Below, in pieces: positions 1-62,760 of a stretch of DNA of 62,760 nucleotides. This DNA is from Flavobacteriales bacterium (GTDB lineage: Bacteria > Bacteroidota > Bacteroidia > UBA10329), in assembly GCA_021739695.1 (NCBI GenBank), contig JAIPBM010000028.1:1-62760 (forward strand), read 5' to 3'. Numbering within the stretch: position 1 is the first letter of the stretch; the number at the start of each line of letters is the position of its first letter. The position numbers and the translations under genes are program-made. Below the pieces are notes generated by a model, which saw nothing but the letters and a program-made list of their open reading frames with translations, did not search any database and had not been told where the DNA came from.

Positions 1-300
1 AAAACCCCATGAGCGAAGCGAATCCTTTGCGTCTTAGTGTCTTTGCGTGAAAAACCCTTGAGCGAAGCGAATCCTCTGCTTCTCTATACCTCCGCGTGCA
101 ACAAACAGGAGCGCCTGTGCTGAGCCCAGTCGAAGTATAGCGAGTGCCCTTTGCGTCCTCAGCGCTTCCTTTGCGTCATGGCGGTTAAAAAACCCATGAG
201 CGAAGCGAACCCTTTGCGTCTTGGCGGTTAAAAAAACCATGAGCGCCCGTGCTGAGCCCAGTCGAAGTATAGCGAATGCCCTTTGCGTCTTGGCGGTTGC
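1..300. repeat. Dispersed intergenic repeat block
   Basis: No gene is supported here. The block is built from recurring modules. GTGCTGAGCCCAGTCGAAGT occurs at 117-136 and again at 249-268, each followed by ATAGCGA, and a related copy lies at 58829. Variants of GAGCGAAGCGAA plus CTTTGCGTC and GGCGGTTAAAAAA recur about three times. Short open frames across the block are accidental. Such modules are commonly scattered between genes in Bacteroidota chromosomes; their role is not known to me. Confidence 0.7.
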
Positions 301-305
301 CCCCC

Positions 306-536
306 TCGTGAACATCATCCTGAAACGCGTGAATTTTATCTCCCAAGGCGTGAACATCATCCTGAAAGCAATGAAAATCATTCTGAAGATCCCGCTCAAT
401 CATCTTGAAACGAATCCATAGCCTCTCCCAAGGAGTCCAGATCATCCTGACCTTCGTGAAACTCATCTCCCAACAAATCCACAGCATCCTGACCCTCGTG
501 AAACTATTCTCTCAAAGAATCCATTGCCCTTGCTAA
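306..536. repeat. 21-bp-period degenerate tandem array A (11 units)
   Basis: The segment divides into eleven consecutive 21-base units with no insertion or deletion. Units at 306, 348 and 369 resemble GTGAACATCATCCTGAAA; units at 327, 411, 453 and 495 carry a CTCYCAA ending in the same phase. Similarity decays to the right but the phase is kept. Because 21 is divisible by three, long open frames with heptapeptide periodicity arise on both strands; I read them as by-products. The array lies upstream of rsmE. Confidence 0.85.
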
Positions 537-665
537 GAAACTCAACGAGCCAAAGACCAAGCACAAGGCAGATTCAATTCAATAGCATCCACAACCTTCG
601 CCACAGAACAGCAGTCTCTACCATAACCTTCACTACACTTCAAAAGGGTTTCTTACTTTTCGGCC

Positions 666-1352
666 ATGCACCTTTTTTATCAACCAGATCTGCAGAATGG
701 GTCACTTCAATTGAGTGACGAAGAAACCAAACATGCCACCCGTGTGTTGAGACTTAGCGTTGGAGATAGCATTCAGTTATCGGATGGCAAGGGCATGAGG
801 GCATCAGCACAGATCACAGACATCTCTAAACGGAATTGCAGTTTTCAAATTCTAGAACAGGTAATAGAGCCTATGGTGAAATTGCCCAAAGTGGCCATTG
901 CACCAACCAAAAGCATTGACCGTTTTGAATGGTTTCTGGAAAAAGCAGTGGAGATCGGTGTGGCTGAGGTCTGTCCGATTCTGTGTGCCAATTCCGAAAG
1001 GAGGATTTTAAAACAAGACCGTTCTGAAAAAGTGCTTTTGGCTGCCATGAAGCAGAGTCAGCGCAATTGGCTACCGAAATTACATGAGCTTACCCCCTAT
1101 TCAACATTCATACAACAGGCAGATTCGCCTTTGCTGATTGCCCATTGCAGAAATGGCAACAAGTCGGCTTTAACGCAAAAGATGGAACAGGATTCGTGGA
1201 TCATGATCGGCCCTGAAGGCGATTTTACGCAGGAAGAAATTGAAAAGGCACTGATTAAAAACGCCACTGAAATAGATCTTGGAAAAAGCCGTTTACGCAC
1301 CGAAACCGCTGGATTATTCGCTCTGTCGGTGATAAATTATTTGAACACATGA
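666..1352 (+). CDS. rsmE: 16S rRNA (uracil-1498-N3)-methyltransferase RsmE
   Basis: It methylates N3 of U1498 in 16S rRNA using S-adenosylmethionine, in the cytoplasm. The 228 residues match the family's usual length. The N-terminal PUA-like part opens MHLFYQPDL; the SPOUT methyltransferase part carries KSIDRFEWFLEKAVEIGV, GPEGDF near residue 182 and LGKSRLRTETAG near residue 205, the knotted SAM-binding motifs. The ATG at 666 gives the standard N-terminus. The stop overlaps the next start as ATGA, so the two genes are probably translationally coupled. Confidence 0.96.
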   Translation: MHLFYQPDLQNGSLQLSDEETKHATRVLRLSVGDSIQLSDGKGMRASAQITDISKRNCSFQILEQVIEPMVKLPKVAIAPTKSIDRFEWFLEKAVEIGVAEVCPILCANSERRILKQDRSEKVLLAAMKQSQRNWLPKLHELTPYSTFIQQADSPLLIAHCRNGNKSALTQKMEQDSWIMIGPEGDFTQEEIEKALIKNATEIDLGKSRLRTETAGLFALSVINYLNT

Positions 1353-2056
1353 AAAACAGGAAAAGCAAGAGAATGGCTTGGCATAAAGGAATCTCTCTGG
1401 CAGTCTTAATGTTGTTTGCTGTGTCAATGGCCGGCTCTGCCCAGAACTTTAAGCTGGCGGTGCTGAAATACAATGGCGGAGGCGATTGGTATGCGAACCT
1501 CACCACATCAGTTCCGAACCTTATTCAGTTCTGCAACCAACAGCTTAAAACAGATATTGATGTTGAACAGGAAGTGGTAGAGGTCGGCTCTAAAGAGCTT
1601 TTCAACTACGCTTTCGTACACATGACCGGTCATGGAAATGTGATCTTTTCCGATACGGAAGTTCAGAACCTGCGCAAATATTTGCTTTCTGGAGGATTCC
1701 TACACATAGATGACAATTACGGAATGGATCAATTCATTCGAAGTGAGATCAAGAAAGTATTTCCAGAATATGAATTGACGGAACTTCCATTCTCGCATCC
1801 CATCTATCATCAGAAATTTGATTTCAAGAATGGTCTACCGAAGGTTCATGAACACGATAACAAGCGCCCCGAAGGTTTAGGGATTGTTCACAACGGCCGT
1901 TTGGTCTTATTCTATTCGTACGAATGTGACCTTGGCGATGGCTGGGAAAGTCCGGAAGTGCACGGTGACGGAAGTGAAACGCACACCAAAGCATTGCAAA
2001 TGGGCGCGAATCTGATTCAATACGTGCTGATGGGAAACGACCCTGACAGACTCTGA
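1349..2056 (+). CDS. DUF4159 domain protein, exported
   Basis: A 235-aa protein with a basic N-terminus and hydrophobic segment ending in GSAQ near residue 31, a likely signal peptide. The rest matches the DUF4159 family: FKLAVLKYNGGGDWY, an FVHMTGHGN segment, GGFLHIDDNYG, and a C-terminal ALQMGANLIQYVL. The family resembles glutamine-amidotransferase-like folds, and its function is unknown to me. It overlaps rsmE by four bases. Its TGA abuts the reverse TGA of hutH (TGATCA at 2054-2059), so the two genes converge with no spacer. Confidence 0.9.
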   Translation: MKNRKSKRMAWHKGISLAVLMLFAVSMAGSAQNFKLAVLKYNGGGDWYANLTTSVPNLIQFCNQQLKTDIDVEQEVVEVGSKELFNYAFVHMTGHGNVIFSDTEVQNLRKYLLSGGFLHIDDNYGMDQFIRSEIKKVFPEYELTELPFSHPIYHQKFDFKNGLPKVHEHDNKRPEGLGIVHNGRLVLFYSYECDLGDGWESPEVHGDGSETHTKALQMGANLIQYVLMGNDPDRL

Positions 2057-3535
2057 TCAGAGCGAAGGCAACTCCACTTTCATCAGGAACTCTTTGGTGT
2101 TCACCATATGCGGATGCATTTGTTCGTCTTCATGAAGGAATGGAACGATCTTTCGATATTCAACCATGAACGATTCAATAATGGAAGAACTTGTTTCTGG
2201 ACGTCTGAACTCAAGCGCCTGCGCGGCTGTAAAAAGTTCGATGGCCAATACCTGATACACGTTCTGCACCACTTCATATAGCTTGGTAGCGGCATTTGCT
2301 CCCATGCTCACGTGGTCTTCCTGACCGTTGGAACTGACAATGCTATCTACGGATGCTGGAGTGCACAATTGTTTGTTCTGACTTACAATGCTTGCTGATG
2401 TGTACTGCGGGATCATGAACCCGGAATGCAATCCTGGCTTTTTGACGAGATACACAGGCAATCCATTTTTCCCCATGATCAACTGAAAAGTCCTTCGTTC
2501 GGAAATATTGGCTAATTCGGCCAGAGCTATGGCCAAATAATCGAAGGAAAGCGCTAGCGGTTGTCCATGGAAATTCCCAGCCGAAATCACCTTGTCTTCA
2601 TCAGGAAAAACCAATGGATTATCTGAAACGGAATTCAATTCGCGCTCAACCATTTCCCTCACATGATCAATAGCGTCAATGCTAGCACCATGTACCTGCG
2701 GAATGCATCTGAAAGAATATGGGTCTTGGGTCTGCAGTTTCTCTTCATTGGCCAATTTACTATCTGCCAAAATGGCCCTTATTCTCCGCGCAGAAGTAAT
2801 CTGTCCTGGATGAGGCCGTACCTGATGAACCAAGGCATCGAACGGAGCAATCAAACCTCCATAAGCATCGAGTGCAATTGCACCAATGAGATCTGCTAGT
2901 AAACTGATACGTTCGGCATGAAAAACAGCATATGCACCATATGAAGACATGAACTGTGTGCCATTGAGCAAAGCCAAGCCTTCCTTCATTTTAAGTTGAA
3001 GCGGCTCCCAACCTTTTTCCGCTAGTACATCAGATGCGGGCCTTAATTTGCCATTCACAACAACCTCTCCTTCACCGATCAACGGAAGACTGAGATGCGC
3101 CAATGGTGATAGATCGCCACTTGCACCTAAAGATCCCTGCGTGTAAACAACAGGAAGCACATCTTCATTGAAAAGGTCTATCATTCTGAGCACCGTGGTC
3201 TTTTGCACTCCACTATGTCCAAAAAGCATATTCCAAACCTTAAGACATAGCATTGCCCGAACAATGTCATCTGGAACACGCTTTCCCGTTCCGCAAGCAT
3301 GCGACAAGATCAAATTCTTCTGAAGTTCCTCAAGCTCATGATTTTCAATTCGGATGTTGCTCAAAGACCCAAAACCTGTGTTGACACCATAAACGGCTTT
3401 ATCAGAGGTCTTCACCTTATTCAGCAAATAGTCGGCAGACCGTTGAATGACATCCAAGGTTGAATCGTCCACGCTGAGCTTGCCGCTACCCAATAGCTCA
3501 GACAGCTTAGCCACTGTCAACTTAGATCTAAGCAC
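2057..3535 (-). CDS. hutH: Histidine ammonia-lyase
   Basis: It deaminates L-histidine to urocanate, the first step of histidine degradation. The 492 residues contain GSLGASGDLSPLAHLSLP near residue 135; the Ala-Ser-Gly triad cyclises to the MIO electrophile. Other family motifs are YGVNTGFGSLSNIRI, LLNGTQFM, RIRAILADS, QDPYSFRCIPQVHGA and ASVDSI..NGQEDHVSMG. No hutU, hutI or hutG lies nearby, so a related MIO-lyase acting on another aromatic amino acid is possible, though the QEDHVSMG segment favours histidine. The start overlaps the upstream gene by 8 bases. Confidence 0.92.
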   Translation of the reverse strand: MLRSKLTVAKLSELLGSGKLSVDDSTLDVIQRSADYLLNKVKTSDKAVYGVNTGFGSLSNIRIENHELEELQKNLILSHACGTGKRVPDDIVRAMLCLKVWNMLFGHSGVQKTTVLRMIDLFNEDVLPVVYTQGSLGASGDLSPLAHLSLPLIGEGEVVVNGKLRPASDVLAEKGWEPLQLKMKEGLALLNGTQFMSSYGAYAVFHAERISLLADLIGAIALDAYGGLIAPFDALVHQVRPHPGQITSARRIRAILADSKLANEEKLQTQDPYSFRCIPQVHGASIDAIDHVREMVERELNSVSDNPLVFPDEDKVISAGNFHGQPLALSFDYLAIALAELANISERRTFQLIMGKNGLPVYLVKKPGLHSGFMIPQYTSASIVSQNKQLCTPASVDSIVSSNGQEDHVSMGANAATKLYEVVQNVYQVLAIELFTAAQALEFRRPETSSSIIESFMVEYRKIVPFLHEDEQMHPHMVNTKEFLMKVELPSL

Positions 3536-5072
3536 TATGTTTCTCTTTTAGGATTTGACGAACTGGAATGTCCATTATCTTAGAATCGACCCATGCCTGA
3601 ATATCCAAAGTAGACAATGCATTTCGGTCTCCTGGCTCATACCCTACCGTTTGTAGCTCTTCCTTGAGTTCCCTGAACGCCTCCTTTTTGTCGGAAATTG
3701 ACTTTTTCTTCGATGCCTTTTTCATAAACATCAATAGGATTTCTTCGAATGCATAAATTCCTTCCAACTTATTTAGAAAGCGATAGGTTGAACGTGCGAG
3801 ATATTCCAATAACTCACTCCTTCCAAGTTCATATTGCAATATCATCGTCAATATTCTGGTTGATGAGTGAAGGTCTTCAGCAGATTTGATATCCGTATCG
3901 TTCAGCACTTTATTCAACCATCTGATTGAAGGAGAATACTGACCAATTGTAAAAAGGAAATAGGCGATATTGTAATAGAGATGAAGTACTACATACTTAC
4001 GATGATAATTCACGAATTCTCCTTTTCTAAGATCGATCTCAGCAACAATCGCCAATCCCTTTTCCATCTCACCGATTCTCGTGTATAGGGCTAATCGCCC
4101 AATGGCAGATTGAATCAGTATACGATGCTTCAATTCTTCGGAAAAATGAGATTTCAAGGACCGCTCCTCAATTGAATCCATTAGGTCCAATAAAGACTTT
4201 GTTTCTTCCCATTTTTTCAGCTTGATACAAATGGGAATCAAGTTGTTCAATGCCACGAAATATCGCTTAAGAATATCACCACTATAGTTGGTACCGAAAT
4301 GTTCGTCTACCAATTCAAACAGTTCTTTCCGATAGCGATAAGCTTCTTCCCAATTTCCGTTTATCTTGTTGTATTGCGCATGAATATTGAGGAAACAGCA
4401 TTGTGACTTGAATGTGAGCGCACGATTTCTGTCCTTCAGGGCAAATTGGTTTACAATTTGATCGTTGGTTTTGTAATCGTCATTCTTGCGCTCTATTCCT
4501 ATCTTATAATAGTTGTTGAAAATCTTCGACTGCAGGTCGGTGTACTCGCGCTCATTCTGCAGAAAACCTAAGTTCTCATAGAATTCTTCAGATACTGAAT
4601 CTATGTCAAATTCATCTTTTCCGACATAAAAACCTTCGGCCAGCATTCGTGCTTCCCACTCTAAGGCGCTAAGCACAATCAGAAACCGATCGTTTTTGAC
4701 TGCTACTTTGTGCACTTTTCGTAAAAGTTCGGTCGATTGCTCAAAAAGCCCTTTTTCGTATAGAAATTGGACATCCTGAAGCATTCCTTGCAAACTGAAG
4801 TCTATACTGCGCTTCAAATGATAAGAGCGCATCGACTTTAAAATGAGTTCGTACAGATGGTTCTGAGTTACAGCCAACTGGTCCAAGAATTTCTCTCCGT
4901 CAAATCGCAATCTGAGTTCATCTTCATCAAACTCTTTCGATTCGACATAGAAATCAAATAACCTCGCCAAGTTGCTTTCCCTCTTCTGTAAAGAAGCTTG
5001 AAGCTTGAAATATCGCTTTTCATTGAGTTCCAAAGAATGGACCAACCGGAATAACTTATCTCCTTTAGACAT
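3528..5072 (-). CDS. Helical (TPR-like) protein of unknown function
   Basis: A 514-residue protein rich in alternating aromatic and charged residues and predicted to be almost entirely helical, like a TPR solenoid. It opens MSKGDKLFRLVHSLELNEKR, an N-terminal pattern I associate with a Bacteroidota-specific family of uncharacterised proteins. There is no signal peptide, transmembrane segment or catalytic motif. It ends 8 bases inside hutH and is probably co-transcribed with it. A role as a protein-interaction scaffold is inference only. Confidence 0.85.
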   Translation of the reverse strand: MSKGDKLFRLVHSLELNEKRYFKLQASLQKRESNLARLFDFYVESKEFDEDELRLRFDGEKFLDQLAVTQNHLYELILKSMRSYHLKRSIDFSLQGMLQDVQFLYEKGLFEQSTELLRKVHKVAVKNDRFLIVLSALEWEARMLAEGFYVGKDEFDIDSVSEEFYENLGFLQNEREYTDLQSKIFNNYYKIGIERKNDDYKTNDQIVNQFALKDRNRALTFKSQCCFLNIHAQYNKINGNWEEAYRYRKELFELVDEHFGTNYSGDILKRYFVALNNLIPICIKLKKWEETKSLLDLMDSIEERSLKSHFSEELKHRILIQSAIGRLALYTRIGEMEKGLAIVAEIDLRKGEFVNYHRKYVVLHLYYNIAYFLFTIGQYSPSIRWLNKVLNDTDIKSAEDLHSSTRILTMILQYELGRSELLEYLARSTYRFLNKLEGIYAFEEILLMFMKKASKKKSISDKKEAFRELKEELQTVGYEPGDRNALSTLDIQAWVDSKIMDIPVRQILKEKHSA

Positions 5073-5180
5073 GGCTGCTTATTGCATTGACGGCTGAAAT
5101 TAAGACAATTTTAAGATTTGAAATTTAAATAATATAAATCTGTAGTTCTAAAAAAGAACCAATTTAGTTGCACGAATCAT

Positions 5181-5188
5181 TACATTTG
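5181..5188 (+). promoter_or_regulatory. Bacteroidota -7 element TACATTTG
   Basis: TACATTTG matches the TAnnTTTG -7 consensus. It lies 58 bases before the ATG at 5246, in an AT-rich stretch between divergent genes. The -33 half (TTTAGTTG at 5163-5170) is imperfect and poorly spaced. Confidence 0.5.
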
Positions 5189-5245
5189 TTTCAATTCAAA
5201 TTCAAAATTAATTTATTGAAGATTCAACAATCCACCACACCGAGA

Positions 5246-6643
5246 ATGAAGCATTATTACTTGACGTTTATTCGCTTAGCTTGCTTGCTACTGTTAATCA
5301 CCAGCTCAATGGCTTCTTTGGGTCAGGCTGTTTCAATAAATTCAACAGGAGCAGCACCGGACGCACAGTCAATATTGGATATTTCTTCGACAACAAGAGG
5401 TGTGTTTCTTCCAAGAATGACCACTGCTCAAAGAGAATCGCTTATTGCTCCGTTGACTACCCCAGCGGATAATCACGGCCTTACTGTATATGATACATCC
5501 ACTAAATCCTACTGGTACTGGGATGGATTGGTTTGGAGGGAAATTCCAAACACATCAGTTGCGGGAATAACCGCTAGTAACGGTCTTTCTGAAGTAAGCA
5601 ATGACGTTCAACTTGGAGGAACGCCATTAAGTCATAATACGACTGTTGACCAAGGCGCTTACACCTTGGACTTCGCCTCAACTGCAGTCGATGGTTTTAG
5701 TATAGATGGCACCACATTTTCTATTGATGCGGCCAACAACAGAGTAGGCATGGGAACGAGTATTCCGTATACCAATTTACACTTAGAAGTAAGTAGCACG
5801 GGGTTCAATATTCCATTGGTGCTTCGTAATAAGAATGGTGGAGGAACCACAAGTGGAGCTACTGTTGGAATCGGATTCGCAAATGAACCTTCGAACTACG
5901 GAAACTTCTTCAAAGCTGCAATCGTTCATGAAAGACTTGGAAACTTTGGCGTTGGATCAATGCATTTCCTTCTAGATAATGTTGGAAATGGGACTTCAGC
6001 CACCATGGCTTCCGCAAGAATGACAATTCAGTCAGATGGAAATGTTGGAATAGGCGATCAAACACCTGATGCCAAACTTGATGTTGATGCTGCAAGTGGC
6101 AATCTGCTGATCTTAGCGCAAACTGGCACTACTAAAGCAATTGTTGACATCAACGGAAACCTCACTATTACAGGAAAATTCAATTCAAATGGCATTCAAG
6201 AGGTTTCTGATGCTCGGTACAAAAAAAATATAGAAAAATTAAATGGCGCTCTATCAAAAGTGATGAGAATTGAAGGTGTGACATACAATTGGAGACAAGA
6301 TGAATTCCCTGAAAGAGCCTTTGGGCCTCGCACAGAAATTGGGTTTATCGCACAAGAATTGGAGAAAATATATCCAGAATTGGTAAATACAAATACTGAT
6401 GGCTACAAATCAGTCCAGTACAGTCATATGGTACCAGTCCTATTGGAAGCAATGAAAGAACAACAACAATTGATAGAAACTTTAATGGCAAATGTTTCTA
6501 CTTTGAATAGTGACTTGAAAGCATCAAACGAAAGAACAAATGAAGCTAACGGAAAAATTCTTTACCTCACCGCCAAGTTGGAGTCTATTGCCGAGAAATT
6601 TGACGAAATCGCTTCACCATCTACACTAACTTTGAAATATTAA
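5246..6643 (+). CDS. Secreted protein with C-terminal S74 intramolecular chaperone domain
   Basis: The ATG at 5246 gives a 465-aa protein with a clean signal peptide (LACLLLLITSSMASLGQA); the upstream in-frame ATG at 5168 would bury it. The N-terminal third (SILDISSTTRGVFLPRMTT) is typical of Bacteroidota proteins that carry a tail-fibre-type chaperone. Residues about 320-420 are a Peptidase_S74 domain: SDARYKKNIEKL, GVTYNWR, IGFIAQELEKIYPELV and VQYSHMVPVLLEAMKE. That domain assembles trimeric beta-fibres and often cleaves itself off. A coiled coil follows. The likely role is a trimeric surface fibre. Confidence 0.85.
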   Translation: MKHYYLTFIRLACLLLLITSSMASLGQAVSINSTGAAPDAQSILDISSTTRGVFLPRMTTAQRESLIAPLTTPADNHGLTVYDTSTKSYWYWDGLVWREIPNTSVAGITASNGLSEVSNDVQLGGTPLSHNTTVDQGAYTLDFASTAVDGFSIDGTTFSIDAANNRVGMGTSIPYTNLHLEVSSTGFNIPLVLRNKNGGGTTSGATVGIGFANEPSNYGNFFKAAIVHERLGNFGVGSMHFLLDNVGNGTSATMASARMTIQSDGNVGIGDQTPDAKLDVDAASGNLLILAQTGTTKAIVDINGNLTITGKFNSNGIQEVSDARYKKNIEKLNGALSKVMRIEGVTYNWRQDEFPERAFGPRTEIGFIAQELEKIYPELVNTNTDGYKSVQYSHMVPVLLEAMKEQQQLIETLMANVSTLNSDLKASNERTNEANGKILYLTAKLESIAEKFDEIASPSTLTLKY

Positions 6644-6660
6644 TAAGAATAATAAATTTG
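6631..6660 (+). promoter_or_regulatory. Near-consensus Bacteroidota promoter
   Basis: TTTG at 6631-6634, an 18-base spacer, then TAAATTTG at 6653-6660. This fits the primary-sigma consensus TTTG/N17-23/TAnnTTTG in full. It overlaps the stop codon of the preceding gene and should drive the 6709 gene with a leader of about 45 nt, and probably the giant gene coupled to it. Confidence 0.75.
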
Positions 6661-6708
6661 GCAATACATATTTACTTGCTCTAAATTACATTCTCGAAAC
6701 CCAATCAA

Positions 6709-7857
6709 ATGATGAATAAACTCTCACCATACTTCAAGCAATTATTGGTTTTGCTGCTGTTCTACACATTTCACACGACCTCTGAAGCTCAGACTAGGGT
6801 AAGTAGTCAATCTGAAGAACCATCTCTAGACGTGATTTGGACCTCGCTACTTGATTATGCTGGAATTTCGGAATCTGAGTTGCTTTCAGAATTTCCTTCT
6901 TTCCCAATCCGAGGAAAACAGGTTACGGGAATAGGAACTTGGTTACAGAAGAACAGGAATGAATCTGAAAACTTGCTAGCCCTTTTAGAAAAACATAAGA
7001 TCACTCCCTCCAGAATACAGTTGGGACTCGGGGAGCGAGCCCTGCGATATACTGATGTTGTTCCATATTGGAGCAATGCTTTTGGTGCTTACGGGTCTGA
7101 AGCCGAGATTAGAAAACAACTGATTCATATGCCTGACCCTAAAGACTATTGCGAAGTAGGTGCATACTCAGCTGACATGAAGAAATTCGAAAGCTGGCGA
7201 GATGAGTTCGGTTTCGGTCCAGGTGCAAATGAGAGAATTGTAATTGAAAAAGCTCCTGACCCTCAATCGCTTTACGATGAAGACATTTATCCTTGCATTG
7301 GAAAATATTATGTTGCGATTGAAAAGTGGATCTGGGAATACCCAAAAGAGTATCATACAATGATGGCTGCATGTAATTGCAGTGATGTAAATTGGGTTGA
7401 CATGCCTGTCATGCCCGATTCCCTTAGACAACCTTACTTGACGCCCAAAGAGAGAATTGCCTCAGCCATTCCTGTAGGATTTGACCCTGGTAGCGATGAT
7501 CATGCATCAACCGAAACTATAACAATTGTCACATCTAACAACCCAATTGATGTTCTTAGCAAGGTCAATTCTAAACTAATAAGATCTGACTTGGAAACTA
7601 CACTGATGAGCTCAGGTGATCAAGCGTTTGGAGATGCGCTAGTGGAAATAGTAGCAAATGAAGGCGAATTCTGGTTTATTTATCATTCATCATTGATTTG
7701 GTATTTCGAGCATGACCGCAGATTGTTTGATCTATTGTCTCCTATTGAGACGAAACATGGATATGACCTTAGTGGCATGCTAATTCGAGGTAATGCGAGT
7801 ATCACTACGGTTGACGACAACGAGTTAATTGCGAAATTCAAATTGATATCACAATGA
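6709..7857 (+). CDS. Exported protein of unknown function, coupled to giant surface protein
   Basis: A 382-aa protein with an N-terminal hydrophobic signal (LLVLLLFYTFHTTSEAQ). I do not recognise a family. It is acidic and tryptophan- and tyrosine-rich, with cysteines in DYCEVGAYS, IYPCIGKYY and AACNCSD, which suggests an oxidised exported fold. An alternative start is the second Met (6712). Its stop overlaps the start of the 1950-aa gene as ATGA, so the two are translationally coupled. That suggests a partner, chaperone or secretion accessory of the giant protein; this is inference. Confidence 0.8.
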   Translation: MMNKLSPYFKQLLVLLLFYTFHTTSEAQTRVSSQSEEPSLDVIWTSLLDYAGISESELLSEFPSFPIRGKQVTGIGTWLQKNRNESENLLALLEKHKITPSRIQLGLGERALRYTDVVPYWSNAFGAYGSEAEIRKQLIHMPDPKDYCEVGAYSADMKKFESWRDEFGFGPGANERIVIEKAPDPQSLYDEDIYPCIGKYYVAIEKWIWEYPKEYHTMMAACNCSDVNWVDMPVMPDSLRQPYLTPKERIASAIPVGFDPGSDDHASTETITIVTSNNPIDVLSKVNSKLIRSDLETTLMSSGDQAFGDALVEIVANEGEFWFIYHSSLIWYFEHDRRLFDLLSPIETKHGYDLSGMLIRGNASITTVDDNELIAKFKLISQ

Positions 7858-10800
7858 GAAATTACAGACTTTTATTCTTTTTAGCATCACTAATCACTGT
7901 CTTTTCTGCTACAGCTCAGACAGATTCTGATGGGGCTATGCGTGTATTCATGTACACCGTTTACATTTATACGGATAATAATGATGAATGGGGAACAGAT
8001 GAGCACACTCATAAACTGTGGAGACAGGAATGGGGAGATGCCAGCGGTAACGGAACAGGCTGGGATCAATCTGCTTGTTGGGGAATGAACTGTGGTGGTG
8101 GATGTCAGGGTACTGTTAACTGGGGGCTTGATTACAACTACTATAACCAATCTACCGTGCCAACCCAAAACCGCATCTATTCTGAATATTGGGAAGATGA
8201 TTGGGGAGATAGATGTACTTACGACACACCTTGGTATGCTGATAACGATGATGACCGCAACACGTGGGATCAAAATTACAATGTGCGTACTGGGTGCCCC
8301 TATGTATGGACGTATTTAGACTGGCAGGGAAGCTATTGGAGAAATGTACATTATTCCAGATTCTACTATTCATCGCCTAGACCAGACAACGCTTACGCAA
8401 ATGGCACATCAGGTACTTTAGACCTCTGTGGCGCTCAGAATATTTCACTTACTTCAGCTGGTAAGCAATGTGGAAGCAGCACCTACTATTGGTATAAAGA
8501 TGGTGTCTACATTGGTCAAAGCACAGGTACTTTAACATACTACGCAAGTACCAGTGGAACATACACGGTATACACCAATGATCAAAGCACTAACAGTATT
8601 TGGGGACGTGACGTTATTGTGAATATAGCATCTCCACCAACTGCCAATGCAGGTGCAGACGTCACTAACTGCGGCACCACTGGAATGATAACTGCTGGTG
8701 CAACTGGATCGGCAGGAACGGTAGCTTGGACCTGGTCTGGCACCGCTGCTACTCTAGGCAGCGCAAGCTCGCTCACAGGATGTACTATCAATCCTACCTC
8801 TTCAACAACTGCAGGTACGGGCACACTTACATTAACTATTAGCAGCGCAGGTTGCCCAAATGCCACATCCACTCGTACCGTTACTTGGCACGTGAAGCCA
8901 ACAGGTACTGCGGGCTCCAATATTTCGCAATGCTTTGATTCTACTCCATTGGCTGCTATTGCCATGACAGGAGCCACTATGAATGGCAATGGTCAGACTT
9001 CAACTGGCACTTGGTCAACTACCAGTGGTACTGGAACTGGAACATGGTCGCAGAATACTGCAAATCCGGCAGCTGCAACTTTCACACCCACTTCTGAAAG
9101 TGGTTCATTAACTGTTCGTTTAAGGTTACAAGCTACAAGTGGATATTGTAATGGCCAGTTTAACGATTACACAAGAACAATTACTTGGAGCAGAATAGGC
9201 GGCTCTGCAGGATCGGCTGTAAGCCAATGTGCCACAACGAATATAACTACCGCAGACGCTTCTATATATGGAGCGGGAACAAGTGTTAGCTGGCAGTGGC
9301 TACCAGCAACAGGCTCTGCGACATTAAATAGCAATACTTCACTTACAGGTTGTTTCCTCAGTGGTCTTTCGGCAAGTGGCTCTGGAACACTAAGGTTAAG
9401 AATTATTGGCGTGGCTCCATGTAATGACAAATATTTGGATAAAGCTATTTCTTGGTCCTCTACCCCGCTTGGTAACGCTGGATCTGCTATCTCAGTCTGT
9501 ACAGGATCGGGAACACCAATACCAATGACCGGTGCCACCGGTGGTGGGCTTACTGGAACACCTACTTGGACAGGAGGGGCCGGACTAGGCACTTGGACAA
9601 ACGGAGGCTCTGACCCCGCAGCTTGGACATTTACTCCAAATGGTACAAATCCATCAGGAACATTTACAGCAACATTAGATGTTGCAGGTATTTCGCCTTG
9701 CTCTGGTAGCGCTCCAACTACAACACGTACTGTAAGCTGGTCAACGCCACCGACTATCTCCATTGGCAGCGCAGTTAACTCTTGCAACGGAAGTGCTGCT
9801 GTCACACTTACAGGAGCGGCTGCAGGAGGCTCCATTAGTGGTTTCTCTTGGACCGTTCAATCTGGCGGTGGTTCAATTACTGGATCTGGTTCAAATCCTG
9901 CCACATATTCTTATGACACCCCAGGTGCTAACGGAACAGCAGTAGTGCGACTTACTGCCAATGCCAACGGAAATTGTACCGTAAGTCCTTACCTGGAACA
10001 AACCATACAATGGGGTTCAATTTCAGCATCTTCTCCAGCTACTATCACTTCTTGTGGTAATGTTGCCAACATTGCCATGTCTGGCACAGCTACTGGTCAA
10101 GTGGATCACGTAACTTGGTCTGGACAAACTGGTGGAAGCTGGGCCACAACACATGCTACCAATCCATCAGCTTGGGTATTTGACCCAACATCTACTTCGG
10201 GCAATTTCAATGCAACACTCACTGTTTACGGTGCTGGCGGATGTGTAGGACAGACCACTACGTCAGTAACAAATGTAGATTGGGATGTGTATCCTACGGT
10301 TGAAGCAGGCACTCCAATAGTGGTGTGTACAGGTGCTGGAGTTAATATTCCAATGGGCGCTTCTCCTAACGCTGCTGGTCAATACACTACAGTTCAGTGG
10401 ACGACATTATCAGCTGCATATGGATCTGGAACTTGGAACAACGGAGGTACAAATCCTGATAACTGGACTTTTACTCCAAGTACAGACGAGGGAGCAATTG
10501 TTGCACAATTACAAGTGAATGGTAATGGAAGTTGCACAGGAACGAATGTTACGGACATTAGAACCATACAATGGTCCAAGGCCCCTGTAATAAGTTCAAT
10601 TGCAACTACTTCAAATTCTAACTGTAATTACGCAAACGGTGCCATAGCTATAACCGCTACAGGTAATGGTCCATTAAGCTACTCATCTAACAATGGTGGA
10701 CTTTATCAACCTCTTAGCACCATACCTGGGTTAGCTACAGGAAACTATACAGTAGTTGTACAGGACACGGTTGGTTGCTCTACACCTTACGCATCTAATC

Positions 10801-13706
10801 CTGTTAACGTTGGTGGACTTACTCCAATAACAGCCTCATCTGTTGTTGTTACTAGCGGTAATCTTTGCGCTGGTGGTTTTTCGGGTGTTATAACCGTTAC
10901 TGGAATGAGCGGTGGTGGTGGTGGACCATTTACCTACGCCCTTGATGGTTTGGGGAGTTCCCGTACTTATGACGTAACCTCTGACCCTATGGTGATTGAC
11001 AGTCTTCCGACAGGTGCTGTCAGCCTTGTGATACTTGATCAATTTGGTTGCGAATCAGTAGTTTATCCGAGAACGATAACGTCTCCATCCCAAATAAACA
11101 TCAATACACTCAACGTGGTAGATGTGGTTGGTTGCGGATCTAGTGGAACAGGTTCCATTACAGCAGCAGCAACTGGTGGTTTTGGCACATTAGAGTACTA
11201 CCTCAACGGAACTCCTAACTCACCAACTACTTCTGGATCTTTCAGCGCCTTACCTGGTGGTAGTTACGAAGTTATGGTGCAAGATGCTAACGGTTGCCAA
11301 ACACTGGCGCAAACGCAGATAAATGCACCCTGGACCGTTACTGCTGGTAACGAACGTTACAAATGTGGGACAAGTAACACTCCATTGGCTGGGGAAATAA
11401 TAGGGACACTCCCCGCTACATGTACTTCAACCAGTACTTGCTCTTCTGGTTGTGGTATGCCTAGTGGTTACTGTGCTTATGCTTCATCCAACAGTGGTGA
11501 TGAACGAATAACATCTGTTACCTTCAATGGTGCGACACAAACTAGCGGTGCGAGTTTCTACACAGACTATAGTGGTTCGATGTTTACTACTGTTGACAAA
11601 GGCTCTACATACACAATATCTGTGAGTATGTCGGTTGGTGGTACCTACACAGAGTACTTCAGAGTTTGGATAGACTGGAACAGAGATGGTACTTTCGATG
11701 ATACGGGAGAAAACATGCTGATATTTGGTGGGTCAACTGGGTCTTCTACAAGATCATTGAGCATTACCATCCCTTCGTATGCTGTTCTTGGTGAAACCAG
11801 AATGCGGGTAGGTGTAAGATATAATGGTGATATGAGTGCAAATGCCTGTGGAACACATGGTACCTATGGCGAGGTTGAAGATTATCGTATCAACATTATA
11901 GATGTAACAACAACCACTGCCACTCCAACCTATACTTGGTCGGTCGTATCAGGTCCTGGTACCCTTCCACTTGGTGCAAGCTCATTATCGGCAACAGCTA
12001 ACGCTTCTGCAACCACAGACTACAGACTTACAGTAAATGATGGTTGTGGATGTGTACAAAGTGATGATGTACGTGTTAATGTAAGTGCTGCAACCACTAG
12101 CACCAGCCAAACAAACGTAGATTGCTTTGGAAATACAAATGGTTGTGTAACACTTAATCCAAGCAGCGGTGTTCAGCCTTATCTATTGTTCGGACCATCA
12201 AGTCAGGTTCAAGTTTTTGGTGGCAGCATGAGACCTTTCACTGTCAACAATACATCTGGAACGGCATACACAAATCATCCGGTTAAAATGACCATTCCAT
12301 ATTCTGCTGGAATGCGTGCAGATTTCGGAGATATACGGTTCTTCAATTCCAGCCAAGCTAAACTCAGCTATTGGGTAGAATCGTATACCTTAAGTTCAAG
12401 TGCAGTTGTTTGGGTTAAGATGCCATCCTTACCAACAGGAAACTCTACCATTTACATGACATTTGGTAATGTGAGCCTTAGTTCAGAATCTGAAGGAGAT
12501 GATGTCTTCCAATTCTTCGATGACTTCAATTCTTACAACGTAGCCAAATGGCAGCGAGGTGTAATTGCAGCAACAGGCGGAACTGACTGGTCATACTATG
12601 GTGGAAGACTTGTTGGAGGAAATACCAATCGCTATCAGCAGACTGTAAATACCTTCAGTGGCAACTTAATCAACGAGGCAAGAACCTATGAGACAGCATC
12701 TGCCGGAAACGGATATACGAGTGCGGGTTTCTTCTCAACAACAACTAATTGCCTGAACATTCTGAACCATGCCGGCACTAACTATTGCAGGAATGATGGT
12801 ACGTGGCCTAACTTCACAGGTGGTGGTGCTGGTCAACTAAACGTGTGGATAAGAGAATACGTTCGAGCCAATGGAACCTCTGCATACGTAAGTAGAACAA
12901 TTGAGGGTGGTTCGACCTACGGTTCGGCTTACACTAACTCTGGTATATCAGCAGAAAGAATCCGCTTAGGATCACGTGGCGATAACTCTGCTTACGACCA
13001 GAATTTCACAGGTCAGTGGGACTGGATGTTCGTACGACCATACATTTCTGTAGAACCAACGGTAAGTGCGGGAACGGTTCAAATATCTGACAATGAGTTT
13101 TGCGGGTTTGGAAGTGGTGCTTACAACTTCAATATTGTTGATGTTGCAGGGTGCAATAATCTGAAGAATGTAACGATTACTGCTCCGGCAGCAGCCTTGA
13201 CTTTATCTACTGCCGCAACTACTGTAAATTGCTACCCTCCAGTAGATGGAACAATCAATCTTACCGTTACTGGAGGGACTCAGATTACACCTGCTCCACC
13301 TTACTTCTATAATTGGACAGGTCCGAGTGGCTACTCGAATAATATTGAGGATCTGTCGGGATTGGGTGCTGGCTTGTATAACGTTACGGTTGCTGACGAT
13401 AATGCATGTACAGCCAGTACATCCGTGACTTTGTCACAACTGGTTCCAATAACGAGTGGTTATTACACCTTTACAGGTAATGTAAGCCGCCTTTGGGAAG
13501 TTGCAGACAACTGGGATTGCAATGTTCCGGATGCCGCATCTCAAGTGATCATACCTGCTGTTCCAATTGGCAATAGAACCCCTCTAATACAGCTTGGAGT
13601 TACAGCGCAGTGTTTGAACATCCAAATACAAGGAGGTACGGCAGACTTACTTGAAATTCAATCACTGCCTACCCCTGGAGGAGGGGTGTTGATCGTGAAT
13701 CAATAG
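7854..13706 (+). CDS. Giant secreted multidomain surface protein (SprB-like, GEVED, DUF2341)
   Basis: A 1950-residue protein with signal peptide (LLFFLASLITVFSATAQ). Residues about 23-195 are rich in W, Y and D (WGDRCTYDTPWYADN). Residues about 200-950 are repeated Ig-like modules, each with a conserved cysteine and TWSG or WT segments. SprB-type repeats follow at about 960-1165, a GEVED domain at about 1180-1350 (VWIDWNRDGTFDDTGEN, GEVEDYRINI), DUF2341 at about 1460-1550, a LamG-like region and another SprB-like repeat near 1795-1865. It probably acts in adhesion or gliding. Unexpectedly, no T9SS sorting domain is recognisable at the C-terminus, which stops at VLIVNQ. Confidence 0.9.
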   Translation: MRNYRLLFFLASLITVFSATAQTDSDGAMRVFMYTVYIYTDNNDEWGTDEHTHKLWRQEWGDASGNGTGWDQSACWGMNCGGGCQGTVNWGLDYNYYNQSTVPTQNRIYSEYWEDDWGDRCTYDTPWYADNDDDRNTWDQNYNVRTGCPYVWTYLDWQGSYWRNVHYSRFYYSSPRPDNAYANGTSGTLDLCGAQNISLTSAGKQCGSSTYYWYKDGVYIGQSTGTLTYYASTSGTYTVYTNDQSTNSIWGRDVIVNIASPPTANAGADVTNCGTTGMITAGATGSAGTVAWTWSGTAATLGSASSLTGCTINPTSSTTAGTGTLTLTISSAGCPNATSTRTVTWHVKPTGTAGSNISQCFDSTPLAAIAMTGATMNGNGQTSTGTWSTTSGTGTGTWSQNTANPAAATFTPTSESGSLTVRLRLQATSGYCNGQFNDYTRTITWSRIGGSAGSAVSQCATTNITTADASIYGAGTSVSWQWLPATGSATLNSNTSLTGCFLSGLSASGSGTLRLRIIGVAPCNDKYLDKAISWSSTPLGNAGSAISVCTGSGTPIPMTGATGGGLTGTPTWTGGAGLGTWTNGGSDPAAWTFTPNGTNPSGTFTATLDVAGISPCSGSAPTTTRTVSWSTPPTISIGSAVNSCNGSAAVTLTGAAAGGSISGFSWTVQSGGGSITGSGSNPATYSYDTPGANGTAVVRLTANANGNCTVSPYLEQTIQWGSISASSPATITSCGNVANIAMSGTATGQVDHVTWSGQTGGSWATTHATNPSAWVFDPTSTSGNFNATLTVYGAGGCVGQTTTSVTNVDWDVYPTVEAGTPIVVCTGAGVNIPMGASPNAAGQYTTVQWTTLSAAYGSGTWNNGGTNPDNWTFTPSTDEGAIVAQLQVNGNGSCTGTNVTDIRTIQWSKAPVISSIATTSNSNCNYANGAIAITATGNGPLSYSSNNGGLYQPLSTIPGLATGNYTVVVQDTVGCSTPYASNPVNVGGLTPITASSVVVTSGNLCAGGFSGVITVTGMSGGGGGPFTYALDGLGSSRTYDVTSDPMVIDSLPTGAVSLVILDQFGCESVVYPRTITSPSQININTLNVVDVVGCGSSGTGSITAAATGGFGTLEYYLNGTPNSPTTSGSFSALPGGSYEVMVQDANGCQTLAQTQINAPWTVTAGNERYKCGTSNTPLAGEIIGTLPATCTSTSTCSSGCGMPSGYCAYASSNSGDERITSVTFNGATQTSGASFYTDYSGSMFTTVDKGSTYTISVSMSVGGTYTEYFRVWIDWNRDGTFDDTGENMLIFGGSTGSSTRSLSITIPSYAVLGETRMRVGVRYNGDMSANACGTHGTYGEVEDYRINIIDVTTTTATPTYTWSVVSGPGTLPLGASSLSATANASATTDYRLTVNDGCGCVQSDDVRVNVSAATTSTSQTNVDCFGNTNGCVTLNPSSGVQPYLLFGPSSQVQVFGGSMRPFTVNNTSGTAYTNHPVKMTIPYSAGMRADFGDIRFFNSSQAKLSYWVESYTLSSSAVVWVKMPSLPTGNSTIYMTFGNVSLSSESEGDDVFQFFDDFNSYNVAKWQRGVIAATGGTDWSYYGGRLVGGNTNRYQQTVNTFSGNLINEARTYETASAGNGYTSAGFFSTTTNCLNILNHAGTNYCRNDGTWPNFTGGGAGQLNVWIREYVRANGTSAYVSRTIEGGSTYGSAYTNSGISAERIRLGSRGDNSAYDQNFTGQWDWMFVRPYISVEPTVSAGTVQISDNEFCGFGSGAYNFNIVDVAGCNNLKNVTITAPAAALTLSTAATTVNCYPPVDGTINLTVTGGTQITPAPPYFYNWTGPSGYSNNIEDLSGLGAGLYNVTVADDNACTASTSVTLSQLVPITSGYYTFTGNVSRLWEVADNWDCNVPDAASQVIIPAVPIGNRTPLIQLGVTAQCLNIQIQGGTADLLEIQSLPTPGGGVLIVNQ

Positions 13707-13731
13707 GATTGAGTCTCACGAACAGGTACTT

Positions 13732-13768
13732 AAAGGCCACCATTGCATATACAATGGTGGCCTTTTTT
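13732..13768 (+). terminator. Rho-independent terminator of the giant-gene operon
   Basis: GGCCACCATTG at 13735-13745 pairs perfectly with CAATGGTGGCC at 13752-13762 around a 6-base loop, followed by six T. It lies 26 bases after the stop codon. The next 180 bases up to 13949 hold no recognisable feature. Confidence 0.9.
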
Positions 13769-13949
13769 CTTATTGCTGACTGAATCAACCAGTAACTGTT
13801 AAGATAAACTATACTCGTGCATTGATTAGTGAGTGTTCAAGCTTATCCCGTCAAACTGCCTGCATACGGCCAAGAAAATCGCTTCCAACCCAGATTAGGG
13901 ACGGCATAAAAAAGCACTATAGCTTATAGTACCAAAGCCTACAACTGAA

Positions 13950-15020
13950 TTAATAATTCTCCCAACTAAAGCTTTCACCAAACGGATCTGAATAATCTGG
14001 ATTGTTCAAGAACAAAGGGTCATCGAATAAAGCAAAAAGCTCTTCGGCATGATCAATATCATACTGTCTTATACCCTGATTAAAATTAAACTCTAGTTGA
14101 GGATTTAGCTTCCCCAGATCTACTAGATGCTCATCATAATGCTCCATTACCTCGCATATTGTAGCAAACCTCCCATCGTGCATGTATGGGGCCGTTTTTA
14201 ATATATTGAGCAGGCTAGGAACCTTAAACATAATTGTGTCTTCATCTATTGCATTCGTTGCCATTAGTTCGCCACCATAAACATTGCCACCATGGCACTG
14301 ATTACAATTTTCCGACAACCTTATGAAGCTACCTTTCAACGTATTGCGGTTGGAAACCGGGCCTTCCGTCCAAAAACTTTTATCGTTAGGATCACTCGTT
14401 ACTTCAAAATATTCTTCTGGTTCAAGCCCCATACTCACTAGCGTTCTCATAAACTGTGCTAGAGCTTTTGAAACAGCTGACATAGTAAGCTCCTCATTAG
14501 GAAACGCTTTGGAAAACAGACTTGGATAATAGGTGTGCCTTTGCAATTCTATGATCAACTCAATTGTGTCTTGATCCATTTCGAATTCATTGGTGAGCGG
14601 CTCTCTAACCAACCTTTCCAGAGATTTGGATCTGCCATCCCAAAAAAAGAAATTAGCCCATGCCAGATTCACCAAGGTCATGGTGTTTCGCGCAATAGTA
14701 TCCCCATAAGTCCCAACAGCCGTTCTTCTTCCATCAGTAAAACCTTTGGATTGAATGTGGCAGGAACCACAAGACATCTGGTTGTTCGCAGAAAGCATCG
14801 GGTCATAAAATAGAAGCCGACCTAAACGAACTCCCTCTTGTGTCATAGGATTGCCAGGTGGAATATACGGTGGACTAAACTCTTCATTGAACCTAATAAT
14901 ATACGGAGTAGGCTCAGAATACTCCAACTTACGATTCGTAAGGCTTATTGCCCCGATCGCAACAACTCCAAGAGAAAAAACTCTCAGGTATTTGAAATTT
15001 CCACTTAAATCAATACTCAT
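13950..15020 (-). CDS. Diheme cytochrome c peroxidase / MauG-family protein
   Basis: A 356-aa exported protein with an N-terminal hydrophobic anchor. The first c-type haem site CGSCH is near residue 80 (NQMSCGSCHIQSKGFTDGR), the second CNQCH near residue 240. The family motif PSLLNILKTAPYMHDGRF follows. The family includes bacterial cytochrome c peroxidases and the MauG/MbnH enzymes that oxidise protein residues. A SCHIQSKGFTDGR type N-terminal haem region is shared with the two homologues at 54504 and 56399. It lies next to a thioredoxin-like and a monooxygenase-like gene. Confidence 0.92.
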   Translation of the reverse strand: MSIDLSGNFKYLRVFSLGVVAIGAISLTNRKLEYSEPTPYIIRFNEEFSPPYIPPGNPMTQEGVRLGRLLFYDPMLSANNQMSCGSCHIQSKGFTDGRRTAVGTYGDTIARNTMTLVNLAWANFFFWDGRSKSLERLVREPLTNEFEMDQDTIELIIELQRHTYYPSLFSKAFPNEELTMSAVSKALAQFMRTLVSMGLEPEEYFEVTSDPNDKSFWTEGPVSNRNTLKGSFIRLSENCNQCHGGNVYGGELMATNAIDEDTIMFKVPSLLNILKTAPYMHDGRFATICEVMEHYDEHLVDLGKLNPQLEFNFNQGIRQYDIDHAEELFALFDDPLFLNNPDYSDPFGESFSWENY

Positions 15021-15224
15021 TTACAAATATTACAACAACTATACGAGGACCAACAATCATGACAATAAAATCATGTACTAATCTTAAAAAAAAATGTGAA
15101 TCAATAAATTCATTTTCCCTGCTCCTCACTCACGATGAAAAACATAGAATTTGATTGCTACCAACATTTACAATACCAACAGAGGTTTGTAAGAATAGTT
15201 AAGCAGAACAAAACAAATTCAATC

Positions 15225-15758
15225 CTACTCAAGTACACAGCCAACTGGATTGGTCTTTTTGTGCACAATCTCCCTGTTTCCAATCATCGATTGAATCGCA
15301 TCAAGCAGATAATGTGAAGTTGTCTTATTTGAAGACTTACCTATTTCATAAAACCAGTCATCAATTAAACCTCGGTAGTAAACTGAATCACCAATAGACA
15401 ATACAGCTTCTGGCGTAACTGTTGCATTCCATCTGTCTCTCTGAACGTAATTTGAATCAATAAGAATGTTGTATTCTATATTAAACTTCGACACAAACCT
15501 ATCAACCATATCTTGATTGTAGTAGGTACCCGAAACAACACCAATCATCTTAATATCATGACTGTTTGTAAGTTTATTAATGTCATTCAAAATCACACTA
15601 TATTGCTGACAAATAGGGCAATGTGGAGAGATAAACACGGTCAAGACCGTATCAACTTTACCGGTTTTAATTATGATATTGTCCATCTCCCCTGCAATCA
15701 AAGAATACTGAAATGCAAAAAATGCAACTAAAATCGACAATAAATTTCCCCGTATCAT
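15225..15758 (-). CDS. Exported thioredoxin-like protein (CPIC motif)
   Basis: A 177-aa protein with signal peptide (LLSILVAFFAFQYSLIAG). VFISPHCPICQQYS carries a CxxC redox pair on a thioredoxin or redoxin fold, followed by a peroxiredoxin-like NILIDSN segment and the cis-Pro region TVTPEAVL. The C-terminal NPVGCVLE resembles an end seen in redoxins that accompany copper monooxygenase-like proteins. Its start codon lies inside the divergent gene: the two coding regions overlap by 46 bases, or 37 if the neighbour starts at 15722. Thiol or copper-site maintenance is the inferred role. Confidence 0.82.
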   Translation of the reverse strand: MIRGNLLSILVAFFAFQYSLIAGEMDNIIIKTGKVDTVLTVFISPHCPICQQYSVILNDINKLTNSHDIKMIGVVSGTYYNQDMVDRFVSKFNIEYNILIDSNYVQRDRWNATVTPEAVLSIGDSVYYRGLIDDWFYEIGKSSNKTTSHYLLDAIQSMIGNREIVHKKTNPVGCVLE

Positions 15759-17062
15759 TTCGACTGTTTTGCTTATTTCTTTTTTTCTCGAGTCCTACCA
15801 GTGCTCAAGTTAAATATTATCCTGATGTTGCTGATGTATTGGAGCTTAAATGTGGCATTTGTCATGTAGAAAATGGCGTTGCGCCATTTACCATAAATTC
15901 GTTTGAAGATGTCATGGGACACTTAAAGACCATAGACAAAGTAATTCGAATAGGATACATGCCTCCTTGGTATGCAATTGAAGAGAAAATTGAGTACTCA
16001 AATTCGCTAAGACTTTCAGAAGATGAAACAATGTTAATTCAAAAATGGATCAGCGATGGGTGTATCAAAGGATCCCTTTCCAAACATTTAGCTAAAAAAA
16101 AGGATGACACCAAAAGAGAAGACTACCCGTATTATAGGGATTATACCGTTTTCCAGTCATCAACGGTAGTTGCTTCAAATCAAGACAGGTACTTTCGTGT
16201 AAGTCTAATTCCAGTGTTTGGAATACATGAAGAAATGGATATTGTAGGAATAGACATTATTCCTGACAACACCAACATAGTTCATCACGCTGAGGTATAC
16301 GCAGTATTATCAAGAGATTTTGATAGCGAGATCTACCTTGAATCGGATTACTTCTTTATGAAAGGCCAACAGACCATGCCTGGAAGTTACTACCGATTCG
16401 TGTCTTCTTGGCTACCGGGACAGGACATGGACTTATTCCCTGAAGGAACGATTAAAAAAATCACTCAGGATGAACTCCCAGTACTACTTCTACATTATAG
16501 CGCGTTTCCGTTGCTCCAGAAAGACAGCACAACTGTTCGATTCTATTTGAATGATCCAGCAAAACAGAATAGTGTAGAACAGTGCAAGGAGTATACCGTC
16601 ATTGATTCTCGAGCATGGAATCCTGACCGAGTCTTCATACCAGCTGGAAGGGTCGTAACTAAAACCCTTTTACGTAATTTGGAAGATGATGACGATGTAT
16701 CCATTTTTGCCATAAGACCACACGCTCATCAACTTTGTGTGGCAATGAAAGTTGAACTGATTACACCTCTCCAAGACACCATTCTATTACTCGATTTACC
16801 GAAATGGGATTTTGATTGGCAACATATTTATCGTTTGAAAAATTACGTCAAAGCACCAAAAGGGAGTACAATCCTCTTTAAAGCCACCTATGATAATTCA
16901 GCTAGTAATCCAGAAAACCCCAATAATCCGCCTGAAGATGTTTATAGCTCATTTAGAGCTAATGACGAAATGATGGTGTGTTTCATTCTTGGGAAAAAGT
17001 ATGTAACTGATGATGAGAATCAACTTGTCAAATATCCTTCGTTGAACTTTACTCGACACTAA
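15713..17062 (+). CDS. Exported haem c / copper ascorbate-dependent monooxygenase-like protein
   Basis: A 449-aa protein with signal peptide (FRLFCLFLFFSSPTSAQ). An N-terminal cytochrome c-like part has CGICH in LKCGICHVENGVAPFTINS and GYMPPWYAIEE. The C-terminal two thirds resemble copper type II ascorbate-dependent monooxygenases, with candidate copper ligands in NIVHHAEVYAVL, LLHYS and RPHAHQL and the family-like ending DFDWQHIYRL...YDNSASNPENP. The substrate is unknown. Starts at 15713 or 15722 are both possible, and both overlap the divergent redoxin gene. Confidence 0.82.
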   Translation: MQKMQLKSTINFPVSFRLFCLFLFFSSPTSAQVKYYPDVADVLELKCGICHVENGVAPFTINSFEDVMGHLKTIDKVIRIGYMPPWYAIEEKIEYSNSLRLSEDETMLIQKWISDGCIKGSLSKHLAKKKDDTKREDYPYYRDYTVFQSSTVVASNQDRYFRVSLIPVFGIHEEMDIVGIDIIPDNTNIVHHAEVYAVLSRDFDSEIYLESDYFFMKGQQTMPGSYYRFVSSWLPGQDMDLFPEGTIKKITQDELPVLLLHYSAFPLLQKDSTTVRFYLNDPAKQNSVEQCKEYTVIDSRAWNPDRVFIPAGRVVTKTLLRNLEDDDDVSIFAIRPHAHQLCVAMKVELITPLQDTILLLDLPKWDFDWQHIYRLKNYVKAPKGSTILFKATYDNSASNPENPNNPPEDVYSSFRANDEMMVCFILGKKYVTDDENQLVKYPSLNFTRH

Positions 17063-17112
17063 CCTGCTTACGGTTCTTTAACGCTTATACAAGTATCAAT
17101 AGAAGGCTACTT

Positions 17113-19128
17113 TCAATGAATTTTCACGTAGCTAACGCTTCCTGTTGTTTCACCGTTTATTCTAAGCGATACACTACGATTACGCAGAGGTTCAAGAATT
17201 CCTTTATTCCGCCAATGAACTTGATGAACCACCACGAAGTCTAAGGAGTCTAAATTATTCAGATTAACTTTTTTACCGAGCCGCTGCGGAAGGTTTACGA
17301 TTGAATATCGGAATTCTCCGAACTCCATCTTCCTATTGAAAACCGAATCATCCAACGCTACAAACTGCTCGTTTTCAATTCCTTTGCACCACCAGTGATG
17401 GCGGATGTGGAAAAGCATGGAGCTCTCATTATTCCAAAGTTCTTCGCTTGAGAGAAATGTCACATCTGTTCCGTTAACAAGGGCGATGGCCGTTTCATTT
17501 CTGACGTTATAGACGGTAAGGAACTGTTGGTTTTTCTGCTGATAGACCTCCACCGTTTGCATAACCATAAAAATCACTGCCAGGATCAAACTGGAATAAA
17601 AACCAAGGCGCTGTTTCTGCAACACGAAAATGAGGAAACATGATATTACTCCATAGATAATCAATGCTTCCAAGGTTGAAATATCAATTCCAGAAAGAAC
17701 AGAGTATGGAATCTGTTCAATCCATACTACTACTTGGTTGAGAATGGAAATGACGGTTTTAAGGAACCATCCGAACAAAAGCAACGCTTGTTGCCACAAA
17801 CAGACAACGAAAAGCGAAAATCCGAGATATAGAATCAGAGTCGCTGCGGGGATAACCAGAAGATTCGAAATCGGGAACAGAATTGGGAACTGGTGGAAGT
17901 ACAAAAGGCCTAAAGGGAAAGTGCCAATTTGTGCTGCAACCGAAACACAGGTAATAGACCATGCCCAATCAAGAATCCTGTTCTCAAACACGATCAACTC
18001 CACCAATTTCGGCTGGATCAATACAATACCGATAACGGCTGCGTACGACAATTGAAAACCAACCTGCATCACGATCATCGGGTCGTAAAGAACCAATCCA
18101 AACACTGACACCGCAAGCGTGTTGAAAATATTGGAATCTCGGTTCATCGCTTTGCCAATGGCTACAAACGAGAACATGGTGGCAGCTCGTGCTACGGAAG
18201 GCGAAAATCCTGTAAGTGCCGCATAACTGAACAGCAGAAAAACAAGCAAAACGGTTTTCAGAATGCGACCATTCCTGTACCTATCCATGAACAACAGAAG
18301 CTTGCTAAGTATAATGTAAACAATTCCCACGTGCAGTCCAGAAACGGCCAGCACATGCGTTGCCCCTGCCCCTGCGTAGGCGTTCATCAATTCCCTATCC
18401 AATTCGGCCCGAAAACCTAGAATAAGCGCTGAAGCCACGGAAAGCTCGTTTCCCTGAAGACCAGCCTCCTTTAGTTTGCCAATAAGAATGGAGCGCAGAT
18501 CCAGAAACCATCCATAGATACTCGGATTTCCGGCTGAAAGCCATTTCCAATCGGAAGATTGTACATACCCGCGATGGCTGATATAATGGAACCGTAGATA
18601 GCGTGGGTAATTGAATTCATTCGGATTACCCAAAGCCTCAACTTCTTGAATGTTTGTCCTTAGCAATAGTTCATCACCATACTTGATCTGTTTACTTGCC
18701 GAATCAGTCTTAAAATAGAGAATCACCTTGCCGAATTGTTGTTGATCAACATCGGTCACATTTGCTACAACCTCTATAGATTTTTGCTTTTGTCGAGGCT
18801 GATCGTCCACAACTGCGATGAATGATTGAACCCCATTTGTTTCAAATGATTTTAAATGATCCGGAAAAATGCGATCAGAAACCGAGATGGTGAGCATTGA
18901 CCCGATAAGGTAGGATGCTGGCCAAAGAGCCATCCCGAACCTGTGCGTGATGCGCTTTTCGGAGCCAAAAAGGACAGTTGCCAGCGCAATCAAACCAGCT
19001 GCGACTGAACCGAAGATCAACTGCGTAGAGGTAATTTCAATTTCCTCTAGCAGGAACGCCCACGATACGATACCCCCTAAAAAAGGGATAAGCACTCGGA
19101 GCATGGGAAATGAGTTCCAAACCTTCAT
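17113..19128 (-). CDS. comEC: ComEC/Rec2-family DNA uptake channel protein
   Basis: A 671-residue polytopic membrane protein. The N-terminus has paired hydrophobic segments and a soluble DUF4131-like domain (residues about 60-200). The Competence domain follows, with GATHVLAVSGLHVGIVYIIL and ALTGFSPSVARAA, the hallmark of the ComEC channel. The C-terminal part is short and lacks a visible HxHxDH metallo-beta-lactamase motif, unlike longer ComEC proteins. It should transport one DNA strand across the inner membrane. The gene is monocistronic and convergent with the 15713 gene. Confidence 0.92.
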   Translation of the reverse strand: MKVWNSFPMLRVLIPFLGGIVSWAFLLEEIEITSTQLIFGSVAAGLIALATVLFGSEKRITHRFGMALWPASYLIGSMLTISVSDRIFPDHLKSFETNGVQSFIAVVDDQPRQKQKSIEVVANVTDVDQQQFGKVILYFKTDSASKQIKYGDELLLRTNIQEVEALGNPNEFNYPRYLRFHYISHRGYVQSSDWKWLSAGNPSIYGWFLDLRSILIGKLKEAGLQGNELSVASALILGFRAELDRELMNAYAGAGATHVLAVSGLHVGIVYIILSKLLLFMDRYRNGRILKTVLLVFLLFSYAALTGFSPSVARAATMFSFVAIGKAMNRDSNIFNTLAVSVFGLVLYDPMIVMQVGFQLSYAAVIGIVLIQPKLVELIVFENRILDWAWSITCVSVAAQIGTFPLGLLYFHQFPILFPISNLLVIPAATLILYLGFSLFVVCLWQQALLLFGWFLKTVISILNQVVVWIEQIPYSVLSGIDISTLEALIIYGVISCFLIFVLQKQRLGFYSSLILAVIFMVMQTVEVYQQKNQQFLTVYNVRNETAIALVNGTDVTFLSSEELWNNESSMLFHIRHHWWCKGIENEQFVALDDSVFNRKMEFGEFRYSIVNLPQRLGKKVNLNNLDSLDFVVVHQVHWRNKGILEPLRNRSVSLRINGETTGSVSYVKIH

Positions 19129-19237
19129 GAGACAAGTTCATTCCTTGTTATGAATTTAGAGATTTATCAATAATTAACAAGTGGGTGATGAAAACTGTGA
19201 TTTCCAATCAATTAACGGGGCTTACGCTTAGCGTAAT

Positions 19238-20104
19238 TTGCATCAAATGCGATTCTCATTGGCCGACACCGAAGTACAGGCACTCATCCGATTACTGGAT
19301 GACCCTGATGACCATGTGTTCAAAAGTGTTAGTCAGAAGCTTGTTTCGTACGGTAAAACAGTGATTCCGCACCTCGAAACTGAATGGGAGGTGAACGCGC
19401 AGAACGGAATTCAAGACCGGATAGAAGAGATTATTGATCAGATTGAATTTGACGCCTGCAAAACGGCATTGACCATTTGGAAAGACAACGGGGCAAAAGA
19501 TCTATTGGAAGGAGCCATTATTGCCTCCATGTTTCAATATCCGGACCAACCGATCGAGTTTATTAAGGCGCGCATCGAATTGCTGCGAAGAGATGTTTGG
19601 ATTGAGCTCAACGACCATCTTACTTCGTTAGAGAAGGTTCGTGTGATAAACCACATACTCTATGATGTCTATCATTTCGGACCATTTCTAAAGTATCATT
19701 CATCTGACCAATCTTGGTTCATCGCCAACGTGCTGGAGCACCTTAAGGGAAGTCCAACAACGATGGCAATTCTGTACAAGGCAATTGCTGACAGATTAGA
19801 ACTTCCGATTGTTGGCATCAATCTTCCTGATCATTTCATTCTCGGATACTTGGACATGAACAATGCCACAGGAAACGACCTGTTGTTTTACATCAACCCT
19901 TTCAGCAAGGGCGCTGTTTTCGGCAAAGGCGAATTGGAACGCTATATTGAGAAAATGGGAATTGAAATGCATGCGGATGACCTTAAACCGCAAACCAACG
20001 ACCAGATCATCAAACGGCTACTGACCGATCTGAAAGCTTGCTATCGCAGACTAGGGAAATATCGTAAACTTGACCAGATCGATCAGTTGCTGAGCATCTT
20101 TTGA
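19238..20104 (+). CDS. SirB1/transglutaminase-like protein
   Basis: A 288-aa protein (285 if the ATG at 19247 is used instead of TTG at 19238). The N-terminal HEAT-like helical part (LIRLLDDPDDHVFKSVSQKL) is followed by a transglutaminase-like superfamily domain related to SirB1: NHILYDVYHFG, GSPTTMAILYKAIADRLELP and GINLPDHFILGY. A Cys-His-Asp triad is not obvious, since GSPTTMA occupies the place of the usual cysteine segment. The biochemical role is unknown. A C-terminal helical TPR-like tail (DLKACYRRLGKYRKLDQ) is typical of the family. Confidence 0.85.
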   Translation: MHQMRFSLADTEVQALIRLLDDPDDHVFKSVSQKLVSYGKTVIPHLETEWEVNAQNGIQDRIEEIIDQIEFDACKTALTIWKDNGAKDLLEGAIIASMFQYPDQPIEFIKARIELLRRDVWIELNDHLTSLEKVRVINHILYDVYHFGPFLKYHSSDQSWFIANVLEHLKGSPTTMAILYKAIADRLELPIVGINLPDHFILGYLDMNNATGNDLLFYINPFSKGAVFGKGELERYIEKMGIEMHADDLKPQTNDQIIKRLLTDLKACYRRLGKYRKLDQIDQLLSIF

Positions 20105-20152
20105 ACGCGCAATAACTTGAACTTTCCACCGTAGTAAACGCGGAAACCCACC

Positions 20153-21082
20153 ATGAGCAACAAGGACATTTTCAAGCAATGGTGTAAAAATCACCCTGAA
20201 ATTCCATTGTTCCTGCAGTATGACTGGATGGAAATTGTGGCCAAACCCCAGCAATGGGATGTGGCTCTGGTCGGTTCCGAAAATGACGTTCAGGCCTTTA
20301 TGGCTTACTTCAAAAAGCGTAAACTACAATTCGACATCATAACTGTTCCGCCACTTACACCTTACATGGGACCGTGGCTGCATTATCCCGAAGGACAGAA
20401 GGAAGCAACGCGCCTTTCGTTTGAGAAAAAGATGATGGAACAACTGATTGCTCAGTTACCGAAAACCGACAAATTCATCCAATATTTCCATCCAGAGATC
20501 ACCAATTGGTTGCCCTTCTTTTGGAAAGGATTTGAGCAATCAACCCGTTACACATACATCATTGATGATCTTTCCGATCCATCCGTTCTGTATGAAAATC
20601 TTCAAAGCAATGCGCGAAGAGAGATTTCCAAAGCGCAGAAAACACTCAGCATTTCAGAATGCAAGGATGCGAACATACTTCACGAATTGAAGACGAAAGA
20701 TTACAAAGCGAAAGGCGAAGAAATCAACTATTCGGCCGCTTATTTCAATAGCGTTTTCGAAAAACTCAATACAAAACAAGCATGCAAGGTTTGGCTTGCC
20801 TCCGATGCTGATGGAAATCCTGTAGCTTCTCTCCTACTCGTTTGGGATGATGAATCTGCTTATTACTTGGCTGGCGCGGCAGACCCGAATAACAGAAGTA
20901 CTGGCGCCATGAGCCTACTGCTGTGGACTGCCATTCTGTTTTCCTCAAGCGTAACAAACGCCTTTAATTTCGAGGGCAGCATGATTGAACCCGTAGAGCG
21001 CTTCTTCCGATCCTTTGGAGCTAAGCAAACGCCTTATTTCGAGATAAGGAAAACGGATTCTAAACTCCTCAAATTGCTCTAA
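20153..21082 (+). CDS. FemAB/GNAT-like acyltransferase
   Basis: A 309-aa soluble protein with a double acyltransferase-fold pattern: LFLQYDWMEIVAKPQQWDVAL at the N-terminus, an ARREISKAQ helix near residue 160, and a C-terminal AYYLAGAADPNNRSTGAMSLLLW plus FNFEGSM. This is the layout of FemAB-like or BioF2-like acetyltransferases, which transfer aminoacyl or acyl groups in envelope or polysaccharide assembly. The substrate cannot be told from sequence. It is 49 bases downstream of the SirB1-like gene and ends before a shared bidirectional terminator. Confidence 0.8.
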   Translation: MSNKDIFKQWCKNHPEIPLFLQYDWMEIVAKPQQWDVALVGSENDVQAFMAYFKKRKLQFDIITVPPLTPYMGPWLHYPEGQKEATRLSFEKKMMEQLIAQLPKTDKFIQYFHPEITNWLPFFWKGFEQSTRYTYIIDDLSDPSVLYENLQSNARREISKAQKTLSISECKDANILHELKTKDYKAKGEEINYSAAYFNSVFEKLNTKQACKVWLASDADGNPVASLLLVWDDESAYYLAGAADPNNRSTGAMSLLLWTAILFSSSVTNAFNFEGSMIEPVERFFRSFGAKQTPYFEIRKTDSKLLKLL

Positions 21083-21084
21083 AC

Positions 21085-21115
21085 AAAAAGCGTCCGACCA
21101 AGGTCAGACGCTTTT
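21085..21115. terminator. Bidirectional terminator between acyltransferase and rny
   Basis: AAAAGCGTC and GACGCTTTT arms enclose an inner GACC/GGTC stem; both strands end in a T-run. It sits between convergent genes. Confidence 0.8.
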
Positions 21116-21146
21116 CCTAATTAGCAACGAACTAATTCCAATCGCC

Positions 21147-22739
21147 TTATTTAGCGTAAGCTACAGCTCTCTTCTCACGAATTACTGTTACTCTCACCTG
21201 ACCCGGATAAGTCATTTCATCCTGAATCTTCATCGAGATATCCAGTGCCAACTGATCTGACTGTGCGTCAGTTACTTGCTCACTTTCTACGATAACGCGC
21301 AACTCACGACCAGCCTGAATAGCATACGTTTTTGTAACTCCTGGATAAGCTAAAGCCAAGGCTTCCAACTCGTTGATACGCTTGATGTAGCTCTCAACGA
21401 TCTCGCGTCTTGCTCCTGGCCTTGCACCAGAAATCGCATCGCACACCTGAATGATAGGAGAGATCATCGTGGTCATTTCTATCTCATCATGGTGAGCTCC
21501 AATAGCGTTGCAGATGTCTGGCTTCTCGCCATATTTCTCAGCCAATTTCATCCCAAGAATAGCATGTGGCAATTCTGGTTCCTCATCTGGCACTTTACCA
21601 ATATCATGCAATAGACCAGCACGTTTCGCCTTCTTCGGATCCAAGCCCAATTCGGCCGCCATGATCGAACACATGTTTGCAACCTCACGGCTGTGTTGAA
21701 GCAAATTCTGTCCGTAAGAAGAACGATACTTCATTCTTCCCACCATTCGGGTCAATTCTGGATGCAGACCGTGAATTCCAAGGTCGATGGCAGTTCGTTT
21801 ACCGATCTCCACAATTTCTTCCTCCAATCGTTTTTTGGTCTTAGCCACCACTTCCTCAATACGAGCTGGGTGAATTCGTCCATCAGTTACCAATTGGTGC
21901 AAAGCCAATCGGGCCGTTTCACGTTTAACTGGATCGAAACCAGAAAGAATGATTGCTTCTGGTGTATCATCTACAATGATCTCAATGCCTGTAGCAGCTT
22001 CCAATGCTCTGATATTCCTTCCTTCACGACCGATGATGCGACCTTTAACCTCATCACTTTCTATTCGGAAAATTGAAACGGCATTCTCGATGGTGTGCTC
22101 CGTAGCCACTCGCTGAATGGTCTGAATCACAATCTTTTTCGCTTGTTTATCAGCTTGAAGTTTGGCCTCTTCAACTGTTTCATTGATAGCAGCCATGGCA
22201 GCAGTCTTAGCTTCAGCAGTTAACGCCTCAACCAATTGAGCTTTGGCCTCTTCCGCCTTCATTCCTGCCACTTTCTCCAAACGCTCCACTTGCTTCTGTC
22301 GGTCGCGTTCCACTTCTTCAATCTTCTTATTGAAGATCTCTAACTGTCCATCAAGCTTTTCTTGCTTGCGTTTGGCCTCATCCACCTCACGTCTGGCAGC
22401 TTCTCTTTCGCGTTTTACCTCTTCAAATTTCTGATTGAGTGAACCTTCTTTCTGCTTAATTCGGTTTTCGCCCTCTACCATCTTCTGGTTACGTAGGTTC
22501 ATCTCTTCAGCCAATTTCTGGTTACGCTGATTCACTTCCTTCTCATAGCTATCCTTCAGATCATGGAACTTTTCCTTTGCCTGAAGAATTCGTTTCTCTC
22601 TGATCACCTCTGCCTTTTCTGTGGCCTCCTCAATGATCTTATTGGCCTGCGCATGCAAGGCTTTCTTGTTGTAGGCCATCATGCCTGCACCTCCAAGAAT
22701 CACCCCGACCAAAGCGGCCATCAATCCTACTATTACCAT
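21147..22739 (-). CDS. rny: Ribonuclease Y
   Basis: A membrane-anchored endoribonuclease that starts mRNA decay. The 530 residues match the family. There is an N-terminal transmembrane helix ([20 protein letters not shown]), then a long charged coiled coil to about residue 200. A KH domain follows ([37 protein letters not shown]), then an HD domain ([31 protein letters not shown]) that binds the catalytic metals. The gene lies downstream of zapA and the putative 6S-like RNA. Confidence 0.97.
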
Positions 22740-22811
22740 CTTCTTACTTCGTTTTGGTTAAAAAAAAACCCGCACAGATCCTTGGTCTAATTAAACTCCA
22801 ATATGACATGA

Positions 22812-22922
22812 TTGGGACTGCCGAGCGCATCAGAGGTCCACTGTCCACTCCAGCAAGCTGGAACGAAACCATGTCGAAACATGGTTGAGGCCTTTCTTTA
22901 ACACCCTTGAGCTTAATCCCAA
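22812..22922 (-). ncRNA. Probable 6S-type (6S-Flavo-like) regulatory RNA
   Basis: The 283-base gap between zapA and rny has no reading frame worth calling but is strongly structured on the minus strand. The ends TTGGGATT and AGTCCCAA pair over 8 bp and close a molecule of about 111 nt. Inside are a perfect 8-bp hairpin with UUCG loop (22867-22886) and a CCAG/CTGG hairpin (22849-22862). Length, closing stem and location beside zapA suit the 6S RNA family reported from flavobacteria, which binds RNA polymerase. The assignment rests on structure and context, not on a covariance search. Confidence 0.5.
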
Positions 22923-23022
22923 TTTTTTAAACGTTGAGTTTAACAAACATCGATCTATGCGGGAAATCGTTGCAACGCCTTACAGCGTTGTGTATACTTA
23001 TATAAAGAACGAACTAATTAAA

Positions 23023-23310
23023 TCAAGTGGTGGCATCGAGCAATTGCTCCACTGCCTTAAGCTTACTGAGTACATTCTGCTCTACACTACAGGCTTTCTC
23101 CTCAAACTCCATCGCCTCTGTAGCAAACTGCAAAACACACATGCTCAATAAATCCCTAATATCTGTAACGGCATACTTGTCCTCATACATCTTCAGCCTC
23201 TCCCGTATCTGCCGCTCAGCCTTTCTTATGGTTTCTTCTTCCTGTGGTGTTTCCACCGTCATCGGGTAACTCTTACCTGCTATCCTTACCGTTATTGCCT
23301 GAGTTCCCAT
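23023..23310 (-). CDS. zapA: Cell division protein ZapA
   Basis: A 95-residue FtsZ-ring-associated protein. The N-terminal ITVRIAGKSYPMTVETPQEEETIRKAERQIRERL and the C-terminal helical segment (LLSMCVLQFATEAMEFEEKA) fit the ZapA fold and length. It promotes FtsZ bundling at mid-cell. The order coiled-coil protein, zapA, structured RNA, rny on one strand is a familiar Bacteroidota arrangement. It begins 16 bases after the coiled-coil gene and is co-transcribed with it. Confidence 0.92.
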   Translation of the reverse strand: MGTQAITVRIAGKSYPMTVETPQEEETIRKAERQIRERLKMYEDKYAVTDIRDLLSMCVLQFATEAMEFEEKACSVEQNVLSKLKAVEQLLDATT

Positions 23311-23326
23311 TCAAAAAGAATGTGCC

Positions 23327-23617
23327 TTAATTATTAAGAAGTGCTATACACTTGTCAACCTCCCGCACCAATTCATTCAACCTCTTTCTTTGCTCCTTAC
23401 GGTCCTCATCATCTTCGGTTACCGCATTTGCAATTTTAACAACTTTATTCTTTTCCTCCAGTTTGCTCAACACATTTTTTTGATCACTTATCACCTGAAC
23501 CAATTCCTCATTCCGAGTCTTTAATTTCAGATTCTCCGACTTCAATTCAGCTTGCATTCTGGCCAGTTTTTCAACTTTGGCTGCAAGTCCGCTTATGTAT
23601 GTGTCCAAGTTCTCCAT
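23327..23617 (-). CDS. Small coiled-coil protein upstream of zapA
   Basis: A 96-residue, almost wholly coiled-coil protein (MENLDTYISGLAAKVEKLAR ... NVLSKLEEKNKVVKIANA). The start at 23617 is preferred over the in-frame ATG at 23641, because the latter lies within a good -7 element. The position immediately before zapA suggests a division-associated partner, possibly ZapB-like in role; sequence alone does not establish that. Confidence 0.78.
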   Translation of the reverse strand: MENLDTYISGLAAKVEKLARMQAELKSENLKLKTRNEELVQVISDQKNVLSKLEEKNKVVKIANAVTEDDEDRKEQRKRLNELVREVDKCIALLNN

Positions 23618-23634
23618 CCGGAAATTTGAATATA

Positions 23635-23642
23635 CAAACATA
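23635..23642 (-). promoter_or_regulatory. -7 element TATGTTTG for the coiled-coil/zapA operon
   Basis: Read on the minus strand, TATGTTTG matches TAnnTTTG and would give a leader of about 13 nt to the ATG at 23617. It decides the start of that gene. No clear -33 element was found. Confidence 0.5.
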
Positions 23643-23784
23643 CCGTTTTAAGTGCTGAGATTTCAGCTACAAAAACGTAGAATCGATGATTATTCACTTT
23701 CCAGTCTACGATATTGAAGTTTAGATGATTGATCGTGTTTATCCGTTGCCGATTTCGGTCCGATCATTGTTCTTTGCTCCCATC

Positions 23785-25485
23785 ATGCGACCACTCATTT
23801 TCATCTGTCTTCTGCTTCTAAACTTTTCGGTCGTGGCGCAGGAAACCACCTACGCCAACCCACTTGATGGCGAATTGATTCTCTCCGGAAATTTCGGAGA
23901 AGTACGCACCAACCATTTTCACTCTGGCTTGGATATTAAAACAGGCGGGGTTGAAGGAAAATCGGTCTATGCGGTGGCAGATGGTTTCGTTACACGGATT
24001 TCGGTTGGCGGTGGCGGTTTCGGAAAGGCCATTTACCTGGAACATCCCAACGGGAAGACAACCGTTTACGGCCATTTGAGTGCTTTTGCTCCAGAAATTG
24101 CCAAATACGTGAAAGAGCAGCAATATGCCAAGCGGAGTTTTGAAGTTGACCTTACCGTTCCTCCTGCCCTATTTCCTGTCCAAAAAGGAGCGGTGATCGC
24201 CAAGAGTGGGAACTCAGGCGGATCAGGTGGGCCGCATCTACATTTTGAGATTCGGGAAACGATAGGACAACATCCAGAAAACCCACTCAATTATGGTTTT
24301 GAGGTGAAGGACAACCGCAAACCTGAGTTGCAAAAGTTGTGGGTCTACGTCCACTCCAACAGCGGACATGTGGAAGGATTGGTGGCTGAGAAAGGATTTG
24401 CATTGAAACAGACTGGCGATAAGTACTCATTGACCACTGGTGATACGATAAGAGCAAGCGGCACGCTGAGTTTCGGGTTGGCAGCATTGGACCGATTTAC
24501 TAGCGCCAGTAACGTCTGTGGCATTTATAGCATGAAGGTAAAAGTGGGTGATGCTGTCATTCATGAACAGAAAATTGACAAAATTCCTTTCGACAAGAAG
24601 CGAATGGTGAATTGCCATATCGACTATCAGAAGAATAAGACCGAAAGCCAAAAGGTCTATCGAACATACATTGCTCCTGGCAATACTCTTAGTTTATATT
24701 CATCTGTTATAAATGGTGGAACAGTTAAAATTGAAACTGGGAAATACTATGCGGTACAGATGGATGTTCGCGATCATGAAGGTAACCTGAGCAAACTCAA
24801 TTTTACCATTCACGGTCACGACAGAACAATTACTGCGCTGTCCCCAACAGAAACGGTAACTGAACTCTTCTACCCGAAAAAAGAAAATTCGTTTTCGAAC
24901 CATTCGCTTCAAATGACCATTCCTCCAGGATGCATTTACGACACACTGAAGTTCAAATACGACCTGAAGCCTGCATGCAAAGGCTGCGTTTCTGCTGTGC
25001 ATTCCATCGGAAAAATCCTCGACACACCTTTAGACAATTACATGTCGCTCTCCATCAAGATGAATGAACTTTCGGAAGCCAAGATGCAGAAAGCGATAAT
25101 GGTCTCATTCAATTCTAAAGGAAATCCGATCTCTGAAGGAGGAACAGCCAAACATGGTTGGATGAATGCAAAAACCCGAAGCTTTGGCGATCATGCCGTG
25201 ATGCTTGATAGCGTTGCGCCCCGTCTCACTCCCAAGAACTTTAAAGATCAAACCTCAACCACAGGTCTTTCTAGATTGGAATTCACGCTTTCAGATAACC
25301 TTGCAGGTGTGAAAACTGTGACCGGGACCCTAAATGGTAAATGGGTATTATTGGAACAAGACCCGAAGAACAGCCTTCTTTATTACACGAAAGACGAACG
25401 CTTCATTAACGGACAGAATACCTTCCGAATCTCAGCAACCGATGCTGTAGGAAATGTGAGAGAGTTGAACGTGACGGTTCAGTAA
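23785..25485 (+). CDS. M23-family peptidoglycan metallopeptidase
   Basis: The ATG at 23785 gives a 566-aa protein opening with a signal peptide (MRPLIFICLLLLNFSVVAQ); the ATG at 23725 adds 20 residues that would mask it. The LytM/M23 domain spans residues about 30-175. Zinc-site motifs are HFHSGLDIKTGG (HxxxD) and GGPHLHFEIRE (HxH), with YGHLS between. The remaining 390 residues are beta-rich and probably substrate- or wall-binding. It should cleave peptide cross-links in the periplasm. Its 3' end overlaps the convergent toxin gene by 7 bases. Confidence 0.92.
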   Translation: MRPLIFICLLLLNFSVVAQETTYANPLDGELILSGNFGEVRTNHFHSGLDIKTGGVEGKSVYAVADGFVTRISVGGGGFGKAIYLEHPNGKTTVYGHLSAFAPEIAKYVKEQQYAKRSFEVDLTVPPALFPVQKGAVIAKSGNSGGSGGPHLHFEIRETIGQHPENPLNYGFEVKDNRKPELQKLWVYVHSNSGHVEGLVAEKGFALKQTGDKYSLTTGDTIRASGTLSFGLAALDRFTSASNVCGIYSMKVKVGDAVIHEQKIDKIPFDKKRMVNCHIDYQKNKTESQKVYRTYIAPGNTLSLYSSVINGGTVKIETGKYYAVQMDVRDHEGNLSKLNFTIHGHDRTITALSPTETVTELFYPKKENSFSNHSLQMTIPPGCIYDTLKFKYDLKPACKGCVSAVHSIGKILDTPLDNYMSLSIKMNELSEAKMQKAIMVSFNSKGNPISEGGTAKHGWMNAKTRSFGDHAVMLDSVAPRLTPKNFKDQTSTTGLSRLEFTLSDNLAGVKTVTGTLNGKWVLLEQDPKNSLLYYTKDERFINGQNTFRISATDAVGNVRELNVTVQ

Positions 25486-25775
25486 CGCTTCTTTTTCGTG
25501 TGTTGCCGATTATCAAACAAATTCAACACTACCAATCTGTTCTTTTCAACGCGATAGAATAATCGATTGTGTTTGGTCAATTTAAAACCACGAATGCCGT
25601 TTTCAGGATGCTCCAATGTTCCGAGTTCGGGGGTTCGGGCCAATAGTTGAAGAATCGCTTCTGTTTTCTGGACGAAGGCCCGAACCACCTTCTCGTTCCA
25701 GTCTGTTTCGAGATAATCGATAATCGCATCAAACTTGGCAGACGCCCTTTTGGTCCAGACTATTTCTTTAGCCAC
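25479..25775 (-). CDS. ParE/RelE-family type II toxin
   Basis: A 98-aa protein with the ParE/RelE fold signature: VWTKRASAKFDAIIDYLETDW, PELGTLEHPENGIRGFKLTKHNRLFYRV and VVLNLFDNRQHTKKK. Members inhibit gyrase (ParE) or cleave ribosome-bound mRNA (RelE). The PELG...RGF/KHNRLFYRV layout is nearer to ParE and plasmid-stabilisation proteins. The start lies within the upstream antitoxin gene (16-base overlap), the usual antitoxin-first operon order. Confidence 0.88.
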   Translation of the reverse strand: MAKEIVWTKRASAKFDAIIDYLETDWNEKVVRAFVQKTEAILQLLARTPELGTLEHPENGIRGFKLTKHNRLFYRVEKNRLVVLNLFDNRQHTKKKRY

Positions 25776-25999
25776 TTCAGGTGCTTTTCCATCACCACAT
25801 TGTTGCCAACGATGTTTTCTTCATCAAGGCTTTCTTCGTAAGACGCAAGAAGTTCCGCCTTATCCGCGCCACTCAATGTGTTCCAAAGTTCACCTTCTTG
25901 ATTTTCATTCAACTTGTTGATAAGTTGATAGTACGAATTCAGTGCATCTCCGTCTCCTATCTCATCAATCAGTTTGTGGAAGGCTTCTCTTGTTTTCAT
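25760..25999 (-). CDS. Cognate antitoxin of the ParE-like toxin
   Basis: A 79-aa acidic protein if it starts at 25999 (MKTREAFHKLID); an ATG at 26017 would add six residues. It contains GELWNTLSGADKAELLASYEESLDEENIVGNNVVMEKHLKWL, a helical C-terminus of the kind that wraps ParE toxins. The overlap with the toxin start supports coupling. A DNA-binding motif is not evident, so autoregulation cannot be asserted. Confidence 0.82.
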   Translation of the reverse strand: MKTREAFHKLIDEIGDGDALNSYYQLINKLNENQEGELWNTLSGADKAELLASYEESLDEENIVGNNVVMEKHLKWLKK

Positions 26000-26054
26000 G
26001 AATTTGAAGTTAGCCAATTTTCATTTCACATTCGCTATAGCGCAAATTCATTCC

Positions 26055-28139
26055 TTAGTAAGCCCCATTCCGTTTCCTTACAAACCACTCAACACTGAGG
26101 AGGGCAAGGATCAAGAAGAATATCCATTTCAAATGAATGGCCTCTTTGAACCACGTTTGTTCGTAGACCACATTTCGAATGTCATCACGCGCTTTGATGG
26201 CTTGGGCTAAGTTCTCCAATTCTCGTGGGTAGAAAAGTTCACCTCCTGTACCATTCGCAATCTTGTGCATCAATGCGTGGTCGGCTGTGGTGCGCGTAGT
26301 TTCCAACTTCTGAGCTGCTACCATAAATTGACCACTGCTTTCCAGCACTTTTCCGCCATTGCTAACCTGTGCCTTGTAGCGATAGTTTCCTTCTTTGAAA
26401 CTTCCGGCATTCAGTCGGTAAGAATTATCCGTTCGGTTGAATTTGTATTCGAAGACCTTTCCTGACTCGTCTGTGATCGTCAAATCGACTTCTGGTTCGT
26501 TGACGGGTTCGTAGGTCTCATTGTAAAGTTCCGCGTTGAAGACAATTGCCTCATCTTCGCTGTAACGGTTCTTAGTATTCACGCGGAAAAGGCTCTTGTC
26601 GGTTTTGAGTGCAAGGAACTGCACCACTTTCGAAAGCATCGCATCAAATATCTCGTGCGAACCATTTTCCTCAAAATCGCGGATGCGCCATTTCCAGATG
26701 CCATCGCCTACCAGCACGCCCGTCTTTCTGCCCGAAACATCGTTGAAAAGCAAGAGCGGATTCTGCGTTTCCACATTTCCAATGCGCTGATTGAACAGCG
26801 TTTGTGCCGAACCACTTGCCGCATACTCCCCAAAAGGTGCATTGAGAGGCGGGAATCGTTGAAGCATTCTTCTTACGTTCTCATCCAAGGTGAAGAGTGA
26901 AAATCCTTTGGCAAATACAGGCAACACTTGATTCTTTGATTGTCGCGCTGCATTTATCTGTAATCCGAAGTTCATATCGTTGAACCAACGTAGGTCGGTC
27001 TTGCTGCCTACAATGCAAAAAACAGGCACCGTAGAAGCTCGAACCTTGTCCATTTCTGGCCGTCCAGCGCCACCTTGCTGTGGCAATTGATGCAAGATAA
27101 TGAGGTCGTATTGCTCAGCATTGAATTCCCGTTCGCCAAGCACCATGGCATCCACTTCATAATTATCGTTGCCCGAAATGGAGCGTTTCAAGGCTGCGAT
27201 GTCTGGATGCGGATTAGCTGCAAGGATGAGCACCTTTTGCCGTCCGTCCAGCACTTCCACAAAGAAATCTTGCGTGTTATTGCTGCGCGAAAGTTCTCCG
27301 CTCAGTACGCTGACGCTTGCTTTTATCCTGTTCAATCCAGGTGTTTCTGCTTTCAGTTTTGCAGAAAGCACCTTTCGGAATGAATTGCTGTTGATGCTTA
27401 CTTTCTGTTCCCAAAGAATTCCTTTCTCAGCCGAAAGTTGAACGGTCACTTCCTTTCCTTGGAACTTCTCCGCTTCCAATGTTATCTCCACCGGGAATTC
27501 ATTTCCGAGATATGCATAACGGTTATGATCTACTTTTTTCAGGATCACATCGCGTTTGATGGAGGTATCGCCCAAGGCAATGGAATAGATCGGTGCATTA
27601 AGGTGCAGCGGGCTATAGATCGGGTCGCGGCCACGGTTGTACAAACCATCGGAAGCGAGCACCACGGCTCCTACATTCCGATTGGCGTAAACGTTATCCA
27701 ACTCTTCGAATAACTCTGACATATCGGTACGGCCATCAGCAAAATCAGGTGTTTCGGTTTCTTTTACGGCATTTCCGAAGGTGTAGCTGCGCACCTCGTA
27801 TTCGTCCGAAAGCTCCTTTCTAAGTATCGCAAGCGCTTCTAGGTATTCTTTGCGGTAAAAAGCACTATCGCTGTTAAGCGGAATACTGGAAGAGTTATCC
27901 TGCGCAATCACCACAATCGGTTTTTCGGTTCGCTTGGTGACTGATTTGATCAACGGACCGATGAGTAATACCACCAAAATAAAAATGGTGATGCCACGCA
28001 TCGCGGCCAAGCCACGCACCATCCAAATGGGCATTTCGGCAGTGCGCTTCTCGCGGAAATACATTCCGAGTGCATACGCTGCTCCGGCCAAAACGGCCAG
28101 CAGTAAGAACCACGTTGGATACTGAAATACGATGCTCAA
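26055..28139 (-). CDS. VWA/BatA-like membrane protein
   Basis: A 694-aa protein with two N-terminal transmembrane helices (WFLLLAVLAGAAYALGMYF, AMRGITIFILVVLLIGPLI), a large periplasmic part and one C-terminal helix (WIFFLILALLSVEWFV). Residues about 70-190 resemble a von Willebrand A domain with a modified metal site (VVIAQDNSSSIPLNSDS, VVLASDGLYNRGRDP). Ig-like regions and a glutamine-amidotransferase-like segment (VLILAANPHPDIAAL, DLIILHQLP) follow. Such proteins are common in Bacteroidota; their function is poorly defined. Confidence 0.82.
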   Translation of the reverse strand: MSIVFQYPTWFLLLAVLAGAAYALGMYFREKRTAEMPIWMVRGLAAMRGITIFILVVLLIGPLIKSVTKRTEKPIVVIAQDNSSSIPLNSDSAFYRKEYLEALAILRKELSDEYEVRSYTFGNAVKETETPDFADGRTDMSELFEELDNVYANRNVGAVVLASDGLYNRGRDPIYSPLHLNAPIYSIALGDTSIKRDVILKKVDHNRYAYLGNEFPVEITLEAEKFQGKEVTVQLSAEKGILWEQKVSINSNSFRKVLSAKLKAETPGLNRIKASVSVLSGELSRSNNTQDFFVEVLDGRQKVLILAANPHPDIAALKRSISGNDNYEVDAMVLGEREFNAEQYDLIILHQLPQQGGAGRPEMDKVRASTVPVFCIVGSKTDLRWFNDMNFGLQINAARQSKNQVLPVFAKGFSLFTLDENVRRMLQRFPPLNAPFGEYAASGSAQTLFNQRIGNVETQNPLLLFNDVSGRKTGVLVGDGIWKWRIRDFEENGSHEIFDAMLSKVVQFLALKTDKSLFRVNTKNRYSEDEAIVFNAELYNETYEPVNEPEVDLTITDESGKVFEYKFNRTDNSYRLNAGSFKEGNYRYKAQVSNGGKVLESSGQFMVAAQKLETTRTTADHALMHKIANGTGGELFYPRELENLAQAIKARDDIRNVVYEQTWFKEAIHLKWIFFLILALLSVEWFVRKRNGAY

Positions 28140-28204
28140 TTAATTTCCCTTAAAGCCTTAATAAAAACAATCCTCCGCCTCATTCCTCGGTACCTCCTTT
28201 CAAA

Positions 28205-28260
28205 GCAGGATCGCGCTCCTTCCCCCTTGTAAAGGGGGTGCCCGTAGGGCGGGGGATTTC
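28205..28260. repeat. GC-rich palindromic repeat
   Basis: CCCCCTTGTAAAGGGGG is a short palindrome followed by TGCCCGTAGGGCGGGGGA. It lies in the 142-base gap between the VWA-like gene and fabG. It resembles the dispersed CCCCTT/AAGGGG elements at 31691 and 40541. Confidence 0.6.
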
Positions 28261-28281
28261 TGTCAATGTCTAAATTCATTC

Positions 28282-29028
28282 TCACGTCAACAACCCTCCA
28301 CAAACAGAGATCACCTGCCCTGTTACATAACTGGACATGTCGCTGGCAAGGAAAAGGGCCGCATTGGCCACGTCTTCGGGCGTGCCTCCGCGTTTGAGCG
28401 GAATGCTCTTGCGCCATTCCTCCACCACTTTCCCGTCCAAGGCATCTGTCATTTCTGTTTCAATGAACCCGGGTGTAATGGCGTTGCAACGGATGTTTCG
28501 CGAACCCAACTCCAAGGCAATGGACTTGGTAAAACCGATGATTCCCGCTTTGCTTGCCGCGTAATTGGCCTGCCCCGCGTTGCCTTTCACTCCTACAATG
28601 GAGCTTATATTGATGATGCTTCCGCTGCGCTGTTTAAGCATAGGGCGTTGCAGCGCCTTGGTGATGTTGAACACTGATTTCAAGTTGGTTTCCATCACTA
28701 GGTCCCAATCCTCCTCTTTCATGCGCATGAGTAGGTTATCGCGGGTAATGCCTGCGTTGTTCACCACCACATCCAACTTGCCGTATTTCTCTACTACTTG
28801 GTTCACTAAAGCTTCTGCCTGCTCAAAACTGGAAGCATCAGACCGCAGGGCCATCACCTCCACTCCATTCACGCTCAGTTCGGCAGCCAAGGCCTTGGCC
28901 TTCTCTTCCGAAGAAAGGTAGGTGAACACCACGGTGGCGCCTTCCTGTGCAAACTTCTCGCAAATGCCCTTGCCTATGCCGCGTGTGCCTCCTGTAACCA
29001 AGGCTATTTTCCCATCCAACAGACCCAT
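28282..29028 (-). CDS. fabG: 3-oxoacyl-[acyl-carrier-protein] reductase FabG
   Basis: A short-chain dehydrogenase that reduces 3-oxoacyl-ACP with NADPH in fatty acid elongation. The ATG at 29028 gives 248 residues, the normal length: MGLLDGKIALVTGG with TGGTRGIGKGI for the cofactor, NNAG near residue 90, an active-site Ser in INISSIVG, YAASKAG, and a C-terminal YVTGQVISVCGG. An upstream in-frame extension to 29412 exists only because it crosses the 21-bp array, reading as proline-rich heptads; I reject it. Confidence 0.95.
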   Translation of the reverse strand: MGLLDGKIALVTGGTRGIGKGICEKFAQEGATVVFTYLSSEEKAKALAAELSVNGVEVMALRSDASSFEQAEALVNQVVEKYGKLDVVVNNAGITRDNLLMRMKEEDWDLVMETNLKSVFNITKALQRPMLKQRSGSIINISSIVGVKGNAGQANYAASKAGIIGFTKSIALELGSRNIRCNAITPGFIETEMTDALDGKVVEEWRKSIPLKRGGTPEDVANAALFLASDMSSYVTGQVISVCGGLLT

Positions 29029-29133
29029 AAATGAATTCGCTTTGGCGCCAAAGATAGGAAAGCGAAGTTGCGCTTGGGTGGTTGATGGCGCGAAGTGCAT
29101 GCCTGATTGATGATTTGTAAAAGTGTGGTTGGG

Positions 29134-29380
29134 AAATAAGAAAATTGATGCTGGCGGTAAAGGAATTGATGCCGATGGTGAAGGAATTGAATCTGGTGAT
29201 AAAGGAATCGGATCTGACGGTAAAGGAATCGGGTCTGAACATGACGGAATTTCAGTTGGAGGTGACGGAATTTCATCTGGAGGTGAAGGAATTTCAGCTG
29301 GAGGTGACGGAATTGATGCCGATGGTGAAGGAATTGAATCTGGATGTTGCGGAATTGAATCTGACGGTGTGGGACTGACC
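29134..29380. repeat. 21-bp-period degenerate tandem array B (about 12 units)
   Basis: The core GGAATT recurs at 29162, 29183, 29204, 29225, 29246, 29267, 29288, 29309, 29330 and 29351, always exactly 21 bases apart, with a degenerate unit at each end. The consensus is near GGTGAAGGAATTGAATCTGG. The array lies in the divergent promoter region between fabG and the EEP-family gene. One frame reads GKGIDAD/GEGIESG heptads. Bases 29142-29167 are identical to 45044-45069 in array C. Confidence 0.92.
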
Positions 29381-29464
29381 CTTTCTGAAAAAAAACCTTC
29401 CTTTTCATCCATCTGAAAACCGTAAATGCGCTGGCATGGTTCGTGGCAATGCGGCTTACATCCC

Positions 29465-29472
29465 TACCTTTG
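29465..29472 (+). promoter_or_regulatory. -7 element TACCTTTG
   Basis: TACCTTTG fits TAnnTTTG and lies 19 bases before the ATG at 29491. This supports that start over the in-frame ATG at 29443. Confidence 0.55.
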
Positions 29473-29490
29473 ACGACAAACAAACACTAT

Positions 29491-30513
29491 ATGAATCGTT
29501 CTTCTTTTGGCATCTTATGGGCTTTGGCCCTCGGTCTTATTGCTTCGTCCATTTCTTCGGTAGCGCAAACGGTGCATCCGTTGGAAGTGGTGTTTTACAA
29601 CGTGGAGAATCTGTATGACACGGAGGATGACCCATTGGTGGATGACAACGAGTTTCTGCCAGACAGCGCCAACAAGTGGACCATGGAGCGCTATGAGAAA
29701 AAACTGAGCGACCTGGCGAAGGTGTTGAAAGCGGCTTCGGAAGATGGTTTGCCAGAGGTAATTGGCCTTTGCGAAATTGAGAACCGAAAGGTGGTGGAAG
29801 ACCTATTTGCCACCGCGCCTTTGAACGAAGCGAAATTTGTGGTGGTGCATGAAGATAGTCCGGACAAGCGCGGTATTGATGTGGCGCTGATCTACCACGC
29901 GGAGCGATTGAAGGAACTGTATCACGAAAAGATCCGTTATTCTTTTGATTTTGAACCTGAGACCACTACGCGCGACATCTTGTATGTGAAGCTGCTGAGC
30001 GGAATTGACACGCTGCATTTCTTTGTGAACCACTGGCCATCGAGACGAGGCGGACAGGAAGCAAGCCAACCAAAGCGATTGAAGGCTGCGAGTATGCTGC
30101 TTGCCAAAACGGATTCCATTTTAGCCATTGACCCAAAGGCGAAGATCGTTGCAATGGGCGATTTCAATGATTACCCGAACAACCGTTCGATGACGGAAGT
30201 GTTGAATTCCACACCCGGTGCCAACGGAGTACTAACGAACCTTACCTACGCTTTTCATGATCAAGGTTTGGGCACGTACAATTACAAAGGCGAATGGGGA
30301 ATGCTCGATCAGTTCATTGTTTCGCAAGGTGTGATGAACAGCGAGCAAGGGTTGTCTACACTGGAGCATTCGATCTCTATCGTAAAGGAAGATTGGATGC
30401 TTTTTAAACAAGATGGAAAGGAGCCTGCGCCTAGCAGAACCTACGGTGGGCCTAATTATTATGGTGGTTACTCAGACCACTTGCCTATTAGGATGATCAT
30501 GTTCGGCAAATGA
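29491..30513 (+). CDS. Exported endonuclease/exonuclease/phosphatase-family hydrolase
   Basis: The ATG at 29491 gives 340 residues with a signal peptide (FGILWALALGLIASSISSVAQ). EEP-fold motifs are VVFYNVENLYDTEDDP, EVIGLCEIENRKV (metal Glu), KRGIDVALIY, FFVNHWPSRRGG, AMGDFNDYPNNRSM and GGYSDHLPI (catalytic Asp-His). The family covers nucleases, phosphatases and sphingomyelinases; the substrate cannot be told here. The Bacteroidota NVENLYD subgroup is widespread. Confidence 0.9.
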   Translation: MNRSSFGILWALALGLIASSISSVAQTVHPLEVVFYNVENLYDTEDDPLVDDNEFLPDSANKWTMERYEKKLSDLAKVLKAASEDGLPEVIGLCEIENRKVVEDLFATAPLNEAKFVVVHEDSPDKRGIDVALIYHAERLKELYHEKIRYSFDFEPETTTRDILYVKLLSGIDTLHFFVNHWPSRRGGQEASQPKRLKAASMLLAKTDSILAIDPKAKIVAMGDFNDYPNNRSMTEVLNSTPGANGVLTNLTYAFHDQGLGTYNYKGEWGMLDQFIVSQGVMNSEQGLSTLEHSISIVKEDWMLFKQDGKEPAPSRTYGGPNYYGGYSDHLPIRMIMFGK

Positions 30514-30569
30514 TGAAAAATTGTTGAAACTACAGACCGAACTTCCACAAAACCCGTTGTGAACGCCAC

Positions 30570-30577
30570 TATCTTTG
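30570..30577 (+). promoter_or_regulatory. -7 element TATCTTTG very close to a start codon
   Basis: TATCTTTG ends only 4 bases before the ATG at 30582. If active, transcription would begin at or next to the start codon, giving a leaderless or nearly leaderless mRNA. Confidence 0.4.
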
Positions 30578-30581
30578 AATC

Positions 30582-31223
30582 ATGAAATGGATTGCTTCGA
30601 CTTCTTTGCTTGCCTTGTTTGCGATGATGTCTTTTACCGGCTGCAACACCAAAGACGAGCTTCCTCCGGGAGAAGATAATCTGTTCTACGTGAAGTTTGA
30701 CGTTGGAAGCGATTCGGTGTATTACGAAGATGGCGTGGACAACTATGGAAATGGCCCTGGTGTTGACACCTACAGCGATTCGGTAGGAACCTTACACAGC
30801 CAATTCAGCACTTTTATACGAAGCGCGCTTGACCCCGATTATGAGCACAACATCATCACGTTTCAGATGGTGAAATTCCTGATAGACAGCAATGATCTTT
30901 CTTACAACACCCGTTTTCTGATGTTTGATGAAGGAACGTACAATTACGGGTCGTGGAGCGAAGACAGCACCATGGCCGGTGTGGATGGTGCCATTATCAC
31001 CTATACAGACAATACAGGTAAGATTTGGAGCAGTGACAAACGTTTCGGACAGCAAGAAAGCTGGGCGCGTTTCGAGATCACTTCTCACACTGCTGTAGAT
31101 GACGACCAATTCGGTGCGAAGACGAAAGGAACGTTCCATTGTCGTGTTTTTGATGGAACTGGTGGTTTTCTTGAACTGAGCAATGGCAGTTTTCATGCAC
31201 GCACCATTTATCAACAACAATAG
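30582..31223 (+). CDS. Putative lipoprotein of unknown function
   Basis: A 213-aa protein with a lipoprotein signal (LLALFAMMSFTGC, lipobox Cys near residue 21). The mature part is beta-rich, with YVKFDVGSDSVYYEDG and KTKGTFHCRVFDGTGG, resembling small Bacteroidota lipoproteins that present an immunoglobulin-like sandwich. No family is assigned. Its stop is 6 bases before thyA, so it is likely the first gene of a lipoprotein-thyA-folA operon; I see no functional link to folate metabolism. Confidence 0.82.
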   Translation: MKWIASTSLLALFAMMSFTGCNTKDELPPGEDNLFYVKFDVGSDSVYYEDGVDNYGNGPGVDTYSDSVGTLHSQFSTFIRSALDPDYEHNIITFQMVKFLIDSNDLSYNTRFLMFDEGTYNYGSWSEDSTMAGVDGAIITYTDNTGKIWSSDKRFGQQESWARFEITSHTAVDDDQFGAKTKGTFHCRVFDGTGGFLELSNGSFHARTIYQQQ

Positions 31224-31229
31224 AAAAAG

Positions 31230-32051
31230 ATGAAACAGTACCACGATCTGATGCGCCACGTAATGGAAACCGGAACCGATAAGGCAGACCGGACCGGAAC
31301 AGGCACCAGAAGTGTTTTCGGTTATCAGATGCGATTCAATCTGAGCGAAGGGTTTCCCGTTGTGACGACCAAGAAGGTGCATCTACGCTCCATTATTCAC
31401 GAACTGCTTTGGTTTTTGAAAGGCGAAAGCAACATCAAGTATCTGAAGGAGAATGGCGTTTCCATTTGGGATGAATGGGCCGATGAAAATGGCGAATTGG
31501 GTCCTGTTTATGGTGTTCAATGGCGATCGTGGCCAACCAGCGATGGGCAGAAGATCGATCAGATACAGAAATTGGTGGATGGCATTAAGAAGAATCCAGA
31601 TTCTAGACGACATATTGTAAGCGCGTGGAATGTGGCAGAGGTAGAAAACATGGCCTTGCCTCCGTGTCATACCATGTTTCAGTTCTATGTAACCCCCCCC
31701 AACCTCCCCAAAGGAGAGGAGAAAGGGAAGCTTTCGTGCCAACTGTATCAGCGTAGTGCTGATATTTTCCTTGGTGTTCCCTTCAATATTGCCTCTTACG
31801 CATTGCTTACGATGATGATCGCTCAGGTGTGTGATCTGGAGCCGGGCGATTTTGTGCACACCTTTGGCGATGCACATCTGTATTCCAATCATTTTGAGCA
31901 GACAGCGCTTCAGTTGAGCAGGGAACTACGCCCGTTGCCACAGATGAAGATCAATCCGGAAGTGAAAGATCTTTTCGCGTTCACGATTGAGGATTTTGAG
32001 CTTGTCAATTATGATCCGCATCCACACATCAAAGCTGCGGTTGCCATATGA
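31230..32051 (+). CDS. thyA: Thymidylate synthase
   Basis: It converts dUMP to dTMP with methylene-tetrahydrofolate. The 273 residues contain [31 protein letters not shown], the active-site [11 protein letters not shown] and [22 protein letters not shown], ending [10 protein letters not shown]. Compared with the E. coli enzyme from memory (264 aa), nine extra residues ([11 protein letters not shown] in place of AD) lie in the turn after FQFYV. They are encoded by a palindromic repeat at 31691-31726. It overlaps folA by 4 bases. Confidence 0.97.
31691..31726. repeat. Palindromic GC-rich repeat inserted in frame in thyA
   Basis: The segment contains ACCTCCCC and AGGAGAGGAG and resembles the intergenic element at 40541-40570 (shared ACCTCCCCAA and GAGGAG, with C-runs before). 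It is translated as part of ThyA in a surface turn. Confidence 0.75.
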
Positions 32052-32527
32052 TCAGTATGATTGTGGCTGCCGATGAGCAGAATGTGATCGGTAAGGACAA
32101 CGACCTGATCTGGCATTTGCCTGACGACTTGAAATTCTTCAAGCAGAAGACAAGTGGGCACGCCATTATCATGGGAAGAAAAACCTATGAATCTGTTGGG
32201 CGACCGCTTCCGAACCGTACCAATATCATCATTACCAGAGACGAGAATTTTGTGGCAGATGGTTGTGTGGTGGTTCAATCGTTGGATGAAGCGCTGAAAC
32301 TTGCTGCTGATGATGAAGAAGCATTCATTGTAGGTGGAGAACAGATCTACCGATTGGCCTTACCGCATGCCGACCGCATTTACCTGACCCGCGTACACCA
32401 TACATTCGATGGCGACCGACACTTTCCTGCATTGGACGAAAGTTGGAAAGAAATTGAGCGCACTGAGCATCCGATTGATGACAAACACGCGTTTTCATTT
32501 ACATTTACAACGTACGAAAAACCTTAG
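32048..32527 (+). CDS. folA: Dihydrofolate reductase
   Basis: It regenerates tetrahydrofolate with NADPH, closing the cycle used by the adjacent thymidylate synthase. The 159-residue protein shows [20 protein letters not shown] (substrate loop), [44 protein letters not shown] and [12 protein letters not shown]. Length and motifs are standard. Its start overlaps the thyA stop, indicating coupling. Confidence 0.97.
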
Positions 32528-32564
32528 ACCAATCTCCTTAATCCCATTTCAACAACCGATTTCA

Positions 32565-33428
32565 ATGAACAATAGAACCTTCTACCCTCTTGCTCTTATC
32601 CTGATCGTTGGCGCTGTTTTCAGCTCTGGATGTAAGAAATTTGTTCATCAGAACATTCAGGCAGCCAGCAATAGCTCTGTGGCCATTGTTGTTTACAATG
32701 ATGTTTTCGAACAGTTGAACTTGGCAGCCAATGGCGGCACTGCGCTTGACCAAATGACAGTAGCAACTTGGAATTTGAGCGGTTCGCTCTGTGCCACTGC
32801 TACCTTGGAACCGCTTGGTTCTGTTTTCCCAAAAACATTGACACTCGATTACGGAACTGACTGTGTAGGTCCGAACGGAACTTCAAGAGGTGGAATGATC
32901 GTAGCGGTTTTCAGCGGAAACTATGGTGATCAAGGAACAACGATCGATGTAAGCTTCGACAACTTCAATAAAGGTCAGTACACGCTAGCAGGCACTTACG
33001 CAGTAACCTGCGATGCTGCCAACGGTGCTGGTAATCCGGTTTTCAGCGAAGTAATTGCTGATGGCGCTATTTCTTGGGGAACACAACAAGTTCTTTGGAA
33101 TGCCAATTTGAACAGAACTTGGACTGCAGGTTTTGCAACCAACTACAACACACCTGACACCACCAGCACCATGGGCATGGCCGGTGTAAATGACGATGTA
33201 TATGAATTGACCGGAACGGCTACTGGAAACGATTCAAACACACATCCATTCACATGGGAAACGTCAACTGCACTTGTTCTTCAAACTGGATGTATGTACA
33301 TCAACCAAGGAACCTTGGTCATCTCTCCAGCAAACTTCAACGATGGAACGGTTGATTACGGAACGGGAGAATGCGATAAGCAAGCCACTATTGAAGTGGA
33401 TGGCGAAGTGTTCAATTTCACGCTTTGA
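32565..33428 (+). CDS. Putative lipoprotein of unknown function
   Basis: The ATG at 32565 gives 287 residues with a lipoprotein signal (LALILIVGAVFSSGC). An in-frame ATG at 32409 lies inside folA and is rejected. The mature protein is beta-rich, with LDYGTDCVGPNGTSRGG, FDNFNKGQYTLAGTY and DYGTGECDKQATIEVDGEVFNF. This resembles Bacteroidota lipoproteins with repeated beta-sandwich modules. No function is assigned. It is convergent with mqnD, 27 bases apart. Confidence 0.82.
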   Translation: MNNRTFYPLALILIVGAVFSSGCKKFVHQNIQAASNSSVAIVVYNDVFEQLNLAANGGTALDQMTVATWNLSGSLCATATLEPLGSVFPKTLTLDYGTDCVGPNGTSRGGMIVAVFSGNYGDQGTTIDVSFDNFNKGQYTLAGTYAVTCDAANGAGNPVFSEVIADGAISWGTQQVLWNANLNRTWTAGFATNYNTPDTTSTMGMAGVNDDVYELTGTATGNDSNTHPFTWETSTALVLQTGCMYINQGTLVISPANFNDGTVDYGTGECDKQATIEVDGEVFNFTL

Positions 33429-33455
33429 TCTGAGCGCTTTCGAGCGTTCAAGCTG

Positions 33456-34286
33456 CTAAACAAACACGGAATCTTCTACGCGAGGCATTCCGAACTTTCT
33501 GCCAACTTCATACATCTTTGTAATTGCCTCTTTGCCTTTTTCGCCTAGATCAAGCGAATAGTGATTGACGTATAGATCGATGTGCGAACGCATCACCGCC
33601 TCGTCCATTTCCTGTGCGTAGCACTTAACGTAATCTTTGGAAGCTTCGGGATGGTCGAATGCGAATTGAACGCTTTGACGAAGCAGCGCATCGAACTGTT
33701 TCCGCAAGTTTGGCTTTAACCTCCGGTGAATGGCAATTCCTCCCAACGGAATCGGGAAACCTGTTGTCTGCTCCCAGACCTCTCCGAGGTCGGCCAATTT
33801 AACCAAGCCTTTTTCCTGATACGTGAATCGGTTTTCGTGAATAATGACACCTGCTTCCACCGTGCCATCCAACACGGCTTTCTCAATATCAGAAAAGAGA
33901 AATTCCTGTTTGTTCTGCACATCGGGATAAGCAAAGGACATGAGAAAATTAGCCGTGGTATTCTTGCCTGGAATGGCAATTTTAGCCGTTTTCAAATCCT
34001 CTGCCGACAACGGTTGTTTGGCAATCAACAATGGGCCACAATTGTTGCCAAGCGCACTTCCAGCATTCAGCAATTGGTACATGTAATGAACCTGAGAAAA
34101 TGCGTTGTAGCTGACCTTCGTGATGTCGAGTTTCCCAGCCAATGCCATGCGGTTCAGTTGCTCCACATCTGCTAGCACTACTTCCAATTCGATGTCGCCA
34201 AGGTCGATTCTTCCATTCACCAAGGCATCAAAAATGAAGGTGTCGTTTGGGCAGGGCGAAAAGCCGATGGTCAATTTACGCTTCAT
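33456..34286 (-). CDS. mqnD: 1,4-dihydroxy-6-naphthoate synthase MqnD
   Basis: It converts cyclic dehypoxanthine futalosine to 1,4-dihydroxy-6-naphthoate in the futalosine route to menaquinone. The 276-residue periplasmic-binding-like fold shows LTIGFSPCPNDTFIFDALV, DITKVSYNAF, GNNCGPLLIAK, IPGKNTTANFLM, EAGVIIHENRFTY and TTGFPIPLGGIAIHR, all typical of MqnD. It overlaps mqnB by 11 bases. The other mqn genes are not in this window. Confidence 0.95.
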   Translation of the reverse strand: MKRKLTIGFSPCPNDTFIFDALVNGRIDLGDIELEVVLADVEQLNRMALAGKLDITKVSYNAFSQVHYMYQLLNAGSALGNNCGPLLIAKQPLSAEDLKTAKIAIPGKNTTANFLMSFAYPDVQNKQEFLFSDIEKAVLDGTVEAGVIIHENRFTYQEKGLVKLADLGEVWEQTTGFPIPLGGIAIHRRLKPNLRKQFDALLRQSVQFAFDHPEASKDYVKCYAQEMDEAVMRSHIDLYVNHYSLDLGEKGKEAITKMYEVGRKFGMPRVEDSVFV

Positions 34287-34896
34287 GCTGAAGTGTTTCT
34301 AAATAGCTAAGTACTGCGGCATGCAGATTTTTTATGGCCAATGGAATGTTCCAAGCATCTCTGTTTCTCGGTTCCACCCGATTGGAAATGGCCCGTATCT
34401 GAACCCAAGGCACACCGAATTGTTTGCAAACGTAGGCTAACGCTGCACCTTCCATGCTTTCCACATCTGGGTTGAATTGTGCCACGATCTTTCGAATCGA
34501 ATCGGCAGAACCATGCACGCGGTTCACAGTAATTCCATTGGCCACTTCGAGTGATTGAACGCGAACCTCTGTTTCAAACAAAACATCTTCGGTTTTCATA
34601 AGCTTCATTTTATCCGCAGGAATAAACGAACCATTGTCTTCGGCTCCAAGTTCAACAATGCGATCAGAGAGAACTTGAAGCACCGAGCCGATTTCAAACT
34701 TATTCTGAAACGATCCTGCTATTCCCATGTTGACGACCAGATCGTAATTACCGTTCATCAACGTTTTGGTAAGTGCATGCGTAGTTGCAACCATGCCTAT
34801 GCCAGCAACCAACTGATCTACGTTTAAGCTTTCAGCAGGCAACATCTCCATTTCGGTAGCAGACACTAATAGAACCTTGGTCGAACTAGGCAACAT
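34276..34896 (-). CDS. mqnB: Futalosine hydrolase MqnB
   Basis: It removes hypoxanthine (or a related base) from futalosine, upstream of MqnD in menaquinone synthesis. The 206-residue nucleoside-phosphorylase-like protein has LLVSATEMEM, LVAGIGMVATTHALTK, VVNMGIAGSF, DVESMEGAALAYVC (purine-nucleosidase EGA motif) and IRAISNRVEPRNRDAW. The overlap with mqnD shows a two-gene operon. Confidence 0.93.
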   Translation of the reverse strand: MLPSSTKVLLVSATEMEMLPAESLNVDQLVAGIGMVATTHALTKTLMNGNYDLVVNMGIAGSFQNKFEIGSVLQVLSDRIVELGAEDNGSFIPADKMKLMKTEDVLFETEVRVQSLEVANGITVNRVHGSADSIRKIVAQFNPDVESMEGAALAYVCKQFGVPWVQIRAISNRVEPRNRDAWNIPLAIKNLHAAVLSYLETLQHEA

Positions 34897-34979
34897 TCCG
34901 CAAAGGTAGTTGCTTCTTTCGGTGCAAATAAGCCATGTATATGAAGTGCAGAAAGGGATTTAAAAACCAACACAAACCT

Positions 34980-34987
34980 TAGTTTTG
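34980..34987 (+). promoter_or_regulatory. -7 element TAGTTTTG
   Basis: TAGTTTTG matches TAnnTTTG and would give a leader of about 27 nt for the acyl-CoA ligase starting at 35018. That supports 35018 over the in-frame ATG at 34985, which lies within the promoter. Confidence 0.45.
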
Positions 34988-35017
34988 TTTCAATTACAAA
35001 TCCCAAATAGAATACGA

Positions 35018-36691
35018 ATGGCAGACCACGTTTGGTATCAGCACTACGGTGCACAGAATCCGAGAGACATAAACCCCGACAGTTACCCGTCAATTGTGGC
35101 GGCATTTGAAGAAAGTTGCCTGAAATATGGCGATAAGGTGGCCTTTGAGAACATGGGGGTTCCGATGACCTTCAAAGAACTGAAACAACGTTCGGAGAAT
35201 TTTGCCGCTTGGATCCAGAACAACACCGATCTGAAACCTGGCGATAAGATTGCCATCCAAATGCCAAACCTACTGCAATACCCGATCTGTATTTACGGAT
35301 CGCTGTTGGCCGGAATGGTGGTAGTGAATGTGAATCCGCTCTACACTTCGCGCGAGATGGAGCACCAATTCAACGATTCTGGCGCTAAGGCCGTTGTGAT
35401 CGTTGCCAATTTCTGTAACGAGCTTGAGGAGTGTCTTTCAAAGACCGGACTGAAACACGTGATCGTGACGCGTATTCCTGATCTGTTTCCACAACCAAAG
35501 CAGTTCATTGTGAACTTGGTGCTGAACCACGTGAAAAAGATGGTTCCAAAATTCAACCTTCCGAACACCATCGATTTCAGAGATGTGGTGAAAGACAGAG
35601 GTTTGAAGCCAAAACCAGTAACCATCAAGAACACCGACACGGCCTTCTTGCAATACACTGGCGGAACAACTGGCGTTTCTAAAGGCGCAGTTCTTACCCA
35701 CCGAAATGTGATTGCCAATATGGAGCAAATGCGTGGCCTGATGGGTGATATCATCAAAGAAGGTGAAGAAGTTGTGATCACTCCACTTCCGATGTATCAT
35801 ATCTTCTCGCTCACGGTCAACTGCTTGGCTTTCATCTGCATGGGAGGCAAAAACGTATTGATCACGAATCCGAGAGATATTCCTGCTTTTGTAAAAGAAT
35901 TGCAGAAACAGAAATGGACCGTACTGACGGGGGTCAACACACTTTTCAACGGATTATTGAATAACGAGGAGTTCAAACAATTGAATTTCAGCTCAGTTAA
36001 ACTGGTGATCGGTGGAGCCATGGCCATCCAACGTGTGGTTGCCGAAAAATGGAAAGACGTTACTGGAAACCTATTGGTTGAAGGTTATGGATTGACGGAA
36101 AGTTCGCCAGTTGCATCTGCCAATCCGATTGACGGAAGAGCACGAATCGGTACGATTGGAATTCCCGTGGCATCTACAGATATGAAACTGTGCGATGAGA
36201 ACGGAAATGAGGTTCCTGTTGGCGAACGAGGCGAGATCAACATCAAAGGACCACAGGTGATGCAAGGCTACTACAACCGTCCGGAAGAAACGGCCAATGT
36301 GCTGAAAGATGGTTGGTTGAGAACAGGTGATGTGGCCGTAATGAGCGAAGATGGTTTCTTCACCATCGTTGACCGTATCAAAGACATGATCATCGTTTCC
36401 GGATTTAACGTGTATCCGAATGAAGTGGAAGACGTGATCGCTTCACATCCAAAGGTGTTGGAAGTGGCGGCTATCGGTGTTCCAGATGCCAAGTCGACCG
36501 AAGCGGTGAAGGTGTTCATTGTAAAGAAAGACCAAACATTGACCGAGCAGGAGATCAGAGATTTCTGCCACGAAGAAATGACCGGGTACAAACGCCCGAA
36601 ACACATAGCGTTCCGCGATGAGTTGCCAAAAACGAATGTTGGCAAGATCTTGAGACGCGCTTTGCGTGAAGAAGAAGCTGCCAAGGCCTGA
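35018..36691 (+). CDS. fadD: Long-chain fatty-acid--CoA ligase
   Basis: A 557-residue ANL-superfamily enzyme that activates fatty acids to acyl-CoA through an acyl-adenylate. The motifs are LQYTGGTTGVSKGAVLTHRN (P-loop), PLPMYHIF, GYGLTESSPVASANP, GWLRTGDVAVM, DRIKDMIIVSGFNVYPNEVED and a final KTNVGKILRRALRE with the catalytic Lys. These match FadD-type ligases. It is followed by a strong terminator. Confidence 0.93.
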   Translation: MADHVWYQHYGAQNPRDINPDSYPSIVAAFEESCLKYGDKVAFENMGVPMTFKELKQRSENFAAWIQNNTDLKPGDKIAIQMPNLLQYPICIYGSLLAGMVVVNVNPLYTSREMEHQFNDSGAKAVVIVANFCNELEECLSKTGLKHVIVTRIPDLFPQPKQFIVNLVLNHVKKMVPKFNLPNTIDFRDVVKDRGLKPKPVTIKNTDTAFLQYTGGTTGVSKGAVLTHRNVIANMEQMRGLMGDIIKEGEEVVITPLPMYHIFSLTVNCLAFICMGGKNVLITNPRDIPAFVKELQKQKWTVLTGVNTLFNGLLNNEEFKQLNFSSVKLVIGGAMAIQRVVAEKWKDVTGNLLVEGYGLTESSPVASANPIDGRARIGTIGIPVASTDMKLCDENGNEVPVGERGEINIKGPQVMQGYYNRPEETANVLKDGWLRTGDVAVMSEDGFFTIVDRIKDMIIVSGFNVYPNEVEDVIASHPKVLEVAAIGVPDAKSTEAVKVFIVKKDQTLTEQEIRDFCHEEMTGYKRPKHIAFRDELPKTNVGKILRRALREEEAAKA

Positions 36692-36712
36692 TTCTTCAAA
36701 TCAACCACAAAT

Positions 36713-36749
36713 AAAAAGGGCGATTCTGAATTCAGAATCGCCCTTTTTT
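36713..36749. terminator. Strong terminator, perfect palindrome
   Basis: GGGCGATTCTGAA and TTCAGAATCGCCC form a perfect 13-bp stem, flanked by an A-run on the left and a T-run on the right. It terminates the fadD transcript and can also serve the convergent cold-shock gene. Confidence 0.93.
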
Positions 36750-36766
36750 ATGTTAATAAAGTGATA

Positions 36767-37216
36767 TTATCTGATCACTTTCACTCTTACGGCAGATGGT
36801 CCTTTCAGACCTTTTTCCACCTCAAAAGAAACCTTATTACCTTCTTTAATGTCCTCAGACACATTATTTATGTGTACGAAAACGCTTTCTTGAGATTCAG
36901 AATCCTTGATGAATCCGTAGCCTTTATCATCATTGAAAAATGAAACTGTTCCGGTTCTTACTGGATCGAAATCAGAATCTTCTTTTTTCGGAACACCAAG
37001 TTCAATGTCTTCAGCTTTAAAGACCTTTTTCTTGGCAGTTGGATCTGGCGGAGTATCTGTGATCATGCCATTTTCGTCTACATAGGCGATCATGTCATCA
37101 AAACTGCTTGGGCCACCATCTTTTCTGGCCAAACGCTTTTCTTCCTTTTCCTTACGTTTCTTATCTCTCTTCTTCTCCCGCTCTTTTTTTCCGAATGTTT
37201 CCTGTGATCTACCCAT
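36767..37216 (-). CDS. Cold-shock domain protein with basic N-terminal extension
   Basis: A 149-aa protein. Residues 1-35 are strongly basic (KKEREKKRDKKRKEKEEK) and residues about 85-149 form a cold-shock domain: TGTVSFFNDDKGYGFIKD (RNP1), SVFVHINNV (RNP2) and GNKVSFEVEKG. It should bind single-stranded RNA as a chaperone. This two-part layout recurs in Bacteroidota. A promoter-like element about 140 bases upstream implies a long leader. Confidence 0.92.
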   Translation of the reverse strand: MGRSQETFGKKEREKKRDKKRKEKEEKRLARKDGGPSSFDDMIAYVDENGMITDTPPDPTAKKKVFKAEDIELGVPKKEDSDFDPVRTGTVSFFNDDKGYGFIKDSESQESVFVHINNVSEDIKEGNKVSFEVEKGLKGPSAVRVKVIR

Positions 37217-37353
37217 AGATATTTGTATGCTCTTTTAAATTGCTTTGGTTTTTAATAAACCGAGGGATTACAAAGAAAGCACGGGGAAGGCCGAAACTCA
37301 GGATGCAATGTCGATGGCCGTTGAAAACCAAATTAATTCAACGGTTGCAGCTG

Positions 37354-37361
37354 CAAAGGTA
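37354..37361 (-). promoter_or_regulatory. -7 element TACCTTTG with long leader to the cold-shock gene
   Basis: On the minus strand TACCTTTG fits TAnnTTTG. Transcription from it would give a 5' leader of about 130 nt before the ATG at 37216. No clear -33 match. Confidence 0.45.
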
Positions 37362-37381
37362 GTAAACGAAACGCGGCTTTG

Positions 37382-38422
37382 TCAGCGCGCTGTAAGCTCG
37401 AAATCTTTTACTGCATCAAACTGCGCTTCTATCACCAAATTTCCCTTCGTGTCAATGAAACCCCACTTCTCGCCTAGTTTGACTGCTGCGAATCCGTTCT
37501 TAAAATCGCGAACTGCAGTGTAGGTTTGAGGAATCACCAATTTTCCTGTCTTATCGATAAAACCAACCTTGTCTGCTGATTTGCAGTAGGCCAAACCATC
37601 ACAAAAATCACCGAACGAGTCTGCAGCCGGCACATCAATAGTTTTTCCTGTCTTATCCACGAAAATCCAAGTTCCTGATTTTACGCGAGCCATTCCGTTC
37701 GAGAACTCCTTGGCATTTTCGTATTTGGCCTCAATAACCCAAGCACCTTTTTTATCAATGAAACCAGTTTGTCCTGCTGCATTTTTTGCCCAAGCCAATC
37801 CTTCCGAAAAATAGCCTACTGACTTAAAACTCGGTTCAATTGCCACTGAACCATCCGTGGAAATAAAGCCCCACGTTTCGCCCACTTTTATTGGCGCGAA
37901 ACCATCAGAAAAGTGACGAACGTCTACAACTCCCGCCACTTCCACCGCTTTTTCGGTTCCTTTTTTGTCGATGATGAAGAATTTTCCTCCTTTGGCTGCT
38001 ACTCCGTAACCTCCGTTGAATTCCTGCATTTTTTCGTACGATGCTGGAACTGCCATTTTCCCATCCGAGCTCATATATCCCCAACTCTTATCTACCTGAA
38101 CTGGACACATTCCGTTCTCGAAACCAAGTGTACCGAATCCAAAAACGTCCTTCAATCTGAACTTTGGAACTTCTGTGTTCAGCTTCTCCCCATTTGGCTT
38201 AATGAAGTAAGAAGTCTTGGCCTTCTTGTCAAAAATCGGAGCCAGACCGTCAGCAGAAAATGCATCGCAATCGGCAAATTGTGCCTCAATTACATAAACG
38301 CCTTTGGTGTTGATATAACCCCAATTGGAACTTCCAGCAGCTTTGGCCTGGGCCAATGGCGTTTGAGCAAAGATCTGCCCATTAGCGAGCACAGCAAAAA
38401 GAAGAGAAAATAGTGTTTTCAT
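37382..38422 (-). CDS. Exported WG-repeat protein
   Basis: A 346-residue protein with signal peptide (LFSLLFAVLANGQIFAQ) and about nine WG-type repeats of some 35 residues: WGYINTKGVYVIEAQFADC, WGFISTDGSVAIEPSF, VGFIDKTGKLVIPQTY, WGFIDTKGNLVIEAQF. These build a beta-rich solenoid of unknown ligand. The last repeat ends close to the C-terminus. A -7 element TAAATTTG (38442-38449, minus strand) lies 20 bases upstream of the start. Confidence 0.9.
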   Translation of the reverse strand: MKTLFSLLFAVLANGQIFAQTPLAQAKAAGSSNWGYINTKGVYVIEAQFADCDAFSADGLAPIFDKKAKTSYFIKPNGEKLNTEVPKFRLKDVFGFGTLGFENGMCPVQVDKSWGYMSSDGKMAVPASYEKMQEFNGGYGVAAKGGKFFIIDKKGTEKAVEVAGVVDVRHFSDGFAPIKVGETWGFISTDGSVAIEPSFKSVGYFSEGLAWAKNAAGQTGFIDKKGAWVIEAKYENAKEFSNGMARVKSGTWIFVDKTGKTIDVPAADSFGDFCDGLAYCKSADKVGFIDKTGKLVIPQTYTAVRDFKNGFAAVKLGEKWGFIDTKGNLVIEAQFDAVKDFELTAR

Positions 38423-38441
38423 GGTTTTTAGTTTGATGGCG

Positions 38442-38449
38442 CAAATTTA
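38442..38449 (-). promoter_or_regulatory. -7 element TAAATTTG
   Basis: Matches TAnnTTTG on the minus strand, 20 bases before the WG-repeat gene start at 38422. Confidence 0.45.
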
Positions 38450-38489
38450 GTGGAAGGAAATAAAGGAGCGGAAACTTGTTCCTTCATTG

Positions 38490-39548
38490 TCATTGAATGT
38501 CTACCATCACAATTTTCCCTTCCTGAGAAACAAGATCGAGTTGCAAACCACCTACAAAACGATCGCCTTCGGGACTGAACGAACCCAATCCTGCCCAAAC
38601 GGCATGTCCCATATCTTGATCGTTGTTCCGCTCGTTGAAATACGTCAGGCGATGTTTGTCGCTTCCGTCTGCATTCATCATCCACCAATCCGTTCCGCCA
38701 TACGTTGCGCTTTTATTACTCATCCACACGATCTGATTGCCACTCGGTGTATAGAATGCATGTTCGTTATAATCCTTTTCTGTAAGCGAGACGAACTCAC
38801 CTGTGGTATAATCCAGTGTATATATCTGCTGGTCCCACGTGCTGGGTCTGTTCGCGCTGCTGCACAAGATCAGTTTTGTCCCATCAGGACTGAAACCATA
38901 ACATTCGTAAAAGGCACTTCCTTCCGGCTCAAAGGTTTGAATGTTTGAGATGAATGGAATGCTGTCAACGTCCCAATTGAAATCGGCCATTTTAATGCGC
39001 CAGTAACCGAATGTTTCTGGTGGCCACAACACATTTGGAGCTGATTTCCGATCGGTCCAAACCATTTTTGTGCCGTCAGGCGAAAAGCGCGAGGCGATCA
39101 CGCCATGCTCATAATCATTCGGAATATCGATGAGTTTGAAGGTCTTTTGACCATCACTGCTTATGATCCACACATCAGTATATGCTCCAAAACCAGGCAG
39201 CGCATCTGTGCTCGAACCTGGATGGTCTGCTTTCTCTGCTTCTATCATCAGCCATTTTCCGGAAGGATGCCAAGAAGCAGAACCAACGTGCCGATTAGGA
39301 AGATCGGGATGATCACAAGTGAGGCACGTATCGTTGGAACCATCTGGCAGCGCCAAATGAATGTCGTAGTAACCATCGCTTTCCTTGATGGAATACGCAA
39401 TGCGATCACTTCCCGAACGGTCCCAATCTGTGGCCAATCCGCTTTCGCGAAAGGTGGTGACCGTTGTGGTAAGTACGATGGGGTCTTTTTGGCAGGACGA
39501 CAGAATGAAGATTCCTACCAGTAGGAATAAGGATGGATTTCTCACCAT
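38490..39548 (-). CDS. TolB-like beta-propeller lipoprotein
   Basis: A 352-residue protein with a lipobox (LLVGIFILSSC). It contains PD40/WD40-like blades: GSASWHPSGKWLMIEAEKAD, VIASRFSPDGTKMVWTDRKSA, CYGFSPDGTKLILCSS and HAFYTPSGNQIVWMSNKSA. The xFSPDGxxI pattern marks TolB-type propellers. It is probably an outer-membrane or periplasmic binding protein; the ligand is unknown. It lies 1 base after the WYL regulator gene ends on the same strand, so the two may be co-transcribed. Confidence 0.88.
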   Translation of the reverse strand: MVRNPSLFLLVGIFILSSCQKDPIVLTTTVTTFRESGLATDWDRSGSDRIAYSIKESDGYYDIHLALPDGSNDTCLTCDHPDLPNRHVGSASWHPSGKWLMIEAEKADHPGSSTDALPGFGAYTDVWIISSDGQKTFKLIDIPNDYEHGVIASRFSPDGTKMVWTDRKSAPNVLWPPETFGYWRIKMADFNWDVDSIPFISNIQTFEPEGSAFYECYGFSPDGTKLILCSSANRPSTWDQQIYTLDYTTGEFVSLTEKDYNEHAFYTPSGNQIVWMSNKSATYGGTDWWMMNADGSDKHRLTYFNERNNDQDMGHAVWAGLGSFSPEGDRFVGGLQLDLVSQEGKIVMVDIQ

Positions 39549-39549
39549 G

Positions 39550-40524
39550 TCAGTTTAGTAGTTCAATTGGTTGCAGAACCTCAACCTTATCGCCAAACGA
39601 ACGGATAGTCGCTTTTAGTTCGTAGCTCGGAATAACCTTCAGTTCTACCGTCAGTCCATCCGCATTTTCTTTAATGATCTTCTGCGTTGGATGTAAGGGT
39701 TGAGCTTTCACGTAGCGACCTTCTTGCGGAGCAAATCTCAGCACAACTTTCTCAGGTTTTCCGCCAGCCGTAATACCAAAACTGTACTTAAAAAGTACTT
39801 CGGGATCAAAGGTTTTATCTACCGTAAAATAATTCTCGCGGATGGATAGATCGTAGATGCGATCGAGACCGAAGGTTTTAACTTTTCCCGCTTCATCATC
39901 TTTCCCGATCACATACCAACGGTTTCGGTATTCCTTCAGTAAATAAGGATGCAACACGCGTTCGCTTTCACTTTCATCCAAAAACGAAACATATCTGAAA
40001 CGCAATTCGCGGGTTTCTTTGATCGCCTGCAGCAAGATCGGAAGTAGATCGGTCCCTTTTGCCATAGGTGTGTTCTCAAACTGCACGAAGCGATCGATGG
40101 CATCGTCTTGAATTTCGGGCGAAATGCTCAATCGGTCCATGATCTTCTGAATGGCCGATCCGAATTGATCGAAGATGGCCAGATCCTTGAACTGAAACAA
40201 CGTGGTGGCAGCAAAACGAATGGCTTCTTTGTCCTCTTCGCTCAGCGAAATTTCCTTGATCGTGTAATTCTCGTCTTCGTAGAAATAGCCTTTTTCGAGC
40301 TTAGAATAGGCAATGGGCGCATAATACCCGAGTTCGCCTTCATTCTTCATCGCCCACATGTCCTTTTCGATGGTACTGATGGAAATACGCTCGTCCGAAC
40401 TTCCGTAAAGCGCTTGTTCGCAGGCATACTTCAGATCTTCCTTTGTTGGGAATTTGCGGCCTTTGTTGGTCAGGCAATCGTCAATAATGCGGTAGCGGAG
40501 TAATGCGTATTTATTTGCTGGCAT
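39550..40524 (-). CDS. WYL-domain transcriptional regulator
   Basis: A 324-residue protein. The N-terminal helices (residues 1-70) are compatible with a winged-helix DNA-binding domain. The WYL domain follows: LRFRYVSFLDESESERVLHPYLLKEYRNRWYVIGKD, then the C-terminal WCX-like region (VVLRFAPQEGRYVKAQPLHP). WYL domains bind nucleic acid or nucleotide ligands and regulate DNA-damage and defence genes. Targets are unknown; the propeller lipoprotein downstream is the immediate neighbour. Confidence 0.88.
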   Translation of the reverse strand: MPANKYALLRYRIIDDCLTNKGRKFPTKEDLKYACEQALYGSSDERISISTIEKDMWAMKNEGELGYYAPIAYSKLEKGYFYEDENYTIKEISLSEEDKEAIRFAATTLFQFKDLAIFDQFGSAIQKIMDRLSISPEIQDDAIDRFVQFENTPMAKGTDLLPILLQAIKETRELRFRYVSFLDESESERVLHPYLLKEYRNRWYVIGKDDEAGKVKTFGLDRIYDLSIRENYFTVDKTFDPEVLFKYSFGITAGGKPEKVVLRFAPQEGRYVKAQPLHPTQKIIKENADGLTVELKVIPSYELKATIRSFGDKVEVLQPIELLN

Positions 40525-40540
40525 ACGGTAAAGTTAGAAG

Positions 40541-40600
40541 CCCCTCCCGACCTCCCCAAGGGGGAGGAGTAAAAAGTATCCCCTTTGGGGAGATTTAGAT
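40541..40600. repeat. GC-rich palindromic intergenic repeat
   Basis: CCCCTCCCGACCTCCCCAAG and GGGGAGGAG arms form a hairpin, and CCCCTTTGGGGAG follows. The element is closely related to the copy inside thyA. It lies in the gap between the WYL gene and the nucleotidyltransferase gene. Confidence 0.75.
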
Positions 40601-40605
40601 GGGTT

Positions 40606-41502
40606 TTACCAAAGTGGGCTCGGATATTTTCCTTCGTCCACCAGTTTTTGGAAGGCTTCAACTACCACAGGACGGTCTTCAATGTAAGTAACGCCATACC
40701 AACGGTCGTTACTGGTCAACACGGGGAATTTGGCTTCTCCTGCATTGATCAAGGTATCTGCTACTAACGGAATGAAGAATTCTGCCTTCGGATTTTCACG
40801 ATTCTCTTTCACGAAATCGATGAACATCTTTCTGCTCACTTCAAAAATATTCGGATGGAATCCCCAGAAGTTCATAGAAACAACACTGTCAGGATTTACT
40901 TCAAAGGTCGCATCGCCTTCGTGATAAACCACTTTTTCGCCTTCCCAGTGGATTTTCGTACGCTCATCCACTTTTGCCAAGTTATTGTTGGCATCCGCAA
41001 CGCAAACTCCACGACTTACTTGTCCGTGTTCGCTTAATGTGTTTCTCAACACGTAGCCAACCATCGCGTAGTTGTCCTCCGTGCATTGGTTCTTCAAGAA
41101 ATCTGCCACCTGATGGAATCCATCGGCACCATAAAAATCATCTGCATTGATAACAGCAAAAGGCTCGTTGATCACGTCTTTGGCCACTAGTACCGCATGC
41201 ATGGTTCCCCATGGTTTTTCGCGATGCGGAAGGTCAACAACGCCTTCTACTGGCGTGTTCACATCCTGATACGCGTAAGCTATCTCGATCTTATCTTCAA
41301 ACTTACCTGTGAAACGCTCTTTGAAATCATCCGCAAAGCTCTCTCTGATCACAAACACCACTTTACCGAATCCAGCCTGAATGGCATCGTAAATAGAGTA
41401 TTCGATGATGGTTTCTCCGTTCGGCCCAAGTGGGTCAATCTGCTTCAATCCTCCGTAACGGCTGCCCATTCCAGCGGCAAGTATCAATAGTGTCGGTTTC
41501 AT
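40606..41502 (-). CDS. Sugar-phosphate nucleotidyltransferase-like protein
   Basis: A 298-residue NTP-transferase-fold protein. LLILAAGMGSRYGGLKQIDPLGPNGETIIEYSIYDA is the nucleotide-binding signature, KVVFVIRES continues the Rossmann-like sheet, and FAVINADDFYG carries the metal-binding Asp. It probably activates a sugar phosphate to an NDP-sugar, but the substrate subgroup cannot be told. It is monocistronic and divergent from the photolyase gene. Confidence 0.85.
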   Translation of the reverse strand: MKPTLLILAAGMGSRYGGLKQIDPLGPNGETIIEYSIYDAIQAGFGKVVFVIRESFADDFKERFTGKFEDKIEIAYAYQDVNTPVEGVVDLPHREKPWGTMHAVLVAKDVINEPFAVINADDFYGADGFHQVADFLKNQCTEDNYAMVGYVLRNTLSEHGQVSRGVCVADANNNLAKVDERTKIHWEGEKVVYHEGDATFEVNPDSVVSMNFWGFHPNIFEVSRKMFIDFVKENRENPKAEFFIPLVADTLINAGEAKFPVLTSNDRWYGVTYIEDRPVVVEAFQKLVDEGKYPSPLW

Positions 41503-41636
41503 TTATATCGGTTAGTTGCCGCGAAGATAGAAACCATCGTTATTTTGCCGCGGTCGGCAGCAAGTATTTGATGCTTACTTAAGCCACAAGGTATCCGCAG
41601 AACATCTTTCGACTGCCTGTGTTAAATGACGGTAAA

Positions 41637-42941
41637 ATGAAACGAGACAGCATTTCAATAGTTTGGCTTCGCAGAGACCTGCGATTGGATGATAATGCAG
41701 CGTTGTACCACGCGCTTAGGTCTGGAAATCCGGTGTTGCCGATTTTCATTTTCGATAGGAACATCTTAGAAAAACTTGAAGATCGAGATGATAAACGGGT
41801 AGATTTCATTCATCGTCAGTTGACTGAATTGAAGAAAGAACTGCGTGCGTTTGATTCGGATCTGCTCGTGTTTCACAGCACTCCACAAGATGTTTTTACT
41901 GAATTGACCAGCACGTATGCTATCATTTCCGTTTTTACAAATCACGATTACGAACCCTACGCTTTGGAGCGCGACAAGCAGATCGGTCAGTTGCTGAACG
42001 ATCAAGGCATCGATCTTAAGACGTTCAAAGACCAGTGTGTTTTTGAGAATGATGAGATTCTGAAGGATGATGGAAAGCCATACACGGTTTTCACGCCTTA
42101 CAGCAAAAAATGGAAGGCGAAACTGAACGACTTTTACCTTTCATCCTACCCGACTGAGAAGTACTTCAGTAACTTTTACACGTTCAATGCTGATGATTTT
42201 CCTTCATTAGATGCGCTCGGATTCCGAAGGACAGAAGTTTCCATTCCATCTGCCGAAGCTGAATTAAGCATCATTAAAAACTATGAGAATACGCGCGACA
42301 TTCCGAGTATTGAAGGCACTTCTAAACTGAGTATTCATCTTCGGTTTGGCACCATCAGCATACGGAAACTGGCACGCTTAGCTTACAAAACGAACGAAAA
42401 GTTCTTGAATGAACTCATCTGGCGCGATTTCTACATGATGATCCTTTGGCACTTTCCGCACGTGGTTGGCCATGCTTTTAAACCTGCTTACGACCGTATT
42501 GAATGGGAAAGGAATGACGCGCATTTTAAAGCGTGGTGCGCTGGACAGACCGGTTACCCGATAGTGGATGCAGGAATGCGGCAGCTGAATGAGACCGGAT
42601 GGATGCACAACCGAGTACGAATGATCGTGGCAAGTTTTTTCACGAAACACCTATTACTCGACTGGCGATTAGGCGAAGCCTATTTTGCACAGAAGTTGCT
42701 GGATTTTGAGCTATCAAGCAACAATGGTGGCTGGCAGTGGGCAGCTGGAACGGGTTGCGATGCCGCTCCCTATTTCCGAGTGTTCAACCCACAGTTGCAG
42801 ACGCAGAAATTCGACCCGCAGCTTAAATACATTCAGCGCTGGGTGCCTGAATTCCAAGAACTCACCTATGCAAGACCGATTGTGGAGCACACATTTGCCC
42901 GACAACGAGCGTTGGACCGATACAAGGAAGCCCTGAAATAA
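41637..42941 (+). CDS. phrB: Deoxyribodipyrimidine photolyase (cryptochrome/photolyase family)
   Basis: The ATG at 41637 (MKRDSISIVWLRRDLRLDDN) gives 434 residues; an ATG at 41619 adds six. The N-terminal antenna domain is followed by the FAD domain: ELIWRDFYMMILWHFPHV, YPIVDAGMRQLNETGWMHNRVRMIVASFFTKHLLLDWR, WQWAAGTGCDAAPYFRVFNPQ and KFDPQLKYIQRWVPE. These fit class I CPD photolyases. Blue light drives repair of pyrimidine dimers. A terminator follows directly. Confidence 0.94.
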   Translation: MKRDSISIVWLRRDLRLDDNAALYHALRSGNPVLPIFIFDRNILEKLEDRDDKRVDFIHRQLTELKKELRAFDSDLLVFHSTPQDVFTELTSTYAIISVFTNHDYEPYALERDKQIGQLLNDQGIDLKTFKDQCVFENDEILKDDGKPYTVFTPYSKKWKAKLNDFYLSSYPTEKYFSNFYTFNADDFPSLDALGFRRTEVSIPSAEAELSIIKNYENTRDIPSIEGTSKLSIHLRFGTISIRKLARLAYKTNEKFLNELIWRDFYMMILWHFPHVVGHAFKPAYDRIEWERNDAHFKAWCAGQTGYPIVDAGMRQLNETGWMHNRVRMIVASFFTKHLLLDWRLGEAYFAQKLLDFELSSNNGGWQWAAGTGCDAAPYFRVFNPQLQTQKFDPQLKYIQRWVPEFQELTYARPIVEHTFARQRALDRYKEALK

Positions 42942-42943
42942 AA

Positions 42944-42976
42944 AACCCACCGAACCAAAAGGTGCGATGGGTTTCT
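42944..42976 (+). terminator. Terminator after photolyase gene
   Basis: AAACCCA at the left pairs with TGGGTTT at the right, with an inner ACC/GGT stem around AAAA. The T-run is short, so strength is moderate; the convergent 42997 gene may share it. Confidence 0.7.
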
Positions 42977-42996
42977 CTAGTGAGATTGAGGAGAAA

Positions 42997-43359
42997 CTAC
43001 TTCACCTCGAAATCAGATTTGCTGGTATAAACACCGTTTTCACGAACGACTGCAACGTATGCGCCTTCTTCGAGCTCGCTTACATAAATCTTATTGAGGC
43101 CTAAACCTAGAACGCTTTCTAACACGATTTCGCCAACAGCGTTGAAAACAGATACAGTCACTTTTCCTCCAGCCAATTTATCGGCCACCTCAATGTTCAA
43201 CTCGCTTGAAACAACAGTTGGGTAGATGTTGATACCTGTTTCTGATGTTGGATCATTTGCCCGTTTGTGCACATACGCCAACTCGCCAGAAAGAGTCGAT
43301 TGCGCCTGAGCATTCAGGGTTACAGATAGAATCATCAAAAGAATAAAAATGCGTGTCAT
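42997..43359 (-). CDS. Miniature exported protein consisting mainly of a T9SS type A sorting domain
   Basis: The ATG at 43359 gives 120 residues: a signal peptide (MTRIFILLMILSVTLNAQA), about 24 linker residues, then a complete T9SS C-terminal sorting domain (INIYPTVVSSELNIEVADKL, VSVFNAVGEIVLESVL, YVSELEEGAYVAVVREN, ending SDFEVK). There is essentially no cargo domain. The longer in-frame ATG at 43500 is rejected because the signal peptide would be internal. Confidence 0.78.
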   Translation of the reverse strand: MTRIFILLMILSVTLNAQAQSTLSGELAYVHKRANDPTSETGINIYPTVVSSELNIEVADKLAGGKVTVSVFNAVGEIVLESVLGLGLNKIYVSELEEGAYVAVVRENGVYTSKSDFEVK

Positions 43360-43489
43360 CAACAATGAGTTTTGTATTGGAATTTGGCGCGAAAGTAATT
43401 TCCGACTTCGAGGCTGAAAACACGCATGTTGCATGATTATTAACAAACGTGTGTTCATTGGTGAAATTGACCTATTGAAGCTACGTGTA

Positions 43490-43846
43490 TCACGCAACAT
43501 CTGCCAAAAAAGACGATTCGCACTCCAATTCTATCTCAATGGCGGTGGGCGGCAAATACTTTTCGCGAACTATATGCGAGATGGTCAAACGGTAGATTTT
43601 GCCCTCTGCTTCTAACTGTTGAACACGCTTGGCCAAGGAACTGCTCAGAATTCCCAGAAAGTAGGCGCCATAGTTTACACTGAACATGAGGTGACGCGCA
43701 TCTGCCCCTGTGATGGTCTGCAACTGAAGAATGCATCCTTTGCGCAAGTGATGGTACACATAAGGAACTTCACCTTTGTCCATGGCGCCAAGCCAGGCGC
43801 GATGCTGATGCAAAAGGGAATTACGTTGCAGGTTTTCGGTATTCAT
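43490..43846 (-). CDS. Hypothetical protein
   Basis: 118 residues from the ATG at 43846 (MNTENLQRNSLLHQHRAWLG); an in-frame ATG at 43894 would overlap the upstream gene by 38 bases. There is no signal peptide or membrane segment. It contains YVYHHLRKGCILQLQTITG and a helical SSSLAKRVQQLEAEGK. I recognise no family. It follows the 43857 gene by 10 bases and is probably in the same operon. Confidence 0.65.
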   Translation of the reverse strand: MNTENLQRNSLLHQHRAWLGAMDKGEVPYVYHHLRKGCILQLQTITGADARHLMFSVNYGAYFLGILSSSLAKRVQQLEAEGKIYRLTISHIVREKYLPPTAIEIELECESSFLADVA

Positions 43847-43856
43847 TAAAGATCGA

Positions 43857-44327
43857 TCATACAGCATAGCGGTATTTTTTAGAAGGGTTAGCAATCACTT
43901 TATCAACTTGAGTGGTGGGCTGCGCTAGTTTTCTCAACCATACACGAAGGCCTTCAGCTCTCTGATTGTTGGAAGAAAGCTGACGCGTGACCTCAGCCAA
44001 CGATTGCTGCACCAAATCCTTGATATCGGCATGGATGAAAACCGGTTGCAGGTCTAACCATTCGTTTGCGGGCTGATGCCATACTGAACGGTTCAACACA
44101 CCTTCGTTGGAAGTGTAAGCTGTAAGCGACCTCCAAAATGCCCGCTCGGTAAAGAACACGTTGAAATCGCCTGAGTCGGAAATGGGACGGGAAAAATCCT
44201 CTAGGTCGCTTTCTTCCAAAAACAGGGGACTTCCATCGCTGTTGTAGGTGCGATAGACCAACCTACGGAAGCCGTCTTTCACTACTTCCAGAACAAGTTC
44301 GTTGGTGTTGTTTGCATTGCTTTTCAT
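43857..44327 (-). CDS. Hypothetical protein
   Basis: 156 residues from the ATG at 44327 ([20 protein letters not shown]). Soluble and mixed alpha/beta, with [42 protein letters not shown] and a basic C-terminus ([10 protein letters not shown]). No family recognised. It heads a two-gene operon of unknown function with the 43490 gene, transcribed away from ndk. Confidence 0.7.
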
Positions 44328-44524
44328 GGTGTGATGTTTTAAGTACATCAGCAAAGCAACTGCCCCAGACCGTAAGCTATTTACGGAGTGAAACGAAGGA
44401 TGAAAAAAGTTTTATGAAGTATTCCGGAAGGCGTGAAACAGAGCATGAAAGGATGGTCTGCTTTACGTTCGGTACGTGCTTGTTTTTTCTATTTTCGCGG
44501 CATAATTCAAACACACAAGATTTA

Positions 44525-44944
44525 ATGGCAACTAACAGAACATTTACCATGGTTAAGCCTGATGCAGTTGAGAAAAACTACATCGGAGGAATCCTAGCTA
44601 AGATCAACGATGCCGGTTTCCGCATCGTTGCAATGAAATACACACGTCTTACTGCTGCACAGGCAGGAAAATTCTATGAGGTACACAGCGAGCGTCCTTT
44701 TTATGGCGAATTGGTGGAGTACATGAGCTCAGGACCTATTGTTGCTGCCATTTTGGAGAAAGAGAATGCGGTGGCCGATTTCAGAACACTTATTGGTGCT
44801 ACTGACCCAGCTGAAGCTGCTGAAGGAACCATCCGTGCTGCATTTGCAGAAAGCAAAGCAAAGAATGCGGTTCATGGATCGGACAGCGATGAGAATGCGG
44901 AGATTGAAGGAAACTTTTTCTTCTCTCAGTTTGAGCGTCCATAG
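44525..44944 (+). CDS. ndk: Nucleoside diphosphate kinase
   Basis: It transfers a gamma-phosphate between nucleoside triphosphates and diphosphates. The ATG at 44525 gives 139 residues, the standard length: [60 protein letters not shown] and the active-site His in [13 protein letters not shown] longer in-frame ORF from 44312 is not needed. A -7-like TATTTTCG at 44490-44497 precedes it, and a strong terminator follows. Confidence 0.97.
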
Positions 44945-44979
44945 TATGTTGATGCGGTAAAACGCAAGACCTTGAATTG

Positions 44980-45016
44980 AAAAGGCCAGAAACGAATGTT
45001 CGTTTCTGGCCTTTTT
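44980..45016 (+). terminator. Terminator after ndk
   Basis: GGCCAGAAACGAA pairs with TTCGTTTCTGGCC around a 2-base centre, with an A-run before and TTTTT after. Confidence 0.93.
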
Positions 45017-45037
45017 GCATTAATGCGATTGAGCGGA

Positions 45038-45355
45038 AAAGGGAAATTGATGCTGGCGGTAAAGGAATTCCATCTTACAGTAAGGAAATTGAATCTTACA
45101 TCGTGGAAATGGCATCTTACAGTAAGGAAATCGAATCTGGCAGGATGGAAATTCGGTTTTGGCGTGAAAGAAATTGAATCTTAGACAACGGAAACTCCAT
45201 CTTACATGAACGAAATCGAATCTTACTGAGAAGAAATTCAATCTTACAGTTGGGAAATTGAAAGTGGAAATGGTACGAACCTCTCTTGATGGATGGAAAT
45301 CGCACCTGGCAAGAAAGAAATTGAAGCTTACATCATGGAAATTGAAGCGTTGAGT
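45038..45355. repeat. 21-bp-period degenerate tandem array C (about 15 units)
   Basis: The core AATT (or AATC/AACT) recurs at 45045, 45066, 45087, 45108, 45129, 45150, 45172, 45193, 45214, 45235, 45256, 45298, 45319 and 45340: 21-base steps with a single one-base slip near 45160 and one decayed unit at 45277. The consensus is near GGAAATTGAATCTTACAGTA. It fills the gap between the ndk terminator and the 45458 gene. The 26 bases at 45044-45069 are identical to 29142-29167 in array B. Confidence 0.92.
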
Positions 45356-45457
45356 CTGTTTTAGAATAAGCTATAGATCTGATTCATAGTTCGAAGAGGG
45401 TTTGTTGTTTTGTGAATCACAGACTATTACCGAAATTGACCGCATAAAATTTGCAAT

Positions 45458-47629
45458 ATGCCAAAGTTCAGACATTGTATTCTGCTGGTGGTTTTTATCG
45501 TTTCTATGTTAGGAAACGAAAGGGTAAAAGCCGCGCACATCATTGGAGGAGATATCTATTGGGAGTGTATCTCTGACGGACCGGATGCCGGGAAGACGGT
45601 ATTTTACGTGTCGCTATACCGTGACTGTAGCGTGAACACATTCGTCACTTCTGAACAGGAAATACGGATCATCAACCATCCGAGCTTACTCATCTTGTCC
45701 ATTCATCTAATAAGCCAAGAGGACGTAAGCAACTCGGCCTGTGGATATACTTGCGAAAGTGGGCAATTTGGCACCGTAGAAAAACTCACATACGCATCTG
45801 ACCCGATTGCCATAACGGGAACACCACCTGCTGAAGGCTATCGAATTGAGTACGCCAAATGCTGCCGTGGGCAATCTGATAATATTACGAATGGCCCAAA
45901 CGAAGAGGTCTATTTTTCTGCCACGATGTATCCATTTGAAGGCCGCGAAATGTATCCATGTTACGATTCGAGCCCTGCATTTGCAGAAAAACCAGCTTTT
46001 GCCGTATGTGCTAGAAGTCGATATCGATACTACTCCAATGCACTTGACCCAGATATGGATTCCTTAAGCTACGAACTTGTGCCTGCCATCAGGACCAACC
46101 AGATGCCACTGAATTATGAGTCTGGTTTTTCGGGCAGCTCTCCGCTGCCGGGAGCTGCTGTTAATCCATCGTATGCAGATGTTGTACTAAACCCATCAAC
46201 AGGATTTTTAGCGTACGATTTCCCTATCGGTCTGCAAGGTAGATGGACAGTTGAAGTGGATGTGACTGCTTGGCGTTGCGGTCAGCGAATTGCCAGGGCA
46301 TCAAGGGACATGATGATTACCGCTGGATTCTGTCAGGTATCGAACACCGCTCCGGTTATTTCTGAACCCAATTGGTTGCTACCGATGGGAAGTACTGGGT
46401 ACCATGTGACGGTTGTGGCCGGTGACACGGTCAATTTTTCTGTAATGGCAGAAGACACCAACTATATTTCTGGCGTGTTTCAAGATATGGGTTTTAGAGC
46501 CGAGGGACTTCAATTTGGGACAGGGTTCACGGATGCTAACACTGGATGCCTGAATGCGCCATGTGCTACTCTTTCTGGAGCAGTGCCGCCTACAATTGCC
46601 AATGGTTCGGCACTTACGACCACATTCAATTGGGTTACTAGTTGCGATCATGTTGTTCAGCAGGGAGAGTGCGGAACCCCTTCGACCACGTACAATTTCT
46701 TGTTCAAATATGTGGACGACTTCTGTCCGTTCAGTGCTAGTGATGCGATGAATGTTTCGATAACCGTAGTGGCAGATTCGGTTTTAAACAGTCCACAGCC
46801 TCATTGCGTAAGTGTTCTTGAAAATGGAGATCTGAAATTGTGGTGGGAACCGGTGAGCGATCCTTTTTCTCCTTCCGTTTTTGATGCATACATTATTGAG
46901 CACGCTATAAATGCTGATGGTCCGTACCAAGAGGTTGGTAGTGTTGAGGATATCAATATCACGGAATTTGTACATGATGCTGCAAATCTGGTGTTGGCAC
47001 CAAGTGCAATTGGACCGAATCATTATCGAATAAGAACTAGGTCTGGTTGTGACGGACGGGCAGTTTCGGCTGCTGTGCAAACAGTTTCGTACATTTTTCT
47101 TTCGGTGGCAAGCGTTGATACAATCGTTTCTCTATCGTGGACAACTTTGGCCGATCCACCTTTGGCTTCATCCAACGGGAATGGCCAAGTCCTGTATATG
47201 GTTTATCGCGAATATCCAGCCGGGAATTGGCAGATGATCGGAACTACTTTGGACACCCTCTTCTCTGATGTGCGAATAGATGGTCCGAGTGCGACCAATT
47301 ATCGGATTGAGCTAAGCGATGCCCTTCCGTGTTCATCCATTTCCAATGTTGATGGATATGTTTTTGATGGTGTTTCGAGTGTTGAAAATCTGATCGGGTT
47401 GCATTTGCAGCCAAATCCTAATTCAGGCATGTTCTCCGTATCAACCAGCAGCACGGTGATACTTGGTTTCCGAATACTGGATGTTTCTGGAAGGGTGCTA
47501 CGAGAAGAGCAGCTATCAAGAGCAACAGATAGGATGATGATTGAAAGTGACCTACCATCAGGAGCGTACATTCTTCATCTGAATACTGAAAGAGGTGTAG
47601 CGATGCAGAAGGTGACCATTATGAAGTGA
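45458..47629 (+). CDS. T9SS-secreted surface protein
   Basis: A 723-residue protein with signal peptide ending near KAAH. The N-terminal HIIGGDIYWECI...VFYVSLYRDCSVNTF and EYAKCCRGQSDNI segments are typical of a large Bacteroidota family of gliding or adhesion-type exoproteins. Ig/fibronectin-like modules occupy about residues 300-630. The final 75 residues are a T9SS type A sorting domain: LHLQPNPNSGMFSVS, FRILDVSGRVLREEQL, ESDLPSGAYILHLNTERG, ending KVTIMK. It is probably anchored on the cell surface. The function is unknown. Confidence 0.88.
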   Translation: MPKFRHCILLVVFIVSMLGNERVKAAHIIGGDIYWECISDGPDAGKTVFYVSLYRDCSVNTFVTSEQEIRIINHPSLLILSIHLISQEDVSNSACGYTCESGQFGTVEKLTYASDPIAITGTPPAEGYRIEYAKCCRGQSDNITNGPNEEVYFSATMYPFEGREMYPCYDSSPAFAEKPAFAVCARSRYRYYSNALDPDMDSLSYELVPAIRTNQMPLNYESGFSGSSPLPGAAVNPSYADVVLNPSTGFLAYDFPIGLQGRWTVEVDVTAWRCGQRIARASRDMMITAGFCQVSNTAPVISEPNWLLPMGSTGYHVTVVAGDTVNFSVMAEDTNYISGVFQDMGFRAEGLQFGTGFTDANTGCLNAPCATLSGAVPPTIANGSALTTTFNWVTSCDHVVQQGECGTPSTTYNFLFKYVDDFCPFSASDAMNVSITVVADSVLNSPQPHCVSVLENGDLKLWWEPVSDPFSPSVFDAYIIEHAINADGPYQEVGSVEDINITEFVHDAANLVLAPSAIGPNHYRIRTRSGCDGRAVSAAVQTVSYIFLSVASVDTIVSLSWTTLADPPLASSNGNGQVLYMVYREYPAGNWQMIGTTLDTLFSDVRIDGPSATNYRIELSDALPCSSISNVDGYVFDGVSSVENLIGLHLQPNPNSGMFSVSTSSTVILGFRILDVSGRVLREEQLSRATDRMMIESDLPSGAYILHLNTERGVAMQKVTIMK

Positions 47630-47689
47630 TCACTTCGGGCGATGTTTGTTTAAATGATTCCCTCGCCCTGATCCTTTCTGCTTGCAGGC

Positions 47690-47745
47690 GATCGAAGTGT
47701 GACGTCAGATGTGAGATACGAGACGTCAGGTATCAGACTTTGGGT
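47690..47745. repeat. Low-complexity GACGTCAG/GAGATACGAG stretch
   Basis: GTGACGTCAGATGTGAGATA is followed by CGAGACGTCAGGTATCAGAC. The GACGTCAG module is repeated at 47701 and 47723. It lies between convergent genes, and no gene or terminator is visible in it. Confidence 0.5.
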
Positions 47746-47777
47746 GGGGAACGCTTCGGTTTGGTGGAGTGAAGTTT

Positions 47778-50615
47778 CTAGAACGTGTACTGATAGCCCA
47801 ATCGGATGCTGACACCGGGTTTGAAGGATGTGAAGATCTGATCTTCTGCCTTGTAGGAGCGGTAAACGAGTGTTCTATCATCGTTCAACAGGTTCTGTAC
47901 CCGAATAGAAATCTGTGACTTCCGTTTCTCTCCAAGATTGACATATGCATTGAAATTGAGGCTGTGAAAAGCCAGGGTATAAACGTCTGGCACACGGCCC
48001 GAACCGATGATACTCAACTGGTCGCCTTGTACGTTGTAGGCCAACGATACGGTTCCGCGATTTTCTCCGAACTCGTAGGAGATGCTTCCATTTACCGCGT
48101 AAGGCGATTGCCCCGACATGGTTCGGAAGCGGTTGATGGTCTCACCATCGCGTGCACTGCTCTGGCGAAGTTCCAATTCTGTTCCACCATCATTGTCGAC
48201 CAATACACTGCTCATATCGACCATGGAATGTACAATGGAAGCATTTGCTGCAAAGAAGAAACCTTGCAAAAATTTGGATGAGGTGTGCTGGCGCAGTCCT
48301 TTTCTTATCTCAAACTCACCACCGAAAACCTGCGCAATTCCTGAGTTGCGCGGCTTGAGGTTATCTGGAGCTGTTTCGAAGGATACCAATTCAATATGAC
48401 CATCAAAACGCTTGTAGAAACCGGAAACGGAGAGCATGTCTTTACCTCCAATGAAAAATTCGTAGCGCAGGTCGGCATTGTCGATGTTGGTGAGCTTAAG
48501 GTCGAGGTTACCGGAGAACGTACGCTTGGTGATGGGATCGTAGATCTCGGCCTCGGACTTTTCTTTGAAGGATGGTCGGGCAATTGTTCTGCTGTAACCT
48601 GCGCGGAGGTTCATCTTTGGTGTAACCTTGTAAACGATGTTCAGAGCAGGAAGAATGCTCAACGCGTTGAGGGTCTTCTCGTTGAGGTAACGAACCGTGT
48701 TGTTCTGGTTTACGCCATCGTAGAACATGAGGGTATGCTCCAATCGCACACCGTAGATCAGGTTCAGTTTCTTCTTTACCTGCTGCTCGGCCATTAAATA
48801 AGCTGCTGCAATGTTCTGAGTGGCCTCGTATTGGTTGGCCGGTTGAAAATTACCGATGGTGTATGTACCCTCTCTGTAATTTGTGCTTGATGGGTCTGAA
48901 GACCAGATATTGTCGTCTTGCAGGAACCAATCGGGATCTATGCTGATATCGCTCAGATTGGTAGGTCTATGTTTGTAGGAGTACACACTGAAGGTTCTGC
49001 TCTTATAGGTATCTGCCGCGCCAACTTTGACCGAAATGTTCTCGTGGAGCTTGATCTTGGCATCGAAACGGAAGGATTCGTTGAATTCGTTGAGATCTCT
49101 CCAAAAACGGTCAATTCCTGCACCATTTCCGGTTGAAAGGGCCGTATCTCCGTCTGTGATTGAAATTCTGGTCTCTCTGAAATCGGGGTCATAAACACGC
49201 GAAATGGAAAGTGAGTTGCCCCACTCCAATTCGGCTATTCCCACCCTGTGCGAACCTGTAAGCTGAAAATTGCCAAGGCTTCGCTGCGTATAGGTGAGAA
49301 CGTCTTCGACCAGTGTGGACTGGTTCTGTTCAAAATCCTGATTGATTCGTTTTGCAGCTGTGGATTCGCTGCTCTGATTGTAAAGCAAGGTGGCGGTATA
49401 ACTACTTTTCTTGCGTTTCATGCTTCCGGTGAGAAGTGCGTTCCACATGATGTTCTCCTTTCCAACATCGCCAACTCTAGTCCGTTGTCTGTCGAGTTCA
49501 ATGCCGCTCAATTGTTGATCTTTGAGGTAATCGTTTGCTTGAAATCCTTCGTAGAAATTGCGTTCGTTTGAATATCGGAACACGAAATTGTACCCGAAGG
49601 TGGGGCCATCTTCCTTATTTATCTGATTGCCGTGATTTACAGTGAAGGAAGAATTCATGAAAGCGAACTGCCTTTTAGTGGCCAATTCTGAATTGAAGCT
49701 TCGGGTGATCCGTTCCAATTCTGGATTCACCAAAGATTCATTGGGAACATTTGCCTCTCCATTTATTGGGAGTTTTCGCAATCCATCATCAAAGCCCAGC
49801 CAATCGAGTTTTCCTTTGGTGTAAGAGATGTAATTGCTGTTGAAATGCTGTCCTGGAATGTAAGTGAAGTTGACACCGATCTGGGTAGTCTTCTCTTCTG
49901 GGAATTTCTTGGTGACCACATTCACCAATCCGCCCGTAAAATCTCCATCGAGGTCTGGTGAGAATGATTTTGAAACGGATACGTTCTCCAATACTGCCGT
50001 TGGAAAAATGTCGATCTGAACAGCGTTGACATCGGGATCCAATCCTGGCAAGGTCATTCCATTGAGAACAGATTTGGTGTATCTATCGCCCAAACCACGT
50101 ACGTAAACGTATTTGCCATCCTGCACGGTAACACCTGTAACACGCCTGATGGCACCGGAAAGGTCTGAATCTCCCACCTTGCGGAACGATTGAGCAGAAA
50201 GACCATCTGTGACCACCGTGGCGTTCTTCATTTCCATGAGTACACCTGCTTCGGAATTCTTCCTAACGGTTGCCACCACTTCTACCATGGCCACTTGCTG
50301 TGTGGCCATTTCCAACACGGCATCGAGTTTGGTGACTTCGCCTTCTTTCACTTCTACATCCTTAAAGATCTGATCGGCAAAGGAGATGTATGAGACCTTT
50401 ACCTCATATGTACCAGGTTCGATGGTAATGGAAAAATTACCGTCAAAATCGGTGGTGGCACCTACACCTGATAGTGCTGGAATGGTGACGTTGGCTCCGA
50501 TAAGTGGCCCACCGAACTGTCCATCGCCAATATTTCCGCGGATAAAGCCTTTTTGCTGTCCGAAAGCGGCTAAACAAGCCACCGAAAAAAGCAAGGATAA
50601 GAACAGATTTTTCAT
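47778..50615 (-). CDS. TonB-dependent outer-membrane receptor
   Basis: A 945-residue protein with signal peptide (LFLSLLFSVACLAAFGQ), a carboxypeptidase-like regulatory domain (residues about 22-105, GANVTIPALSGVGATTDFDG), a plug domain (SDLSGAIRRVTGVTVQDGKY, VYVRGLGDRYTKSVLNGM) and a long beta-barrel ending in SIRLGYQYTF with C-terminal Phe. It should import a ligand through the outer membrane with TonB energy. The substrate is not evident. It follows the 50709 lipoprotein gene after a hairpin. Confidence 0.93.
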   Translation of the reverse strand: MKNLFLSLLFSVACLAAFGQQKGFIRGNIGDGQFGGPLIGANVTIPALSGVGATTDFDGNFSITIEPGTYEVKVSYISFADQIFKDVEVKEGEVTKLDAVLEMATQQVAMVEVVATVRKNSEAGVLMEMKNATVVTDGLSAQSFRKVGDSDLSGAIRRVTGVTVQDGKYVYVRGLGDRYTKSVLNGMTLPGLDPDVNAVQIDIFPTAVLENVSVSKSFSPDLDGDFTGGLVNVVTKKFPEEKTTQIGVNFTYIPGQHFNSNYISYTKGKLDWLGFDDGLRKLPINGEANVPNESLVNPELERITRSFNSELATKRQFAFMNSSFTVNHGNQINKEDGPTFGYNFVFRYSNERNFYEGFQANDYLKDQQLSGIELDRQRTRVGDVGKENIMWNALLTGSMKRKKSSYTATLLYNQSSESTAAKRINQDFEQNQSTLVEDVLTYTQRSLGNFQLTGSHRVGIAELEWGNSLSISRVYDPDFRETRISITDGDTALSTGNGAGIDRFWRDLNEFNESFRFDAKIKLHENISVKVGAADTYKSRTFSVYSYKHRPTNLSDISIDPDWFLQDDNIWSSDPSSTNYREGTYTIGNFQPANQYEATQNIAAAYLMAEQQVKKKLNLIYGVRLEHTLMFYDGVNQNNTVRYLNEKTLNALSILPALNIVYKVTPKMNLRAGYSRTIARPSFKEKSEAEIYDPITKRTFSGNLDLKLTNIDNADLRYEFFIGGKDMLSVSGFYKRFDGHIELVSFETAPDNLKPRNSGIAQVFGGEFEIRKGLRQHTSSKFLQGFFFAANASIVHSMVDMSSVLVDNDGGTELELRQSSARDGETINRFRTMSGQSPYAVNGSISYEFGENRGTVSLAYNVQGDQLSIIGSGRVPDVYTLAFHSLNFNAYVNLGEKRKSQISIRVQNLLNDDRTLVYRSYKAEDQIFTSFKPGVSIRLGYQYTF

Positions 50616-50649
50616 TTTTCCCTAGGTTGAAAAGTTGCGCAAGAATAAA

Positions 50650-50681
50650 GCAAAGAAGCCCCGCAACTTTCGTTGCGAGGC
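50650..50681 (-). terminator. Hairpin between lipoprotein and TonB receptor genes
   Basis: On the minus strand GCCTCGCAAC pairs with GTTGCGGGGC around GAAA (one mismatch), followed by TTCTTTG. It may terminate or attenuate transcription of the receptor gene from the upstream lipoprotein promoter. Confidence 0.7.
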
Positions 50682-50708
50682 ATCCTTAACAATAACTTAA
50701 GCTAGGTA

Positions 50709-52055
50709 TTAAAGCTCTCCTCTTGTACCTGCAGCTCCCCAAGAGAACTTGCTGGCGTAGTCGTAAGAAGCACCTGAACCTGAAGTAATGGCATCAGCAG
50801 CAGTTACCTGTGAAGCAGCCAATTCAGTTGGGCACAAAGATGGCACTGGTGGCGTAGCAGTAAGGTTTTCTAGCGCATCATACACCTTTACTCCGCTGAA
50901 GCTACAGTTTGTAAAAATCAAAGATTGAGCACCACTTGGGGCAGTAAGATACTTGTATGCATCGCTCTTGTGGCCACAAGAACCATCGAATCCAGTTCTG
51001 AACTTCACTGCTTTTCCGCCCAATGAAGAGTAATCGAATGTTACGTTGGTAACGTTTCCTTGAGCCTTTGATTTGAAATCTCCTGCAGAACCGTCTGAAG
51101 AGCCCATTGACTTGCAGATTCCGTTAGATACTGTAAACTGTCCGTTTACGTTGGTAGTTCCTTCTGGACCATCGATCTCAAGACCTTCATCCGTTCCGAT
51201 TCCGTCTCCGTGAAGAACAGCGAATCCGTTGATCGTTCCTGAGTAGTTCATGTCAATATCAAGACCATCGTCTCCTTGGTAGAAAACAAGTGCATCGTCA
51301 ATATCAACTGTTCCACCGAAACACTCGATACCGTCATCAAGCGTAGCGTAGATTTCGATATTGCTGATAGTTGTTCCTGTTCCAACACCGCCAAGTGTAA
51401 GACCGTTCAACTCGTTTCCTTCACCAATGGTGATTCCACCATGACGGATTGAAACGTAGTTCAAGATACCTGAGTCATCTCCGGCATTGCTTCCTCCGAA
51501 AAGACCGTAGCCTAAATTGGCAGGAATCCCTTCGATGTTTGCTTCCGTGTCACCATTCTCGGCAGAGATAGGCGCGCTTCCAAGAATGACAACTCCACCC
51601 CACTTTTCGTTATCTGTCTTAGTAAGGTTAGAACCTACTTTCTCTCCCAGTTGAATGTTATCCAACTCTGAAGTGAAAATGATTGGCGCAGCGGCAGTAC
51701 CGTTAGCAATGATTCTTCCACCTCTTGCAACTACAAGTGCAGAAGCATTTGTTTCAATTCCTTCTTTCCCTTTGATGATGGCACCTGCTTCAATCGTAAG
51801 TGTTACACCACTTGGAACGACAACTCTACCTTGGAGGTAATAGATTCTGTTAGCATCCCAAGTTTCGTCTGCTGAAAGTTCACCGGATTTTACAGCATCG
51901 TCATAGGTACATGAGCCATCGCTCTTGTCAGCATCAGCATCATAGTTGCTGGCCGTTGGGTCAGTACATCCTTCCTTCTTTGTGCAAGAAGGCAAAAGCG
52001 CAATACTGGTAGCAAGACCAATTACTGCAACGAAATTCAGGTAACTTCTTTTCAT
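50709..52055 (-). CDS. Lipoprotein with GCTDPTA module and beta-helix-like repeats
   Basis: The ATG at 52055 gives 448 residues with a lipobox (ATSIALLPSC). After the Cys comes a short module, GCTDPTASNYDADADKSDGSC, written here as positions 20-41. A right-handed beta-helix-like region follows (GVTLTIEAGAIIKGKEGIE, ILNYVSIRHGG, ISNIEIYATLDDGIECFGG). It is probably an outer-membrane-anchored partner of the downstream TonB receptor; the pairing is by position only. No sorting domain is present. Confidence 0.85.
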   Translation of the reverse strand: MKRSYLNFVAVIGLATSIALLPSCTKKEGCTDPTASNYDADADKSDGSCTYDDAVKSGELSADETWDANRIYYLQGRVVVPSGVTLTIEAGAIIKGKEGIETNASALVVARGGRIIANGTAAAPIIFTSELDNIQLGEKVGSNLTKTDNEKWGGVVILGSAPISAENGDTEANIEGIPANLGYGLFGGSNAGDDSGILNYVSIRHGGITIGEGNELNGLTLGGVGTGTTISNIEIYATLDDGIECFGGTVDIDDALVFYQGDDGLDIDMNYSGTINGFAVLHGDGIGTDEGLEIDGPEGTTNVNGQFTVSNGICKSMGSSDGSAGDFKSKAQGNVTNVTFDYSSLGGKAVKFRTGFDGSCGHKSDAYKYLTAPSGAQSLIFTNCSFSGVKVYDALENLTATPPVPSLCPTELAASQVTAADAITSGSGASYDYASKFSWGAAGTRGEL

Positions 52056-52206
52056 TTTAAATGATTGTTTGGTTTTCGTTTTAAATCCGATGCAAATCAA
52101 TCATTAGTATGTTACCACCACCCTTGTTGATCCTTACAATAGAATTATGGTTGTGTTACCTAAACATTAAGGGTTAGAAGAAGCACTTAACGATCATAGG
52201 ACAATG

Positions 52207-52231
52207 GAAGAAAATGCCCAGTTTCAGGGCA
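52207..52231 (-). terminator. Terminator of the TauE-to-thioredoxin operon
   Basis: TGCCC pairs with GGGCA (52215-52231), followed on the minus strand by TTTTCTTC. It lies about 40 bases past the thioredoxin stop. Confidence 0.65.
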
Positions 52232-52272
52232 AAAGAAATGGGATTTTTATTCCCAAAGAATGGGAAAACCGA

Positions 52273-52569
52273 TCATGCGTTCTTTTCGAGCAGGCTGATG
52301 AGCTGCGGTGCAGCCACTACTCCACTTTGACGCCAAAGCATTTTACCTTTCTTGAATATCATCAAGGTCGGTACGCCTTGAATCTGATATTTGGCAGCCA
52401 CTTTCGGGTTCTTATCCACATCCACTTTCAAGATGGTGGCTCTTCCACCGATTTTTTTGGAAACGTCTTGCAGGATAGGCCCCATCATTTTACATGGACC
52501 GCACCAGGTTGCATGAAAGTCGATAAGAACTGGCTTATCTGAATTGATGATCTCGTTGAAATTTGCCAT
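52273..52569 (-). CDS. trxA: Thioredoxin
   Basis: The ATG at 52569 gives 98 residues (MANFNEIINSDKPVLIDFHA), slightly shorter than classical thioredoxin, with the WCGPC active site, VDVDKNPKVAAKYQIQGVPTLMIFKKG (cis-Pro) and the usual C-terminal helix. There is no signal peptide, so it is cytoplasmic. Its start lies 2 bases after the stop of the c-type haem protein gene. In this operon it may reduce persulfide or disulfide intermediates of the rhodanese; that is inference. Confidence 0.92.
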   Translation of the reverse strand: MANFNEIINSDKPVLIDFHATWCGPCKMMGPILQDVSKKIGGRATILKVDVDKNPKVAAKYQIQGVPTLMIFKKGKMLWRQSGVVAAPQLISLLEKNA

Positions 52570-52571
52570 CT

Positions 52572-53183
52572 CTAGCTGTTTTTGAATTTTATACTCCAAA
52601 TGCCGCGGAGTTCGTCCACGGAATATCCTCTTGCCTTATCGTTCGGGTAAAGACTGTCTAACTCAGAAACAAGTTCTGGCTGCATGTTTTTGGGATTGCC
52701 GTGACAGGTAAGACACATTCCTCCCGTAAAAATGGGTGCGTAGAAGTTCTTGTGTCCTTCTGCATCTATGGCAACTTTGGGCAGCACCGGTTCTCCAGCT
52801 TCAAGCAAGCGTTTGAAATCTGCCAATACGTCCAACTCCTTTGCATTAGGCTCGTTTTTCGGATTTCGGTTCTTATCTGACACGCGTTTTACTTCCGTAC
52901 TGTATTTGGTGGAATAGATATCGGTCAGTTCCATTGCCTGAGCGTTGCAGAATTTCACGGCATTCACAGGCCCACCTTCCTGCATCGCTTTCATCAGGTT
53001 TGCCTTCAGTGTTGATTGCACCGTATCCGAAATCTCCTTTCCCAATTTGAGGTAGGTGATCTCATCAGGTCCAGTTACGTACTGTACGTTTTTCACCACC
53101 TTTTCAGGTTGCTTTTCGGCACAGCTCTGCATCATTGCAGTAGCTATGCCCAGAACAAAAACTATCAGCCAAATACTTCTCAT
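52572..53183 (-). CDS. Exported DUF3365 (Tll0287-like) c-type haem protein
   Basis: A 203-residue protein with a lipoprotein-like signal (WLIVFVLGIATAMMQSC). It has MQEGGPVNAVKFCNAQAMELTDIYS, RNPKNEPNAKELDVLADF, and a c-type haem motif CLTCH in IFTGGMCLTCHGNPKNMQPE. This matches DUF3365/Tll0287-like domains, PAS-fold haem sensors or electron carriers. It is placed between the rhodanese and thioredoxin genes, with gaps of 1 and 2 bases. A redox or sulfur-linked role is suggested by context. Confidence 0.88.
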   Translation of the reverse strand: MRSIWLIVFVLGIATAMMQSCAEKQPEKVVKNVQYVTGPDEITYLKLGKEISDTVQSTLKANLMKAMQEGGPVNAVKFCNAQAMELTDIYSTKYSTEVKRVSDKNRNPKNEPNAKELDVLADFKRLLEAGEPVLPKVAIDAEGHKNFYAPIFTGGMCLTCHGNPKNMQPELVSELDSLYPNDKARGYSVDELRGIWSIKFKNS

Positions 53184-53184
53184 A

Positions 53185-53595
53185 CTATGGTTTTACGGTT
53201 GGTTTCTTCGCACTTTTCCATGCGTCCATTCCTCCCTTCAGATTATATACTTCTTTAAAGCCCAATTCTTTCATTTTGGCCATGGCCTGTCCGCTTCTTC
53301 CGCCCACTTTGCAATAAACAGCCACTGGTTTTTCCTTATCCAATTTGGCAAGGTTTGTTTCAAATGAAGGTTCGTAAATATTGAACATGTTCGCTCCTTC
53401 CATGATGCCTTCGTTCCATTCTGCTGGAGTTCTCACATCTACTACTTGAGCGCCATCCAAATGTTTCGCAAATTCTTCTACGTTGACGTTTTCTGCAATC
53501 GAACCATCTGCCGATGCTTTATTCTGTCCGTTTGAACAAGAAACCATGACCAACGCCATGAAAAAAACTGTACTGATCTGTGCTATGTATTTCAT
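53185..53595 (-). CDS. Rhodanese-like sulfurtransferase lipoprotein
   Basis: A 136-residue protein with a lipobox (STVFFMALVMVSC). The single rhodanese domain reads GAQVVDVRTPAEWNEGIMEGANMFNI, with the catalytic Cys in VAVYCKVGGRSGQAMAKM and GFKEVYNLKGGMDAW. It would carry sulfane sulfur as a persulfide in the periplasm. It lies 39 bases after tauE and 1 base before the haem protein gene. Confidence 0.93.
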   Translation of the reverse strand: MKYIAQISTVFFMALVMVSCSNGQNKASADGSIAENVNVEEFAKHLDGAQVVDVRTPAEWNEGIMEGANMFNIYEPSFETNLAKLDKEKPVAVYCKVGGRSGQAMAKMKELGFKEVYNLKGGMDAWKSAKKPTVKP

Positions 53596-53634
53596 TTTTC
53601 TATTGTTTGATGATTTTGTGAATTTCTGTTTGAA

Positions 53635-54426
53635 TTAAAATAAAAGTTCTTTTCCGAGGATGTAAATGCCCATGATGAGTACGAACCAACCAAATGCAGG
53701 TTTTAGTTTATCTCCAGGCACGAAGCTGGAAAGTTTTGTTCCGATGAAAATACCTACAACCGACAGACCAGAGAAAATAAGTAAGAATTTCCAGTCGATG
53801 GCCTGATTCTGCACATCACCCAAAAATCCGATGAGTGAATTGACAGCAATGATGGTAAGAGAGGTCCCGATGGCGCTTTTCATTGGCAGATTGGACAGAA
53901 TGACCAATGCCGGAATGATCAAAAAACCTCCACCAGCGCCAACCATTCCTACCAATACACCGATGATCAGACCTTCAATTAACAGTAACGGGTAGTTGTA
54001 TTTGATACCGACAACCGCTTTGCTGGATTCGCTTCTTCCGCGAATCATGGAATACGATGCAGCCACCATCATAACGGCAAACAAGGCCATGATTCCCATG
54101 TTGCGCGTGAGAATAAAATCTCCGATCTGGAAAATCTCTTCTGGGATGGCAGGGACCAACACCTTTCGCGCGAAATAAACTGCCACAATGGATGAGGCCC
54201 CGAACACAAGTGCGGTTTTGAGATCGACAAATCCCTGTTTGAAATAGCCTCCGGCCCCAACTAGTGCCGTAAGTCCCACAATGAATAATGAATAACCGGT
54301 GGCAGCGACCGGATCGATGTCCAATAGGTAAACCAGTACAGGCACAGTAAGAATAGAACCACCTCCGCCCAACAAACCGAGAGTCATCCCAATTACCACT
54401 GCCATTATCCAACCTACTATTGTCAT
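53635..54426 (-). CDS. TauE/SafE-family sulfite/anion exporter
   Basis: A 263-residue membrane protein with about eight helices. The family repeats GMTLGLLGGGGSILTVPVLVYLLDIDPVAATGYSLFIVGLTA and GVLVGMVGAGGGFLIIPALVILSNLPMKSAIGTSLTIIAVNSL are diagnostic. It probably exports sulfite or another sulfur oxyanion. It is the first gene of the operon with rhodanese, haem protein and thioredoxin, and has a CRP/FNR-type site upstream. Confidence 0.92.
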   Translation of the reverse strand: MTIVGWIMAVVIGMTLGLLGGGGSILTVPVLVYLLDIDPVAATGYSLFIVGLTALVGAGGYFKQGFVDLKTALVFGASSIVAVYFARKVLVPAIPEEIFQIGDFILTRNMGIMALFAVMMVAASYSMIRGRSESSKAVVGIKYNYPLLLIEGLIIGVLVGMVGAGGGFLIIPALVILSNLPMKSAIGTSLTIIAVNSLIGFLGDVQNQAIDWKFLLIFSGLSVVGIFIGTKLSSFVPGDKLKPAFGWFVLIMGIYILGKELLF

Positions 54427-54443
54427 TATCGTCTACGTGTCAA

Positions 54444-54489
54444 CGAAGGTAGCTTGGCTTGGTTCGGTTGGTTGTGACGGTTGTCACAA
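54444..54489 (-). promoter_or_regulatory. CRP/FNR-type operator and promoter of the TauE operon
   Basis: TTGTGACGGTTGTCACAA at 54472-54489 is a perfect inverted repeat and fits TGTGA-N6-TCACA. A -7-like TACCTTCG (one change from TAnnTTTG) lies at 54444-54451 on the minus strand. With a transcription start about 5 bases past it, the operator centre falls near -41, the class II activator position. The likely regulator is a CRP/FNR-family protein; none is encoded in the window. Confidence 0.72.
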
Positions 54490-54503
54490 AATAGCATGTG
54501 ACC

Positions 54504-55526
54504 TCAATTTGGATCACCGAACTGAGGATCAGATACGAATGACTGATCCGTGAGCGATCTGAGAAAAGCCACAAGATCGATCTTCTGTTGCTCGGTAAGA
54601 TTCAATGGTTTGACATCAGGACTTTGATTCGGATGCCCCGCTCCACCCGAATTGAAATGGTGGACAACCTCCTCCAACGATTGCAAACTACCATCGTGCA
54701 TGTATGGAGCCGTGAGTTCTACATTCCGCAAGCTCGGAACCTTGAACTTGCCTTTATCCTCTTCTAAATGAGATATGCGCGCTCGGCCAGAATCGGCATA
54801 ATTCAAATAAAGGCCAATGTTCTCGTAAGCGTAATTCGTGAAAAGTGGCGGTTCATGGCAGCTCGTACAACTGGCCTCGTTGGAGAAAAAGATGTTCTTG
54901 CCTCTGATCTCTGATGCAGAAAGGGAATTGGCAATTCCTTGATATTCGTATTGGTCGAACCTAGAATTTCCGCTAAGCAAAGTCCGTTCAAAACTGGCAA
55001 TTGCGCGTGAAATGCCAAAAGCATCTGGTTCTCGACCGTATGCTTCTGCAAACATGCGTTTGTATTCGTCATCATCCGCAATCCTTTCCAAAAAACCTGC
55101 AATGGTGAAGTTCATTTCGGTTGGAGAAAAAATGGGAGCTTGAGATTGCAATTCCAAGGTTGCCACTCCCCCATCGAAAAACAAATGCGGAGCATAACCT
55201 ATGTTGGCAAGCGTTGGTGCATTGCGCATTCCAAGAGCGTCATTCACCCCTAAACTTATCGGGAATCCATCTGTAAATGCCTTTCCGATCTGATGACAGG
55301 AACTACAGGAAACCGAAGAATCGGACGATAGTAATGGTTCGTAAAAGAGTTTCCTCCCTAGATCGATTCTCGCCTGTGTGAGTTGGTTTTCGGCAGGAAT
55401 TCCCAACTCTGGAAACCAATTTGGAATAGCTAGTTGGTACGGGACAGGCTCGTCTGTTTGGCACGATGCGACCAACAGAAAAAACACACCCCAAAGCCAT
55501 TTCGGAATGCGCTTTCTGTAGTTCAT
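54504..55526 (-). CDS. Diheme cytochrome c peroxidase / MbnH-like lipoprotein
   Basis: A 340-residue lipoprotein (LWGVFFLLVASC). Haem sites are CSSCH in SVSCSSCHQIGKAFTDG and CTSCH in SNEASCTSCHEPPLFTNYAYEN. The family motif KVPSLRNVELTAPYMHDGSL follows, with VVHHFNSGG and LNLTEQQKIDLVAFLRSLTD. This is the MauG/MbnH/CCP family. It lies 9 bases downstream of the MbnP-like gene, so a role in oxidising that partner is the likely reading. Confidence 0.9.
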   Translation of the reverse strand: MNYRKRIPKWLWGVFFLLVASCQTDEPVPYQLAIPNWFPELGIPAENQLTQARIDLGRKLFYEPLLSSDSSVSCSSCHQIGKAFTDGFPISLGVNDALGMRNAPTLANIGYAPHLFFDGGVATLELQSQAPIFSPTEMNFTIAGFLERIADDDEYKRMFAEAYGREPDAFGISRAIASFERTLLSGNSRFDQYEYQGIANSLSASEIRGKNIFFSNEASCTSCHEPPLFTNYAYENIGLYLNYADSGRARISHLEEDKGKFKVPSLRNVELTAPYMHDGSLQSLEEVVHHFNSGGAGHPNQSPDVKPLNLTEQQKIDLVAFLRSLTDQSFVSDPQFGDPN

Positions 55527-55535
55527 CGCAAACTA

Positions 55536-56336
55536 TTACTGTATGCTGAATGCCGCGTCAACATTGGAAACCATCAGCGTTGCCAAAGCCGGATTATTGG
55601 TTGTATGGGTAGAACGGGTGGCAATTTCACCCGTCATATTGGTGCCATCAAGTAGTTTCAACCAATCTACATTAATGTCTATGGTAACGCCCGAAGCAAC
55701 CGAGTTGACCTCGGTTACAAAGTCCATATCCACCCGATGCATGTCTGTACCAACATGGAAAATGAACGGAGCATTTGCTGTACCGTCCATTGCAGCAGAT
55801 GTATCTACTTGCCCTTCGAGCACGAAGAAGATATAGCCTGGATCCCAACCCCAATGCATGTGATCGGGATTATTGGATGAAAGTGCGCTAGTTCCAGCAA
55901 ATGTTGCCGGATCGAGGTGATTCGAGACGCTATCAACCCCAGCACTGAAACTAATGGACGTGTAGGTGTCAATCGGTAGATATCCAAGATTGTAGTCCTG
56001 TACATCAGCTTTAAGCAAAATGTGAGCATCCAATGGTTTGTAGACGTTTCCCGTACCATTGAATGAAAAATTACTCATGTACATCTGCGCACGTGTGTAT
56101 TTTATCTTTCGACCGCTGCTTGTGATAGCGACCAACCCAAACTCAAAATCTCTGTTCCCGAGTTTAGAATGAAATGCCAAATTCAGGTTGTCTGCCAGAT
56201 AGACGCAACTTCCATCATCACTCTTGGCGTCCGGGTCGTAATTAATAGCAGTTGGATCAACACATCCATCCGAATTACAGGAGGAAAAACCCGCAGCAAC
56301 AACACCAACTAACAGTAATAGAATCAGCTTTTTCAT
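55536..56336 (-). CDS. MbnP-like periplasmic lipoprotein
   Basis: A 266-residue lipoprotein (LLVGVVAAGFSSC) with a GCVDPTA...DDGSC module after the Cys, then a beta-rich domain. The signature DPDHMHWGWDPGYIFFVLEG matches the MbnP domain family; in the methanobactin system MbnP binds copper and one Trp is converted to kynurenine by MbnH. LNLAFHSKLGNRDF near the start and FHVGTDMHRVDMDF contribute candidate ligands. Flanking diheme peroxidases support the assignment; no methanobactin genes are present. Confidence 0.85.
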   Translation of the reverse strand: MKKLILLLLVGVVAAGFSSCNSDGCVDPTAINYDPDAKSDDGSCVYLADNLNLAFHSKLGNRDFEFGLVAITSSGRKIKYTRAQMYMSNFSFNGTGNVYKPLDAHILLKADVQDYNLGYLPIDTYTSISFSAGVDSVSNHLDPATFAGTSALSSNNPDHMHWGWDPGYIFFVLEGQVDTSAAMDGTANAPFIFHVGTDMHRVDMDFVTEVNSVASGVTIDINVDWLKLLDGTNMTGEIATRSTHTTNNPALATLMVSNVDAAFSIQ

Positions 56337-56398
56337 TTTCGTTTAGTTCTTATTCAAAGTTCATCAATTGGTGGCGAATAGACGTGCCTTTCATCACA

Positions 56399-57466
56399 CT
56401 AAGGATTGGAGTCGCTGAAATCAGGATTCTGTATAAATCCTTGATCCGTAAACGTTTTCAAGAATGCGATCAAGTCCTGTTTATCCTGTACGGTTAGTTG
56501 AGCCCCACCATTTGCCACCAATTCCATTAAGGGGTCAATTGTTGCCGATTGCAGAATGTGTTCGCTGTAGTGATCCACCACTTGTTCCAAGGTAAAGAAA
56601 CGACCATCGTGCATGTAAGGTGCGGTCATCTCAATATTCCGAAGCGTTGGCGTTCTGAAGTGACCTTTATCCGAATCATCTCCGGTTACCAGATAACGGC
56701 CTTCATCAGCGCTGAAATCAACGTCCATACCATTGTTGTGGAACTTATTATCCGTGATAAAGCCTCCCAAACCGTGACAATGGAAACAATCGGCTCCTTC
56801 ACCATTATACAGCACAAAGCCATGTAGTTCCTGCTCTGTGAGCTGGATAGCCTGCTGATTATACCACTGATCGAATCTAGACCCGCCAGATATCAGCGTA
56901 CGTTCGAACTGAGCAATTGCCTTTGCCACAGAGAGCGAATCGATGTTATCAATGTCATACGCCTGCTTGAATAGAAGTTTGTATTCCTCATTAGCATTCA
57001 ATTTGGCCTCCACTTCAGGCCAAGTTGTATTCATTTCAATGGGGTTGGTAACGGGCTTCAAAGCCTGATCTTCCAGTGTTGCTTCCCTTCCGTCCCAAAA
57101 GAAACCAAACTGATTCCATCCCAGATTGATGATCGCCATTGCATTTCTGTTGCCTACACTGCCATCGATTCCAACGCTGAACTGTCGTGGGTCTGAAAAT
57201 CCATGTTCCTGAGGATGACACGTGGCACAGGCCATGGTATTATCTCCTGAAAGCAGCGGATCATAGAACAACTTTCTGCCAAGCGCCACACCTTCTACTG
57301 TCATGGCATTATCAGCCGGAATGAATTGAGCCATGGGAGGAAGTCCCTGAGGGATCACTAATTCGTAGGGAGTGGTTACGTAAGGCTCATTCGGGTCGTC
57401 CTGATTACAGGCGCTGAGCACTAAGACAACAACACAAAAGAAGAGTATCTTCAACTTGAACATCAA
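56399..57466 (-). CDS. Diheme cytochrome c peroxidase / MbnH-like lipoprotein (second copy)
   Basis: A 355-residue lipoprotein (FFCVVVLVLSAC). Haem sites are CATCH in MACATCHPQEHGFSDPRQF and CFHCH in ADCFHCHGLGGFITDN. Then FRTPTLRNIEMTAPYMHDGRFFTLEQVVDHY and DLIAFLKTFTD. It is similar to the 54504 protein but not a recent duplicate. The start may be the first or second Met. It is the first gene of the three-gene MbnP-type operon. Confidence 0.9.
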   Translation of the reverse strand: MMFKLKILFFCVVVLVLSACNQDDPNEPYVTTPYELVIPQGLPPMAQFIPADNAMTVEGVALGRKLFYDPLLSGDNTMACATCHPQEHGFSDPRQFSVGIDGSVGNRNAMAIINLGWNQFGFFWDGREATLEDQALKPVTNPIEMNTTWPEVEAKLNANEEYKLLFKQAYDIDNIDSLSVAKAIAQFERTLISGGSRFDQWYNQQAIQLTEQELHGFVLYNGEGADCFHCHGLGGFITDNKFHNNGMDVDFSADEGRYLVTGDDSDKGHFRTPTLRNIEMTAPYMHDGRFFTLEQVVDHYSEHILQSATIDPLMELVANGGAQLTVQDKQDLIAFLKTFTDQGFIQNPDFSDSNP

Positions 57467-57597
57467 TTCGTAAACATGAATCAGGGCTGAATGGTTCTCA
57501 AATGTACTGTTCTGATCATATTAATAATGTAGAACAGTTATCAAAAACGGCCAATGGTCTTGATTATTCTTTCTCTCCGGAAAACTACTTTCACGCC

Positions 57598-58698
57598 ATG
57601 CGAAATGTTCTGATCATTCTTTTGACCGTATCTTACTTTTCTGCAAGCGCCCAAACAGTTGTTGGCGTGTTTCAAAGAAAGCAGGATGGCTACAAGAACT
57701 ACCGCATTCCATCGCTGGTCTGCACCAATTCGGGCTCGCTGCTGGCTTTTGCCGAAGGGCGCGCCAATCTACTCGACCATTCTGAGAACGACATTGTACT
57801 GAAGCGAAGCACAGATAACGGCCAAACTTGGAGCCAACTAAGCGTTGTGGCGGAAGATGGAAAAAACGCACTGAACAATCCTCAGGCACTTGTTAGAAAA
57901 GACGGTCGGATTTTACTCATGTACCAACGTTATGCAGAAGGGTATGGCGAAAAACAGGCGATGCCGGGTTTGGATGGCGAGCGAATTTGCAGAACGTTTA
58001 TCACCTATTCGGATGATGAAGGAACAACTTGGGTAGAAGCAAAAGACATTACAACGGAAGTCAAAAGACCCGAAGCTACGTCCCTTGCATCTGGTCCAGG
58101 CATCGGTATAGAATTGAAAAATGAAAAACACGCTGGGCGTTTGGTGATGCCCCTCAACCAAGGTCCGTGGGGAAACTGGTTTGTGTATGCGGTTTATTCT
58201 GATGATGGCGGAGCAACCTGGACGAAAGGTGAACTCGCCCCTTACAAAAAGAAGGTACGCGGTTGGGCCAATGAGGTGCAAATGGTAGAACTGAGTGATG
58301 GCCGTTTACTATTAAATGCCCGCAGCGAACAAGGAAATCACAAACGCAAGATTGCTTTCAGCGAAGATGGTGGGCAGACCTGGGGCGAAGTATCAGACGA
58401 AAAAGCATTGCTCGAACCCGAATGTCAAGGAAGTTTGATCGCATACAACGACTCTACGATCCTGTTCTGTAATCCAAGACACCGAAGTAGACGGCTAAGA
58501 GGAACCGTGTATGCGAGCACAGATAATGGCGCCACTTGGCCTCATCGAAAGACCATTTATAAAGAAGGTTTCGCCTATTCGTGTATGGCGGTGCTGCCAA
58601 ATGGCGAAATAGGAGTTCTATTTGAAAAGGATGGATACGAAAGCATCAGTTTCATGAAGCTTCGTTTGGAGGAGATTCTTGACCCGAAGATGAAATAA
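57598..58698 (+). CDS. Exported exo-alpha-sialidase (GH33-like)
   Basis: The ATG at 57598 gives 366 residues with a signal peptide (VLIILLTVSYFSASAQ); the ATG at 57502 would bury it. The RIP motif YRIPSLVCTNSGSLLAFAEGR is at the N-terminus, with Asp-boxes STDNGQTW, SDDEGTTW, SDDGGATW, SEDGGQTW and STDNGATW marking propeller blades. It contains QGPWGNWFVYAVY and GFAYSCMAVLPNGEIGVLFE. It should release terminal sialic acids from glycans. No nan genes are nearby. Confidence 0.92.
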   Translation: MRNVLIILLTVSYFSASAQTVVGVFQRKQDGYKNYRIPSLVCTNSGSLLAFAEGRANLLDHSENDIVLKRSTDNGQTWSQLSVVAEDGKNALNNPQALVRKDGRILLMYQRYAEGYGEKQAMPGLDGERICRTFITYSDDEGTTWVEAKDITTEVKRPEATSLASGPGIGIELKNEKHAGRLVMPLNQGPWGNWFVYAVYSDDGGATWTKGELAPYKKKVRGWANEVQMVELSDGRLLLNARSEQGNHKRKIAFSEDGGQTWGEVSDEKALLEPECQGSLIAYNDSTILFCNPRHRSRRLRGTVYASTDNGATWPHRKTIYKEGFAYSCMAVLPNGEIGVLFEKDGYESISFMKLRLEEILDPKMK

Positions 58699-59159
58699 GG
58701 AATCTCAAGGTAGCTATCACCTTGTATGGCGCGTTGGAATATCGAATCGCAGTTCGTCAATCGTTTTTCGCTGATCAAATTTGTTTGGGATGGTACGACA
58801 ACGGTTTTGTCACCCTAACGAAGAGCCTGTGCTGAGCTTGTCGAAGTAAAGGGTCTCCTTGCTAGCTGTGCTGGACACGATGACAAAGAGATGCTTCTTC
58901 TAAAAACGCATTGAATTATTTGCGAACAACGATTATCGATCAACGAACTGCGATTGTGGCTACCCTTAGGCCTTTCGACTTATTCCTTGCTCCTTTTTCT
59001 TTTTGATTGGCGAAGAACGAATAACGATTATCGAATAACGATTAACGAATAACGATTTGCGATTACCCTACAGGTGCTTAAGTGCTTGGCACAGCGTGCG
59101 CATAGGAAATAGTGATCACCTTAAAGGCTTTCAAAAGCTCGGAGGTCTTTGTAGAACAG
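58699..59159. other. Gene-free region with dispersed repeats
   Basis: I see no gene. GTGCTGAGCTTGTCGAAGTA at 58829-58848 is a variant of the module at 117 and 249. At 59029-59062 the motif GAATAACGATTA or a variant recurs four to five times. The remainder shows nothing recognisable. Confidence 0.6.
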
Positions 59160-59200
59160 AAAAAGAAAGCCCCGCTCTGGTTTCAGAACGGGGCTTTCAT
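59160..59200 (-). terminator. Terminator of the 59223 gene
   Basis: On the minus strand GAAAGCCCCG pairs with CGGGGCTTTC around an inner TCTG/CAGA stem, followed by TTTTTCT. It lies just past the stop at 59223. Confidence 0.85.
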
Positions 59201-59222
59201 CTATTCGATTTTATCCTCTTCC

Positions 59223-59909
59223 TTAAGGCATCGGAGTAAGCTGCACATTCACGGTAATCACACCATTATTTGTCACCACCACCGGAACATCTGTTTGCAG
59301 GTAACCAGCGGCAGATACCCGCAAGGTCTGAGGGCCTGCTGGCACCTTGGTCAAGCTGAAAGTACCCCCGGCACTGGTCATTACGCTTCCGCTCGTACCC
59401 AGTACTTGCACACTTGCTTTGATGATAGGCATAGAGCCGTTCATACTGCTTACCATACCATTTACGGTTCCACCAGATGTTTGATTGCCGCCACTGCCCG
59501 TGTCGCCACTGCCCGTGTTAGAGCCACCATTGCTTTTAGAACTCTGATTGACCTGATACCCCCATTGGCCCAACTGCTGTTCGTTGCCCTTCAGGGTTCC
59601 TAATAATATATCGCGCACCCGAGCTGATACGTTCACTACCGTGCCATCCGTATTCACATTCTGATCTTTCCGCTTACCCAGTAGTCCATCACGGTCTTCC
59701 GTGGCCATTTCGGCATCTCTACGCAGTTGTTTCTGCAAGGCATTCTTAGCAGCGGCATTCGACACGCGCGTCTCAAACGCGGTCATGTCCAAGCCGTTAA
59801 GCGGACTTGCCGCCCCATCAGCCGTGTGCTTTGCAATGATGTCCTGAGCCAATTGAATCAGGTCGTCAGCGTTGGTGGGTATAACCACCTTTACATTTTT
59901 TCGTGCCAT
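59223..59909 (-). CDS. Cytoplasmic protein with C-terminal carboxypeptidase-like regulatory domain
   Basis: 228 residues with no signal peptide. The N-terminal 110 residues are helical (MARKNVKVVIPTNADDLIQL, ITKHT-like segment, LLGKRKDQNVNTDGTVVN). A Gly/Ser/Asn-rich linker spans about 120-150, and a carboxypeptidase regulatory-like beta-sandwich follows (PIIKASVQVLGTSGSVMTSA, FSLTKVPAGPQTLRVSAAGY). The function is unknown. The opening resembles a Bacteroidota family I know only as hypothetical. The leader region upstream is rich in hairpins. Confidence 0.78.
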   Translation of the reverse strand: MARKNVKVVIPTNADDLIQLAQDIIAKHTADGAASPLNGLDMTAFETRVSNAAAKNALQKQLRRDAEMATEDRDGLLGKRKDQNVNTDGTVVNVSARVRDILLGTLKGNEQQLGQWGYQVNQSSKSNGGSNTGSGDTGSGGNQTSGGTVNGMVSSMNGSMPIIKASVQVLGTSGSVMTSAGGTFSLTKVPAGPQTLRVSAAGYLQTDVPVVVTNNGVITVNVQLTPMP

Positions 59910-59936
59910 TTTCTTTTCTTTTAGTTAGTGGCATAT

Positions 59937-60025
59937 CCGAGTTGTATACTCGGGCAAGGATTTTCCTTGCAGAGCTAATTTCGGCACGATGTGATTAAAA
60001 TTGTCGTCTGACGACAATTTTTTTT
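59937..60025. promoter_or_regulatory. Three consecutive hairpins in the leader of the 59223 gene
   Basis: CCGAGT/ACTCGG (59937-59953), CAAGGA/TCCTTG (59956-59970), then AAAATTGTCGT/ACGACAATTTT (59997-60021) with a run of eight T on the plus strand. The last looks like a terminator but no plus-strand gene precedes it, so a dyad operator or a leader structure for the minus-strand gene is equally possible. Confidence 0.55.
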
Positions 60026-60086
60026 CATTACCAACGAAATTCAGATGTATCTGGCTGTTTTTCAGTCATTTAAAATTCCTTATTCA

Positions 60087-60475
60087 TGCTCCAATAATGA
60101 CAATTGGTATTCATATAATCATTATTGGTTTTCAAATAATGACAATTGGTATTCAAATAATCATTATCGGTATTCAAATAATGACAATTGGTTATTCAAT
60201 GATGAACATTGGTTATCATATTATCATCCTACGACATTCCACTAAGGCTCTGGCTTATTCAATAACCATTCTTGGTATTTCTAGAACCACCCTTGGTATT
60301 TCCAGAACCACCCTTGGTATTTCCAGAACCATTCTTGGTATTTCTAGAACCACCCTTGGTATTTCTAGAACCATTGTTGGTATTTCCAGAACCATTCTTG
60401 GTATTTCTAGAACCACCCTTGGTATTTCTAGAACCATTCTTGGTATTTCTAGAACCACCATCAGATTACCAACAG
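60087..60475. repeat. 21-bp-period degenerate tandem array D (18 units, two sequence types)
   Basis: The core TTGG recurs at 60104, 60125, 60146, 60167 (TCGG), 60188 and 60209, then after two decayed units at 60272, 60293, 60314, 60335, 60356, 60377, 60398, 60419 and 60440. All lie on one 21-base grid. The left half has consensus near ATAATGACAATTGGTATTCA, the right half near CTTGGTATTTCTAGAACC. A 198-codon plus-strand open frame (60001-60597) covers it, reading TLGISRT heptads; I regard that as a by-product of the period. Confidence 0.93.
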
Positions 60476-60678
60476 ACGGCCTAGCATTACCGATTATGAT
60501 AATTGAAGGTGGGAAAAGGGCTTGGCGATGCCCCCTTTTCAGTCATGCTACAGCGAGCAGCGATGAGGGTGTTGGATATGTTCAGAGGAATGGGTAGTAT
60601 TGATGGATATAAAAACAACGGAGCCTACAGAAAGAATTACCTATAGCACCCCTAATTGGAGGGCTATAAAAAGAAATC

Positions 60679-60746
60679 GTGCTTGGGCAAAGGCGGATAT
60701 GATAAATTGCAGTAGTGGAATTTATCATAGCCCCTAGTTGTAGCAC
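60679..60746. other. Hairpin element E0, left boundary of cassette 1 (attC-like)
   Basis: GTGCT (60679-60683) pairs with AGCAC (60742-60746), and TATGATAAATT (60698-60708) pairs perfectly with AATTTATCATA (60719-60729). The element ends with the box GTTGTAGCAC (60737-60746), which is the reverse complement of the box just after the cassette 1 gene. It has no AAAATAGGG arms, unlike E1 and E2, and may be the edge of the array. Confidence 0.55.
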
Positions 60747-60762
60747 ATTTTGAAATCGCCCT

Positions 60763-61479
60763 ATGTTATTGACACTTTCTAAGCGCCAGGATACAAATTC
60801 GAATACCGTATCGGCTAAAGAGTTCTTGGAATGGGCGAAAAAAGACCTTGAGAACAGTGACAAGCATTCAATCGGTAATGGAATTGGTAATATTAAGAAG
60901 GCCATTCACTGCCGAATAGACGAGATAATTGACGACACTCATATAAGGCACTGTGAAGGATGGAATAAGTTTGCCTCTACCGACACGAAACTTGAAGCTT
61001 TACGTCTGTTGAATTTTAAATTTACTGCGGTTGTTAGTCTGCTTACTGACATCAGGAATAAATACGAACATCAGTACAAACTCCCCGAATATCGGGAAGC
61101 ACAAGGCTTCTTGGACACAGCTGAAATGTGGCTTGAAATGTCCTATGATAAATACTCTTTCAATAAGCTGGCGATTGTTGGTCTAAAAACAACTGATTTT
61201 GGCGTTTCGTACAGTAATAATGGCACAAAACTCACAAGTTGTAAAATCGTCAAGTCTTCATCTTTAGACTACATATGGGACAGTAAAAAAGAAATTCACG
61301 AAATCAAGAAAGGGGTACGAAAAATTGTTCATATGAACACCATACCATGGAGGACAATGGCACAATATGAAGCAAAACATTTGGTCTTTACGGGGACACC
61401 AAATAAGACCGTCCATGTTCTGCCTGCGTCAATATTGACGAGTATATTTCGAAAAGCCTTAAAGGAACTTGTGGTATGA
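60763..61479 (+). CDS. Cassette 1 gene: hypothetical protein, possible HEPN-like
   Basis: A 238-residue soluble protein. The N-terminal half is helical: SAKEFLEWAKKDLENSDKH, GIGNIKKAIHCRIDEII, FKFTAVVSLLTDIRNKYEHQY. RNKYEH fits the Rx4-6H pattern of HEPN ribonuclease domains, but I do not recognise the whole family. The gene begins 17 bases after the left cassette box, and the right box starts within 7 bases of its stop. The content is AT-rich and differs from the neighbouring chromosomal genes. Confidence 0.7.
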   Translation: MLLTLSKRQDTNSNTVSAKEFLEWAKKDLENSDKHSIGNGIGNIKKAIHCRIDEIIDDTHIRHCEGWNKFASTDTKLEALRLLNFKFTAVVSLLTDIRNKYEHQYKLPEYREAQGFLDTAEMWLEMSYDKYSFNKLAIVGLKTTDFGVSYSNNGTKLTSCKIVKSSSLDYIWDSKKEIHEIKKGVRKIVHMNTIPWRTMAQYEAKHLVFTGTPNKTVHVLPASILTSIFRKALKELVV

Positions 61480-61485
61480 AAAAAC

Positions 61486-61621
61486 GTGCTACAACACCAT
61501 CTATGCAAAATAGGGACTCATCAGTTACGCAGGGTTCGGGTTTATCTGTCCGCTCCTGTCCTGTGGGACAGGGCGAAGCAGTTAAAACCCTATTTTTCAT
61601 AGCTGAGAACCGTTGGCAAAC
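61486..61621. other. attC-like palindromic element E1 between cassettes 1 and 2
   Basis: It starts with GTGCTACAAC (61486-61495), six bases after the stop codon of the cassette 1 gene. Arms AAAATAGGG (61507-61515) and CCCTATTTT (61588-61596) form the stem, and CCTGTCC/GGACAGG makes an inner hairpin. It ends with GTTGGCAAAC (61612-61621), the left box of cassette 2. It is 136 bases long. Confidence 0.75.
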
Positions 61622-61647
61622 ATTTTGGCGCATCTAGAAAACATCAG

Positions 61648-62625
61648 ATGAAAACTGCGCATTTCTTAGTTCTATTTTCCATAACGATGCTGTTTGGTTT
61701 CGCTCAGACCGTGGTTGCACAAAATGAATGGCCTAGTTCGAACTCAGAATGGAATTTTGCTTTTGGCGGACCACCGTATTACGGCTACGCTCGGTACTAT
61801 GTAAATGGTATTGAGACAGTTCAAGGAAAGACCTGTACCCGTTTGTTCGGTGACAGTTACTTCTTGTCCAATTATACGCAAGGTACAGAACCAAGCTATC
61901 TATGGTATTTTGACGGAGACACACTATGGCATTACGTTGAAAGTGAATCTGTTTTTCATCCTTTGGTTTGCTTCAACGCAGTTCCAGGTGACACTTGGTT
62001 TCCGCTCGACACAGCGATTGGAGATGCTACCTGTTCTAACAGCCCGATGGAAGTGACCGATACGTTTTCAGTTTATCACAACGGACAAGCATTCCGTGGA
62101 GTGACTGTACATACCGAAGTTGACGGATACATATGGTGGGGAGGTTCTTTTAACGAACGAACATTTATGGATACTGCAACCTATTCAAATGGTAATCCTT
62201 ATTTCGGATACAATCCGTTTCCGCAATACAACGGATGCAGCGGTGTAGTTGATTGGTACTTCTATTCTTTGCTGTGCTACTCAGATACAGAACTTGATAT
62301 TGTCGTTAACAACATCAGTTCGATAGAAGGACATCAGAATTGCGACTATCCTTGGAACGAAGTATCGGTTCACGGGCTTGACCCCTTAGAAAACGTGCTT
62401 TTTTATCCCAATCCGACAAGTAACCGAATTCAAATAGACCTTGGTTCTACAATCGGAACAATCACAATAAACGCATACAACGCTTTGGGAGAATTGGTTA
62501 GCACAGAAACGCGGAATTCACAGGTACGTATCGACTACATTTTACCAGACCCAATAGGCATTTATCTACTTCAATTGGTTCAGACGGACGGAAATGTCAC
62601 TAACCTGAAAGTGGTGAAAGAATAA
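61648..62625 (+). CDS. Cassette 2 gene: T9SS-secreted protein
   Basis: A 325-residue protein with signal peptide (FLVLFSITMLFGFAQTVVAQ). A W/Y-rich middle (NEWPSSNSEWNFAFGGPPYYGYARYY) is followed by a T9SS type A sorting domain (residues about 250-325): NVLFYPNPTSNRIQIDLGS, INAYNALGELVSTE, LPDPIGIYLLQLVQTDG, ending KVVKE. The function is unknown. It lies entirely within one cassette unit, 26 bases after the left box, and the right box begins 5 bases after its stop. Confidence 0.85.
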   Translation: MKTAHFLVLFSITMLFGFAQTVVAQNEWPSSNSEWNFAFGGPPYYGYARYYVNGIETVQGKTCTRLFGDSYFLSNYTQGTEPSYLWYFDGDTLWHYVESESVFHPLVCFNAVPGDTWFPLDTAIGDATCSNSPMEVTDTFSVYHNGQAFRGVTVHTEVDGYIWWGGSFNERTFMDTATYSNGNPYFGYNPFPQYNGCSGVVDWYFYSLLCYSDTELDIVVNNISSIEGHQNCDYPWNEVSVHGLDPLENVLFYPNPTSNRIQIDLGSTIGTITINAYNALGELVSTETRNSQVRIDYILPDPIGIYLLQLVQTDGNVTNLKVVKE

Positions 62626-62630
62626 AAAAC

Positions 62631-62760
62631 GTTTGCCAACATCAACTATAAAAATAGGGCGTGAAGTGGTTGCCGCTAGTTCATCATGGTTTGCAGTTTT
62701 CGGTTTCGGGCGAAAGGACGAAGGTGTTAAAACCCTATTTTCATAGTTGTAAAACGTTGG
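62631..62760. other. attC-like palindromic element E2 (cut by window end)
   Basis: It starts with GTTTGCCAAC (62631-62640), the reverse complement of the cassette 2 left box. CAACTATAAAAATAGGG (62643-62659) and CCCTATTTTCATAGTTG (62733-62749) are inverted repeats with 16 of 17 matches. GTTGG at 62756-62760 looks like the start of the next cassette's left box. If complete, the element is about 135 bases, as E1 is. Confidence 0.75.

Follow-up and report, generated by a model that had tools for sequence, protein, structure and literature searches.

Intergenic arrays with a 21-bp period in a Flavobacteriales genome as possible helically phased lattices of protein-binding sites

An uncultured Flavobacteriales bacterium of the class Bacteroidia carries intergenic arrays of abutting units with a common period of 21 bp, and these arrays hold their phase more strictly than their sequence. 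About half show dyad symmetry on the 21-bp lattice, an array of another Bacteroidia family exchanges its half-sites about a fixed axis, and the arrays are non-coding. It is proposed, at roughly even chances, that they are helically phased lattices of putative DNA-protein binding sites. A search of the literature on 21-bp or helically phased bacterial repeats, covering open-access papers, found no description of such arrays, so the set is apparently undescribed in the literature searched.

The window is the whole 62,760-nucleotide stretch of DNA that was analysed, contig C28 of a 4.24-Mb, 98% complete MAG. The genus is represented by eight other species, including the public MAG Flavobacteriales bacterium M30B40; another congener is a public MAG labelled Chryseobacterium gleum MiH-22jul19-154, which is surely mislabelled. 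Repeats were scanned in 1.64 Mb (39%) of the genome. Several of the tests are post hoc.

Arrays in the window

Four arrays had been proposed in a first-pass annotation, and all are borne out at about the coordinates given there: 306-536, 29134-29380, 45038-45355, and 60087-60475. The mean match at lags 21, 42, and 63 is 0.45, 0.67, 0.50, and 0.74 for arrays 1 to 4, respectively, against 0.27 in shuffled sequences, and the 21-base lag reaches z scores of 10, 22, 15, and 35. At lags from 15 to 30 other than 21, the match is at most 0.38 in all four. The arrays and the genes that flank the fourth are as follows.

306..536: array 1, roughly 11 units in a decayed state, with one +1 slip near 390-400
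29134..29380: array 2, 11-12 units of GGAATTGAATCTGACGGTAAA in unbroken phase, in the gap separating the divergent genes for SDR and Exo_endo_phos proteins
45038..45355: array 3, about 15 units of GGAAATTGAATCTTACAGTAA, one +1 slip at 45166, between the genes for NDK and a Por_Secre_tail protein
59223..59909, minus strand: gene for a CarboxypepD_reg-like domain protein, flanking array 4, which lies upstream of it
60093..60227, plus strand: array 4a, 21-bp units of family AATTGGTATTCAAATAATGAC with 42-bp higher order; TRF periods 21, 42, and 63; core phase 4
60228..60263, plus strand: decayed link between 4a and 4b, with equal core phase on either side
60264..60457, plus strand: array 4b, nine near-identical 21-bp units of AACCATTCTTGGTATTTCTAG, with the palindrome TTCTAGAA and 63-bp higher order
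60484..60491, minus strand: possible inverted core GCATTACC at the phase of array 4, a single weak match with two mismatches to GAAATACC
60763..61479, plus strand: gene for a 238-aa protein, flanking array 4, without a Pfam match and not detected in the 38 relatives searched

The initial description of the arrays as almost free of indels holds, though not strictly: arrays 2 and 4 have no slip, and arrays 1 and 3 have each slipped once by a single base. That their sequences differ, as had also been stated, holds in part: arrays 2 and 3 belong to one unit family (72% over about 124 bp), and both halves of array 4 contain GGTATT. Within the focal array (60087-60475), the GGTATT core stays in a single phase from 60106 to 60442, including across the decayed link between the two sub-families. 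Array 4b has relatives on contig C3 of the same genome (L023:7251-7523) and in congener G006 (L251). The units abut, and there are no CRISPR-type spacers between them.

The window also contains other repeats. Positions 1-98 and 206-300 include a 49-bp direct duplication with CTCTGCGTCTTAGTACCTCCGCGTG that looks like a dispersed intergenic repeat, and part of 1-35 is found again, at 94%, immediately before array 1. Positions 59011-59057 hold an intergenic heptamer/14-mer array, CGAATAACGATTA; several such 7-base arrays are present across the genus. Downstream of array 4, 60566-60657 matches another intergenic region (L110:4203-4293) over 92 bp at 86% identity.

Preference for 21 bp in the genome and its relatives

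The scanned 1.64 Mb contains 25 arrays of the 21-bp type, 5 to 19 units long, which extrapolates to about 60 genome-wide. When periods from 13 to 33 are treated alike and intergenic arrays are counted, 17 of 24 in this genome and 10 of 16 in its congeners fall at exactly 21, compared with none of 22 in other Bacteroidia (831 kb, about 100 contigs; Fisher p of 2e-7 and 2e-5, respectively). The first-pass annotation had named a similar frequency of other periods as the result that would refute its proposal, and the scan did not show it. Arrays in coding DNA also adopt other multiples of three (15, 18, 24, and 27); the coding class here comprises open frames of at least 150 codons, and some arrays enter it because a stop-free 21-base unit keeps the frame open. 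Two coding repeats of a different kind, L191:17152-18711 and L221:2672-3039, are collagen-like, with a 9/18/27-base period in long ORFs. An intergenic array at L205:452-627 has four 41-bp units, one base under 42, and may be related to the 21-bp arrays through a slip.

Six congeners have 21-bp arrays (G002, G003, G004, G006, G007, and G008). When 395 genomes of the class were searched for GGTATT occurring three times with a 21-bp spacing, intergenic arrays were detected in G139, G249, and G274, which represent three other families, so the arrays are not confined to the genus; because this search presupposes 21 bp, it shows presence and not preference. In G274, one unit family, TATTAGNGGAGCTCNAATAGG, occurs in at least three dispersed copies (L268, L274, and L279).

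Dyad symmetry and half-sites

Reverse-complement symmetry on the 21-bp lattice has a z score of 7.6 over 32 arrays, of which 16 are individually significant at p<0.05, and of 4.8 in seven arrays analysed later, five of which had not been part of the first set. Dyad symmetry is lacking in about half of the arrays, window arrays 1-3 among them. In L023, GGTATTTC lies at 7293, 7314, and 7377 and GAAATACC at 7419 and 7461, all in one phase and occupying the same eight columns. Its relative L251 in congener G006 has GGTATTTC at 303 and the near-match GGAATACC at 345, again in one phase. Cores of the focal-array family are inverted in place, with the register unbroken. The array L258 of G274 is composed of 14 units. 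Each has a pair of 10-bp half-sites that face inward; NCGAACANTA, AGTTTTGGTA, and AGTTACANTA are the three types available, and they are combined freely as A-A, B-A, A-C, C-B, and C-C about a fixed axis.

The first-pass annotation had suggested that each unit presents the same helix face. The dyad lattice and the in-place inversion of cores agree with this geometry, as does, more weakly, a 10.5-bp periodicity of column conservation (z 3.7-3.9; z 1.5 in new arrays), and the spacing itself points to a common face. Phased A-tracts or curvature are not supported as a feature that unites the arrays: A-tract phasing reaches a z score of only 2.2, no single window array is significant, and at 10.5 bp the A+T signal has less power than expected. 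A 5.25-bp A+T periodicity was dropped because it did not replicate in new arrays.

Phase conservation and mutational origins

The claim that phase is kept more strictly than sequence is upheld by the arrays of this genome, which have accumulated 558 mismatches to their consensus and 3 net slips, all of +1. The TRF ratio of indels to mismatches is 0.043, and simulations place the true ratio near 0.02. By the same measure, simulated neutral decay at 0.05-0.2 indels per substitution leaves two to seven times more indels, and 72% of the observed arrays have no indels versus 10% in simulations at 0.1. Detection bias is small, since 52-60 of 60 simulated decayed arrays are still detected. The very old arrays L118, L208, and L154 have units that are only loosely alike, yet 9-11 units remain in perfect register.

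The main rival to a binding-site lattice is that the arrays are neutral minisatellites, whose 21-base step arises from hairpin-assisted slippage, template switching in quasi-palindromes, and whole-unit unequal exchange. Phase and dyads would then be by-products, with template switching making the arms match. Higher-order repeats of 42, 63, and 84 bp show that whole units are amplified, dyads in half of the arrays are what hairpin-driven slippage would favour, and array positions turn over between species. However, indels are several-fold below simulated neutral decay, old arrays keep their register, and half of the arrays have no dyad. An ordinary neutral minisatellite is also free in its period and carries a usual number of indels, and the arrays show neither. 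Finally, young two-copy 21-bp duplications are almost absent outside long arrays, which indicates that the arrays do not simply represent the longest products of duplication at large and which also led to rejection of a 21-bp staggered-duplication process. On balance, a neutral origin is considered rather unlikely.

Genomic setting, turnover, and mobility

The arrays had been described as lying upstream of genes or between divergent genes. This is true of the four in the window and does not extend to arrays in general, as the 30 arrays with both neighbours placed comprise 15 codirectional, 10 divergent, and 5 convergent settings. No common function is seen among the flanking genes of array families. 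The convergent settings and this lack of a common function, together with the absence of dyads from half of the arrays, count against the lattice reading, as do the weakness of the 10.5-bp conservation signal in the new arrays and the failure of the 5.25-bp A+T signal to replicate. The decayed array in L208 adjoins a gene for a C5 cytosine methyltransferase with an N-terminal MerR-type HTH (L208:3722-4969). A separate interspersed repeat of 70-150 bp is present in several intergenic regions (L209:2090-2240, L220:8919-8987 and 10396-10537, L105:8953-9024, and the left flank of L154) and also in congener G008.

Conservation of the arrays in place, which the first description implied, is contradicted in sister species. 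Three genes flanking window arrays were traced into the eight congeners, with seven or eight found for each, and there is no array at the three orthologous gaps. Related units instead recur in non-orthologous places beside unrelated neighbours. The unit family ATTCCGATWGGAAT is found in L200 of this genome, L244 of G002, and L166 of G004, and the array at window position 60264, L023, and L251 of G006 have GGTATT in common. Comparison of units from different arrays gives a mean z of 0.1, most of them being unrelated, and a clear relationship is seen in only about nine of 595 pairs, on which basis a single common unit for all arrays was rejected.

Such dispersal could reflect MITE-like mobile elements that carry a minisatellite and have transposed and then decayed. 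Related arrays do occur in several copies within one genome, namely L268/L274/L279 in G274, window arrays 2/3, and window array 4b with L023. BLAST of 200-bp flanks, however, finds no leader or tail common to related arrays, and since the units are mostly unrelated, transposition alone cannot account for one common period. Mobility is considered an improbable source of the arrays.

Coding and RNA structure

Transcribed RNA hairpins, serving as stem-loop binding sites or decoys, are a more improbable explanation still. The dyad arrays L023, L105, and L200 fold more stably than column-permuted controls, with z scores of about -2 to -5. On average, the z score for folding comes to only about -1, many of the arrays form no fold, and an Rfam search of the window gave no match. 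The extra folding is found mainly in dyad arrays and is about equal on both strands, and uniform RNA hairpins were rejected. The mixed half-site combinations of L258, such as C-B and B-A, disrupt hairpin pairing yet retain the sites, a pattern more in keeping with binding by dimers than with folding of the DNA or RNA.

The suggestion that the period is a heptapeptide frame, in which seven codons per 21 bases would exclude indels, has almost nothing left to it: 21 is divisible by three, at least one frame is open in most arrays, and some frames are protein-like (GIESDGK in array 2), but variation over 30 arrays has no 3-base periodicity (37.8 vs 38.5 expected, p 0.72), arrays 1 and 3 have one-base slips, and L188, L201, L166, L170, and window array 1 have stops in all six frames.

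Comparison with known systems

Replication iterons are direct repeats of about 17-22 bp, or about two helical turns, that serve as tandem sites for an initiator protein. They consist of one unit at one origin beside the rep gene, unlike the arrays described here, which occupy many loci with different units.

The BrickBuilt repeats of Porphyromonas gingivalis, also a member of the Bacteroidota, are likewise intergenic, spacer-free tandem repeats dispersed over the genome (PMC4596501). They comprise a single family of 23-nt units carried by a MITE that has a conserved leader, tail, and inverted ends (PMC4596501), whereas the present arrays have many unrelated 21-bp units and, according to the flank comparison, no common ends. 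TAACTGA heptamer arrays are intergenic direct repeats that occur in some Bacteroidetes too (PMC4679880). They have one 7-base unit, unlike the 21-bp arrays, which have many unit sequences and no 7-base sub-period. A heptamer origin was rejected, as the match is 0.234 at lag 7 and at background at lags 7 and 14, compared with 0.61 at lag 21.

The closest worked example for a lattice of binding sites is BvgA~P at the ptx promoter of Bordetella pertussis. At the ptx and fha promoters, BvgA~P occupies three to six weak, phased dimer sites with centres 22 bp, or two turns, apart on one helix face, with a monomer at each turn and little consensus between sites; at ptx, six dimers bind without a strong consensus (PMC7250471). 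The 21-bp register similarly corresponds to integral turns, with 3 net slips in this genome, and its spacing suggests a common face. Dyad symmetry of the kind expected for dimer sites is strong in about half of the arrays and absent from window arrays 1-3. Unlike the BvgA~P sites, which involve one regulator, a 22-bp spacing, and promoters, the arrays have 5-19 units of 21 bp at dozens of loci.

Proposed mechanism

In a binding-site lattice, each 21-bp unit would comprise two successive half-sites of ~10.5 bp, which in many arrays face inward about a dyad. Dimers of a putative DNA-binding protein may sit side by side on one helix face, with one dimer for each two turns, and their binding may be cooperative along the 5-19 units. 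Each site may be weak because many stand in register, which would allow the letters to drift, whereas an indel would rotate downstream sites off the helix face and be selected against. Duplication in steps of whole units (21, 42, or 63 bp) would supply new sites, and the symmetry of the dimer would make it tolerant of sites that have been flipped. Each array family may have its own reader among a set of paralogous proteins, or a single low-specificity protein may serve them all; its specificity would have to be very low for it to bind unrelated units. Such binding may affect transcription or the organisation of the chromosome.

Significance

A broader proposal, which is tentative and somewhat against the odds, is that helical spacing and not sequence defines a class of bacterial chromosomal element. 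Such elements would be built from interchangeable half-sites of ~10 bp at 21 bp per dimer, with selection maintaining the register as sequences and positions change, and they may contribute to nucleoid organisation or act as cooperative regulatory platforms across a branch of the Bacteroidia. If slippage instead underlies the arrays, mutation must be able to proceed in a fixed step of two turns, and this would be no less unusual. Selection on the register, if it operates, would make the arrays dozens of natural experiments in which DNA geometry rather than sequence is conserved. They would also point to an oligomerising DNA-binding protein, or a family of them, in the Bacteroidia and to a mode of regulation in which many weak sites act in phase, which has so far been worked out at single promoters such as ptx.

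Follow-up and report, generated by a model that had tools for sequence, protein, structure and literature searches.

Two consecutive genes at the end of this contig are each enclosed by a pair of complementary 10-base boxes, which raises the question of whether they form an integron-like cassette array and, if so, which enzyme would serve it. The window (the whole stretch of DNA that was analysed, 62,760 nucleotides) is the entire contig C28, one of 53 contigs in a Bacteroidia genome, and terminates within the second attC-like site. Based on the comparisons below, it very probably holds the start of a cassette array belonging to an integron-like platform that is widespread in Bacteroidia and is served by a tyrosine recombinase (YR) whose N-terminal domain is HARP/DUF5710-like; the enzyme is here named HARP-YR.

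The cassette array in the window

The following features were identified at the end of the window.

60689..60739, + strand: attI-like site with the terminus ..CCCCTA/GTT, a motif common to the sites on contigs C45 and C33
60737..60746, + strand: left (R') box of cassette 1, GTTGTAGCAC, with its 10-bp reverse complement at 61486-61495
60763..61479, + strand: cassette 1 gene (ORF), 238 aa
61486..61621, + strand: attC-like site 1 (R'' 61486-61495, L'' 61498-61515, L' 61588-61605, R' 61612-61621)
61648..62625, + strand: cassette 2 gene (ORF), 325 aa, predicted secreted protein with a type IX secretion tail (Pfam Por_Secre_tail, 5.7e-07)
62631..62760, + strand: attC-like site 2 (R'' 62631-62640, L'' 62643-62659, L' 62733-62749, R' starting at 62756 and truncated where the contig stops)

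The boxes of cassette 1 (GTTGTAGCAC at 60737-60746 and its partner GTGCTACAAC at 61486-61495) and of cassette 2 (GTTGGCAAAC at 61612-61621 and its partner GTTTGCCAAC at 62631-62640) are present as originally predicted, and the right boxes indeed start 6 and 5 bases past the stop codons. The same holds for the common arms between the units (AAAATAGGG at 61507 and 62651; CCCTATTTT at 61588 and 62733) and for the conserved right arm GTTAAAACCCTATTTT at 61581 and 62726. The left box of cassette 1 is followed by an unpaired A at 60747 and then by TTTT; the A-run and TTTT flanking the boxes constitute an outer stem, which extends the box beyond a one-base mismatch. As a single strand, attC-like site 1 folds as a long hairpin (z -4.5). 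An Rfam search of the array region returned nothing, and a Pfam search with the cassette 1 protein gave no significant match and no recognised family.

The boxes had been noted to break the GTTRRRY consensus. RRRY is not kept and GTT is invariant, and because canonical arrays of the same phylum also read, e.g., GTTATGT or GTTATAC, the departure is not decisive against an integron. The window was also said to lack an integrase, and PF00589 matches ten places in the genome, none of them on C28; upstream of the attI-like site, there is only a weak match to an integrase remnant (60612-60701, E 1.4). The motif AAAGGCGGATATGA...CCCCTAGTTG is common to this attI-like site, to a site on C45 (L077) that holds the stop codon of an integrase and to a site on C33 (L035) behind a truncated integrase. 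Contig C5 opens with the same 139 bases that close C28 and then continues GTTGGCGCTC. A 21-base unit is repeated in tandem at 60093-60227 and 60264-60457, past the last backbone gene and ahead of the attI-like site. Short repeats are also found upstream of the platforms on C33 and C45.

Further sites in the source genome

When the right arm GTTAAAACCCTATTTT was searched in the genome, matches were found on many contigs, frequently at contig ends. A covariance model built from 24 sites gave 47 site matches in the source genome and also matches in 7 of 8 same-genus genomes, so the further array units that had been anticipated do exist, both here and in relatives. Within the L stem, compensatory changes occur at two pairs, with a covariation score and a share of paired cells above all 500 shuffles and all slid versions. 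Using blastn, the cassettes of the source genome gave only partial matches in relatives, chiefly in the secretion tail of cassette 2.

The complementarity of the boxes extends to additional copies. Cassette starts were chosen solely by the inner stem or the attI motif, leaving out those that run into a contig end, and of the 26 testable starts, 18 are followed within 6 kb by the reverse complement of their own 9-10 bp box. With a chance expectation of about 0.02 per 6 kb for one 9-mer, about 0.6 starts would be expected. Boxes of different cassettes agree at positions 5-9 in only 0.22-0.50. Position 11 is never paired in the source-genome cassettes and positions 12-14 mostly are, and the longest ORF runs parallel to the array direction in 15 of the 18. 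On contigs C43 and C42 (L033:11200-13100 and L037:10400-11150), sites were seen that have their centre replaced by a CCTACTAGGTTTTCAAAACCTACTAGG-bearing repeat, or that lack the R'' box.

A candidate integrase

One recombinase of 426 aa is encoded at the end of contig C45. Its stop codon is the TAG inside the attI motif CCCCTAGTTG, which is likewise found ahead of cassette 1 in the window and on C33; on C45 this attI is followed, at GTT, by a cassette. A search for a tyrosine recombinase next to the array had been suggested; such an enzyme adjoins these arrays on C45 and at HARP-YR loci across Bacteroidia, and judged by sequence the HARP-YR of C45 is likely their integrase. On C33 (L035:2677-2837), a 5'-truncated integrase of which only the final 53 codons are left (94% identity to the C45 copy) keeps its attI and three cassettes, suggesting that platforms may be duplicated by their 3' end.

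The catalytic set of tyrosine recombinases (R227, K252, H317, R320, H343 and Y352) is invariant in 17 members, and the AlphaFold model of a relative aligns best to VchIntIA and XerA (residues 91-363). The C45 protein scores 209 bits against TIGR02249 (IntI), with a cut-off of 265, and its best NCBIfam score is 209.2 bits to NF040815 (XerA), with a family cut-off of 220. Its alignment to VchIntIA omits about 43 IntI residues between the two halves. Among members with readable motifs, 57-59 residues separate KGxKDR from HxLRH in HARP-YRs, compared to 100 in canonical IntI of the phylum and 66 in Xer, and the catalytic part measures about 268-280 aa in HARP-YRs versus 310-316 aa in canonical IntI. 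The IntI-specific additional domain (I2) around patch III is absent from the HARP-YRs. Published accounts treat this domain as both defining and indispensable for integron integrases (PMC9668308, PMC8138268, PMC7790495). According to PMC8138268, the IntI-specific insertion is incompletely conserved in an integron-like subgroup, so that some HARP-YRs may already sit there with their arrays unrecognised.

Distribution and site signature

A HARP-YR profile (E 1e-80 or better) matches 146 of 295 sampled Bacteroidia genomes, a number that is slightly too high because some matches are IS91-linked recombinases without the N-terminal domain, e.g. in G047. By de novo chaining, at least three cassettes were found behind a HARP-YR in 29 loci, giving 136 cassettes in chains of 3-8. 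Such downstream chains are spread over families throughout Bacteroidia, cultured Flavobacterium, Winogradskyella, Algibacter and Seonamhaeicola among them. Chains are longer downstream than upstream in a comparison of 44 paired loci (Wilcoxon p 6.6e-6), with maxima of 8 and 3, respectively; as upstream controls reach a chain of 3 in 2 of the 44, a few of the shortest chains may be due to chance. Upstream regions and other triplets were used as controls, since the GTT...AAC units are symmetric and reverse-strand chains are useless for this purpose. As a positive control, canonical arrays were clear only in L303, L309 and L310, the other seven canonical loci not lying clearly above control triplets.

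A GTT start within 250 nt past the stop codon with its own 10-bp complement was found in 33 of 64 loci, compared to 4 of 60 upstream. GTT ranks best among all 64 triplets in this test, and the signal collapses at 11 bp, as a fixed mismatch predicts. The triplet test was used at K=10; K=9 was dropped because AT-rich triplets gave a high background. At K=9, 17 of 64 testable HARP-YR loci have no box start within 300 nt, and some HARP-YRs may hence have lost the array or do something else. Of 104 loci, 28 have a contig end no more than 1 kb from the 3' side of the integrase, and 2 have one equally near its 5' side.

Some HARP-YR homologues (L148, L159, L163 and L144) are found in MAGs labelled Undinarchaeota, Firmicutes, Spirochaetota and Alphaproteobacteria, reflecting either transfer or mis-binning. 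Nearly all matches in IMG/VR are without the N-terminal domain. Across genera, the same 9-base boxes recur more often than expected from column frequencies, with 73 distinct boxes among 114 versus 103.5 expected (500 simulations, minimum 93); this count took in the source genome and 18 other arrays (L088-L351).

The 136 cassettes from the 29 loci are paired at positions 1-9, for which they were selected, and at position 10 in half of the cases. Position 11 is an A in 129 of the 136 and unpaired. Positions 12-14, which were not used in the selection, pair at 0.73-0.88 within a cassette versus 0.34-0.46 between cassettes, and past position 14 pairing drops to background. The sites have a signature of their own, i.e. 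9-10 bp, an unpaired A and 3 bp more, unlike 20 canonical cassettes of the same phylum, in which pairing is continuous to position 11-12 and then fades.

This difference bears on another explanation, in which the window holds a canonical integron array or an integrase-less attC cluster, with its IntI on a plasmid, elsewhere or lost, and the HARP-YR is an incidental neighbour. The attC-like topology and the GTT junction do match integrons, and canonical IntI is common in other classes of the phylum (above cut-off in 84 of 296 genomes of the phylum sample), where arrays have similar box complementarity. However, besides the deviating signature, no protein above the TIGR02249 cut-off was found in 59 relatives, source genome included, and among the matches listed only one canonical IntI is from the same class (G092), the rest lying outside Bacteroidia. 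Moreover, arrays begin about 30-180 nt past HARP-YR stop codons in many families, and the C45 attI overlaps the HARP-YR gene. Cassette turnover in a complete genome that has a HARP-YR and such arrays but no canonical IntI would speak against this explanation, and two Chryseobacterium plasmids and genome G508, described below, approach such a case. We consider a canonical origin of the array highly improbable.

Junctions at GTT

Cassette variation, put forward earlier as a check on the array, is seen in related platforms that bear different cassettes, with homology ending exactly at GTT. The Chryseobacterium plasmids NZ_CP041688 and NZ_CP094530 show 96.5% identity that runs through the integrase 3' end, and homology stops exactly after ..TATAAACAAGTT, 107 nt past the integrase stop, with different genes beyond. 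For L094 and L324 (81.9%), homology stops exactly at ..CCCAACGTT, after GTT, and in genome G508 two copies of integrase and attI are 100% identical over 1051 bp and diverge exactly after GTT. The attI site thus lies beside the integrase gene, with homology lost exactly after GTT in three independent pairs. In the source genome, one cassette start (from GTTG) is present as 139 identical bases behind attI on C45 and behind an attC on C9, with a continuation on C16. The assembly is fragmented and the C45/C9 junctions could reflect a strain mixture or a repeat, either of which implies a GTT junction.

The sequence comparisons show different cassettes behind near-identical platforms and one cassette start in two contexts. 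They also show a repeat architecture placed beside an integrase, with an exact GTT junction: the cassettes stand in tandem with attC-type imperfect hairpins and R boxes that join at GTT, and R'' is complementary to the start of its own cassette in 18 cassettes of the source genome and 136 elsewhere. These observations are difficult to reconcile with intergenic hairpin repeats (terminators, or REP-/MITE-like elements) that are not recombination sites and were spread by e.g. an IS200- or IS91-like transposase. Such repeats would agree with hairpins directly after stop codons, with the close kinship of IS91-linked recombinases to HARP-YRs in the tree below and with an IS91 in one plasmid array. 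Yet a terminator or MITE needs no box complementary to the far end of a gene unit, the cassette-specific own complements of 9-10 bp suggest that the gene unit moves as a whole, and platform homology stops exactly at GTT. Simple hairpin repeats are most unlikely, and the sites are better read as recombination sites of a cassette system.

Relationship to known systems

In a phylogenetic tree, 15 canonical IntI form a 100/100 clade and 46 HARP-YRs fall outside it, in another clade (98/97) that also includes IS91-linked recombinases; the joining node has a support of 88/74. Cassette recombination either arose separately in the HARP-YR lineage or predates IntI, and the tree by itself does not decide between the two. 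Nested in the HARP-YR clade are IS91-linked or similar tyrosine recombinases without the HARP-like domain (L111, L112, L120, L177, L188, L193, L199 and L204), a nesting that suggests a shared ancestor of IS91 partners and cassette integrases. The IS91-family accessory recombinases have their catalytic domains in this clade, but unlike HARP-YRs they lack the HARP-like domain, adjoin an IS91 transposase and have no cassette arrays by the same test.

The layout is integron-like on every feature that could be tested. As in IntI integrons, both the mobile ones of class 1-3 and sedentary chromosomal ones such as the Vibrio superintegron, single-gene cassettes stand in tandem, mostly in one orientation, attI adjoins the integrase and the attC-like hairpins of about 135 nt have a GTT junction and complementary cassette-end boxes. 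The integrase, in contrast, fails the features that define the family: it lies outside the IntI clade and has no IntI-specific insert. It also carries a HARP-like N-terminal domain, and its gene has attI at the 3' end. We therefore regard the system, whose recombination we infer from sequence, as an integron-type variant that is new and independent of IntI.

The best structural alignment of the catalytic part of HARP-YR is to archaeal XerA (5hxy, Z 23.3). XerA acts at dif and is not known to serve cassette arrays. It differs from HARP-YR in lacking the HARP-like domain, and the C45 protein stays below the NF040815 cut-off of 220. In NCBI, one plasmid HARP-YR carries the annotation 'site-specific tyrosine recombinase/integron integrase', the label of this XerA model. 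With IntegronFinder 2, at first only integrases without cassettes and then one complete integron, in Salinibacter, were reported for Bacteroidetes in RefSeq (PMC9024848). No description of HARP-domain recombinases with cassettes was found in open-access papers, the literature covered by the search.

The N-terminal domain

HARP-YRs have about 70 extra residues ahead of the usual core domains. Among 50 members searched with Pfam, DUF5710 was matched in 19 and HARP (PF07443) in 6, with a best value of 4.7e-07. The HARP domain of SMARCAL1 (4o66) came first in a PDB-sequence profile search (E 0.033) and also in Foldseek with a model of the N-terminal domain (71 aa, pLDDT 91; E 0.09, probability 0.84). 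With VIA-align, N-terminal domains of XPB rank at the top with a Z of about 7, which is not strong. The resemblance to HARP is weak in most members. By analogy with SMARCAL1 and XPB, which act on forked or branched DNA and, unlike HARP-YRs, have an ATPase motor, the domain would have a HARP-like fold and may bind branched or folded DNA. Four HARP-YRs (L138, L142, L143 and L172) seemingly have two copies of the domain; vertebrate SMARCAL1 has two HARP repeats (PMC4035279).

Proposed mechanism

We propose that HARP-YR, whose gene has an attI-like site overlapping its 3' end or lying shortly past it, is the enzyme by which cassettes, usually one gene with its own attC-like site, would enter and leave at the GTT of attI and of each attC. 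Circular cassettes would be the intermediate and a single folded strand the substrate. The folded attC strand would comprise an outer stem of 3 bp, the unpaired A, the R box of 9-10 bp, an asymmetric spacer, a long L stem bearing a one-base mismatch and a variable tip. Each cassette would have its own R box, since the two halves of the box form opposite ends of one circular cassette. The HARP-like N-terminal domain might take over from the IntI I2 helix and assist in binding or folding the hairpin.

The cassette system might also be real while HARP-YR works on double-stranded sites, as Xer does, without single-strand folding. In favour of such a mode, HARP-YR is without the I2 helix, which in IntI docks extrahelical bases and blocks the second strand exchange (PMC7790495), and it resembles XerA. 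The sites nevertheless keep long stems that are imperfect at fixed mismatches, L-stem pairs with compensatory changes, an outer clamp of 3 bp and cassette-specific boxes, none of which would be expected to persist under double-stranded recognition. Overall, double-stranded recombination seems unlikely, albeit not negligible, and folding of a single strand is the preferred reading. The chances are about even that the HARP-YR lineage never had I2 and reads the folded attC through its HARP-like domain, the integron mechanism having arisen twice or predating IntI.

Implications

The original reading, a divergent integron or some other system of cassette recombination characteristic of Bacteroidota, is supported by the further units, the adjoining recombinase and the cassette variation. 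The HARP-YR system was probably overlooked because its integrase and its sites both fall outside the usual models. As explained in PMC7790495, the accepted account is that IntI acquired the I2 helix and with it single-strand cassette recombination, I2 being necessary for capture and not known from any other protein. A cassette system without I2 would make this account testable and may represent a second way of building a gene-capture machine. It would also expose a large pool of mobile genes in Bacteroidota, mostly uncharacterised and partly carried on plasmids.
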